The position numbers and the translations under genes are program-made. 38,164 bases of DNA. Source: Verrucomicrobiota bacterium (GTDB lineage: Bacteria > Verrucomicrobiota > Verrucomicrobiia > JADLBR01). The DNA is taken from contig JAKQKQ010000274.1 of NCBI GenBank assembly GCA_029560585.1, forward strand, positions 1 through 38,164. Reading direction: 5' to 3'. Of the stretch, positions 1 through 38,164 are shown in pieces. The notes beneath the pieces were generated by a model. That model did not search any database, was not told the origin of the DNA, and saw only the letters and a list, made by a program, of their open reading frames with translations. How positions within the stretch are numbered: the stretch's first letter is position 1; every line of letters begins with the position of its first letter.

Positions 1-564
1 CATGCCGGGATAGGTTGTGAACTCCGTGTTGTCGGAAGCGGCCATGATGCGCCAGACGTCCCGTTCGCCGCCGCGCGGATAGCTTTGAGTCGCGATGTAC
101 TCCTTTCCCCATGTGATGGCCGGAAACATCTGCATCTGGAGATGGTCCGCGCAGCACGTGTTGTACACGATGCAGTCGTAGTTGTTCCGGCAGGTCACGT
201 CACGCGGCGGATCGAGATACCTCGCCGGCCATTCGCAAAGGCAGTCGTCGCGGTTGGCGCATTCCAGCCACTGATGATGGTATTCGCAGATTCCCTGAGG
301 GCAGCAGTGGTTGGTGTTCGGGGCGTTGGCGGCCTCGCTTCCGCCGAACACGACAACCGGGTGGTTGGCCAGCACGATCGACCCGGTCAGGTCGGCGCCG
401 TAGGCGTTGGTTTCAATGTTCAACGTGTCGAACTGTTTCAGTTCGGCAAAGGTCTTGCTGCCGCCAGCCTGCATTGCTGGAATACCTGATCCTCCCAGCG
501 TCGGCGCGGTGACCGCGGTGATTGGGAGGGCAAGCAGCGGGAGGAGGGCGAGGGTAGTTCTCAT
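1..564 (-). CDS. IgGFc-binding-like secreted protein, C-terminus beyond window edge
   Basis: The first 188 codons are present and the gene runs off the left edge. The N-terminus is a typical signal peptide (MRTTLALLPLLALPITAVTA). The following sequence resembles the IgGFc-binding-type beta-rich domain (PF17517): DLTGSIVLANHPVVVFGG, then a Cys-rich insertion, then CADHLQMQMFPAITWGKEYI and DVWRIMAASDNTEF. These match the family pattern of DLTGT, then PVAVFGG, then CDHL-EQ-PP-WG, then DNT. Such domains occur in large secreted or adhesive proteins of myxobacteria and PVC bacteria; the ligand here is unknown. The domain begins almost directly after the signal peptide, so its usual N-terminal strands appear shortened. 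The frame stays open upstream to 669 but has no other start codon, so ATG at 564 is used. The ribosome site is weak (AAGAACT). The family is fairly sure; the function is not. Confidence 0.75.
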   Translation of the reverse strand, partial: MRTTLALLPLLALPITAVTAPTLGGSGIPAMQAGGSKTFAELKQFDTLNIETNAYGADLTGSIVLANHPVVVFGGSEAANAPNTNHCCPQGICEYHHQWLECANRDDCLCEWPARYLDPPRDVTCRNNYDCIVYNTCCADHLQMQMFPAITWGKEYIATQSYPRGGERDVWRIMAASDNTEFTTYPGM

Positions 565-610
565 AGTTCTTGGCTCGGTCCGGTGGCCCGAAGGCGGGTG
601 CGACTGGGGA

Positions 611-670
611 CTAGGAGCGGACGCAGGCGCGCGCTCGCGCGAATCGAATCGCCCGCCAGCGGGCTCCTAC
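611..670 (-). repeat. REP-like palindromic repeat, copy 1
   Basis: Read on the minus strand this starts GTAGGAGCCCGCTGGCGGGC, continues through GATTCGATTCGCGCGAGCGCG and ends GCTCCTAGTCCC. Copies at 19036-19085 and 33653-33709 share the outer GTAGGAGC/GCTCCTAC arms, the inner stem-loops and the central GATTCG/CGAATC. This copy is less regular near its distal arm (TGCGTCC interruption, CTAG in place of CTAC). Its first bases supply the TAG stop codon of the ferredoxin gene. It separates that gene from the IgGFc-like gene. Confidence 0.75.
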
Positions 671-897
671 AGTTTGAGGGCAGGATTCTCAGGGTGGGGC
701 GCATGGGAGGCTTCCGAGACATCGATGGCATCGAATGGGCATTCCTCAACACAGATCATGCAGCCCGTGCAGGGTTCCGGGCCGGACTTGGGGAGGGGGG
801 CTTCGCGGGGCATGGAGATGGCGTCGTGGGGGCAGAGGTCGGCGCAGATGCCACAGCCCGTGCAATGCTCTTGCGAGATCCTCCAGTGCCAGCCCAT
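667..897 (-). CDS. Small 2x[4Fe-4S] ferredoxin
   Basis: This 76-residue protein has two canonical cluster-binding motifs, C12-x2-C15-x2-C18-x3-C22-P and C43-x2-C46-x2-C49-x3-C53-P. That is the bacterial 2x[4Fe-4S] ferredoxin fold, a cytoplasmic one-electron carrier. The start follows the stop of the membrane-protein gene by only 4 bp on the same strand, so the two are probably cotranscribed and the ferredoxin may exchange electrons with a partner of that protein. The C-terminal tail after the second motif is short (DAIDVSEASHAPHPENPALKL, split here from its motif). The stop codon TAG lies inside a REP-like repeat, so the current C-terminus may reflect insertion of that element. The fold is sure; the redox partner is unknown. 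Confidence 0.9.
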   Translation of the reverse strand: MGWHWRISQEHCTGCGICADLCPHDAISMPREAPLPKSGPEPCTGCMICVEECPFDAIDVSEASHAPHPENPALKL

Positions 898-901
898 GGA
901 T

Positions 902-1531
902 TCACCGTTGGTCGGTGGTTTTCATCTGGCGGCATGCGGCGACGGCGGCCCAGATGGCGATGGCCATGAGGAGCGGGAAACAGACGTAGAAAGTCGCCTG
1001 GGACAGCTCGAGGCCCGCCGGGTCGGCGTTGGAGCGAAGATGCGTCTTGATGTAGGTCCAGAAGGGGCTCGGATGGCTCGCGAGGTATTCGCCACTCGGG
1101 GCCTCCATGATGATCGTGAATCCGAGGACATTCAGGACATTCGCGGCCCACATGAGCTGGAGGGAGCGGGTGAAATTTGGGTTGCCGCGCTGGTGCCCAT
1201 CATGGAAGAGGCGGAGGACCAAGGCGGCGGCGAACAGGACGGTGGCGATCTGGCAGAACGGGACGGCCATCTTGATGTCCGCCATGATGTCGGGATTCAG
1301 GACGAGATAGCCTATTAGCACCGTGGCGAGGAGCAGGGCATCTGCGGCGCCGATCGCGAACACCTGCCAAAGCTCGATGGACACGCGGAGGGTGAGGCGT
1401 TTCTCCAGAGCCGCGAGGTAGCGCTGCACCATGACGGCCGACGCCGACAGAATGCCGCAGAGGATCGAAACGTTGAAGAGGTTCTGGAGCGTCCATATCT
1501 CCAGCGCCTTCGCGATGTCGTGGGATGCCAT
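902..1531 (-). CDS. Five-helix integral membrane protein of unknown function
   Basis: This 209-residue protein has about five hydrophobic helices, near residues 15-42, 54-78, 85-108, 123-141 and 175-201. I do not recognise the family. The loop after helix 3 (LFHDGHQRGNPNFTRS) contains His residues and is polar. A larger loop before the last helix (about 142-174) contains EYLASHPSPFWTYIKTHLRS. There are no cysteine motifs of its own. The ferredoxin gene follows 4 bp downstream, which suggests a membrane-associated redox pair, but that is inference from context. The start has an AAAGG ribosome site about 9 nt upstream. The gene is divergent from the DUF1549 gene, with 145 bp between them that must hold both promoters. 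Confidence 0.75.
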   Translation of the reverse strand: MASHDIAKALEIWTLQNLFNVSILCGILSASAVMVQRYLAALEKRLTLRVSIELWQVFAIGAADALLLATVLIGYLVLNPDIMADIKMAVPFCQIATVLFAAALVLRLFHDGHQRGNPNFTRSLQLMWAANVLNVLGFTIIMEAPSGEYLASHPSPFWTYIKTHLRSNADPAGLELSQATFYVCFPLLMAIAIWAAVAACRQMKTTDQR

Positions 1532-1676
1532 GGCTTGGACCTTTCTCTGTCGTCGGTCGGGCGTTCATCGCCCCGAAGAGAAAGCAAATAGCGCTTGCGG
1601 TGGGCGGAGTCAATTTCCCCGGAACTTCCCCGCGGCGTCAGGGTTAGGATGGGATAGGAGAGGCGGACGAATCCGA

Positions 1677-3269
1677 ATGGCGGTTGGCATGAGAGTATCC
1701 CTGATGGCGGCGGCCATGATGACGGTCTTGGCGGTCGCGGCGGCGGCGAAGGAGCCGGTGCGGCCCTTCGAGTTGGGCCAGGTCGCGGCACCCGGCTGCA
1801 AGATCGATGAGCTGGTGTTCACCCGGCTGCGGCAACTGGGGATCCAGCCCGCCAACCTCTGTTCGGACAATGTCTTTGTGCGCCGGGTGTTCCTCGATGT
1901 CATCGGGACACTGCCGACGCCCAAGGAGGCCTCGGATTTCCTCCAGGACACCAGGCCGGATAAGAGGGCGGCGCTTATCGACCAACTGCTGGGGAGGGAG
2001 GAGTTCGCGGACTATTGGTCGCTGAAGTGGGCCGATCTGCTGCGGGTGAAGGCGGAGTTTCCGATCAACCTGTGGCCGAATGCGGTGCAGGGCTATCATC
2101 GGTGGATAAGGACGGCGATCAAGGACAACGCGCCCTATGACCAATTCGTGCGCGAGCTACTGACGGCGAGCGGCAGTAATTTCCGGAACCCCCAGGTGAA
2201 TTTCTATCGGGCCCTGCAGAGCAAGGAGCCAAAGGCCATCGCGCAGGCGGTGGCCCTGACGTTCATGGGCGAACGGGCGGATAAGTGGCCCGCCGAGCGA
2301 CTGAATGGGATGGCGGCCTTCTTCGCCCAGATCGGCTACAAGAGTACGCAGGAGTGGAAGGAGGAGGTCGTCTTTTTCGATCCGTCGAAGGTGGCGCCCG
2401 GTGCGCCGGCGGCGCGGCTCGGGACTCCGGTGTTTCCCGATGGGACGGCCGCCAAGGTTCCGCCGGATGTCGATCCGAGGGAGGTTTTCGCCGATTGGCT
2501 GGTGACGCCGAAGAATCCATGGTTCGCGCGCAACATGGTGAACAGGGCCTGGGCCTGGCTCTTCGGGCGAGGGATTATCCATGAGCCGGATGACATCCGT
2601 CCTGACAATCCGCCGAGCAATCCGGAATTGCTGGCATGGTTGGAGGGCGAACTGGTGGCGGCGAAGTTTGACATGAAGCACATCTTTCGACTGATACTCA
2701 ACTCGAGGGTATATCAGCTTTCCTCCATTCGGCCGAGCGAACGTCCGGAGGCGGAGGCCAACTTTGCGTTTTATCCGATGCGGCGGCTGGATGCCGAAGT
2801 GCTGATTGACGCGCTCTGTCAGATCACCGGAACAACGGAGGAGTATTCGAGCCCGATACCCGAGCCCTTCACGTTCATCCCGGATGGCCAGCGGTCGATC
2901 GCTCTGGCGGACGGCAGCGTGACGAGCCCGTTCCTCGAGATGTTCGGTCGGCCCTCCCGCGACACGGGCGTTGAATCGGAGCGGAACAATCGGCCGACGG
3001 CGGCGCAGGGACTGCACCTGCTGAACTCCTCGCACGTCCGGCAAAAGATCGAGCGGGGGGAGAAGCTTCGGAATCTCATCTGGTCGAGCGGCAGCCCGGA
3101 GGAGGCGGTGACCAGGGTTTACATGGCGATCCTGTCGCGGCAGCCGACCGCGCAGGAAATGCGTGGCGTTCGGGAGTATTTTGAGTCGGGCAAGGTATCC
3201 CGGCAGGAGGCCTATGTGGACTTGGCCTGGGCGCTGATCAACAGCGCCGAGTTCCTGTTCAGGCACTGA
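1677..3269 (+). CDS. DUF1549/DUF1553 secreted protein
   Basis: This 530-residue exported protein begins with a signal peptide (about residues 1-27, ending AVAAAAK). DUF1549 covers roughly residues 35-240, with the hallmark VRRVFLDVIGTLPTPKEA. DUF1553 follows, with NPWFARNMVNRAWAWLFGRG, DDIRPDNPPSNPELLAWL and a C-terminal VYMAILSRQPTAQEM. These proteins are abundant in Planctomycetes and Verrucomicrobia, are nearly always followed by a DUF1501 gene, and are thought to act at the cell surface on complex substrates; no reaction is established. The protein is short for the family and lacks the N-terminal cytochrome c domain often fused to it. ATG 1677 was chosen because the frame upstream overlaps the divergent gene and has no secretion signal; AGGAG lies about 15 nt before it. 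ATG 1689 is a close alternative. Confidence 0.9.
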   Translation: MAVGMRVSLMAAAMMTVLAVAAAAKEPVRPFELGQVAAPGCKIDELVFTRLRQLGIQPANLCSDNVFVRRVFLDVIGTLPTPKEASDFLQDTRPDKRAALIDQLLGREEFADYWSLKWADLLRVKAEFPINLWPNAVQGYHRWIRTAIKDNAPYDQFVRELLTASGSNFRNPQVNFYRALQSKEPKAIAQAVALTFMGERADKWPAERLNGMAAFFAQIGYKSTQEWKEEVVFFDPSKVAPGAPAARLGTPVFPDGTAAKVPPDVDPREVFADWLVTPKNPWFARNMVNRAWAWLFGRGIIHEPDDIRPDNPPSNPELLAWLEGELVAAKFDMKHIFRLILNSRVYQLSSIRPSERPEAEANFAFYPMRRLDAEVLIDALCQITGTTEEYSSPIPEPFTFIPDGQRSIALADGSVTSPFLEMFGRPSRDTGVESERNNRPTAAQGLHLLNSSHVRQKIERGEKLRNLIWSSGSPEEAVTRVYMAILSRQPTAQEMRGVREYFESGKVSRQEAYVDLAWALINSAEFLFRH

Positions 3270-3303
3270 GGTGGCGGGTCGGGAAGAGTGGAAGGATGGG
3301 CAT

Positions 3304-4671
3304 ATGACCGCGGGTGATGCGAATGTAGGGCACGGCATCCAGATGCCGGAAGGCGGCGGGCTGATTTCTCGTCGGGGACTCTTGCGCGGCGGCGCGTGCG
3401 CCGCCGCGGGATGGCTGCTGGGCGGACCATCGGGCTATGGCGCGGTGGTGCCGAGCCGGCCGGCGAAGGCGAAGGCCGTGATCCAGATCTGGCTCTGGGG
3501 CGGAATGGCGCATTTGGACACCTTCGATCCGAAGCCGGACGCGGGCTACGATTACTGCGGGCAACTGGCCAAGGCGATCCCAACCAACGTGGATGGGATA
3601 CAGATCGGCGAGATGCTGCCGGAGTTGGCCAAGCAGGCGGACAAGTACTCGATCATCCGGAGCATGACGCATGGCGTCGACGCGCACGAGACCGCCACGT
3701 ACATGGTCCAGACGGGTAGGGCAGCCGGCGACCGGATCGTCTACCCGTGCGTGGGGGCGGTGGTGTCACTGTTCAAGGGGTACGATGCGGGCTACAATGG
3801 GCTGATCCCGCCGTACGTGATCTTGACGGAGCCGCTGGGGCGTTTTTCCGAGACGGGTTTTCTGGGTTCCAAATACAAGCCCTTTTCCACGGGCGGGGAT
3901 CCCGGCCAAAGGCGGTTCATGGTGGAGGGCGTCGTGGCCGAGGGCATCTCGGACGAGCGACAGCGCGGGAGGCGGGAACTGCTGGACAAGCTGGGGACGC
4001 TGGCGACGGCGGCGCAGGGTGATCCGCAGGTCGGGGCGCTGAAGAAAGCGCAGGAGGACGCGTACGATCTGATCATGGGCAATGGCGCGAAGGTGTTCGA
4101 CCTTTCGCAGGAGAAGGATGATCTGCGGGAGCGCTACGGGCGGAACACCTTCGGGCAGTCGTGCCTGATGGCGCGCCGCCTGGTTGAGCAGGGCGTGCGT
4201 TTCGTGACGATCAACTACAAGGGATGGGACACGCACAAGCAGCATTTCCAGATCATGCGGCGGAAGCTGCCCGAGTTCGACAAGGGGCTGGCGTCGCTCT
4301 TGGCGGATCTCTCGGGTCGGGGATTGCTGGAGAGCACGCTCATCTGGTGCTGCGGCGAATTTGGCAGGACGCCGAAGGTGCAGTGGGAACCTCCCTGGAA
4401 TGGTGGGCGGGGGCACTATGGTGAGGTCTTTTCGGCGGTCGTGGCGGGCGGCGGATTTCGGGGCGGTTGTGTCGTGGGCTCATCGGACGCGAAAGGGGAG
4501 GCCGTCAAGGAGCGGCCGGTGCATCCGGTGGACATGATCGGAAGCATGTACCAGCTATTGGGCATCGATCCGGACGCGACGTTGCAGCATCCCCAGGGTT
4601 TCGCGGTGCGGCTACTGCCCTCGGCGAAGGATGGGTTCAAGTCGGGCGGCAAACTGCGGGAGATCATGTAG
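3304..4671 (+). CDS. DUF1501 sulfatase-like Tat-exported protein
   Basis: This 455-residue protein has a twin-arginine signal (SRRGLLRGG followed by an Ala/Gly-rich stretch), so it should be exported folded. The DUF1501 family has an alkaline-phosphatase/sulfatase-like fold. Hallmarks are QIWLWGGMAHLDTFDPKP near the N-terminus, NYKGWDTH in the middle and CCGEFGRTPKVQW with GGRGHY near the C-terminus. It follows the DUF1549/1553 gene by 34 bp, the standard pairing in PVC genomes, and is probably cotranscribed with it and the next gene. GTG at 3271 would add 11 residues, but ATG 3304 has a good ribosome site (GGAAGG, 8 nt spacing) and places the Tat motif at a normal distance. The substrate is unknown. 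Confidence 0.9.
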   Translation: MTAGDANVGHGIQMPEGGGLISRRGLLRGGACAAAGWLLGGPSGYGAVVPSRPAKAKAVIQIWLWGGMAHLDTFDPKPDAGYDYCGQLAKAIPTNVDGIQIGEMLPELAKQADKYSIIRSMTHGVDAHETATYMVQTGRAAGDRIVYPCVGAVVSLFKGYDAGYNGLIPPYVILTEPLGRFSETGFLGSKYKPFSTGGDPGQRRFMVEGVVAEGISDERQRGRRELLDKLGTLATAAQGDPQVGALKKAQEDAYDLIMGNGAKVFDLSQEKDDLRERYGRNTFGQSCLMARRLVEQGVRFVTINYKGWDTHKQHFQIMRRKLPEFDKGLASLLADLSGRGLLESTLIWCCGEFGRTPKVQWEPPWNGGRGHYGEVFSAVVAGGGFRGGCVVGSSDAKGEAVKERPVHPVDMIGSMYQLLGIDPDATLQHPQGFAVRLLPSAKDGFKSGGKLREIM

Positions 4672-4685
4672 GTAGGGAGGCAACG

Positions 4686-6986
4686 ATGGGCGTGATCCGA
4701 AGGCAGATGGCGATGGGGTTCCTGGTTTGCGCTGCGGCGACGCAAGCTGCGTTTGGCCAGAGGCCCCAGCTCGGCCCGAGGGACCCGCACATCGGCTACA
4801 TTTATCCTGCTGGGGGGCAATCCGGATCCTCGGTGCAGGTTTTGATCAGCGGGCAGTTTCTGGAGGGGGCGGACGACATCCACGTTTCGGGGGACGGCAT
4901 CAAGGCGTCGATCGTCAAGTACCATAAGTTCTTTCAGCAGGGGGACATCCCCCGAATCCGGAACGCGATCGAGCGGGCACAACAGGTCCTCGAGAAAAAG
5001 TTGGGAAGGAAACCGGATGCGGAATTGAGGCGCGGTGGCCGTCTCGTGGGCAAGGATGCCGCGCTCGTCATGAAAGAGGCCGGTGTCACCGAGGACGATT
5101 TCGAGCACATCGAGGAGTTCCTTAGACTCCAGAGCAACAAGAAGCGACAGCTCAACCCGCAGTTACTGGAGGACGTGACCGTCAGGTTGGAGATCTTGCC
5201 GGACGCGGTGCCCGGGGACCGGAGCGTGCGAGTGATGACGCCATTCGGGCTATCGAATCCGCTGTGCTTCCAGGTCGGCGCGTGGGCCGAGTGCCGCGAG
5301 ACGGAACCCAACGACAAGGAGCCCGATCGGGCGATCGGGGCGGCGCGCCCGGTCGTGGTGAACGGCCAGATTCTGCCAGGGGACGTGGACCGGTTCAGTT
5401 TCAGGGCGACCAAGGGCACGAAACTGGTGATCGCGGCGCGGGCGCGGGGATTGATACCCTATCTTGCGGATGCGGTGCCGGGCTGGTTCCAGGCCGCGCT
5501 GACCCTGTACGATGGCCGAGGGACGGAGGTGGCCTTCGATGACGATTTCGGGTGCAGCGTGGATCCGGTCGTGCACTGCGAGATACCGGGGGACGGGGAG
5601 TACATTCTGGAGATCAAGGACGCGCTGTACCGCGGGCGAGAGGATTTCGTTTACCGGATCGCGATCGGCGAGGTGCCGTTCGTGACCAGCATATTTCCGA
5701 GTGGTGGCCGGGCGGGGGAAATTGGCCCGGTCGCGGCCTCGGGTTGGAATCTGGCCGAGGCCAAGTTTACGCCCAAGGTCCGCGGCGGCACGGGCATACG
5801 CGAGGTGGAGATGCCGGGGACGGGCGCGGGCTGGAATCAGTTGCCCTTTGCGGTGGACACTTTGCCGGAAAGCGTCGAGGCGGAGCCCAACAGCAGCATC
5901 GAGACAGCCCAGCGGGTGACGCCGCCGGTCATCGTCAACGGGCGCATCGGGGCGCCCGGAGACTGGGACGTGTTCCGGATCGATGGGCGGGCCGGATCAG
6001 AATTGATCGCCGAGGTGTTTGCGCGGCGCCTGAACTCACCTCTGGATTCGGTGCTGAAGTTGCTCGCGACCAATGGCCGGGAGATGGCGAGCAACGATGA
6101 CAATCAGGATAAGGCTTGCGGGCTGGAGACGCACCACGCGGACTCGCGTTTGAGCATCCGGTTCCCGGCCAGCGGGACCTATTATCTGCGTCTTGGCGAC
6201 ACGCAGCGGCATGGTGGGGACGACTACGGGTATCGCTTGCGCATCGCATCGCCGCAGCCTGATTTTGATTTGCGGGTGGTGCCCTCCAGCGTCAATGGCC
6301 GTGCGGGCGCGAGCATTCCGATCACGGTGTATGCGTTGCGGCGCGACGGCTTTGCCGGAGATATCGATCTCTCGCTCAAGGATACGCCGCCGGGCTTCAG
6401 GCTGAGCGGCGGGAAGATTCCCGGCAATGAGGAGAAACTGCGGCTGACCCTGACGATGCCGGATTCGGCCACAGCGGGGCCGGTGCGTCTGGCGATGGAA
6501 GGGCGCGCCACGATCCGGGGCCGCGAGGTCGTGAGGGCGGCGGTGCCGGCCGAAGACATGATGCAGGCCTTCGCGTATCGTCACCTTGTGCCAGCGGAGG
6601 ACTGGTATGCCGTGGTGACGACTGGAGGGGGACGGTTCACACCGCCGGCGCTGAAGGTGGCGGTTGGAAATCTCGTGCGGGTCCGCACCGGGGCGGTGAC
6701 GCGGATTCCGCTGCCGGGCTTGGGTGGGCCCATGATGGACCAGGTGAGATTGGAACTGAGCGAGCCGCCGGAGGGACTCGCCATCGAGAGGGTATCGCGC
6801 GAGGGAGGGGGCGTGCAGTTGTTGCTGAAGGCCGATCCCAAGACGGCCAAGCCGGGGCTCAAGGGCAACCTGATCGTGGAAGGTTACTTCGAGCGATCAT
6901 TCTCGCGGCCGGGTGCCACGGGCAACACCGTTCGCATCCCGATCGGGACGCTTCCGGCCATTCCATTTGAGATCGTGTCGATGTAG
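4686..6986 (+). CDS. Secreted protein with two PPC domains
   Basis: This 766-residue protein has a signal peptide (MGVIRRQMAMGFLVCAAATQ, then AAFG). An IPT/TIG-like start follows (IGYIYPAGGQSGSSVQVLISG). Two bacterial pre-peptidase C-terminal (PPC) beta-sandwich domains are visible. One starts at about ETEPNDKEPDRA, with ILPGDVDRFSF. The second starts at VEAEPNSSIETAQ, with GDWDVFRIDG and a final GTYYLRLGD. PPC domains assist secretion or surface binding and are common as the third member of DUF1549-DUF1501 loci. No protease domain is present. GGGAGG lies 5 nt before ATG 4686, 14 bp after the DUF1501 stop. A longer in-frame extension overlapping DUF1501 was rejected. It probably acts with the two upstream proteins at the cell surface. 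Confidence 0.85.
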   Translation: MGVIRRQMAMGFLVCAAATQAAFGQRPQLGPRDPHIGYIYPAGGQSGSSVQVLISGQFLEGADDIHVSGDGIKASIVKYHKFFQQGDIPRIRNAIERAQQVLEKKLGRKPDAELRRGGRLVGKDAALVMKEAGVTEDDFEHIEEFLRLQSNKKRQLNPQLLEDVTVRLEILPDAVPGDRSVRVMTPFGLSNPLCFQVGAWAECRETEPNDKEPDRAIGAARPVVVNGQILPGDVDRFSFRATKGTKLVIAARARGLIPYLADAVPGWFQAALTLYDGRGTEVAFDDDFGCSVDPVVHCEIPGDGEYILEIKDALYRGREDFVYRIAIGEVPFVTSIFPSGGRAGEIGPVAASGWNLAEAKFTPKVRGGTGIREVEMPGTGAGWNQLPFAVDTLPESVEAEPNSSIETAQRVTPPVIVNGRIGAPGDWDVFRIDGRAGSELIAEVFARRLNSPLDSVLKLLATNGREMASNDDNQDKACGLETHHADSRLSIRFPASGTYYLRLGDTQRHGGDDYGYRLRIASPQPDFDLRVVPSSVNGRAGASIPITVYALRRDGFAGDIDLSLKDTPPGFRLSGGKIPGNEEKLRLTLTMPDSATAGPVRLAMEGRATIRGREVVRAAVPAEDMMQAFAYRHLVPAEDWYAVVTTGGGRFTPPALKVAVGNLVRVRTGAVTRIPLPGLGGPMMDQVRLELSEPPEGLAIERVSREGGGVQLLLKADPKTAKPGLKGNLIVEGYFERSFSRPGATGNTVRIPIGTLPAIPFEIVSM

Positions 6987-6994
6987 GCAGACCG

Positions 6995-7642
6995 CTATTG
7001 CGCGGGCTTGACGACGCCGGTCTGCAACACGAGTTTCCCATTGCGGAAGATCGCCGGGGCCGTGAAATCAAAGGTGCCTGGCCCGCGGTATCTCGCTCGG
7101 ACATTGAGCAGGAGTTCGCCCGTGGGCGACCATCCGTCCGCGGTGGTCCAGCTGCGGATCAGCCCGTTTGCGTTGGCTTCCTTCACGCGATCTTCGATCT
7201 CTGCAAGGGCGACGCCCAGCCAGCGTTGGCCGAGCGCATCGTCCGCGCGCTTTATCGCGGCACCGTCCGGGAGGGAAAACACCCACAGGTAATCGCCCTG
7301 ATTGCCCCGGCGATTGTTCACCGCCACGTGGCGCCCATCGGGGCTCCAGTGGGCCGTGATCAAGTAACCCATCGTGGGCGCCCGCGCGACGACCTTGTCC
7401 CCTTGTGAGATCTCCAGGGTGAAAACGTCAAGCGGGTCGTCAGTGTTCGGCATGGCCATTGGGACGATGCGCACCGACGAACTCCCGTCTGGAGAGGCGA
7501 TGCGGGCGGGCGGTCCAGCGGGGGCAGGTTCAGGCTGCTGGGCACTTTCCGTTTGAATTGGGCATGCCAAGAGAAGGCCGCAGCAGACAGACATTGAAGC
7601 GATCAGTTGGCTTGGGCCACGCGCGCGCAGATAGTCATCCAT
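6995..7642 (-). CDS. Exported propeller-repeat-like protein, probable lipoprotein
   Basis: This 215-residue protein has an N-terminal hydrophobic segment ending in LLLACPIQ, a lipobox-like LLAC, so it is probably a lipoprotein. The body contains two TolB/WD40-like motifs, with HWSPDGRHVAVNNRRGNQGDYLWVFSL (split here: HWSPDGRHVAVNN / GDYLWVF) and TTADGWSPTGELLLNV. The SPDG turn is typical of PD40 beta-propeller blades, but the protein is too short for a complete propeller. It converges on the PPC-protein gene with 8 bp between the stops. It shares a 185 bp divergent upstream region with the LysM gene. Function is unknown. Confidence 0.7.
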   Translation of the reverse strand: MDDYLRARGPSQLIASMSVCCGLLLACPIQTESAQQPEPAPAGPPARIASPDGSSSVRIVPMAMPNTDDPLDVFTLEISQGDKVVARAPTMGYLITAHWSPDGRHVAVNNRRGNQGDYLWVFSLPDGAAIKRADDALGQRWLGVALAEIEDRVKEANANGLIRSWTTADGWSPTGELLLNVRARYRGPGTFDFTAPAIFRNGKLVLQTGVVKPAQ

Positions 7643-7827
7643 GTTCCGTGTCTCCTCCCAGGAACCGAGGCCACCGTCTCTGTCATGCTCAGCGACGGAG
7701 AAACCTCAGAGTGCAGAGGAAGCTATCACCTCGTGCTATCGTGGGCAAGCACGGGGACCATTCCGTGTGGCCGGGGGCACCCCAAAATTCGCTTGGGAAG
7801 TTGCGGGGAGCGGTCTAGAATAGCTGC

Positions 7828-8706
7828 ATGATGAGGAAAGAATATCTCGTGGTGCCGGCGGCGCTTTCGGTCGCGATGCTCGTATTTTGGACCGGCTGCG
7901 CATCCAAAGAGCAGCCCCAGGCCGCCGGTGACGGCGGGACGAACCTCGCCTACATGGCTGAGGGAACGCCGACGGTGACCTCCACTCGCGGTGCCGAGCC
8001 CAGTGCCACTGCGGCGGGGCTGCCTTCGGCGGCGCCACGCACCGCGCCCCAGGATTCTTTCCAATATACGGTGCAGCCCGGCGATTCCCTATGGAAGATA
8101 GCCAACAAGCATGGCACATCCGTTTCCCTGATTCAGAAGATGAACAACATGCCCTCTGACAAGATCACGATCCGTGTCGGGGACAAGATTATGATCCCGG
8201 GCAAGGCCGATGCCGATCGGCTTCGCCAGCAGGCCCCAGCCGCCTCGGGGACTGGCGCGGCCACTTCCGTCCCGACGGTAACGGTACCCACGACAACGGC
8301 GACGCGTGCCGCCACGCCTTCGGTGGCCACGACCCGGACCACGCTCCCATCCGCGACGCTATCGCCGGCGCCAACGGTTACGACGCCGGCACCGACCGCG
8401 ACCGCGCCAGCGGCGACCGCTGGGTCGGCCTCGTGGTTGCCGCCGTCCTACCGGACTCCCCAGGCAGGTGCTGCCACGACGCCCGGCGTCTCCACCACGA
8501 CCCCCAGCCTGACTATTGCACCGGGGTCCGCGACCCTCTCGCCTGGAGCGGTGAAGACCAACGCGACGTCGGCACCGCCGGCTTCCCTGACGTTGCCTCC
8601 TGCGACGATCAACACGCCGGTTGGAGGCATGACCATCCAGGCAGTTGGACCTTCCGGCGCCGCGCCAGCACCCGCGCAGCCGGCCGCGCCCGCCCCAAAT
8701 CCCTAA
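7828..8706 (+). CDS. LysM-domain lipoprotein with Thr/Pro/Ala-rich tail
   Basis: This 292-residue protein starts with a lipoprotein signal (lipobox WTGC, Cys24). One LysM domain follows at about residues 76-122 (YTVQPGDSLWKIANKHGTS, then GDKIMIPG). LysM binds the glycan of peptidoglycan, so the protein is probably an envelope lipoprotein attached to murein. The remaining 170 residues are low-complexity Ala/Thr/Pro/Ser sequence without visible domains, probably an extended linker through the periplasm or on the surface. No catalytic domain such as NlpD/LytM is present. The gene ends 8 bp before the convergent GHL10 gene. The domain is sure; the role is general. Confidence 0.85.
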   Translation: MMRKEYLVVPAALSVAMLVFWTGCASKEQPQAAGDGGTNLAYMAEGTPTVTSTRGAEPSATAAGLPSAAPRTAPQDSFQYTVQPGDSLWKIANKHGTSVSLIQKMNNMPSDKITIRVGDKIMIPGKADADRLRQQAPAASGTGAATSVPTVTVPTTTATRAATPSVATTRTTLPSATLSPAPTVTTPAPTATAPAATAGSASWLPPSYRTPQAGAATTPGVSTTTPSLTIAPGSATLSPGAVKTNATSAPPASLTLPPATINTPVGGMTIQAVGPSGAAPAPAQPAAPAPNP

Positions 8707-8714
8707 GGGGCGTT

Positions 8715-11159
8715 TTACGGCTTGTGGGTGATGCCCATGCCCAACAGCGGGACCACGTCGTTGGCCTCGGCGGTCGAGTAGTTGAAAATGGTGAAGCCCC
8801 GGCACCCGAGCTTACGGGCGGCCTCGATCTGGGCGATCGTGCGGACTGGATCCGGGCTGGCCCAGGTGCTGGTGCCGATGCCGGGGTAGCAGGGCACTTT
8901 CCCGGCCCACTCGATCTGGCGTTTGACCATGCCCTCGAATGCGATATCGCTGGGAGTGTAATCCATGGGGCAGAGGAAATCGAGGTAGCCGCGCTCGCAC
9001 CAGAGTTTCCAATCCTGGCCCACTGAGTCCCGGTCGGTGGACCAGTTTCGGAAGACGGCGGCGGACAGGCGGATGCCGGGCCTGGCGGCGCGGGCCCCTT
9101 CGCTGACGGCCTTGACGACGGCTGTGATGTTTGAGCGGCGCCAGTCTAGCCAGGCCTGGCGCTGGGGACCCGAACCGAGGACATCTGCCGGCCAGTGGGT
9201 GATCGGGGCGCCGATGGCATTCTGAAAGCGCGTGCGGCAGCCGTCGCAGAAGCAGTGGTTGCCATCGGGATAGCGGATGTAGTCGAAGTGGAGGCCATCG
9301 ACGTCGTACTTCTTGGCGACCTCGATCATGGAGTTGATCTCGAGCTGTTGGTTCGCTGGGTTGGAGGGGCAGAGCCATGGCTCGGACTTGCCAAAGGCAT
9401 CCATCTGGCAGCGGCCCTCGGCCCGCATTCGTTCGATGAACTCCTTGGGCGCGTGATGGCCGGTGTTCCAGTTGACTTTCCACACGTGCATCTGGATTCC
9501 GTGCTTTTTGCAGGCGGCGAGGCACGCGGCGATCTGGTCGCCTTTGGTCGCGACATCGGGGTGGACGGGGAGGAACTGGCTGTCGTAAAAGGCGACGCCG
9601 CCCCAGAGCATGTTGGGGAGGATGGCGGTGAAGCCATTTTCCGCGAGACGGCGGATGGCTGCGTCCCAGTCCATGCCCGTGACCCCCGACGCGCTGTGGC
9701 ACCAGAACGCCCGGAACTCGCCCTCGAGCGGTTTCTTTGACATGCAGTAGGCCTCGAGCAGGCGGCGTGACGCCTTCGCCGCGGCGTCGATGGCACCGAT
9801 GGGTTCGCCCTGCTTCTGGGCGGCGGTGGCGGAAGCGGCGAGTTCTTCGGCTTGCGAGAGAGCGCGCCTGACGCGGCGATCCTTGCCGGCCGTCCGGCGG
9901 ATGGCCTGGGCGGCTTCCGAGAAACTGTGGAATCCGGCGAAGCGGCCGATTTCCGCGATGCGCGCCTTGGCGGTGGCGGGCCAGTTCTCTGGGACCAGTG
10001 CGCCCACCATGGCGAGGAGCATGCGGCCTTTATTTGACGGATCGTCAGGAAGCAGGACGTGGGTCATGAAGATGGCGTTGGAGGTGGCCACGACGGCTGG
10101 GTAGCCGGTGGGCTGGCCGGCCTCATCGAACCACTCGGCAAGCGCGCGGCAATTCTGGGGAAGCGTCTTGAGGCCGTGTATGCCCCAGGAGCGTTGGGAG
10201 ACCGAGGGCGGGGCACCGGGCAGCGCACCCTGGGCGAAGCGGATGCTCGCGAAGCGGGGGGCGGATGGGCCCGAGATGAAATCGGCGGGGCCCACGTCGA
10301 GGATCGGGCGCAATTGCCGAGGGATCGTGTAGAAGACGATGAGCTTGCCGCCCTGGGCCACGAAGCCTTTCAGGGCGTCTGCCGCGGCATCGGGCAGGGA
10401 GGGATTGTGTGGGAGGATGGCGAGCTTCGCGTGGGCGAGGCGCGCGGGGGTGACATCGAGATCGCTGAGGGTGGCGCACGGGACGTTTTCCGTGGCGAGG
10501 GTCGTGGCGATTGCCTCGGCAAATTGCTCGACCGATTTGGCCTCGGATGGGTTTTTCTTGGTGACGGATTCGCCCCGGATGATGGCGATTGACGCGTCCG
10601 CGCCGATGGTCCCGATCTTTCGCAGTCCGGCGACGAAGAACTCCGTATCGTGATCCTCGGCGCGCCAGGCGGAAATGCGGATCGTGCGTATCTTTCCCCA
10701 GCCGGTCGGCTGATCCTCGGTGCGCGTGGCGGCCTTGGGCACGCTGATGGTGGACCATCCGTTGAGAGATTCGGGATGGAAGGGTGCGCTGTACCAGCCA
10801 CCCTCGCTCTGGAAATAGATGCTGAAGTAGGAAACGGGGGCGGTATTCGTGCAGAAGACATCGAACTGGACGCCCCGGCAATCCGCGAGATCGATGTTGC
10901 AGCTGAAATCCCAGGAGGCCCGCTGGAAAGCGGTTCCGGCAAAATTACACGGCAGCCGGAGGGCGCGCCGCGCGGCGACGGTGGCGACGGTCGGTGTGGC
11001 GCAGCCTTTCGAGGGCTTCCACGCGGCTGTGGCGGCGGCATCGCTGGGATAGTCGCAAGCGGCGATCGTGGCAACGTCGTTCGCTGGCCGCGCGAGAGGC
11101 GCGGCCAAGGCGAGCGTGGCCATCAATGTGACGGCGCATTTCTTGGGTCGAGGGGTCAT
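8715..11159 (-). CDS. GHL10-family glycoside-hydrolase-like secreted protein
   Basis: This 814-residue protein has a signal peptide (MTPRPKKCAVTLMATLALAA). An N-terminal carbohydrate-binding-like beta-sandwich follows (about 30-180), then a glutamine-amidotransferase-like Rossmann region (about 190-330, with GGKLIVFYTIP). The C-terminal part from about residue 480 is a GHL10/DUF187 TIM barrel, with FRAFWCHSASG, RLAENGFTAILPNMLWGG, GIQMHVWKVNWNTGHH, YDVDGLHFDYIRYPDG and a Cys-rich loop HCFCDGC. GHL10 proteins are predicted glycoside hydrolases; the D in GLHFDYIRYP is a usual candidate active-site residue. ATG 11159 was chosen because GGAG lies 8 nt upstream and the signal peptide starts there; a longer frame to 11234 has neither. 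The substrate is unknown. Confidence 0.85.
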   Translation of the reverse strand: MTPRPKKCAVTLMATLALAAPLARPANDVATIAACDYPSDAAATAAWKPSKGCATPTVATVAARRALRLPCNFAGTAFQRASWDFSCNIDLADCRGVQFDVFCTNTAPVSYFSIYFQSEGGWYSAPFHPESLNGWSTISVPKAATRTEDQPTGWGKIRTIRISAWRAEDHDTEFFVAGLRKIGTIGADASIAIIRGESVTKKNPSEAKSVEQFAEAIATTLATENVPCATLSDLDVTPARLAHAKLAILPHNPSLPDAAADALKGFVAQGGKLIVFYTIPRQLRPILDVGPADFISGPSAPRFASIRFAQGALPGAPPSVSQRSWGIHGLKTLPQNCRALAEWFDEAGQPTGYPAVVATSNAIFMTHVLLPDDPSNKGRMLLAMVGALVPENWPATAKARIAEIGRFAGFHSFSEAAQAIRRTAGKDRRVRRALSQAEELAASATAAQKQGEPIGAIDAAAKASRRLLEAYCMSKKPLEGEFRAFWCHSASGVTGMDWDAAIRRLAENGFTAILPNMLWGGVAFYDSQFLPVHPDVATKGDQIAACLAACKKHGIQMHVWKVNWNTGHHAPKEFIERMRAEGRCQMDAFGKSEPWLCPSNPANQQLEINSMIEVAKKYDVDGLHFDYIRYPDGNHCFCDGCRTRFQNAIGAPITHWPADVLGSGPQRQAWLDWRRSNITAVVKAVSEGARAARPGIRLSAAVFRNWSTDRDSVGQDWKLWCERGYLDFLCPMDYTPSDIAFEGMVKRQIEWAGKVPCYPGIGTSTWASPDPVRTIAQIEAARKLGCRGFTIFNYSTAEANDVVPLLGMGITHKP

Positions 11160-11349
11160 GGCGAGTTCTCCGGGGTGATAGGTTTGCTGAAAGGATCTGA
11201 AATGAATTCTGGCAAAAATGAACTGCGGCGTCACGTCCTATGCGGGTGGGCCCCACCGGAACGAGATATCCTGGGATCAGAATACCTCTGTGATGGGGCT
11301 TGACCGGGTGCTGCTCGTGGGGGGCACAATCGTTTTCAGAGGCTTTTGA

Positions 11350-12294
11350 ATGAGGCGTTCGTTTTTTGGGGCCATGAGTGCTTGGGTGGTTGGTGGTGCG
11401 GTGGCATGTGGTGGTGCTGGGGTGCCACGGTTTCCGGTCATGCAGGCGGTGCCGTTGCCGGGGGAGGTGGTGTCATTCCAGAGAGAGGGGGTCGAGGTTG
11501 CGGCACTGCATTTCGGCCGGGATCTGCATCGGCCTTACATCTGCCCGCTGGTGGGTCCGTCGGGCAGGTGGTTGACGCGGATGGGGCACCCGGGTGATCC
11601 GGAGGGGCACAGCCACCACAATTCCATCTGGATCTCGCACAAGGATGTCAATGGTGTGTCCTTTTGGGAGGATGGTGCGGCCGGGAGGATCGTACACCGG
11701 CGCATTGAGCGTCTTGAGGATGGTCTGGAGGCGGCTGCGGTTACATTGAACGCATGGGAGCAGGGGGAGGGCAAGGTGATCGTGGAGGAGCGGCGGCGCG
11801 TGGCCGTGCGGCCCCTTGCCGCGCGCGAACTGCTGGTGACCATCGATATCGAGTTCCGGGCGACGCAGGGGGTCGTGACCTTCGGGCCGACGCCATTCGG
11901 CCTGATTGGGGTCAGGATGGCGAAAACGTTGGGCGTGCGCGATGGGGGCGGGACGATTCGGAATTCGGAGGGGGGCGTCAACGAGGCCGGGACGTTCCGA
12001 TTGCCTGCGAGGTGGGCAGACTACTCGGGGTGCGCCGCTGCGGACTGCGTCGAGGGCATAGCGCTGATGGACCATCCTGGGAATCCCGGTCACCCGGTCG
12101 CGTTCCACACCCGCGACGATGGTTGGATGGGCGCATGTCTTTCAAAAGACTCGCCGATCGTGATCGCTGCCGGGGCGACCCTGCCCGTGAGGTACGCGCT
12201 ATACGTGCATGCGGGTGGGTGCGACGCGCGGAAGATCAACGCGCGATGGCGGGAGTTTGCCGGGTCGGCACCGGTTGCCGGAGAGAAGAAGTAG
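11350..12294 (+). CDS. DUF6807 (PmoA-like) secreted protein
   Basis: This 314-residue protein has a hydrophobic N-terminus (AWVVGGAVACGG) that may be a lipoprotein signal. The body matches the DUF6807 family, sometimes misnamed PmoA or methane oxygenase. Motifs are HRPYICPLVGPSGRWLTR, GHPGDPEGHSHHNSIWISH and DHPGNPGHP, close to the family pattern of RPY-hP, DHPHHRGLWF and hdhP-N. The fold is expected to be a galactose-mutarotase-like beta-sandwich. These proteins are common in carbohydrate-use loci of PVC bacteria and have no link to methane oxidation here. It is divergent from the GHL10 gene, with 190 bp between them. Function is not established. Confidence 0.8.
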   Translation: MRRSFFGAMSAWVVGGAVACGGAGVPRFPVMQAVPLPGEVVSFQREGVEVAALHFGRDLHRPYICPLVGPSGRWLTRMGHPGDPEGHSHHNSIWISHKDVNGVSFWEDGAAGRIVHRRIERLEDGLEAAAVTLNAWEQGEGKVIVEERRRVAVRPLAARELLVTIDIEFRATQGVVTFGPTPFGLIGVRMAKTLGVRDGGGTIRNSEGGVNEAGTFRLPARWADYSGCAAADCVEGIALMDHPGNPGHPVAFHTRDDGWMGACLSKDSPIVIAAGATLPVRYALYVHAGGCDARKINARWREFAGSAPVAGEKK

Positions 12295-12328
12295 GGCATG
12301 GGGCGGGCAATCGGGCTTCGTCATCCAG

Positions 12329-12369
12329 TGCGTCCTTCGACCGCTCACAAGTTCGCGCTCAGGACGAAC
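12329..12369. repeat. Imperfect inverted repeat between convergent genes
   Basis: The arms GTGCGTCCT and AGGACGAAC pair at 8 of 9 positions around a loop of about 23 bases. It lies between the convergent DUF6807 and isomerase-like genes. It could be a bidirectional terminator or a remnant of a dispersed palindrome. Confidence 0.4.
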
Positions 12370-12424
12370 GGAGGGAGCCTTTTGGCGCTGGGCGGGGAAG
12401 TGGTCCTTGGAGAATGAGCACTAC

Positions 12425-13939
12425 CTACGCGATCTCGGCATTGAAACTGTAGAGCTGGCAGAATTCGACGAGTTGCTGTTTGAAATCGCCATAGAAGAAG
12501 AGCTGGTGAAATCCGGGGAACGAGAGGACGGGGGTGTTGCCATCCATTTTCACCATGACGGACACGACGCAACCACCAGCGGGCGGGACGTGGATGTTCG
12601 ACAGGACCTCGCCGGTTGAGATGAGGAACGTGGATCTGTGTGGCGTTTCCGCAGGGGTGACGCTGGCCGGTCGTTTGGCGGCGGGGGGGAGGACGTCGAG
12701 GCAGGTGATCCGCTGACCGATCCTCCAGAGGGTTCTCGGAACGGCATCGCGGTTTCCGTGGTGATGCTTGATGTCGAAGGGTTCCGGCGGGTGCTCGAAG
12801 CCGCGGAGTCGTGTCGGGCAGGAACAATGGGCCCCGATGATGGCGTTGCGGGACGTCTCTGCGACGGGATCCTGCTGGAAGGCTGGCCGCTCGAAGAGCG
12901 CCTGGACGGTCATGTGGGAGGCGATTGCGCCCGTGTCGGCCTCGCAGGCCGCAGGGATGCCATCGTCGTTCATCCGAGACCACGCCAGGCACGGGAGACT
13001 GACCTGGGTGGCCCCGAGGGCGCCGAGGCAGTCCATGGAAATGGCGTCGCCCTGTTCATCCGCGAGGATCTTTGCGGCGACGAAGTACGATTTCGCGCCA
13101 TTGAGGAGATCCTGATCGGTGGCGTCGGTGCGCCGTCGGGCGGTCGAGATGTAATGTTGGGCGAGGGCGCGCACATCGGTGGATTCCGGCATGGACTCGT
13201 AGATTTCGAGGAACCTCTTTGCGGGAATGTAGCGCAGGGTGATGCCGGTATCGGCGAGGGGGACATCCATCTGGTTCTCGCCACGGATGACGATGCAGCG
13301 GCTTTTATGGAGCTTGGCGCCGGCCTTCAGCATCTTCATGCCGAACAGGGCACGATCAAATTCGTCGGTCGAGTAGATCACGCAGCCGGGCCGTCCGGCA
13401 AGGGGGGCGGTGTTGGTTGTGAATGACGTGCCGAGGGGTGAGTAGATGACAGACGGGATCCCGCTTTCGGCGGCGAGGCGGGCGGTTGGCCACGAATGCT
13501 CCTGCCGGTCGTGCACCATGACCATGAGCCCATCGGCGGTTTCCGCCTTGGCGGCGTCGATCCAGGCCTTGGATTCGTCCAGGGAATAGAGCGGTTCGGG
13601 GCGGAGATGAAAATCGATGCCGAGCCGTTTGGCCTCATTGGAGAGGATCTCCGTGTACGATCTTCGGGTGGCTTCGCCGTCGTAGACAGCGCCGGGCCAG
13701 CGCATGCCGTATTCGCCCTTCCGGCGCACAAATGCGGCGTGGATCCGGGCGACGTGTTTCGATCCGGGGCCGCAGGCGCGAATGCGGGCGAATTCGGGGG
13801 TCCCCTCGGTACCGCACGAGGAGAGTCCGCCGAGAACCAAAGGGGCGCCGGTGGCCGCGGCCGCCCGAGTCAGGAATTGGCGTCGATTGATCGGGCAGCC
13901 GCAATCGAGGTGGGCGGGACAACGTGAAGTGTCATGCAT
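12425..13939 (-). CDS. Tat-exported sugar-isomerase-fold protein (FucI/AraA-like)
   Basis: This 504-residue protein has a Tat signal (NRRQFLTRAAAATGAPLVLGG) that continues SSCGTEG and could also be lipidated. The body has the layout of L-fucose/L-arabinose isomerase-like proteins. The first part is Rossmann-like, with GLMVMVHDRQEHSW and GIPSVIYSPLG. The C-terminal half has CLAWSRMNDDGIPAACEADTG (split: CLAWSRMNDDGIP / ACEADTG), ASHMTVQALFERPAFQQDP and AHCSCPTRL, which match the Cys-Glu-x-Asp and His-Cys regions near the family active site. Export of an isomerase-fold protein is unusual for the classical cytoplasmic enzymes but known for PVC homologues of unknown function. ATG 13939 is chosen from the Tat context; ATG 13975 and TTG 13987 are alternatives. 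Confidence 0.75.
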   Translation of the reverse strand: MHDTSRCPAHLDCGCPINRRQFLTRAAAATGAPLVLGGLSSCGTEGTPEFARIRACGPGSKHVARIHAAFVRRKGEYGMRWPGAVYDGEATRRSYTEILSNEAKRLGIDFHLRPEPLYSLDESKAWIDAAKAETADGLMVMVHDRQEHSWPTARLAAESGIPSVIYSPLGTSFTTNTAPLAGRPGCVIYSTDEFDRALFGMKMLKAGAKLHKSRCIVIRGENQMDVPLADTGITLRYIPAKRFLEIYESMPESTDVRALAQHYISTARRRTDATDQDLLNGAKSYFVAAKILADEQGDAISMDCLGALGATQVSLPCLAWSRMNDDGIPAACEADTGAIASHMTVQALFERPAFQQDPVAETSRNAIIGAHCSCPTRLRGFEHPPEPFDIKHHHGNRDAVPRTLWRIGQRITCLDVLPPAAKRPASVTPAETPHRSTFLISTGEVLSNIHVPPAGGCVVSVMVKMDGNTPVLSFPGFHQLFFYGDFKQQLVEFCQLYSFNAEIA

Positions 13940-13987
13940 GGCAGAATTCACCCAGCGTTTTCCATCTAGCATCATTCGATGCCCCAA

Positions 13988-14258
13988 TATCCTCTATCTC
14001 GTCGCGTGGAATGACAAGGGAAACTCATGGCGGGGGGTGCATTGGGATTAGGTGGGGTGTCAATGGATTGCGAGTTTTAGATTAGGTTTGGATGGGGTCT
14101 TGAGGGTTTGGTGGAGAAAAGGCCCATTTTAGAACAGCGATTCAATATATTGGGAATTAAGTATTTGCTGGACTGTCGTGCATTTAGCGGGGTTGCAAAG
14201 CCGAATTGTTTCACAACGGAGTGAAAGATTCTGGAGCGCGGGCCCTTGATGTGGCATA
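13988..14258. other. AT-richer divergent intergenic region
   Basis: This 271 bp stretch separates two divergent genes and is clearly richer in A and T than its surroundings, especially 14085-14220. It probably holds both promoters. I could not assign a convincing -35/-10 pair and see no coding frame. Confidence 0.4.
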
Positions 14259-14669
14259 ATGGTGCTTATGATCGGCCTGAGCGTGGAGACATTCGAAGCG
14301 AGGTGCGCGCGACTGGGGCTTCTGCTGGGGGATTTCCAGGAGACTTTTTCGCGGTCCTCGGGGCCGGGGGGTCAGAATGTGAACAAGGTGTCGAGTTCAG
14401 TGACGATGCGGCATCGGCCGAGCGGCCTGATGGTGACGGTGCGTGATTTGCGGTCGCAGGCGCTGAATCGAGCGATAGCGAGGCAGAGGATTTTGAGGGC
14501 CGTGGTGCATCGGATGCACATGGCTGCGCTGCGGCTGAGGATGGATTTGGAGAAGGTGAGGCGACAGAATCGGCCGCGACCACGCGGGCTGAAGCGGCGG
14601 ATGGTTGAATCGAAGCGGCGGCGGGCGGCGGTCAAGCTGGGTCGAGGGCGGGTATTGGCTGAGCGATGA
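14259..14669 (+). CDS. GGQ-domain release-factor-like protein (ArfB/RF-H type)
   Basis: This 136-residue protein contains the class I release factor catalytic motif in the form SSGPGGQNVNKVSS at about residues 33-46, followed by a basic C-terminal tail rich in Arg and Lys. The GGQ loop enters the ribosomal peptidyl-transferase centre and hydrolyses peptidyl-tRNA. There is no codon-recognition domain. Short stand-alone proteins of this kind (ArfB/YaeJ and RF-H-like) rescue stalled ribosomes, and the basic tail of ArfB enters the empty mRNA channel. RF-H is normally paired with RtcB, which is absent here, so the ArfB-like reading is preferred. ATG 14259 and ATG 14268 are both possible starts. 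Confidence 0.85.
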   Translation: MVLMIGLSVETFEARCARLGLLLGDFQETFSRSSGPGGQNVNKVSSSVTMRHRPSGLMVTVRDLRSQALNRAIARQRILRAVVHRMHMAALRLRMDLEKVRRQNRPRPRGLKRRMVESKRRRAAVKLGRGRVLAER

Positions 14670-14715
14670 TCTGGGGTTCAGCGTGGCTAGGTCTACGGGG
14701 TTGAGGTGCGCTGGG

Positions 14716-15690
14716 ATGGGGAGGTTGATCCTGGTAGTGGCCGCATGTCTTTTTGGTGGTGCGGTAAGGGGGGCGAATTCTGGTGGGCCAGCGGAGCGGC
14801 GAGACGCGCTGTTGAAGGCGGCGTTGGGGGGGGGTGTCGAGGAGGTGGGGCGCGGGCTTTCGGATGAGAATCTGGTGGTGCGGAGGACCGCGGCGCGCCT
14901 GTTGGCGGAGGCTGGGGCATCGGCCGAGGGGGCGCTGGCGACGGCGCTTGGCAATACCGATTCGCTGGTGCGCCGCACGGCGCTGCGGGCACTGTGCCGA
15001 TTGAGGCCCGAGCGGGCGCTGGACTGGGCGCGGAAAGGACTTGGGGACGAGGATCCTGCGGTACGGAGGGTGGCCGTGGATTGGCTTACGGGCGTGGAAC
15101 CGCGCACGGATAACGTGACCGCGTTGCTGGTGAAGGCGCGCGGGGACGGGGATGCGTTGATCCGGGATGCCGCGTCGGCGGCCCTATTTCCGTTCCAGCG
15201 GGAGAACGTCTCTCTGAGGAATAGGAAGGATTACGACCACGATGTGCGGATTGCCCAGGCGATACCGTTGCCGGAATCTGGCTGGGAGTTCAGATTGGAT
15301 CCTGGCGATGAGGGGCATTTGAAAGGGTGGTTTTCTGGCGGTGGTCCGGGGTGGGCGCGGATCGACGTGGGCAAGACCTGGGAGAGCCAGGGACACGCGT
15401 ATGACGGCGTGGCCTGGTACCGGCTGACTTTCAAGCTGCCGTCGAAGCCCGGCAAACTGACCGCGGTGGACCTTGCGTTTGATGGTGTCGATGAGGCGGC
15501 CTGGGTGTGGCTGAACGGGGAATACATCGGGAGCCACGACATGGGGAAGGCGGGTTGGAACAAGGCGTTCCAATTGGACATCACCCGGGAGATCCGTTGG
15601 GGCGGCGAGAACGTGCTGGTGGTGCGCGTGTTCGATTCGGCGGCGGCGGGGGGCATCTGGAGACCGGTGCGCGTGGAGGTGCTGGAATGA
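14716..15690 (+). CDS. Secreted HEAT-repeat plus GH2-type sugar-binding domain protein
   Basis: This 324-residue protein has a signal peptide (MGRLILVVAACLFGGAVRGA). Residues of about 25-165 form HEAT-like helical repeats with recurring V-RR-A--AL patterns (LVVRRTAARLLAEAG, LVRRTALRALCRL, AVRRVAVDWL). The C-terminal half is a galactose-binding-like jelly roll, as in the N-terminal domain of GH2 enzymes (GVAWYRLTFKLP, AVDLAFDGVDEAAWVWLNGEYIG, NVLVVRVFDSAAAGGIW). No catalytic domain is present, so it probably binds glycans at the surface. GAGGTG lies 6 nt before ATG 14716. Its stop overlaps the start of the next gene (ATGA), so the two are translationally coupled and probably act together. Confidence 0.8.
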   Translation: MGRLILVVAACLFGGAVRGANSGGPAERRDALLKAALGGGVEEVGRGLSDENLVVRRTAARLLAEAGASAEGALATALGNTDSLVRRTALRALCRLRPERALDWARKGLGDEDPAVRRVAVDWLTGVEPRTDNVTALLVKARGDGDALIRDAASAALFPFQRENVSLRNRKDYDHDVRIAQAIPLPESGWEFRLDPGDEGHLKGWFSGGGPGWARIDVGKTWESQGHAYDGVAWYRLTFKLPSKPGKLTAVDLAFDGVDEAAWVWLNGEYIGSHDMGKAGWNKAFQLDITREIRWGGENVLVVRVFDSAAAGGIWRPVRVEVLE

Positions 15691-18600
15691 GTGGAAGGAG
15701 GGTGGCGCTGGCGACCTGGTTATTCCTTGGGCCGGGTTGCCTGATTCATGCGGCACCGGCAGCCGTCCCGCAACCGTGGCAGCGGCCCTATGGGGGCGCG
15801 GACGCGACGGGTGCAGTGGTTTTGGCCTATTGGGGGTTCGAGCCCGGGGCCGAGGGCGCGGACGCATCTGGGAGGGGGCGGGCGCTGGCCTTGCGGGGTT
15901 CGTCGCGATTCACGGGCGGGGGCGTCGCCGGCGGGGGGGCCCTCGAGTGTTTTGGGTCAGGCGCAGACAGGCTCGTCGGGTGCGGCGCGATGGCCAAGCG
16001 GCACCCGTCGTTGAGTCCGGCGGGGGCTTTCACCATTGAGATGTGGATCAAACCGAAGCCCGAGTTGGCCGACACGAAATCGGTGTGGCTGCTGGACAAG
16101 AAGTATCTTGATTATCGCAAGGAGGGCGCCGACGGGGACCGGGATTACTGTTTGAAACTGGTGGCGGCATCGGGCGGCAGGCGGCGCCTCGTGGCGCAAT
16201 TGGGTTTTGGGAAGGACTCGGCGGATTTTGGTTCGGGGGCATTTGACTTGCCATCGGGCGAGTGGGCGCACGTGGCGTTCGCATATGATGGGGCGGGCGT
16301 TGGTAGGTTCTACGTCAATGGTCGGGATGCGGGTGGCTCGTCGCATCCGGGTCGCGGGGCAGTGAGCCCCGGCCAGCGGGACCTTGTGATCGGCGACCGC
16401 ATCGGGAGCAACTTCTCGGCGTTTCCCGGATGGATAGACGGCGTGAGGATCCTGGGCCGCGCGGAAGTATTCCGGACCGGGCGACTGGAGATTGATCGCG
16501 GGTCGGGGCGCTGGGTTTTCCGGAGAATGGAGCAGGGGGCGTCGTTTGGGGTGCGCGTCTGCAACCAGACGGGCGGCGCACTGTCCGACTGCATCGCGGT
16601 TCTCGGGATTGAATCGGTGGGACTGCGGAAGGAGATCCGCGTGGGTCAGATGGGTTTGGACGAGGTCCGTCAGATCGCTGTGGACGTGGACACCTCTTTG
16701 CGGCCCGAGAGGTATCGGGGGAGCGTTGTCGTGACCGGGATGGCGGGCGAAACGACGCACAGGGCGGAGTTGCCCCTGGAACTGGTGATCGTCCCGCGGC
16801 CGTCGCCGGGGCGGATGCCCGTCGTGATGTGGGGGACGGGCGATTTGCCGCGGATCAAAGAGATTGGGTTCACGCATCAGGTGATGAACCTGGCGGATTT
16901 TTCGGCCATCTGGGATGCGGATGGGCCGGTGGAGTCGCTCTCGGGTGATCGGCTGACGGAGGCGGGCAAGACGTTGGACGAACACCTGGCGGAAGGGATT
17001 GGCGTGGTGGCGACGCTGTCGCCGGGGCACTGGCTGCAGGATAACGCAGAGCTGGGGCCGAAGTTCGGGCGAGTGGATCGGGGCGGAAAGATCGGGGAGA
17101 AACCGAGCCTGTGCGCGAGTTTTTCCGAGGTGTCGGCGTTTGCGCGGCGCGTGGGCGAGTCGGTGGCGCGCACGTTTGGAGGGCACCCCGCGCTGGAGGC
17201 GGCGCTCATCAACACCGAGGTTCGCGATGGCACGCGGCTCTGTTTTCACCCGCACGACCTCGAGGCGTGCCGACGCGCAACGGGCCGGGACGTTCCCGAT
17301 CTGGTCAAGGATCGCGGCGGCGTGAGATACGCGACCCTGCGGGGTTTTCCGGGCGACCGCGCCGTTGCGGATGACGATCCGATCCTCGCGTACTACCGCT
17401 GGTTTTGGCGGGAGGGCGACGGATGGAACAGGATGCACACGATGGTGCACGAGGGGCTAAAGTCCACGGGCCGGCGGGATCTGTGGACTTTCTTCGATCC
17501 GGCGGTGCGCGTGCCTCCGGCGTGGGGGAGCGGCGGGGGCGTCGATGTCATCTCGCAGTGGACCTACAGCTATCCCGACCCGATCAAGATGGGTCAGGCG
17601 TGCGACGAGCTCTTCGCCATGGCCAAGGGACGGCCCGGCCAGCGCGTGATGAAGATGACGCAGATCATCTGGTACCGGACCCAGACCGCGCCCGAGCTGC
17701 CGAAAGACGAATCGAAGCGCGTGGCGTGGGAGCGGGAGATCCCGGACGCGCGATTTATAACGATCGCGCCGGATCACCTGAGGGAGGCGTTCTGGTGCAA
17801 GGTGGCGCGACCGGTCCAGGGCATCATGTACCATGGGTGGGGTTCGCTGGTGGAGGCCGAGCACAGGGGTTATCGGTTCACGAATCCGGAGACCGCGAAG
17901 GTCCTGGCGGGCCTCATCCGCGATGTGATCGGGCCGCTCGGGCCGACCTTGCGCGATGTGCCGGACCGCAGGGCCGACGTGGGATTGCTCGAGAGCTTTG
18001 CATCGAACGTGTTCGCGGGGCGGGGGACATTTGGATGGGGGCACACTTGGGTGGCGGACGCGCATCTCGTGCTGCAGTGGGCACAATTGCAGCCCGAGAT
18101 CCTGTACGAAGAAACCATCATGCGGGATGGGCTGAGCGGATTCAAGGTGCTGATGTTGCCCGGGTGCGATGTCCTTCCGCGGTCCGTTGTTGCGCAGATC
18201 GCCGAGTTCCAGCGGAAGGGTGGGATCGTGGTGGGCGACGAGTTTCTTTGTCCGGCCGTTTGCCCCGACATCGTGTTGCCGAGCCTCGCGCGCACGGGTG
18301 CGCCCGATAAGGATAAGGCGGAGCTGCAGAAGCGCGCGGCGGCCCTGCGGGCGGAACTCGATCCTTTCTATCGCCGTTTTGCGGAGTCCGATAACCCGGA
18401 TGTGGTGATCCGGTGCCGGCGCACCGACGAGGCGGACTACGTTTTTGCGATCAACGACCGGCGAGGGTTTGGGGACTACGTGGGGCAGCACGGCAAGGTG
18501 ATGGAGCGCGGGCTGCCTTCCAAGGCACGAATCACGGTGCGGCGACCGGGGGCGGTGCTGTACGACCTGTTGGCCCACAGGGAACTCGAGGTGAAAGGCG

Positions 18601-18974
18601 GGTCCGAAGGCGTGGAGTTCGATGCGGCCCTGGGACCGGGCGAGGGACGGACCTACCTGCTGGTCCCGAGGCGCATCGCGGGCGTCGCGATCGATCCCGT
18701 GCCCGAGAGCCGTCGCGGCGGCCGGGCGGAGATCCGGGTGCGCGTCGCGGATCAGAACAACGGATGTCTCGCGGCTGTCGTTCCCGTAAAGCTTGAGGTC
18801 CGCGACCCAGATGGCCGGTCGGCCGAGTTCAGTGGCTACTATGGGGCCGCGAATGGGGAGATGCGGGTGGGTCTGGATATCGCACCGAATGATGCTATCG
18901 GAAAGTGGTCGGTGAGGGCCACCGAGCTGGCGTCGGGACGGAGCACCGAAGCGCAGTTTGAGGTGATTCCCTAG
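15687..18974 (+). CDS. Large secreted LamG plus glycoside-hydrolase-like protein
   Basis: This 1095-residue protein has a signal peptide (MSGRRVALATWLFLGPGCLI, then HAAPA). A LamG/concanavalin-like domain spans about residues 40-260 (FTIEMWIKPKPE, WAHVAFAYDGAGVGRFYVNG, GWIDGVRILGRA). A beta-sandwich follows, then a TIM-barrel-like region of about 370-760. A beta-galactosidase-trimerisation-like domain comes next (GFKVLMLPGCDVLPRSVVAQ, then GGIVVGDEF), and C-terminal beta-sandwiches end the protein. This order resembles GH42-like enzymes, but I cannot assign a GH family. The conserved INTEVRDG stretch (residues about 511-518) holds a candidate catalytic Glu. ATG 15687 overlaps the upstream stop. 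Its own stop TAG is the first base triplet of a strong hairpin. Confidence 0.75.
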   Translation: MSGRRVALATWLFLGPGCLIHAAPAAVPQPWQRPYGGADATGAVVLAYWGFEPGAEGADASGRGRALALRGSSRFTGGGVAGGGALECFGSGADRLVGCGAMAKRHPSLSPAGAFTIEMWIKPKPELADTKSVWLLDKKYLDYRKEGADGDRDYCLKLVAASGGRRRLVAQLGFGKDSADFGSGAFDLPSGEWAHVAFAYDGAGVGRFYVNGRDAGGSSHPGRGAVSPGQRDLVIGDRIGSNFSAFPGWIDGVRILGRAEVFRTGRLEIDRGSGRWVFRRMEQGASFGVRVCNQTGGALSDCIAVLGIESVGLRKEIRVGQMGLDEVRQIAVDVDTSLRPERYRGSVVVTGMAGETTHRAELPLELVIVPRPSPGRMPVVMWGTGDLPRIKEIGFTHQVMNLADFSAIWDADGPVESLSGDRLTEAGKTLDEHLAEGIGVVATLSPGHWLQDNAELGPKFGRVDRGGKIGEKPSLCASFSEVSAFARRVGESVARTFGGHPALEAALINTEVRDGTRLCFHPHDLEACRRATGRDVPDLVKDRGGVRYATLRGFPGDRAVADDDPILAYYRWFWREGDGWNRMHTMVHEGLKSTGRRDLWTFFDPAVRVPPAWGSGGGVDVISQWTYSYPDPIKMGQACDELFAMAKGRPGQRVMKMTQIIWYRTQTAPELPKDESKRVAWEREIPDARFITIAPDHLREAFWCKVARPVQGIMYHGWGSLVEAEHRGYRFTNPETAKVLAGLIRDVIGPLGPTLRDVPDRRADVGLLESFASNVFAGRGTFGWGHTWVADAHLVLQWAQLQPEILYEETIMRDGLSGFKVLMLPGCDVLPRSVVAQIAEFQRKGGIVVGDEFLCPAVCPDIVLPSLARTGAPDKDKAELQKRAAALRAELDPFYRRFAESDNPDVVIRCRRTDEADYVFAINDRRGFGDYVGQHGKVMERGLPSKARITVRRPGAVLYDLLAHRELEVKGGSEGVEFDAALGPGEGRTYLLVPRRIAGVAIDPVPESRRGGRAEIRVRVADQNNGCLAAVVPVKLEVRDPDGRSAEFSGYYGAANGEMRVGLDIAPNDAIGKWSVRATELASGRSTEAQFEVIP

Positions 18975-19010
18975 CAGCCTGTGGGACTTTGGAAAGTCCG
19001 CCAGGCTGCT
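18973..19010 (+). terminator. Strong hairpin at the stop codon of the LamG/GH-like gene
   Basis: AGCAGCCTG (18973-18981) pairs with CAGGCTGCT (19002-19010), and GGACTTT (18984-18990) pairs with AAAGTCC (18993-18999), with a 2x2 internal mismatch. The hairpin starts within the TAG stop codon. There is no T-run after it. It is either a terminator or mRNA-stabilising structure, or the end of the repeat array that follows. Confidence 0.55.
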
Positions 19011-19035
19011 GACTTGAGAATTCAGACACAGAATA

Positions 19036-19085
19036 GTAGGAGCCTGCTTGCAGGCGATTCGAATCGCGCGCAAGCGCGCTCCTAC
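19036..19085 (+). repeat. REP-like palindromic repeat, copy 2
   Basis: Two small stem-loops, GCCTGCTTGCAGGC and GCGCGCAAGCGCGC, are separated by GATTCGAATC and enclosed by GTAGGAGC and GCTCCTAC. The overall layout resembles REP/BIME doublets of other bacteria. The other copies are at 611-670 and 33653-33709. Confidence 0.8.
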
Positions 19086-19131
19086 GTCCCATTTTCTTCC
19101 CCGGTGGTCCGGCAGCCGCCGGATGGGATCT

Positions 19132-19174
19132 AGCCCGGATATTTCACAGCCGGCCGACTGTGAAATTCCGGGCT
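19132..19174. repeat. 17-bp stem with one bulge, part of the composite repeat
   Basis: AGCCCGGA plus ATTTCACAG pairs with CTGTGAAAT plus TCCGGGCT, with a single bulged T and an 8-base loop. The equivalent structure at 33543-33583 has one intact arm and one decayed arm. It could act as a terminator in either direction. Confidence 0.7.
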
Positions 19175-19322
19175 CTGGGAAAACCGCGCCATGAAAACCA
19201 TTTATTGGGAAAGGTCAGGCAAAGACTGGGTTTTTTCGCGGTTGCGGAGTGTGTTTCGCGAACCGGTGGGCCCAGACCCTTCAAAGTCGCGTTCTTCGGA
19301 GCGCGGTTTTCCTTTAAGCCTG

Positions 19323-19350
19323 CATATTTCACGCGTTCGCGTGGGATATG
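19323..19350 (-). terminator. Hairpin downstream of glutamate dehydrogenase
   Basis: The arms CATATTTCACGCG and CGCGTGGGATATG pair over 13 positions, two of them G-T type. The hairpin lies about 30 bp past the stop of the minus-strand gene. There is no clear T-run, so termination is only suggested. Confidence 0.4.
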
Positions 19351-19381
19351 AGGCTCGAATTGTCCTCGCGAAGGTCGCGGG

Positions 19382-20620
19382 TCATTGGACGCCGCGGGCG
19401 AGCATTGCGGCGACGATCTTCTCGAGGGCGAGGCTGTTGGCGGCGTGTCGGAAAGAGACGCCTTTTTCGCGCGCGAAGTCGCGCACGCGGCGGTAGGCCT
19501 TCGTGATTTTCTTGATGAGCTTTTCGTTGACCTCCTCGATCTCCCAGTAGAAACCCTCGCGATTTTGGACCCATTCAAAATAGGAGACGATCACGCCGCC
19601 GGCGTTGGCGAGAATATCTGGGAGGATGTGGATGCCGCGTTTGGCGAGGATGCGGTCGGCCTCGGGGGTGGTTGGGCCGTTTGCCCCCTCGGCGATGAGG
19701 CGGGCGCGGATGCGCGGCGCGGATTCGGCGGTGATGACGTTGCCGAGGGCGCAGGGGAGAAGCGCGTCGCATTCGCAGCCGAGGAGATCGTCAATGGGTT
19801 TGGCGCCATCGAAGCCGAGGATGGTGCCCGTTGTGGCGGCGTGTTTGGCGAGGGCGGGGATGTCCAGGCCGCGCGGATCGTGCACGGCGCCGTGCACGTC
19901 GCCGACGGCGACGACTCGGATGCCCTTGGCGTGGAGATCCAATGCGGCATGGGCGCCGACCTTGCCGAATCCCTGAATGGCGACGGAGCAGTCGCGCCAA
20001 CCGAGATCCGTCAGAGCCTCCTGCAAGACGGCCACGAGACCGCGTCCGGTCGCCTCGCGGCGCCCGACGGAGCCGCCGATGAATATGGGTTTACCGGTCA
20101 CGACGGCTCGCGCGAGGTCCCGGTGCTTCCGGTATTCGTCGTAGATCCAGGTCATCTCGCGCTCGCCGGTGCCCATGTCTGGGGCCGGGATGTCGATGTT
20201 GGGCCCGATGTCGTTCACGAGGCGATAGGTGTACTTGCGAACGAGGCGCTCGACCTCGGCTGTCGAGAGCTGGGAGGGATCGACGGCGATGCCGCCCTTG
20301 GCCCCGCCGAATGGGAGATCGACCAGGGAGGTCTTGAGCGTCATCCAGAGCCCGAGCGCCATGATTTCCGACATGTCGACAGAGGGGTGGAACCGGATGC
20401 CGCCCTTGTAGGGGCCGAGGAGGTCGCTGTGCTGAATGCGGTAGCACTCGTAGACGGTGATGCTGCCGTCGTCCCGCTGGAGCGAGCCCCGGAAGCGAAT
20501 GATCTTATCCGGGATGCGGAGGCGATCGAGGATGGCCTTCCCTGGGTAGGTGCGTTCGATGCCGAGCAATTCGGCGCTTTCGGCGACCACCTGCATGGCG
20601 TTTTCGAATGGGTCTGACAT
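19382..20620 (-). CDS. gdhA: Glutamate dehydrogenase (Glu/Leu/Phe/Val dehydrogenase family)
   Basis: This 412-residue cytoplasmic enzyme interconverts glutamate and 2-oxoglutarate plus ammonia. The substrate domain contains GPYKGGIRFHPSV (with Lys72), SLVDLPFGGAKGGI (with Lys108, the usual catalytic Lys position) and IPAPDMGT. The nucleotide-binding domain has GFGKVGAHAA. Its length of about 410 residues fits the hexameric NAD-type enzymes rather than the 450-residue NADP type, so a catabolic role is likely; other family members acting on Leu, Val or Phe cannot be fully excluded. AAGGA lies 5 nt upstream of the start. It follows the ThuA-like gene by 23 bp on the same strand and may be cotranscribed with it, though the two functions have no obvious link. 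Confidence 0.93.
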   Translation of the reverse strand: MSDPFENAMQVVAESAELLGIERTYPGKAILDRLRIPDKIIRFRGSLQRDDGSITVYECYRIQHSDLLGPYKGGIRFHPSVDMSEIMALGLWMTLKTSLVDLPFGGAKGGIAVDPSQLSTAEVERLVRKYTYRLVNDIGPNIDIPAPDMGTGEREMTWIYDEYRKHRDLARAVVTGKPIFIGGSVGRREATGRGLVAVLQEALTDLGWRDCSVAIQGFGKVGAHAALDLHAKGIRVVAVGDVHGAVHDPRGLDIPALAKHAATTGTILGFDGAKPIDDLLGCECDALLPCALGNVITAESAPRIRARLIAEGANGPTTPEADRILAKRGIHILPDILANAGGVIVSYFEWVQNREGFYWEIEEVNEKLIKKITKAYRRVRDFAREKGVSFRHAANSLALEKIVAAMLARGVQ

Positions 20621-20643
20621 AGATTCCTTTGAACGGCGTTGGA

Positions 20644-21582
20644 TTAAGGGCTGCCTGTTTGCTTGCCTGCCCTGATCTTTTCCATGATGCCGAGGAGTTT
20701 TTCGCGCGACCAGTCGGCTGGCGGCTCGGCGTGCTGGTTGGCCATGAGAGATTCGGGGGAAGGTGTGGGCGAGGCGATGCCGTCGGGGGGCACATCCAGG
20801 CCGGCGACCCAGGCGATGGCGTTGAGGACGAGCGTTCGGTAATCATCATGGGCCCAGTTCCAGTGGGAGTGGCCGCCGGTGAAACCGAAGCCGCGGCCGC
20901 CGCCCGGGCGCTCGAATGCCCACGCGACGTGCTCGGGCATGCCGCGCCGGGAGCGGACAGTGGGGTTGTTGCTGTGCGGGCCGTCGGGCTGCTCGCGCGT
21001 TTTGTCGGGGGGCACCGCGGTGAGGATGGGGATGACGCCGACCATGCCATCGGTGAATCGCATGTGATAGTACCATTCATCCGCGATGGAAAACGGCCTC
21101 ACGCCCCGGGTGATCGGGTGCACCGGCAGCGATGTGAACCCGGCGGTCCAAGTTGGGTTCACGGACCAGTTTTGCTCATAGTAGCCGCCGATCCACCGCA
21201 CGAGAAAAGCCCCGCGCTCCTTGTTGCCGACGTCGAGCGCGTAATGGAGAAATGCGAAACCGACGCCTTTCTTGGCGAGGGCATCTGCCTCGGGATAATG
21301 GTCTCCGATGACGGCGTTCGCGTCGCAAAAAATGACGATCGCCGACGCGCCCTCGAGGGCGGTGGGTTCGGTGGGCCAGCCATCCTCGCGGACGACCGCG
21401 CGCACGCCCGCCAGTTTGCTATTCAGCGCGTCCGCCAAGAGGTGACTGCCGGCGACAAAAGCATGAGAGCCATAGCCGTGGCTCCCTTTTCCCGGGAGGA
21501 ATACGATTGCTCTTGGGGCCCCCGAAGACCAGGATGGCAGCGCGACGGCGGCGATGAGCGCCATGGCCAGAGCGGATTTCAT
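20644..21582 (-). CDS. Secreted ThuA-domain protein
   Basis: This 312-residue protein has a signal peptide (MKSALAMALIAAVALPSWSSG). It has the ThuA/class I glutamine-amidotransferase-like fold, with IVFLPGKGSHGYGSHAF, AIVIFCDANAVIGDH, KKGVGFAFLHYALDV and HPITRGVRPFSIADEWYY. ThuA-like proteins are linked to disaccharide use and are very common in PVC genomes, often secreted and often near oxidoreductases. No catalytic Cys of the GATase type stands out. The final 40 residues (PADWSREKLLGIMEKIRAG) may be a short helical tail. It is divergent from the HU-like gene and lies 23 bp upstream of glutamate dehydrogenase. The reaction is unknown. Confidence 0.85.
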   Translation of the reverse strand: MKSALAMALIAAVALPSWSSGAPRAIVFLPGKGSHGYGSHAFVAGSHLLADALNSKLAGVRAVVREDGWPTEPTALEGASAIVIFCDANAVIGDHYPEADALAKKGVGFAFLHYALDVGNKERGAFLVRWIGGYYEQNWSVNPTWTAGFTSLPVHPITRGVRPFSIADEWYYHMRFTDGMVGVIPILTAVPPDKTREQPDGPHSNNPTVRSRRGMPEHVAWAFERPGGGRGFGFTGGHSHWNWAHDDYRTLVLNAIAWVAGLDVPPDGIASPTPSPESLMANQHAEPPADWSREKLLGIMEKIRAGKQTGSP

Positions 21583-21728
21583 TTGCTGATCTTTCCCGTC
21601 TCATCGTGACAGTTGCGCGAGGCGTGTAAAGACCTCTTGAGGGCGAAATTGAGGGGTTACGCAGCCGCGAAAGTCCGCAAGAATTTGGCTTGCAAAAGAT
21701 TAGGGATCTTTGCAAATTTCCAATACGT

Positions 21729-22070
21729 ATGCCAAATCTCACAAAGCGCGATCTTGTGGTGCGCATCGCCCAAGAGACTGGCAAGGTCCAGCAGGAAGTG
21801 CACCAGATTATCCAGAAGACGCTGGATTACATCATTGAAGCGCTTGCCAGCGAGCGTGATGTGGAACTGCGCAACTTCGGGGTTTTCGAGGTGAAGCTGC
21901 GCAAGGCGCGCGTGGGGCGGAATCCGAACAGGCCGGAGACGGACGTGCCGATCCCGCCGCGCGCGGTGGTTAAGTTCAAGGCGGGTAAGGAGATGAAGGC
22001 GCGCGTGATGCGTCTTTCGGGTCGGCTGACGGACCACCCCGCGACACCATCGGCTGCGCAGGACGCCTGA
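21729..22070 (+). CDS. HU/IHF-family DNA-binding protein
   Basis: This 113-residue protein is a clear bacterial histone-like DNA-bending protein. MPNLTKRDLVVRIAQETG and QEVHQIIQKTLDYIIEAL form the dimerising helices. VELRNFGVFEVKLRKARVGRNP is the family signature leading into the DNA-binding arm, which carries the conserved RNP tip. VVKFKAGKEMKARV closes the body. A C-terminal tail of about 20 residues is added to the normal 90. It acts as a dimer on the nucleoid. The next gene, hisS, begins 25 bp later. ATG 21729 gives the normal N-terminus; no strong ribosome site precedes it. Confidence 0.93.
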   Translation: MPNLTKRDLVVRIAQETGKVQQEVHQIIQKTLDYIIEALASERDVELRNFGVFEVKLRKARVGRNPNRPETDVPIPPRAVVKFKAGKEMKARVMRLSGRLTDHPATPSAAQDA

Positions 22071-22095
22071 AGAGGCCCGCGCCCGGAGATCGCTA

Positions 22096-23391
22096 ATGCA
22101 GGCGCTCACGGGCTTCCGGGATTTCTTCCCAGAGGCGTGTGCGCGGCGCAATCGGGTTTTTCAGTCGTGGCGGCGGACCGCGTCGCGGCACGGCTTTGTC
22201 GAATACGACGGTCCCCCGCTGGAGAGCCTTGAGCTGTTCACGCGCAAGTCCGGTCCCGAAATCGTCAAACAACTTTATAACTTTGTCGACAAGGGCGAGC
22301 GGGAGGTGGCGTTTCGGGCGGAGATGACACCGACTTTCGCGCGCATGGTGGGGGCGAGGCATCGTGACTTTCGCAAGCCGATCAAGTGGTTCGCGATTCC
22401 CCAGCTGATGCGGTACGAGCGGCCACAGAAGGGGAGGCTCCGGGAGCATTTTCAATTCAATGCGGATCTGGTGGGTTTCGGGACTCCGGCGGAGGATGCG
22501 GAGATGATCGCGCTGCTGGTGGACGCGCTGCGCGATCTGGGCCTGGGTGCGGGCGATTTCCGGGTGCGCCTGAGCAGCCGCGCGGTGTGGCATGCGGCGC
22601 TGGAAGCGATCGGGGTGCCGGTCGGGGCACACGGCGGGGTCTTTGATGTCGTGGACAAGCTGGAGCGGGTTGAGGCGGCGCAGTCGGACGCGAAGCTCGG
22701 TGCGCTGGGGTTGGGCGCTGGGGAGATCGCGAAGGTGCGGGCGGTGTGCGGGGCCGCGGACCTTGGTGCGGCGGCGGCGGCGGTGGGAGGCCTGGGAGAG
22801 GCCGGGGAATGGTTGCAGGAAGTGGTCAGGTCGCTGCAGGGCTTGGGTGCCGGGGATTGCGTGGCGGTGGATCTCGGGATCGTGCGTGGCCTGGCGTACT
22901 ACACCGGGGTGGTATTCGAGGCTTTTGCGTTGGGCGCGGACAGGAAATACGATGGCCGGGCGGTCGCCGGGGGTGGTCGATACGATGATCTGCTGAAAAA
23001 TCTGGCCGGCGTGGCGTTGCCGGCGGTGGGCTTTGGGATGGGGGACGTGGTTTTGGGGCAGTTGCTGGAGGAGAAGGGGCTGGCGGGGGCCGGTGGGGCC
23101 TCGGGGCGCGTATTCGTGGCGTGGCCAGGAGAGGGATTCCGGGAGGCGGCGCTGGGGATCGTCCGGCGGCTGCGGGAGGCGGGGTTCTGCACCGAGTATC
23201 CGCTCCGGTCGCAGGGTCTTGGCAAACAGCTCGAGGCGGCGGAGAACGCCGGTGCCGGCTGCGTGGTGATCGTGGGTGACGATTTGGCCTCTGGGATGGT
23301 GGATGTGAAGTGGATGGCCGATCGACGGCAGGAGCGGGTGGCCGTCGACCGCTTGGAAGACACGCTTGCGCAGTTGAACCCCGCCAACTGA
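22096..23391 (+). CDS. hisS: Histidyl-tRNA synthetase
   Basis: This 431-residue class II aminoacyl-tRNA synthetase charges tRNA-His. Motif 1 region is near the start (LTGFRDFFPE). Motif 2 is RYERPQKGRLREHFQFNADLVG (split: RYERPQKGR / REHFQFNADLVG). The histidine-specific peptide is VRGLAYYTGVVFE at about residues 264-276. GGGRYDDLL and GFGMGDVVL make up the motif 3 region. The C-terminal anticodon-binding domain starts at about residue 340 (GRVFVAWPGEG). A CGGAG ribosome site lies 7 nt upstream. It is probably cotranscribed with the HU-like gene. It sits 106 bp before the His-rich peptide locus, with no obvious terminator between. Confidence 0.97.
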   Translation: MQALTGFRDFFPEACARRNRVFQSWRRTASRHGFVEYDGPPLESLELFTRKSGPEIVKQLYNFVDKGEREVAFRAEMTPTFARMVGARHRDFRKPIKWFAIPQLMRYERPQKGRLREHFQFNADLVGFGTPAEDAEMIALLVDALRDLGLGAGDFRVRLSSRAVWHAALEAIGVPVGAHGGVFDVVDKLERVEAAQSDAKLGALGLGAGEIAKVRAVCGAADLGAAAAAVGGLGEAGEWLQEVVRSLQGLGAGDCVAVDLGIVRGLAYYTGVVFEAFALGADRKYDGRAVAGGGRYDDLLKNLAGVALPAVGFGMGDVVLGQLLEEKGLAGAGGASGRVFVAWPGEGFREAALGIVRRLREAGFCTEYPLRSQGLGKQLEAAENAGAGCVVIVGDDLASGMVDVKWMADRRQERVAVDRLEDTLAQLNPAN

Positions 23392-23454
23392 TTCTTGGCG
23401 GGCAGGCTTGGGATTGAAGTAATACGACTGATCCGCAAGTCACTCGCATTTCCC

Positions 23455-23486
23455 TTGACTTTAGGCGGTGCGCGGACGAACATAAT
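23455..23486 (+). promoter_or_regulatory. Candidate promoter of the RiPP locus
   Basis: TTGACT at 23455-23460 and CATAAT at 23481-23486 each match five of six sigma-70 consensus bases. The 20-base spacer is longer than usual, so confidence is low. If used, transcription would begin near 23493, which disfavours the GTG start at 23498 and favours ATG 23573. Confidence 0.35.
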
Positions 23487-23497
23487 TTACGTCGCGC

Positions 23498-24841
23498 GTG
23501 AGCCACAGTTCGGAGTTGGGAGGGCCGGGGGGAACGGTTAGTAGTGCTGTTACCGGATTAGCCACCTCAAAAATGACTGCGGCGCTGGGCCGTGGTGAGA
23601 ACGGCTATTTTGAGAACATCAGGATGGTCATCGCCAAGGTCACCAGCAGCTGCAACTTACGGTGCGCGTACTGCTGCACTGACGCGGTGCCGATCTCGCA
23701 ACCCGGTGCCGTGATGGCGATGGCCACGCATCGGCATGCCGCATCCCTCCTGATTAGCGGGACGGCGTCGAAGGATCTCCATTGGATCTTCCATGGGGGG
23801 GAACCGATGCTCTTGCCGGTGGCGTGGTACGAGGAGGCCATCGAGCACTGCATTCAAGTCGCCGAATCGAACCCGCGCGTGGAGCGTCTAACCATTGGCA
23901 TGCAGAGCAACCTGACTCGCCTCACCCCCGAGTTCTTGCGGTTGATCAAGCGGTATCGCATCCAGGTTGGCACGAGCCTCGACGGGCCGCCTCGGTTGAG
24001 CGACGTGTACAGGCAGGCGGGGCAGCGCGTCGAGGAGACTATCGATCTCTTGTTTCGGGAGGGGGCGCCGGCGGGTGTCATCGCGCTGATCAACAAGAAT
24101 ACCGTGTGCCACATCGACGAGGTCGTGGACTATTTCGACCGCAAAGGATTCGCGGTGATGTTCAACGCGACCTGCCCGACCGGGCGCGGCATCAGCGTGG
24201 ACGACCTCACCGGCGACGAGCTGTTCGAGGCTAGGCGCGCGATCCTGGAACGCGCCGACCGGGGGGGCAACATCATGCTCCTGGGCCCCGAGGCGATGAA
24301 GCAGATCTATCGGTTTGAGACGGGTCGGCGGGACATGTCCGAGCGCACGTGCCAGGACTACAACTGTGGCGCGGGTGTTTCGATCATCGGGATGGACCCC
24401 AACGGCGACCTGTGGCCGTGCGGGCGCTCCAGCGATGCCGGGCTCGGCAGGTTGGGTAACGTGAACGACCCCGGGACGCTGCGCGATTACCGCAAGACGC
24501 TGCGGGGATTTCATGAGAAGGATGCGTGGTACGCGCGGTGTTTCGGTTGCCCGGCCAAGCTGATTTGCGTGTTTGGCTGCACCGCGTTCGACAAGGAATC
24601 CATCCCGACGCGGGAGATGGAATGCCGCGCGACCCGGCGGCTGTATCAGTATTTCTGCGGGCACCGGGATCTCGTCGCGAGGCTATTCCGCAGGATCGAC
24701 ATCCACGCGCAGAAGATGAAGCAGGAGGTCGCGATCAGAAAGCCGACGCCGCCTTTCCTGAGGTTGCACACCGGGACCCATCCCTGCGCGGATGGCGCCG
24801 GGTGCGCCGTGGGGGCAGCGAAGAGGAATGGAGGGACATGA
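23498..24841 (+). CDS. Radical SAM/SPASM peptide maturase
   Basis: This protein of up to 447 residues is a radical SAM enzyme. C52-x3-C56-x2-C59 (SSCNLRCAYCC) binds the SAM-linked [4Fe-4S] cluster, and FHGGEPM is the SAM-contact GGE motif. The C-terminal SPASM domain matches the published pattern C-x9-15-G-x4-C, gap, C-x2-C-x5-C-x3-C, gap, C, with C290, G303, C308, C348, C351, C357, C361, C376 and C387 binding auxiliary clusters. Such enzymes modify ribosomal peptides through thioether, C-C or C-O bonds. The two next genes encode its likely substrates; its stop overlaps ATG 24838. No separate RRE/PqqD-like domain is evident. The GTG start at 23498 has no ribosome site; ATG 23573 gives 422 residues and may be the true start. 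Family assignment is sure; the reaction is inferred. Confidence 0.93.
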   Translation: MSHSSELGGPGGTVSSAVTGLATSKMTAALGRGENGYFENIRMVIAKVTSSCNLRCAYCCTDAVPISQPGAVMAMATHRHAASLLISGTASKDLHWIFHGGEPMLLPVAWYEEAIEHCIQVAESNPRVERLTIGMQSNLTRLTPEFLRLIKRYRIQVGTSLDGPPRLSDVYRQAGQRVEETIDLLFREGAPAGVIALINKNTVCHIDEVVDYFDRKGFAVMFNATCPTGRGISVDDLTGDELFEARRAILERADRGGNIMLLGPEAMKQIYRFETGRRDMSERTCQDYNCGAGVSIIGMDPNGDLWPCGRSSDAGLGRLGNVNDPGTLRDYRKTLRGFHEKDAWYARCFGCPAKLICVFGCTAFDKESIPTREMECRATRRLYQYFCGHRDLVARLFRRIDIHAQKMKQEVAIRKPTPPFLRLHTGTHPCADGAGCAVGAAKRNGGT

Positions 24842-24942
24842 AACAGTCAGGCAAGAGCAAAGGACTTTTGGGCCGGGCGAAGAAGCCCGGTGTGGCAACA
24901 GGGCCACGGACCCAAAAAACAGAAACAGAAAGAAAACCACAT
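24842..24942 (+). promoter_or_regulatory. Structured, A-rich leader before precursor 1
   Basis: Two short hairpins are visible: CCGGGC/GCCCGG with a GAAGAA loop (24873-24890) and GTGGC/GCCAC (24892-24907). An A-rich tract follows (24910-24940), unusual in this GC-rich region. It may promote translation or set mRNA stability for the abundant precursor. It could also be translated from ATG 24838 as a 35-residue basic extension. Confidence 0.45.
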
Positions 24943-25305
24943 ATGGCAATACTGCAAAGCAATGATGGGAGGTTCTACCAGATCCCGGACGATGAGGCGG
25001 ATCGCTTCCTCGTGCCGGCCGACAAGGTGGAAGAGACGCTGGCGTCTATCGGTGCCTCGCAACCGCAGGGGATGGCTCCGCCGATGCCGTGCGGCACGCC
25101 GCCGGTCGTGATCTATGTCATGGGCGGTACCGTTTCGGCACCCGAGGGCGCGCCGCCCGAGATGGTGGCGGCCTACGGTCACCACGGTCACCACGGCCAC
25201 CACGGTCACCACGGCCACCACGGCGGTTTCGGTGGCGGTTGGTGGGGCGGGGGCTACCCGAACTACAGCAACTACCGAAACTACATGAACTTCTTCGGTT
25301 TCTAA
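24943..25305 (+). CDS. RiPP precursor peptide 1: leader, (HHG)5, four YxN triplets
   Basis: This 120-residue peptide has a leader-like region at residues 1-35 (DGRFYQIPDDEADRFLVPAD) nearly the same as that of precursor 2. A variable linker with one Cys (C50) follows. The core begins at AYG (77-79), with HHG repeated five times (80-94), then GFGGGWWGGG, then YPN-YSN-YRN-YMN (105-116) and FFGF at the end. The tandem aromatic-X-Asn triplets are candidate sites for C-C crosslinking by the radical SAM enzyme just upstream; this is inference from three-residue cyclophane (triceptide) systems. The start is set by alignment to precursor 2. ATG 24838, overlapping the maturase stop, would give 155 residues. 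I do not recognise a named precursor family. Confidence 0.85.
   Translation: MAILQSNDGRFYQIPDDEADRFLVPADKVEETLASIGASQPQGMAPPMPCGTPPVVIYVMGGTVSAPEGAPPEMVAAYGHHGHHGHHGHHGHHGGFGGGWWGGGYPNYSNYRNYMNFFGF
25180..25224 (+). repeat. Five tandem 9-bp units encoding HHG
   Basis: The unit is CAC-CAC-GG(T/C), repeated five times in frame. The units differ mainly at the Gly third base. The equivalent array in precursor 2 has six units, which suggests change in unit number by slippage or unequal exchange. Confidence 0.9.
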
Positions 25306-25342
25306 GAAGAAGCGACATCGGAACGAAAAGGAGACAGGCGAT

Positions 25343-25648
25343 ATGGCAATCATGCGAAGTGTAGACGGCCGGCTGTTCAATGTGCCGGATGATGAAGCGC
25401 CCAAGTACCTGATCCCGGCGGAGAAGGTTGCAGAAACCCTCCGCGCTGCGGGCATCTCGGCGCCCACGGGCGGGCAGCCGGGCGAGCAGGGTGCGGGCCA
25501 GGTGCAGGCGTATGGCCATCACGGTCACCACGGTCACCACGGCCACCACGGCCACCACGGCCATCATGGGGGCTTTGGTGGGTTGTTCATTGGCGGGTAT
25601 CCGAACTATAACAACTACCGGAACTACATGAATTTCTTCGGCTTCTGA
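25343..25648 (+). CDS. RiPP precursor peptide 2: leader, (HHG)6, four YxN triplets
   Basis: This 101-residue paralogue of precursor 1 lies 37 bp after it. The leader DGRLFNVPDDEAPKYLIPAE at residues 9-28 is conserved in pattern. The linker is shorter (PTGGQPGEQGAGQVQ) and has no Cys. The core is AYG, six HHG units (59-76), GFGGLFIGG, then YPN-YNN-YRN-YMN (86-97) and FFGF. The C-terminal NYRNYMNFFGF is identical in the two paralogues, whereas the linker has diverged, so selection seems to hold the leader and the C-terminus. AAGGAG lies 9 nt before the ATG, a stronger ribosome site than that of precursor 1. No double-Gly cleavage site of the C39-peptidase type is at a leader-core border. Confidence 0.88.
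   Translation: MAIMRSVDGRLFNVPDDEAPKYLIPAEKVAETLRAAGISAPTGGQPGEQGAGQVQAYGHHGHHGHHGHHGHHGHHGGFGGLFIGGYPNYNNYRNYMNFFGF
25517..25570 (+). repeat. Six tandem 9-bp units encoding HHG
   Basis: Six in-frame units of CA(C/T)-CA(C/T)-GG(T/C/G) encode twelve histidines. The first and last units use CAT codons, whereas the inner ones are nearly uniform CAC-CAC, as expected if inner units were duplicated recently. Confidence 0.9.
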
Positions 25649-25669
25649 GGCCGGGGATTTTGGGCCGAT

Positions 25670-25712
25670 CCGCCCCGCGTCCCCTCGACATGAGGGGACG
25701 GGGCGGGTCTTT
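25670..25712 (+). terminator. Strong GC-rich hairpin between precursors and exporter
   Basis: CCGCCCC-GCG-TCCCCTC (25670-25686) pairs with GAGGGGACG-GGGCGG (25692-25706), with a 2-base bulge and a GACAT loop, followed by TCTTT. This fits a partial intrinsic terminator. Its place after the second precursor suggests attenuation, giving much more precursor mRNA than exporter and regulator mRNA. Confidence 0.7.
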
Positions 25713-25799
25713 GCGTGAAGCGTGGCGGTGCGTTGGGGAGAGGTGTTTCGCAACCATCGTCTGCGGTGGTGGCGGACTGTTTCGCGGAGGTGATTTTTC

Positions 25800-27638
25800 A
25801 TGGCTTCGATTGACATGGCTGCTGGGCCCTCGGATGTGGGCACGTTGAAAGAGGGGAGTCCCCGTTCGCTCGGCTATTTCCTGAGCGCCTCGTGGAGGCT
25901 GCTCTCTGAGGACGCGAGGCGGGTGGTTCGGCGGACGATGTGGCAATTGCTCATCGCCCGGCTGATCGGGGGCATTGCGCTGATCCTGATGGCGCGCCAG
26001 TCCGGCGTCTTGACGCAGGCGCTGATGCAATCCAGCCCCTGGCTGACGGCATTCTGCGTGTTTGTCGCCCTGACGTTATTGCGGGTGCCGCTGGATTATT
26101 TTCAGGGCTATTGGGCGGAGGCGCTGCGAGAGCGGCTCAGCCGCCTGTTCCAACTGCGGATCTTCGAGTTCCTCCAGGCCCAGTCCGTGGACTTTTTCAT
26201 GGGCCGGAACCCCGGCGAGCTGATGAGGCAGCTGAGCAAGGCAGCCACGGCGGTGCAGTTCCTGCTGTGTGACACCGTCGTGCTCGCCGCGGCGGACGCG
26301 ATCTTCCTGATCGCCTATGTGGCGTACCTTTTCGTGCTGAATTGGCCGCTCACGCTGATGCTTCTGGTGGCGGTCAGCGCCATCCCTTTCATCATCGTGT
26401 GGTTCATCTATCCGACGCTGGAGCGGGTGTCCACCGAGCGGAACGATCTGGACAACCTGTATGGGGGCAAGATGTTCGAGGGCATCATTGGGGTGAAGGA
26501 GATCCAGCTCAACAACGCCCAGGGCTGGATCATCCGGGCGATGCGCGATCTGACCGATCGGCTGATCGGGGCAAATCTGCGCGTGGAGCGCTGGGAGGGC
26601 ATCAACCAGCAGACCACATCGCTCCTCGGTTCCCTCACCATGCTGGTGATCCTTGGCGCGGGGAGCTGGCTGGTGATCACCAAGAGGCTCGCCGGGGGCT
26701 GGCCCGAGCTCTTCATCTTCTACACCTTGGTCCCGAGCGTCTTCGGACTCCTCGTTTCCCTGTGCAGTGCCGCCGCGAGGTACACGGAACTGCGGCCGCA
26801 GATCGGTGAGGGTTTCGATATTCTCGAGACGCGCCCGCGCGTCGTGGATAGGCCCGGGGCGCGCCCGATGCCGCCGCTGAGGGACAAGATCGCCTTCCGG
26901 AACGTGACCTTTGCGTTTTCGCCCGAGGCGCCGCCGGTGCTGCGCGACCTGAGTTTCGAGATCAGGGCCGGGCAGCGCATCGCCCTCGTCGGTCGCCGGG
27001 GCTGCGGCAAGAGCACCATCTTCAATTTGCTGTGCAGGTTTCTGGAGGTCGGGGAGGGGGGCGGGACTATCGAGATCGATGGCGTGGACATCCGGGAGTA
27101 TACGCTCGCGAGCGTGCGGGCGCAGTTTGGCATGGTGACGCAGAAACCATTCTTCAACCAGGCGAGCGTGCGGGAGAACCTCTTGCTGGCGAGGCCCGGC
27201 GCGACGGACGAGGAGATCATCCGCGCGTGCCAGGACGCACAGATCCACGACGTCATCGAGCGGAAGGGCGACGGGGAATCATCGGGGTACGACACCAACG
27301 TGAACGCCTTCAGCGGCGGCGAACAGATCAGCATTGCGATCGCCCGCTGCTACCTGCGCCAACCTTCGATAATCCTGCTCGACGAGCCGCTGGCCTCGCT
27401 GAGCGCGGACGTGGCGAGCGACCTGCTGGTCAGCCTGAAGAAACTGGTGCAGGGGCGGACATGCATCATTATCTCGCACGCGCTCCAGGGGGTGGCCGAC
27501 GTCGACCAGATCTTTGTGCTGGGCTACGGCGGTGACCGGCGCGGCAGGCTAGTGCAGAGGGGGACCCACCAGGAGCTGAAGGGACAGCCGGGCTACTATC
27601 GGGAGCTTTACGAGAAGCAGATCCTGAGCGTTTACTAG
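25800..27638 (+). CDS. ABC exporter, fused membrane and ATPase domains
   Basis: This 612-residue half-transporter has a six-helix type I exporter membrane domain (about 45-330) and a C-terminal ATPase. Walker A is GRRGCGKST (398-406), the Q-loop is TQKPFF, the signature is FSGGEQ (504-509), Walker B is IILLDEP with D528 and E529, and the H-loop is ISHA with H560. Position 2-3 of Walker A is Arg-Arg rather than the common Pro/Asn-Ser, and the signature FSGGEQ lacks the Leu of LSGGQ. There is no N-terminal C39 peptidase, so it does not trim its cargo. It is likely to work as a homodimer exporting the modified peptides. GGAGGTGA lies 6 nt before ATG 25800. Confidence 0.92.
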   Translation: MASIDMAAGPSDVGTLKEGSPRSLGYFLSASWRLLSEDARRVVRRTMWQLLIARLIGGIALILMARQSGVLTQALMQSSPWLTAFCVFVALTLLRVPLDYFQGYWAEALRERLSRLFQLRIFEFLQAQSVDFFMGRNPGELMRQLSKAATAVQFLLCDTVVLAAADAIFLIAYVAYLFVLNWPLTLMLLVAVSAIPFIIVWFIYPTLERVSTERNDLDNLYGGKMFEGIIGVKEIQLNNAQGWIIRAMRDLTDRLIGANLRVERWEGINQQTTSLLGSLTMLVILGAGSWLVITKRLAGGWPELFIFYTLVPSVFGLLVSLCSAAARYTELRPQIGEGFDILETRPRVVDRPGARPMPPLRDKIAFRNVTFAFSPEAPPVLRDLSFEIRAGQRIALVGRRGCGKSTIFNLLCRFLEVGEGGGTIEIDGVDIREYTLASVRAQFGMVTQKPFFNQASVRENLLLARPGATDEEIIRACQDAQIHDVIERKGDGESSGYDTNVNAFSGGEQISIAIARCYLRQPSIILLDEPLASLSADVASDLLVSLKKLVQGRTCIIISHALQGVADVDQIFVLGYGGDRRGRLVQRGTHQELKGQPGYYRELYEKQILSVY

Positions 27639-27664
27639 CGCAGGACACATCGGTACCCTTAGGC

Positions 27665-29341
27665 GTGAATTCCCGTGACGGACAGTTGAGACGGTGGTGG
27701 GGGTCGGCCCTTGCCGTCGGATTGGCGCTGGCGGCTTGCGCGGACCCAAAGTCTCCGGCCGGGGCGAAGGAGCCGTCTGGTCCCAAGCACGCCCTGTACC
27801 GCGGCTACGGGTTTTGGTTCCAGGATCTGACCGGGCGCTTCGAGGCTGCCGCCAACCCGAAGGACGGGCCAAAGAAATATGCGCTGAAGCGCCTGCCGGA
27901 TTTCGATCCTCTCGCGACGGACCTTTACCAGCAGACGGTGCTGATGCTGTCGTCTTCCTACCCGATGACGGATCTTTCGTTCGGTGTTCAGGCATCGGAG
28001 ATGCTGCAGGCCGTGGATGTGATCGTCGCAAACAGCGCCTGGGTGGAGGAGTTCGCGCGGAACGGGTGGTTGGCGACGTTCGACGAATCGGTCTATGGGC
28101 CGATGTTGAAGGAGGCGGGCGTAGAGCCTGTTCGGGCGTCCGTCCCCGGCCAACGAGAGCGGGCGATCTACGGGATTCCCATCACGCGGGCGGCCGATTT
28201 CTTGTTCTACCGTAAGGGCTACTTCAAGGATGCCGCCGAGGCCCGGCGGGCATGGCTGGCTGGGATGACGGGTGAATTTCCGGCCAAGGTGCCGCCGTTC
28301 ATTGTCAGCGACGCGCAGGATATTCACCGCCTGTTCCTTGCGCTGGTGTGGAGCATTGAGCCGGATTGGCCGCGCAAGACCGCCGACAGCTTTAACGTCA
28401 ACACGCCGGCGGCGCGCACCGTGCTCGGTGCGCTCCGGCGATCGGTGCACATCAACGCGCGGGCCGTGGCGGCGCAGCGGGTTCCGTTTCTCGTGGATCT
28501 GAAGCGCCAGGTAAACACGTTCACGGCACAGCCCCGCCCATTCGATCCGGCGGCGGCGGAGATGGGCGGTGCGGCACAGCCGACGTGCTGGTTGCTCTCG
28601 ACCTGGGCCCAACGCATCCTGGTCACCCCGTGGGGTCCACCCGCCCCGTTGAGCGACGTGGGCATCCTGCCACTGACGGCCTCGTCGGAGGCTGGGCGTC
28701 CCGGCGTGTCGTTGGCCGGGGGAAAGTGCCTCGTGTGCAGCCGCCAGGTCGAATCGGATGATCCTGAGGCGGGCGCGGCGAGGGATGTGATCCGCGAGCT
28801 GGTGCGCTACTTGCTCTCGGAGAAGGGGCAGCGCACTTTGGTCTACGATCAGTTCGAGATTCCCGTGCGGGCGGGGTTGCTCAAGTCGCTGACCCAAGAG
28901 GATCTGGCGGCGGTCTTTGGCTCGAGGCACGATTGGTGCGACTACGAGAGCTACTGCGGGGAGGTCAAGGCGGGCATTCGCCCAATCGACGCCCAAAGCC
29001 AGGCCTTGGGCCGGGAGACCTTGGCTTTGTTGAGCGAGATTGGTTCCGCGATGGATGATCCCACGCGGGTGGCGATGCGCCAGAATCCCCTCACGATAGG
29101 CCAGTGCATGGCGCTGGATGTCTTCTTATGCAGGATGCTCGATCCGTCCGGAGCCCATGCCCACGAGGGGGTGGCGAATCAGGATGCCGAGGACAAATTT
29201 CTCGAGGGGGCGCTTGACAGGTTCCAGCGTATTCTGGAGGCGGGGCAGCGGTTCATAGCCGCGCGGCCAGGGATCGCGGACGATTCGTCGCCGGGTGCCG
29301 GGGCCAAGGGCGAGGGCGCGGGCACAGGGGAGGGGCGATGA
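27665..29341 (+). CDS. Solute-binding-protein-like lipoprotein
   Basis: This 558-residue protein has a lipoprotein signal (AVGLALAAC, lipobox LAAC, Cys25) and is predicted to be anchored outside the inner membrane. The body resembles family 1 extracellular solute-binding proteins, with VDVIVANSAWVEEFARNGWLATFDE, ERAIYGIPITRAADFLFYRKGYF and a C-terminal helical region with YLLSEKGQRTLVYDQFEIPVRAG. There is no importer permease near it, so it may present a ligand to the adjacent kinase or bind the exported peptide. An orphan periplasmic binding protein is also part of described GRRM radical SAM peptide systems, a useful parallel. The start is GTG 27665 with a weak ribosome site. Its stop overlaps the kinase start (ATGA). 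Confidence 0.78.
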   Translation: MNSRDGQLRRWWGSALAVGLALAACADPKSPAGAKEPSGPKHALYRGYGFWFQDLTGRFEAAANPKDGPKKYALKRLPDFDPLATDLYQQTVLMLSSSYPMTDLSFGVQASEMLQAVDVIVANSAWVEEFARNGWLATFDESVYGPMLKEAGVEPVRASVPGQRERAIYGIPITRAADFLFYRKGYFKDAAEARRAWLAGMTGEFPAKVPPFIVSDAQDIHRLFLALVWSIEPDWPRKTADSFNVNTPAARTVLGALRRSVHINARAVAAQRVPFLVDLKRQVNTFTAQPRPFDPAAAEMGGAAQPTCWLLSTWAQRILVTPWGPPAPLSDVGILPLTASSEAGRPGVSLAGGKCLVCSRQVESDDPEAGAARDVIRELVRYLLSEKGQRTLVYDQFEIPVRAGLLKSLTQEDLAAVFGSRHDWCDYESYCGEVKAGIRPIDAQSQALGRETLALLSEIGSAMDDPTRVAMRQNPLTIGQCMALDVFLCRMLDPSGAHAHEGVANQDAEDKFLEGALDRFQRILEAGQRFIAARPGIADDSSPGAGAKGEGAGTGEGR

Positions 29342-31494
29342 AGTCGCGCGGGCAGGGCGGCGTGTGGCGCGAAGGCCCAGGGATCACGCTCAGGAGGCGC
29401 CTGTCGCAACATCTGGTTGTCTTGAGCATCGCATTTGGCGTGGCGGCATCGGGGATGATCTTCGTGGGTTTCCAGTTCTTTCGCCCGATGCTCAACGATC
29501 TTGAGAAAGATTGGGTCGAGAGGGAATTGAAGGCCATACGATCCGTTGGTGGCCTGATATCGGCGGTGAATACGGACCGGTTGATGGCGCTGTTTGATTG
29601 TTCTGCCGAGCAGGCGGTGAGCCTCTGGCTCGGTGTGCGGGAACACAAGGAGATCGCCTACTCGCGGCTGTTTAATACCGTAAATGCGGAGATCGCGACG
29701 GTCTACCGCGACGGGCTCACGTTCGCGGATCTGCCGGCGCCCTTCAGGCTGGAGTGGGATAGGAGCGTCTATCCGCCGCGGATCTTGAATCACGCCGCTT
29801 ACGCGTCACTCCAGCCGGTGGCGGGGCCGCGTGGGCAGTTTAGCGAACGCCGCCTGATGCTGTATCGGGAAAGCTTCGGGCGGATGTTCCCGATCGGTTT
29901 CTTGGTGGTGGGATTCGAGAACGCGCCGACCGATCTGGCGGCGGCGGACAGGGCGGCCGAGAGCTGTCTCGGGGGACAGTTGCTGCCCGGGGGGGTTAAT
30001 ATCGAGGGCTGGCCAGCCGGCCGGGTCCTGAGCGACGATGCGCCGCTCGTCCGATATTCGTACAACATGCGCGATCTGGTACTGTACTTGGCCGACGTGA
30101 GGCAGGGTACCGACAACCTGCTGGGCATCACCGTTTACAACAAGAATGGCATGCCGTTCTTGAGCGAGCAGCAGACGTCGCCCTCTTTCCAGTTCACATC
30201 CGGGTCAGAGGGTGATTCCTCTCTGGTGCGAATGAGCGCACATGTCCGGCCGAGGGTGGGGACGCAAGGGCCCCGGAGAACGGATTCGGGTTCGGCGCAG
30301 GCCTACGATGTGTTCACGCCCGTTTTCAACCATGGCGCATTGCAGGGAATGATCGCGTTCGGGTTGAGGGGTGAGGCGTCGGTGCTGGGGCCGGTCAGGG
30401 ACACGCTGTTCCGCGTGCGCGCGTACATGAACCGGATGACGGTCGCGCTGATGGCCGCGATGGTCCTGGTGAGCGTTCTCACTGCCATGAGACTCCGGCA
30501 CCACATAGCGCTGCCATTGGAGGCGATCGCCGAGGCGTCGCGGGATTTTGTCTGTGGCGACCCCGCGGATCCCGAGCACGCGAGGCGATTTCAGGCGTTG
30601 TGCGACATGCGGCACTACAGCCGCGAATCGAGGCGCCTCTGCGAGTCGTACGCCCACATGGTCTCCACGATCCAGAGGACGCTGAAGGAGAAGGAGGAGA
30701 CCTACGTTGCGCTCGCCCTGAAGGAGAAGCAATTGTTCGCGTCGCAGCGGCAGTCGCTGCTGGGCGTGGTGGCCGCGGGCGTTGCCCACGAGATCAAGAA
30801 CGCGATGAACCCGATCAAGCTCCGTGCCGAACGGATGTTGCTCGCGCACGAGATGGGGCGCGACCCGGGCCTGCGGGAGGGATTGAACCTGATCGTGCAG
30901 AGCGTCGGCCGATGCGCGGAGCTTTCGAACAAGCTGAGCGCCTTCGCGAAGCCGGCGGACATCGGCTCGCATTTTCAGTTCGACCTGAATGAGACCCTGC
31001 GCGACGCCCTGTCCATGGCCCACGACGCGCTCGCGACCGCGCACGTCAATGTTGCTACCGACCTTGGGGAGATTCCCCGGATCAAGGGCAACCCAAGGGA
31101 GCTGCAGCAGGCAATGATCAACTTCTTGCTGAACGGTCGTGATGCGATCGTTGACGCGTGCAAGGGCGGGACACGGGCGGGGGGGAACATCTCCGTCCGG
31201 ACGGCGGTCCGGGACCGGTTCATCGAGGTGGGCATTACCGACGATGGCTGCGGGATGAGCGAGGACGTGAAGAGCAACCTCTTCGTCCCGTTTTTCACGA
31301 CGAAAGAGCCGGGCAAGGGGACGGGGTTGGGGATGGGGATCAGCCAGGGCATCCTCCAGGCCCACGGGGCGGAGCTGGGTGTCGACAGCGAACCGGGGCG
31401 CGGGACCACGATCACAATCCGATTGCCGGTGGCTGAGGCGACGACTGCGTCCGGGGCTGGTGCCGCGGGCGCAAAGGGGGCGGGGGCCGTTTGA
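29338..31494 (+). CDS. Membrane sensor histidine kinase
   Basis: This 718-residue kinase has TM1 at about 22-48, an extracytoplasmic sensor region of about 310 residues, TM2 at about 366-386, a HAMP-like linker with a coiled coil (about 388-470) and a C-terminal kinase core. The H-box is VAAGVAHEIKNAMNPI with phospho-acceptor His484. The N-box is NFLLNGRDAI with N599. The G1 box is DDGCGM, the F-box FVPFFTTKEPGKG and the G2 box GTGLGMGI. The core is of the NtrB/ZraS-like HPK4 type. The large sensor domain is not one I recognise. Strong GGGGAGGGG precedes ATG 29338, which overlaps the stop of the solute-binding gene, so these two are translationally coupled and probably sense together. Its partner is the next gene. 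Confidence 0.92.
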   Translation: MKSRGQGGVWREGPGITLRRRLSQHLVVLSIAFGVAASGMIFVGFQFFRPMLNDLEKDWVERELKAIRSVGGLISAVNTDRLMALFDCSAEQAVSLWLGVREHKEIAYSRLFNTVNAEIATVYRDGLTFADLPAPFRLEWDRSVYPPRILNHAAYASLQPVAGPRGQFSERRLMLYRESFGRMFPIGFLVVGFENAPTDLAAADRAAESCLGGQLLPGGVNIEGWPAGRVLSDDAPLVRYSYNMRDLVLYLADVRQGTDNLLGITVYNKNGMPFLSEQQTSPSFQFTSGSEGDSSLVRMSAHVRPRVGTQGPRRTDSGSAQAYDVFTPVFNHGALQGMIAFGLRGEASVLGPVRDTLFRVRAYMNRMTVALMAAMVLVSVLTAMRLRHHIALPLEAIAEASRDFVCGDPADPEHARRFQALCDMRHYSRESRRLCESYAHMVSTIQRTLKEKEETYVALALKEKQLFASQRQSLLGVVAAGVAHEIKNAMNPIKLRAERMLLAHEMGRDPGLREGLNLIVQSVGRCAELSNKLSAFAKPADIGSHFQFDLNETLRDALSMAHDALATAHVNVATDLGEIPRIKGNPRELQQAMINFLLNGRDAIVDACKGGTRAGGNISVRTAVRDRFIEVGITDDGCGMSEDVKSNLFVPFFTTKEPGKGTGLGMGISQGILQAHGAELGVDSEPGRGTTITIRLPVAEATTASGAGAAGAKGAGAV

Positions 31495-31507
31495 AAGAGA
31501 GGAGCTT

Positions 31508-32704
31508 ATGCAAAGTGATCTGAATGTCCTGTTGGTTGACGACCAGCGCGAGAACCTGGTCGAGTACGAGGGCATCCTAAGGCAGCTGACCGACTATTCG
31601 GTTCGCGCGGTCGACAGCAGCGCCGAGGCGATCGAGCTGTGCCGCAAAGAGCATTTCGATGTCCTGGTCACGGACGTGCGCATGCCCGGCAAGAACGGCG
31701 ACGAAATGTACGCAGAGATCAAGAAGATCCTGCCCGAGATCCGCTGCATCGTGATAACCGGTTTTCCCGGGCAGGATGCGCCGATAAACTTTCTCAAGCT
31801 CGGCGCCCATGATTTTCTATTCAAGGCCGAGTTCAGTCCGCAGACGCTGCTTCGGTCGATCGACAACCAGGCACAGATCGTCCGCCTGCGCCACGAGACC
31901 GATGTGCTACAGGGGAGGCTGGCGCATTTTCACAAGACGGTGCAGGAGATCATGTCCACGGTCCAGTCCGTGACGCGCCTCTCGCGCGCGCCGGAGCTGA
32001 CGATGTCTTTGCATTATTTCGCGGAGCTGTCGGCGCTAATCTCGGGAGCGCCCGTCGTGGCGATATTCCTGATGGAGCCGGACGGCAGTTCTCTCGTGGC
32101 GAGGGCGGCGGTCGGGGCGGAGCCGAATCCCACGCCCGTGCCGCTGGGGCGGGGGCTGGCGGGGCGGGTTGCGCAGTCGGCGCGGCTGACCGCGCAGAGC
32201 CGGGCGGAGTCGGGCGGCTGGCCGGGCGACGAGGTGGGGGGATCGCTGGAGGAGGGGAGGCGGTCGGGCCTTGGCATCCCCCTTGTGGCGCAGGGTGTCT
32301 GCATCGGCGTGCTGGAGCTCTTCGACAAGGAGCGGTTCGAGCCAGAGGATGTTGAGCTATTGTCGCGCCTGGGGGCGCTCTGTTCCTCTACCGTGGACCT
32401 CGTCAACGCGGCGCAGATGGCGGACAATCTCTTGCTTCGCGCGCTGAAACTGGCCGCGGAGACGGCATCGGTCGAGACCGGTGGCGTGGGCGAGGCGCCC
32501 AAGGACGTATTCAGCGGCATGGCCGAGACGGTCAAGCAGATCGATCTGGTGGGCAGCGGCGGGCGGGCGACAGCGCTGGCCGAACAGATTCGGCGGGTGT
32601 GTGAGTTCGGGCAGCCCGCAGCGGAGTTCTGCGAGCGGATTTTGGCCGGCCTGCTTGCGATGCTCCAGAGCCAGCGGGAGGCCGTTCCAGAGATCAGATT
32701 CTGA
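31508..32704 (+). CDS. Response regulator with receiver and GAF domains, no DNA-binding domain
   Basis: This 398-residue protein starts with a complete receiver domain: acidic pair D11/D12, phospho-acceptor D56 (VLVTDVRMPG), T84 and K106. A short coiled-coil-like linker follows (about 120-150), then a GAF domain of about 155-300 (GAPVVAIFLMEPDGSSLVARAAVG, split: GAPVVAIFLMEPDG / LVARAAVG; GIPLVAQGVCIGVLELFD) and a helical C-terminus. No helix-turn-helix, AAA+, GGDEF or phosphatase motif is present, so it is not an obvious transcription factor. It may act through protein binding or feed back on the kinase. ATG 31508 has GGAG close upstream, 13 bp after the kinase stop; the longer frame overlaps the kinase and was rejected. 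Confidence 0.88.
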   Translation: MQSDLNVLLVDDQRENLVEYEGILRQLTDYSVRAVDSSAEAIELCRKEHFDVLVTDVRMPGKNGDEMYAEIKKILPEIRCIVITGFPGQDAPINFLKLGAHDFLFKAEFSPQTLLRSIDNQAQIVRLRHETDVLQGRLAHFHKTVQEIMSTVQSVTRLSRAPELTMSLHYFAELSALISGAPVVAIFLMEPDGSSLVARAAVGAEPNPTPVPLGRGLAGRVAQSARLTAQSRAESGGWPGDEVGGSLEEGRRSGLGIPLVAQGVCIGVLELFDKERFEPEDVELLSRLGALCSSTVDLVNAAQMADNLLLRALKLAAETASVETGGVGEAPKDVFSGMAETVKQIDLVGSGGRATALAEQIRRVCEFGQPAAEFCERILAGLLAMLQSQREAVPEIRF

Positions 32705-32710
32705 TCTCGG

Positions 32711-33544
32711 ATGCCTCCCATCGCGACAATGAGCGAGCAGCTCCCATCACCTTTCGGTCAACTTGATCCCGCGGAATTCCTGCGCGGGGCGACTGGGCGA
32801 GGCGTGAAGGTTGCCGTCGTGGACAGTGGGGTCGACAACAAGCATGCCGATCTTTCGGATCACGTGAAGGGGGGTGTGCAGGTCGATGAGGCGGGGGGCC
32901 AGATCGTGTTTAAACCCTACGATGGTCAAGATGCGGCGGGCCACGGCACAGGCTGTGCGGGTGTGATTGCACGGCTGGCGCCGGAGGCCGAGATCTACAG
33001 CGTGCGCGTGCTCTCCTGCGTCGGCGTGGGCGCCGACGGGTACAAGTTCGCCGGTGGAAAACCGAAGCACATGATCATGGGCGTTGATTGGGCCATCGAG
33101 AACTGCCACGTGATCAATGTGAGCAATGGCCTGTTGGTCAGCGAGGGCGGCCAGTATTTTGAGACATTTCATCGGCTCGTTGAGAAGGCGTACTACCGCG
33201 ACCGCATTCTTGTGGCGGCGGGCGAGAACGAGGGGATGCCCAGCTACCCGTCGGTGCTATCGAATCTCATCAAGGTCTACTGGTCATCCTTCAAAGACGC
33301 GATGCAGTTCGCGTACCAGCTTCGGCCGAAGACGTTCACGGAGTTCACGGCGAATGGCAGCTACGTGAAGGTGCCGCAGCCCGGCGGTGGATACATCTAC
33401 GAGATAGGCAGCAGCTTCGCGACGCCGCATATCAGCGCGATTTGCGCGCTCATCCTCTCGAAGTGGCCGGGGCTGAAGCCCTTTGAAATCAAGACTCTCC
33501 TCTATTCGATGGCGCTGAAGGATGTGGCCGGGGCGAAACGCTAG
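32711..33544 (+). CDS. Subtilisin-like (S8) protease without signal peptide
   Basis: This 277-residue S8 protease has all three catalytic residues: D38 (VAVVDSGVD), H78 (AGHGTGCAGVIA) and S235 (GSSFATPHISA). The oxyanion Asn appears as N173 in VAAGENEG, where the usual motif is AAGN, so one extra residue is inserted. There is no signal peptide and no inhibitory propeptide of normal length, so it should act in the cytoplasm. In many RiPP pathways, S8 proteases remove leader peptides; here it is the likely leader protease, as the exporter lacks one. It begins 6 bp after the regulator stop. ATG 32729 is an alternative start. The TAG stop is the first triplet of a repeat element. Confidence 0.88.
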   Translation: MPPIATMSEQLPSPFGQLDPAEFLRGATGRGVKVAVVDSGVDNKHADLSDHVKGGVQVDEAGGQIVFKPYDGQDAAGHGTGCAGVIARLAPEAEIYSVRVLSCVGVGADGYKFAGGKPKHMIMGVDWAIENCHVINVSNGLLVSEGGQYFETFHRLVEKAYYRDRILVAAGENEGMPSYPSVLSNLIKVYWSSFKDAMQFAYQLRPKTFTEFTANGSYVKVPQPGGGYIYEIGSSFATPHISAICALILSKWPGLKPFEIKTLLYSMALKDVAGAKR

Positions 33545-33742
33545 CCCGGAATTTCACAGCCTGGCAGCTATGAAGAATCTGGATCAGACGTCATGCCCAG
33601 TGCGGCGGCCCGACGGCGGGCCTTCGGGGCACCACCGGGGGTGAAATGAGACGTAGGAGCGCGCTTGCGCGCGATTCGCGCATGGAGTCGCCTGCAAGCA
33701 GGCTCCTACGATTCGGTGTCTGAGTTTTCGAGTCAGGCTGGC
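33543..33742 (-). repeat. Composite intergenic repeat, copy B (inverted relative to copy A)
   Basis: Read on the minus strand this gives GCCAGCCTGACTCGAAAAC, TCAGACACCGAAT, the REP-like palindrome (33653-33709), GTCTCATTTCACCCCCGGTGG, a spacer longer than in copy A, and the GCTGTGAAATTCCGGGCT arm. The opposite arm has decayed (CCAGATTCTTCATAG). The block order equals copy A at 19000-19174. Confidence 0.75.
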
Positions 33743-33872
33743 GGTGGCCGCGCCGGGCCTGTCCTGCGTTGGGGGTTCACCCAGATCCTCGGCCGGCGAT
33801 CTCGGGTCACTGGATGGGCGGGGCAGTCCCTATCCCTTTGACGTGGGGCGGGGATGCCGCTAAACGGGCTTG
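33545..33872. other. 328 bp intergenic region before aspS
   Basis: The first 200 bp are composite repeat copy B. The remaining 130 bp must hold the aspS promoter; I see no convincing -35/-10 pair, no coding frame and no T-box-like features. Confidence 0.6.
33653..33709 (-). repeat. REP-like palindromic repeat, copy 3
   Basis: GTAGGAGCGCGCTTGCGCGC, GATTCGCGCATGGAGTCG and CCTGCAAGCAGGCTCCTAC form the same doublet of stem-loops as copies 1 and 2, with a 7-base insertion in the centre relative to copy 2. Confidence 0.8.
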
Positions 33873-35648
33873 ATGCTCCGGACACATCATTGCGCGGCAT
33901 TGCGCGCGGAAAACGTTGGCCAGACCGTGACCCTTTGCGGGTGGGTGCATTCGCGCCGCGACCACGGCGGGGTGCTTTTCGTGGATCTTCGGGATCGAGA
34001 GGGAGTGACGCAGGTGGTCTTCAACCCGCAATTGGCGACGGCTGCGGCGGAGGCGGCGCGCGGGCTGCGGGCGGAGTTCGTGATCCGGGTGGAGGGCGAG
34101 GTGGTCCGCCGATCGCCCGAGACGGTCAACGCGAAACTGCCGACGGGCGAGATCGAGGTGGCGGTCAAGGCGCTTGCCATATTGAACCGGTCCGAGGTGC
34201 CGCCGTTCCCGCTGGACGAGGCGATCAGCAACGAGGATTTGCGTTTGGAATACCGCTATCTGGATCTGCGGCGCGCCGAGATGTTCCGCAATCTTGCCGT
34301 GAGGCATCGCGTGGTGAAGGCGGTGCGGGATTACTTCGACTCGGAGGGCTTCCTTGAGGTCGAGACCCCGATCCTCGCAAAAAGCACCCCTGAGGGGGCA
34401 CGGGATTTTCTTGTGCCGAGCCGGCTGAATCCCGGGCGATTCTACGCGCTGCCCCAGGCGCCGCAGCAATTCAAACAGTTGCTGATGGTGGCGGGCCTGG
34501 AGCGGTATTTCCAGATCGCGAAATGTTTCCGAGATGAGGATCTTCGCGCGGATCGGCAGCCGGAGTTCACGCAGGTGGACGTGGAGGTGTCGTTCTTGGA
34601 GAGGGACGATATCATCGGCTGGACCGAGGGGGTGCTAAGGGCGATGTTCAAGGCCGGGCTGGGGGTCGAGGTGCCGACGCCATTTCCGCGGATGAGCTAT
34701 CGCGAGGCGATGGACCGGTTCGGGTCGGACAAGCCGGACACGCGTTTCGGGATGGAGCTGACGGACGCGGGGGACATCTTTCGCGCGAGCGGCTTCAAGG
34801 TGTTTCGGGAGACGCTCGACAAGGGAGGCGTGGTCAAGGCGATCAACGCAAAGGGATTTGCCTGTGTGACCACGGGGCAGATCGAGCGCCTGACGGAATT
34901 GGCCAAGCGGCATGGCGCGAAGGGCCTGGCTTTCATCAAGGTGGAGGGGGGTGAGTGGAAGTCGCCCATCGTGAAGTTTTTCTCGGAGGCTGAGAAAAAG
35001 GGTCTCTCGGAACGACTGGGCATCGAGGAGGGCGACCTCGTGCTTTTCGGGGCGGACAAATGGTCGGCGGTTTGCGAGGTATTGGGGCGGATCCGGCTCG
35101 AGATCGCCGCGATGCAGAAGTTGACCGAGGGCAGCAGGGCCCTGAATTTCTTGTGGGTGCTGGATTTTCCGCTGTTGGATTTCAGCGTCGAGGAGAACAA
35201 GTGGAATGCGGTTCATCATCCGTTCACGCGGCCGAAGGCGGAGGACGTGCCGATGTTGGACAAGGGCGAATACGGCGCGGTGCGCGCCGAGGCGTATGAT
35301 GTGGTGCTGAATGGTGTGGAGATCGGGGGCGGGAGCCTGCGCATTCACGAGCCGGATCTCCAGGCGAAGATGTTTGGCATCCTGGGGGTGGGCCCGGAGC
35401 AGCAGGAGGCGATGTTCGGGCACATCATCAAGGCTCTGGGGTTCGGGGCCCCGCCCCACGGGGGGATCGCGCTGGGACTGGATCGGGCCGTCATGCTTAT
35501 CTGCGGGGCGGAGAGCATCCGCGACGTGATGGCGTTCCCGAAGAACAACAGGGGCCAGGATCTGATGTGCGACGCGCCGTCTGCTGTCGACGCCAAGCAG
35601 CTGAAGGAGATTTACATTCGGACGGTGGGCGGCGACGCGGCGTCCTGA
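33873..35648 (+). CDS. aspS: Aspartyl-tRNA synthetase
   Basis: This 591-residue class II synthetase charges tRNA-Asp (or Asp/Asn in a non-discriminating form, which cannot be decided here). An N-terminal OB anticodon-binding domain comes first (VTLCGWVHSRRDHGGVLFVDLRD). The catalytic domain follows, with RYLDLRR, FLEVETPILAKSTPEGARDF (exactly the motif 1 region), FKQLLMVAGLERYFQIAKCFRDEDLRADRQPEFTQVD (motif 2, quoted here in part: CFRDEDLRADRQPEFTQ) and GGIALGLDRAVML (motif 3). The bacterial GAD insertion is present, consistent with the length. TTG 33870 just before ATG 33873 is possible. In many bacteria aspS directly follows hisS; here the RiPP locus lies between. Confidence 0.97.
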   Translation: MLRTHHCAALRAENVGQTVTLCGWVHSRRDHGGVLFVDLRDREGVTQVVFNPQLATAAAEAARGLRAEFVIRVEGEVVRRSPETVNAKLPTGEIEVAVKALAILNRSEVPPFPLDEAISNEDLRLEYRYLDLRRAEMFRNLAVRHRVVKAVRDYFDSEGFLEVETPILAKSTPEGARDFLVPSRLNPGRFYALPQAPQQFKQLLMVAGLERYFQIAKCFRDEDLRADRQPEFTQVDVEVSFLERDDIIGWTEGVLRAMFKAGLGVEVPTPFPRMSYREAMDRFGSDKPDTRFGMELTDAGDIFRASGFKVFRETLDKGGVVKAINAKGFACVTTGQIERLTELAKRHGAKGLAFIKVEGGEWKSPIVKFFSEAEKKGLSERLGIEEGDLVLFGADKWSAVCEVLGRIRLEIAAMQKLTEGSRALNFLWVLDFPLLDFSVEENKWNAVHHPFTRPKAEDVPMLDKGEYGAVRAEAYDVVLNGVEIGGGSLRIHEPDLQAKMFGILGVGPEQQEAMFGHIIKALGFGAPPHGGIALGLDRAVMLICGAESIRDVMAFPKNNRGQDLMCDAPSAVDAKQLKEIYIRTVGGDAAS

Positions 35649-35900
35649 TGCGCCGGCGAGAGCCCGGTGTGCGCGACTCTCCGGGGCGAGAGGTTCGTGC
35701 CCCGGCAGATTAGCGTGGCCGCTCGGCTGCGGACGGGCATGGTCTCGCGCCCTATCCCATCTATTCGTCTGGAGCGCCCGCCCAGGATCTGTAAGATTAG
35801 GACAATGGCATTGAAGATTCTAACGATGCGATCTGGTCGCTTCGGTGATGTGGAATCGCGCTGGCCGTCAGGGCAGATGCCGGTCTTTCAATGAGGTCCT
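35649..35900. other. Intergenic region between aspS and the GHL6 gene
   Basis: These 252 bp contain no gene with convincing support and no strong repeat. They probably hold the promoter of the GHL6 gene. No clear terminator hairpin with a T-run was found. Confidence 0.5.
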
Positions 35901-37964
35901 ATGAAACCGATACATGGCATCTTCTTTTGGCTTGTCGCGCAGGCGGCGTGGTGTGAGGGAACCGGGGCGCCGCCGAAACTGATGCACGAGCCGCGATGGG
36001 CGATCTTCTATGATTTTCACACGATGCCGGCGCAGCCGGACGTGGGGTTGAATTTTGACGCGGACGATTTTGCGAATCGGCTCGAGAAGTGCGGGGTGGA
36101 CTACACCGTGTTTCACGCGCGGTGCAATCTCGGGATGGCCTACTACGACACGAAGGTCGGGATCCGCCATCCGTCCCTGAAGTACGATTTGTTCGGGCGG
36201 TTGGCGGAAGCGTGCCAGCGGAGGGGGATTGCGATCACGGCATATTTCAACGTGGGCCTGAGCCATGAGGAGGGGCTCCTGCACCGGGACTGGCTTGCGC
36301 TGACGCCGGAGGGCTACACGTATCTCCCCGACCGGATGAACCACTTCATGAGACGGATGTGCTACAACACGGCCTATGCGGAGCACCTGATCGAGATGAT
36401 ACGGGAGGTGGTGTCGCGGTATCCGGTATCGGGCCTCTTTCTGGACTGCATGAGTCCGAACGCATGCGTTGGCGTCGAGTGTGTCCGGGAGATGAAGCGG
36501 CAGGGAATCGACTGGAAGAATGCGGTGCAGCGGGATGCGTTTGCGCGCGCCTCGCAGCTGAGGCTCGCGAGACGCATCCGCGAGGCGGCGCTCGCGATCA
36601 AACCGGGGTTGCTGCTGTATTTCAACGGGGTGGGTTTCGAGGACCAGCAGGACATCGGAACATATCTTGAATTCGAGTGTCTGCCGACGGGGGGCTGGGG
36701 TTACGAGCTGTTACCGGTGTACGGGCGGTACCTGCGGAATCTCGGCAAGCCGGTGCTCAACATGACGGGCCGGTTCCATCGGAGCTGGGGTGATTTTGGG
36801 GGAATCCGGACGGAGGCGAGCCTGGAATACGACTGCATCAGCGCGCTGGCCAATGGGCTTGGCAGCTGCGTCGGAGACCACTGGCATCCGAGGGGAGAGC
36901 CCAACGAGGCGGTGTTTGATCTCATCGGGCGAGTGTATGGCAGACTGCGGCCGCTTGACCCCTGGCTGAAGGGCGCCGCGGCCGAGTGTGACATGGCGGT
37001 GGTCGCCACCAAACCGAGATTTGGGAACGAGGTGCTTGGCGCGACCCGGCTACTGGCGGAACTCAAGCAGCAATTTGATGTCGTCACGGAGAAGACGCGT
37101 TGGGGGAGGTATCGCACGCTGATTCTTCCGGACACCACGGTGTTGACCGATGGATTGCGAAGCAGGGTCGAGCGCCACCTGAAGGATGGGGGAAGCGTCA
37201 TCGCCAGCGGTTGGTCCGGGCTGGATCCGGGGCGGAAAGAGTTCGTGTTGCAGGAGTGGGGCGTGAGTCGGGGGCCGGATGAGGAGCAGCCGGTGTCGCC
37301 GACGGGCGCGAAGCCGACTTCGTTCTCGACGCCGCTGCCGTGCTATTTTCGCCCTGGGCCTGAGATTGCGGCGGGAATGCCCGACATGCCCCTGAACTGT
37401 TACGTCCCTGGCCTGAAAGTCGTGCCGCGCGAGGGCACGCGGACGCTCGCGCGGGCCGTGGCGCCGTATTTCCCGTGGCACTGGGATGGGGAGCACCACT
37501 TCGTGTATCTGCCGCCGGACCGGGAGACGGAGCAGCCGATCGTGACCCGGAACGGGGGCGTTGTTCATATCGCCCGACCCATCTTCACCGCATACAACGA
37601 TTATGCGCCGGTGCCGCTGCGCCAGATGGTCAGCAATATCTTGGCAGCGGTGCATCCCGATCCGCTGATCCGTGCCACCAATCTTCCGTCTTTCGCGAGG
37701 GTTACCGTCACGGGGCAGCCGGGGCGCCGGATGGTCTATGTGACGAGTTACGTGCCAGAAAGGCGGGGCGCACAGATCGACATGATCGAGGAACCGGTGG
37801 AGTTGCGCGATGTTTCGATCGGGCTCAGGCTCGATGGCAGGAACGTGAAGAAGGCATATCTGGCGCCATCGCGCACCGAGGTTGCGCTCGCGATCAAAGA
37901 TGGTTATGCGACGGTGGCGCTTCCCGGCGTCAAGGGCTGGGCCGTCGTCGTCTTCGAGGAGTGA
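35901..37964 (+). CDS. GHL6-family glycoside-hydrolase-like secreted protein
   Basis: This 687-residue protein has a short hydrophobic N-terminus (MKPIHGIFFWLVAQAAWC) likely to be a signal peptide. The catalytic-like barrel is the hypothetical glycosyl hydrolase 6 family: IFYDFHTMPAQPDVGLNFDA, YTVFHARCNLGMAYYDTKVG, RRGIAITAYFNVGLSHEEG and YPVSGLFLDCMSPNACVG, covering about residues 30-360. A beta-galactosidase-trimerisation-like domain follows at about 385-540 (ILPDTTVLTDGLRSRVERHL, then GGSVIASGWSG). C-terminal beta-strands end the protein. This order resembles alpha-L-fucosidase and GH42-like proteins, but the substrate is not known. GAGG lies 5 nt before ATG 35901. It stands alone after aspS. 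Confidence 0.83.
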   Translation: MKPIHGIFFWLVAQAAWCEGTGAPPKLMHEPRWAIFYDFHTMPAQPDVGLNFDADDFANRLEKCGVDYTVFHARCNLGMAYYDTKVGIRHPSLKYDLFGRLAEACQRRGIAITAYFNVGLSHEEGLLHRDWLALTPEGYTYLPDRMNHFMRRMCYNTAYAEHLIEMIREVVSRYPVSGLFLDCMSPNACVGVECVREMKRQGIDWKNAVQRDAFARASQLRLARRIREAALAIKPGLLLYFNGVGFEDQQDIGTYLEFECLPTGGWGYELLPVYGRYLRNLGKPVLNMTGRFHRSWGDFGGIRTEASLEYDCISALANGLGSCVGDHWHPRGEPNEAVFDLIGRVYGRLRPLDPWLKGAAAECDMAVVATKPRFGNEVLGATRLLAELKQQFDVVTEKTRWGRYRTLILPDTTVLTDGLRSRVERHLKDGGSVIASGWSGLDPGRKEFVLQEWGVSRGPDEEQPVSPTGAKPTSFSTPLPCYFRPGPEIAAGMPDMPLNCYVPGLKVVPREGTRTLARAVAPYFPWHWDGEHHFVYLPPDRETEQPIVTRNGGVVHIARPIFTAYNDYAPVPLRQMVSNILAAVHPDPLIRATNLPSFARVTVTGQPGRRMVYVTSYVPERRGAQIDMIEEPVELRDVSIGLRLDGRNVKKAYLAPSRTEVALAIKDGYATVALPGVKGWAVVVFEE

Positions 37965-37988
37965 GGGGCGATGTCGGTTCTATTTTCG

Positions 37989-38028
37989 GGCCGACGCCGC
38001 CCCCGGCGCGCGGGGGGCGGCGTCGGCC
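37989..38028. terminator. Perfect 16-bp GC-rich hairpin after the GHL6 gene
   Basis: GGCCGACGCCGCCCCC (37989-38004) and GGGGGCGGCGTCGGCC (38013-38028) are perfect complements around an 8-base loop. It begins 24 bp after the stop codon. No T-run follows on either strand, so it may be a terminator of the GC-rich type or a stabilising 3' end. Confidence 0.6.
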
Positions 38029-38164
38029 AGAGCCGTCCACGCGCCGGATTATTCAGGGTAAAACTGCTGGGAGCGGGGCCGTTATGGACTGCGGTGGCAG
38101 AGCGAAGCGGCGACACCGCTTTTGCCCCCGGCGGAGCCGAAGCCTATGGCCCCGGCTCGCGCTT
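38029..38164. other. Right end of window, no gene seen
   Basis: These 136 bp hold no convincing coding sequence. Small inverted repeats are present (GCGGTG 38091-38096 with CACCGC 38114-38119; AAGCGG 38105-38110 with CCGCTT 38116-38121), which may belong to another dispersed repeat that continues past the edge. Confidence 0.4.

Follow-up and report, generated by a model that had tools for sequence, protein, structure and literature searches.

A probable triceptide-like RiPP cassette with a Tyr-x-Asn precursor core in an uncultured Verrucomicrobiota bacterium

The window analyzed here (38,164 nucleotides of a Verrucomicrobiota genome) carries, between hisS (22096 to 23391) and aspS (33870 to 35648), a cassette belonging to a RiPP-type family that is real, that is undescribed in the literature we searched, and whose maturase falls within no curated triceptide family. 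The account that we consider probable is that of a horizontally transferred, triceptide-like RiPP system in which an S8 protease would remove the leader before export and which would have a sensing arm of its own.

Gene content and likely transfer of the cassette

Eight plus-strand genes fill positions 23498 to 33544 in the order SPASM radical SAM maturase, two paralogous precursors, ABC exporter, lipoprotein, histidine kinase, receiver-GAF protein, and S8 protease. All of the genes proposed in the initial annotation were found where it had placed them and on the same strand. The overlaps that it described do occur, but its short gaps do not extend to the 151 nt between the second precursor and the exporter. 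Features are listed by window position.

23392..33826, no strand: approximate span of the insert between hisS and aspS, from comparison with a genus mate and another family
23498..24841, +: SPASM radical SAM maturase (Pfam Radical_SAM, 1.7e-12)
24838..25305, +: precursor A1, probably 155 aa from ATG 24838; alternative start at 24943 (120 aa)
24943..25041, +: conserved leader of A1, MAILQSNDGRFYQIPDDEADRFLVPADKVEETL (alignment of 13 leaders; pN/pS 0.32)
25165..25176, +: V-x-A-Y motif of A1 (VAAY), where the leader region may end and the product begin
25255..25290, +: core of A1, YPN-YSN-YRN-YMN, then FFGF
25343..25648, +: precursor A2, 101 aa, without Cys
25343..25441, +: conserved leader of A2, MAIMRSVDGRLFNVPDDEAPKYLIPAEKVAETL (leader alignment)
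25502..25513, +: V-Q-A-Y motif of A2
25598..25633, +: core of A2, YPN-YNN-YRN-YMN, then FFGF
25800..27638, +: ABC exporter half-transporter (Pfam ABC_membrane and ABC_tran)
27665..29341, +: solute-binding-protein-like lipoprotein with a lipobox-like LALAAC (Pfam SBP_bac_1, 6.4e-06)
29338..31494, +: membrane histidine kinase with a long extracytoplasmic domain (Pfam HisKA and HATPase_c; alignment)
31508..32704, +: receiver-GAF protein, probable start ATG 31508 (Pfam Response_reg, 4.6e-21; GAF_2, 4e-10)
32711..33544, +: S8 subtilase, likely start ATG 32729 (Pfam Peptidase_S8, 1.2e-25)

One other verrucomicrobial family of the same class is represented by seven examined genomes, and all of them carry the maturase (64 to 77% identical), with two or three precursors adjoining. 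The whole order, from maturase through three precursors, ABC exporter, lipoprotein, kinase, and receiver-GAF to S8, lies on one contig in L019, L021, and L022, and L017 has the same order up to the start of the receiver gene, where the contig ends. In fragmented assemblies the remaining genes are together on other contigs, again in the same order. Scanning 84,980 species with a profile of the leader gave 11 loci, ten of them in seven MAGs (mostly labelled Verrucomicrobia, all carrying the maturase) and one a chance match to a transporter (L035, Rubrivivax). The initial annotation had looked to recurrence of the leader beside SPASM enzymes and the same neighbors, which profile scan and synteny bore out, and had named precursor homologs mainly lacking a radical SAM neighbor as evidence against it; homologs occurred only in maturase-bearing genomes, nearly all adjoining the maturase. 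On these sequence comparisons the cassette is a real unit, and conserved synteny together with codon-level constraint rules out chance or artefact as the origin of the gene set.

The interval between hisS and aspS measures about 10.4 kb in the window genome; the genus mate (G001) has ~350 bp there, containing a single small frame, and in the other family the two genes are adjacent. Compared with that family, HisS of the window genome is 51 to 53% and AspS 60 to 62% identical. Within the cassette, S8 is the most conserved protein (83 to 86% in six of the seven relatives, ~70% in the most distant member), followed by the ABC exporter (82 to 83%), receiver-GAF (70 to 76%), maturase (64 to 77%), kinase (57 to 67%), and lipoprotein (49 to 63%). 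Contamination from the other family was ruled out because both contig flanks match the genus mate, to which HisS is 81 to 82% identical. Since the hisS-aspS site is empty in the genus mate and in the other family and most cassette proteins exceed housekeeping conservation, horizontal transfer of the intact cassette is likely and is the simplest reading, and the empty site marks the gene set as the unit that moved. No gene for a transposase was recognized in the insert, and a plasmid search for the maturase found none. REP-like palindromes that start with GTAGGAGC occur in the window at 33652 to 33710, just beyond the cassette, and at 19036 to 19085; this octamer has 5 matches in the window versus 0.5 expected.

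Precursors and the conserved Tyr-x-Asn tail

The description of twin precursors holds for the window, with its two paralogs, but relatives usually have three. Upstream of MAILQS, A1 has an in-frame basic extension (MKQSGKSKGLLGRAKK...ERKPH). Because this basic frame is open upstream in all eight first-position precursors, each with an ATG (the ATG segment aligned in seven) that usually lies behind a strong ribosome-binding site, translation of A1 most likely begins at ATG 24838, which overlaps the maturase stop (ATGA); the MAI start at 24943 is thereby displaced as the sole start. The extension is under no more than moderate purifying selection (pN 0.11 to 0.21, pS 0.21 to 0.46), and the second and third precursors have no basic upstream segment. 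The leader consensus, S-x-D-G-R-x-Y-x-V-P-D-D-E-A...L-V-P-A-D-K-V-x-E-T-L, matched no NCBIfam or Pfam model.

Three elements are fixed across 26 distinct precursors: the leader, V-x-A-Y (present in nearly all), and, in 24, a C-terminal (YxN)3-5 tail in which x takes 11 residue types. An aromatic residue comes after the tail, and then usually G-W, G-F, or G-Y. The C termini of A1 and A2, initially annotated as identical, are nearly so, with 17 of the last 18 residues matching (GGYPN-YSN/YNN-YRN-YMN-FFGF). In a codon comparison of 17 precursors, all with four YxN units, the Tyr and Asn codons differed only synonymously (pN 0.000, pS 0.49; pairwise values, which are not independent), the x position was nearly free (pN/pS 0.88), and the leader was constrained (pN/pS 0.32). 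None of the 17 copies was dropped by the search pattern, so the zero pN at Tyr and Asn is not an effect of copy selection.

Between V-x-A-Y and the tail, most precursors have a Gly/His-rich linker; it is Pro/Gly in L023, and its His part is short in L022 and L021. His richness, which the initial annotation named for both precursors, is thus a property of the linker and not the defining feature, since the linker is Pro-rich in L023 while the YxN tail is kept. As read from these alignments, the Tyr-x-Asn tail is the conserved core, and the His-rich stretch is not.

Related precursors were also found in other settings. Two of the ten loci from the leader scan are satellites in two genomes (L029, 8048 to 9891; L031, 9513 to 11376); each has a further pair of YxN precursors and, after them, the catalytic part of the kinase as a soluble copy, with no maturase nearby. 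Another of the ten, L034 (5740 to 6417), has a precursor leader with V-Q-A-Y fused to an ankyrin-repeat protein. A locus from another family (L024, 236 to 6697) encodes two SPASM maturases (28 to 33% identical), GAF, S8, a sigma-factor-like gene, and a precursor of similar layout, in which a leader with S-K-E-G-K precedes a VSAF placed like V-x-A-Y, a core of WFHRD in triplicate, and a terminal DFGW. Comparison with L024 suggests a wider family with exchangeable cores.

Predicted maturation, export, and sensing

The maturase frame opens with GTG at 23498, and the likely start, placed from relatives whose maturases begin ~15 residues ahead of IRMVIAKV, is ATG 23573 (422 aa). The enzyme carries a CNLRCAYC motif and SPASM cysteines, including CFGCPAKLICVFGC; its cluster motifs are intact, and the cysteines are invariant in an alignment of 11 homologs. 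Short gene-encoded precursors with a conserved leader and a separate variable core adjoin a modifying enzyme, and these traits, together with the signs of transfer as a unit, support the initial claim of an unfamiliar, self-contained locus of RiPP type. The pairing of this SPASM maturase with an aromatic-x-acceptor core, YxN in 24 of 26 precursors, is that of triceptides: Aro-x-Asn is a published signature of three-residue cyclophanes (PMC9062424, PMC11002830), and triceptide enzymes act on an aromatic residue at i and Asn at i+2, with a free middle residue (PMC11002830). We propose that the maturase would recognize the conserved leader and repeatedly link the ring of a Tyr at i to the side-chain beta carbon of the Asn at i+2, giving up to four consecutive Tyr-x-Asn cyclophanes near the C terminus (three to five in relatives).

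Against the cyclophane reading, the maturase reaches the NCBIfam cut-off of no cyclophane maker, and its best score is to the thioether maker PapB (107 bits versus a cut-off of 340). It scored 94 bits against DynA (cut-off 450) and lies outside the curated cyclophane-forming families, in bits versus cut-off: GrrM (71/310), AmcB (70/425), YhhB (65/445), FxsB (57/370), and XyeB (41/450). Neither maturase nor precursors reached any NCBIfam cut-off, and a PDB profile search with the maturase returned only known SPASM enzymes. With PapB and the quinohemoprotein maturase among its nearest NCBIfam models, the enzyme might instead make another radical modification (a Cys thioether, an epimerization, or a Tyr-derived redox cofactor), which we regard as unlikely: A2 has no Cys, which excludes thioether chemistry for that precursor, and strict Tyr and Asn, a free x, and a period of three fit i to i+2 crosslinks better than single-residue chemistry.

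The S8 protease has an intact and, by alignment, conserved triad (D38-H78-S235) and is probably cytosolic, since no signal peptide was seen. It scored 71 bits against NCBIfam QhpE, below the cut-off of 165, and a PDB profile search with it returned only ordinary subtilisins. QhpE is an S8 protease that cleaves the leader from radical-SAM-crosslinked QhpC while the latter is still in the cytoplasm, and QhpF exports QhpC afterwards (PMC7876137). By analogy, the cassette S8 would cut off the leader after crosslinking, perhaps near V-x-A-Y, and the ABC exporter, whose membrane and ATPase parts are joined by no peptidase domain matched in Pfam, would then release the product, in the order of QhpD, QhpE, and QhpF.

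The lipoprotein and the kinase, whose gene start overlaps the preceding gene's stop, might monitor the exported peptide or its cargo outside the cell and signal to the receiver-GAF protein. Together they are reminiscent of LuxP-LuxQ or TorT-TorS arrangements, a likeness to which structural search lent no significant support. The models predicted for the lipoprotein (pLDDT 39) and for the sensor part of the kinase (pLDDT 48) were not good enough for a ligand to be recognized, and Foldseek with these low-pLDDT models gave no match at E 0.001 or better. In PDB profile searches the lipoprotein had a marginal sugar-binding match, and the kinase sensor had none.

The receiver-GAF protein ends in a helical-looking tail, and no DNA-binding domain was detected in it with Pfam. 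Three other radical SAM systems (L024, L036/L037, and L066 to L068) have a stand-alone GAF gene immediately ahead of a small S8 gene, as do 16 of 20 sampled Verrucomicrobiae loci in which no SPASM enzyme was detected. This steady partnership suggests, as a hypothesis, that receiver-GAF acts on the S8 protease. A more specific proposal is that the two-component part gates maturation and not transcription: the kinase would phosphorylate receiver-GAF, whose GAF part would bind and switch the adjacent protease and so place leader removal under an outside signal. The lack of a detected DNA-binding output domain and the GAF-S8 adjacency at L024, L036, L066, and the 16 Verrucomicrobiae loci speak for it; as the argument is one of gene adjacency, and many receiver proteins without DNA-binding domains work otherwise, we consider it doubtful.

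Because the GAF-S8 pair is common without a SPASM enzyme, the S8 need not be RiPP-specific, and whether it is a dedicated leader protease may be questioned. Its presence in the operon by happenstance, as a general GAF-linked signaling or stress protease, would agree with this wide occurrence but seems rather improbable, given that the S8 travels with the cassette at 83 to 86% identity (six of seven relatives) versus 51 to 62% for HisS and AspS. We give similarly little credence to the fullest combination, in which the RiPP system is mobile, an external signal passed via lipoprotein, kinase, and a receiver-GAF adaptor switches the leader protease and with it maturation, and the undescribed maturase makes runs of four adjacent Tyr-x-Asn cyclophanes. 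Least probable is a secreted His/Gly-rich, metal-binding peptide or protein modified on its His stretch in the manner of HxsA, for which there are HHG repeats in both window precursors and a weak HxsA4 match (20.6 bits versus a cut-off of 55); against it, L023 lacks the His stretch and L022 and L021 have a short one, while the YxN tail is kept.

Several other GAF-S8 loci were recorded. The same genome (L036, 4326 to 13004 of G000:C272) and its genus mate (L037) carry a second, different radical SAM cluster, encoding a B12-binding radical SAM enzyme, a second radical SAM enzyme, an ABC exporter, a SPASM radical SAM enzyme, a 490-aa protein with no Pfam match, GAF, and S8; a leader-pattern search found no precursor there. 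At L066 (3000 to 11000), L067, and L068, a GAF-S8 system includes several radical SAM enzymes along with a pair of small basic peptides that are nearly identical (MSKKT...VKVVADGSNCVTLVFPEG...), likely a further RiPP type. At L098 to L117 (Verrucomicrobiae) the GAF-S8 pair is conserved, in several cases preceded by a small gene for 77 to 80 aa and in a few followed by a predicted NTPase; a search with a maturase-homolog profile detected no SPASM enzyme at these loci.

Comparison with known systems

The precursors and maturase of the cassette form an apparently undescribed family from uncultured Verrucomicrobiota, and the core predicts an unusual chain of adjacent Tyr-Asn rings. A literature text search with core and leader letters found no relevant paper among the matches listed; it covered little of the subscription literature, where an earlier mention is possible. 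Presence in all examined genomes of one family suggests that the cassette may serve a standing function and is not a sporadic weapon. It looks complete (synthesis, trimming, export, and sensing) and seems to move whole, so its role is testable in laboratory hosts. A hidden control module may also be at work in the GAF-S8 pair, given its recurrence across several radical SAM systems.

His-Xaa-Ser (Hxs) systems likewise have His-rich small proteins beside a radical SAM gene, but the cassette has one maturase and no HxsB/HxsC pair, His is not conserved across the family, and the HxsA-type precursor score is 20.6 bits versus 55. PapB, a ranthipeptide maturase, is the best-scoring NCBIfam model, yet the 107 bits fall far below 340 and the cassette substrates are not Cys-based, A2 having no Cys-containing core. 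The QhpD-QhpE-QhpF system of quinohemoprotein amine dehydrogenase likewise combines a radical SAM crosslinker, a cytoplasmic S8 leader protease, and an efflux ABC transporter, a likeness drawn here from the genes. In contrast to it, the operon has no dehydrogenase subunit genes, no Cys-containing gamma subunit as substrate, and no flavin monooxygenase; A2 lacks Cys; and both S8 and the radical SAM enzyme fall below the NCBIfam cut-offs, including that of the QhpE type. Triceptide systems (XncB, OscB/GrrM, MscB/FxsB, YxdB, HaaB, and YhhB) likewise pair a SPASM enzyme with short aromatic-x-acceptor precursors (PMC9062424, PMC11002830). Unlike them, the cassette has four contiguous Y-x-N units, a leader without an NCBIfam or Pfam match, and its own lipoprotein, kinase, receiver-GAF, and S8, and reaches no NCBIfam family cut-off. 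A new triceptide-like RiPP family, with QhpE-like removal of the leader by S8 before export, is the best reading of these likenesses and differences.
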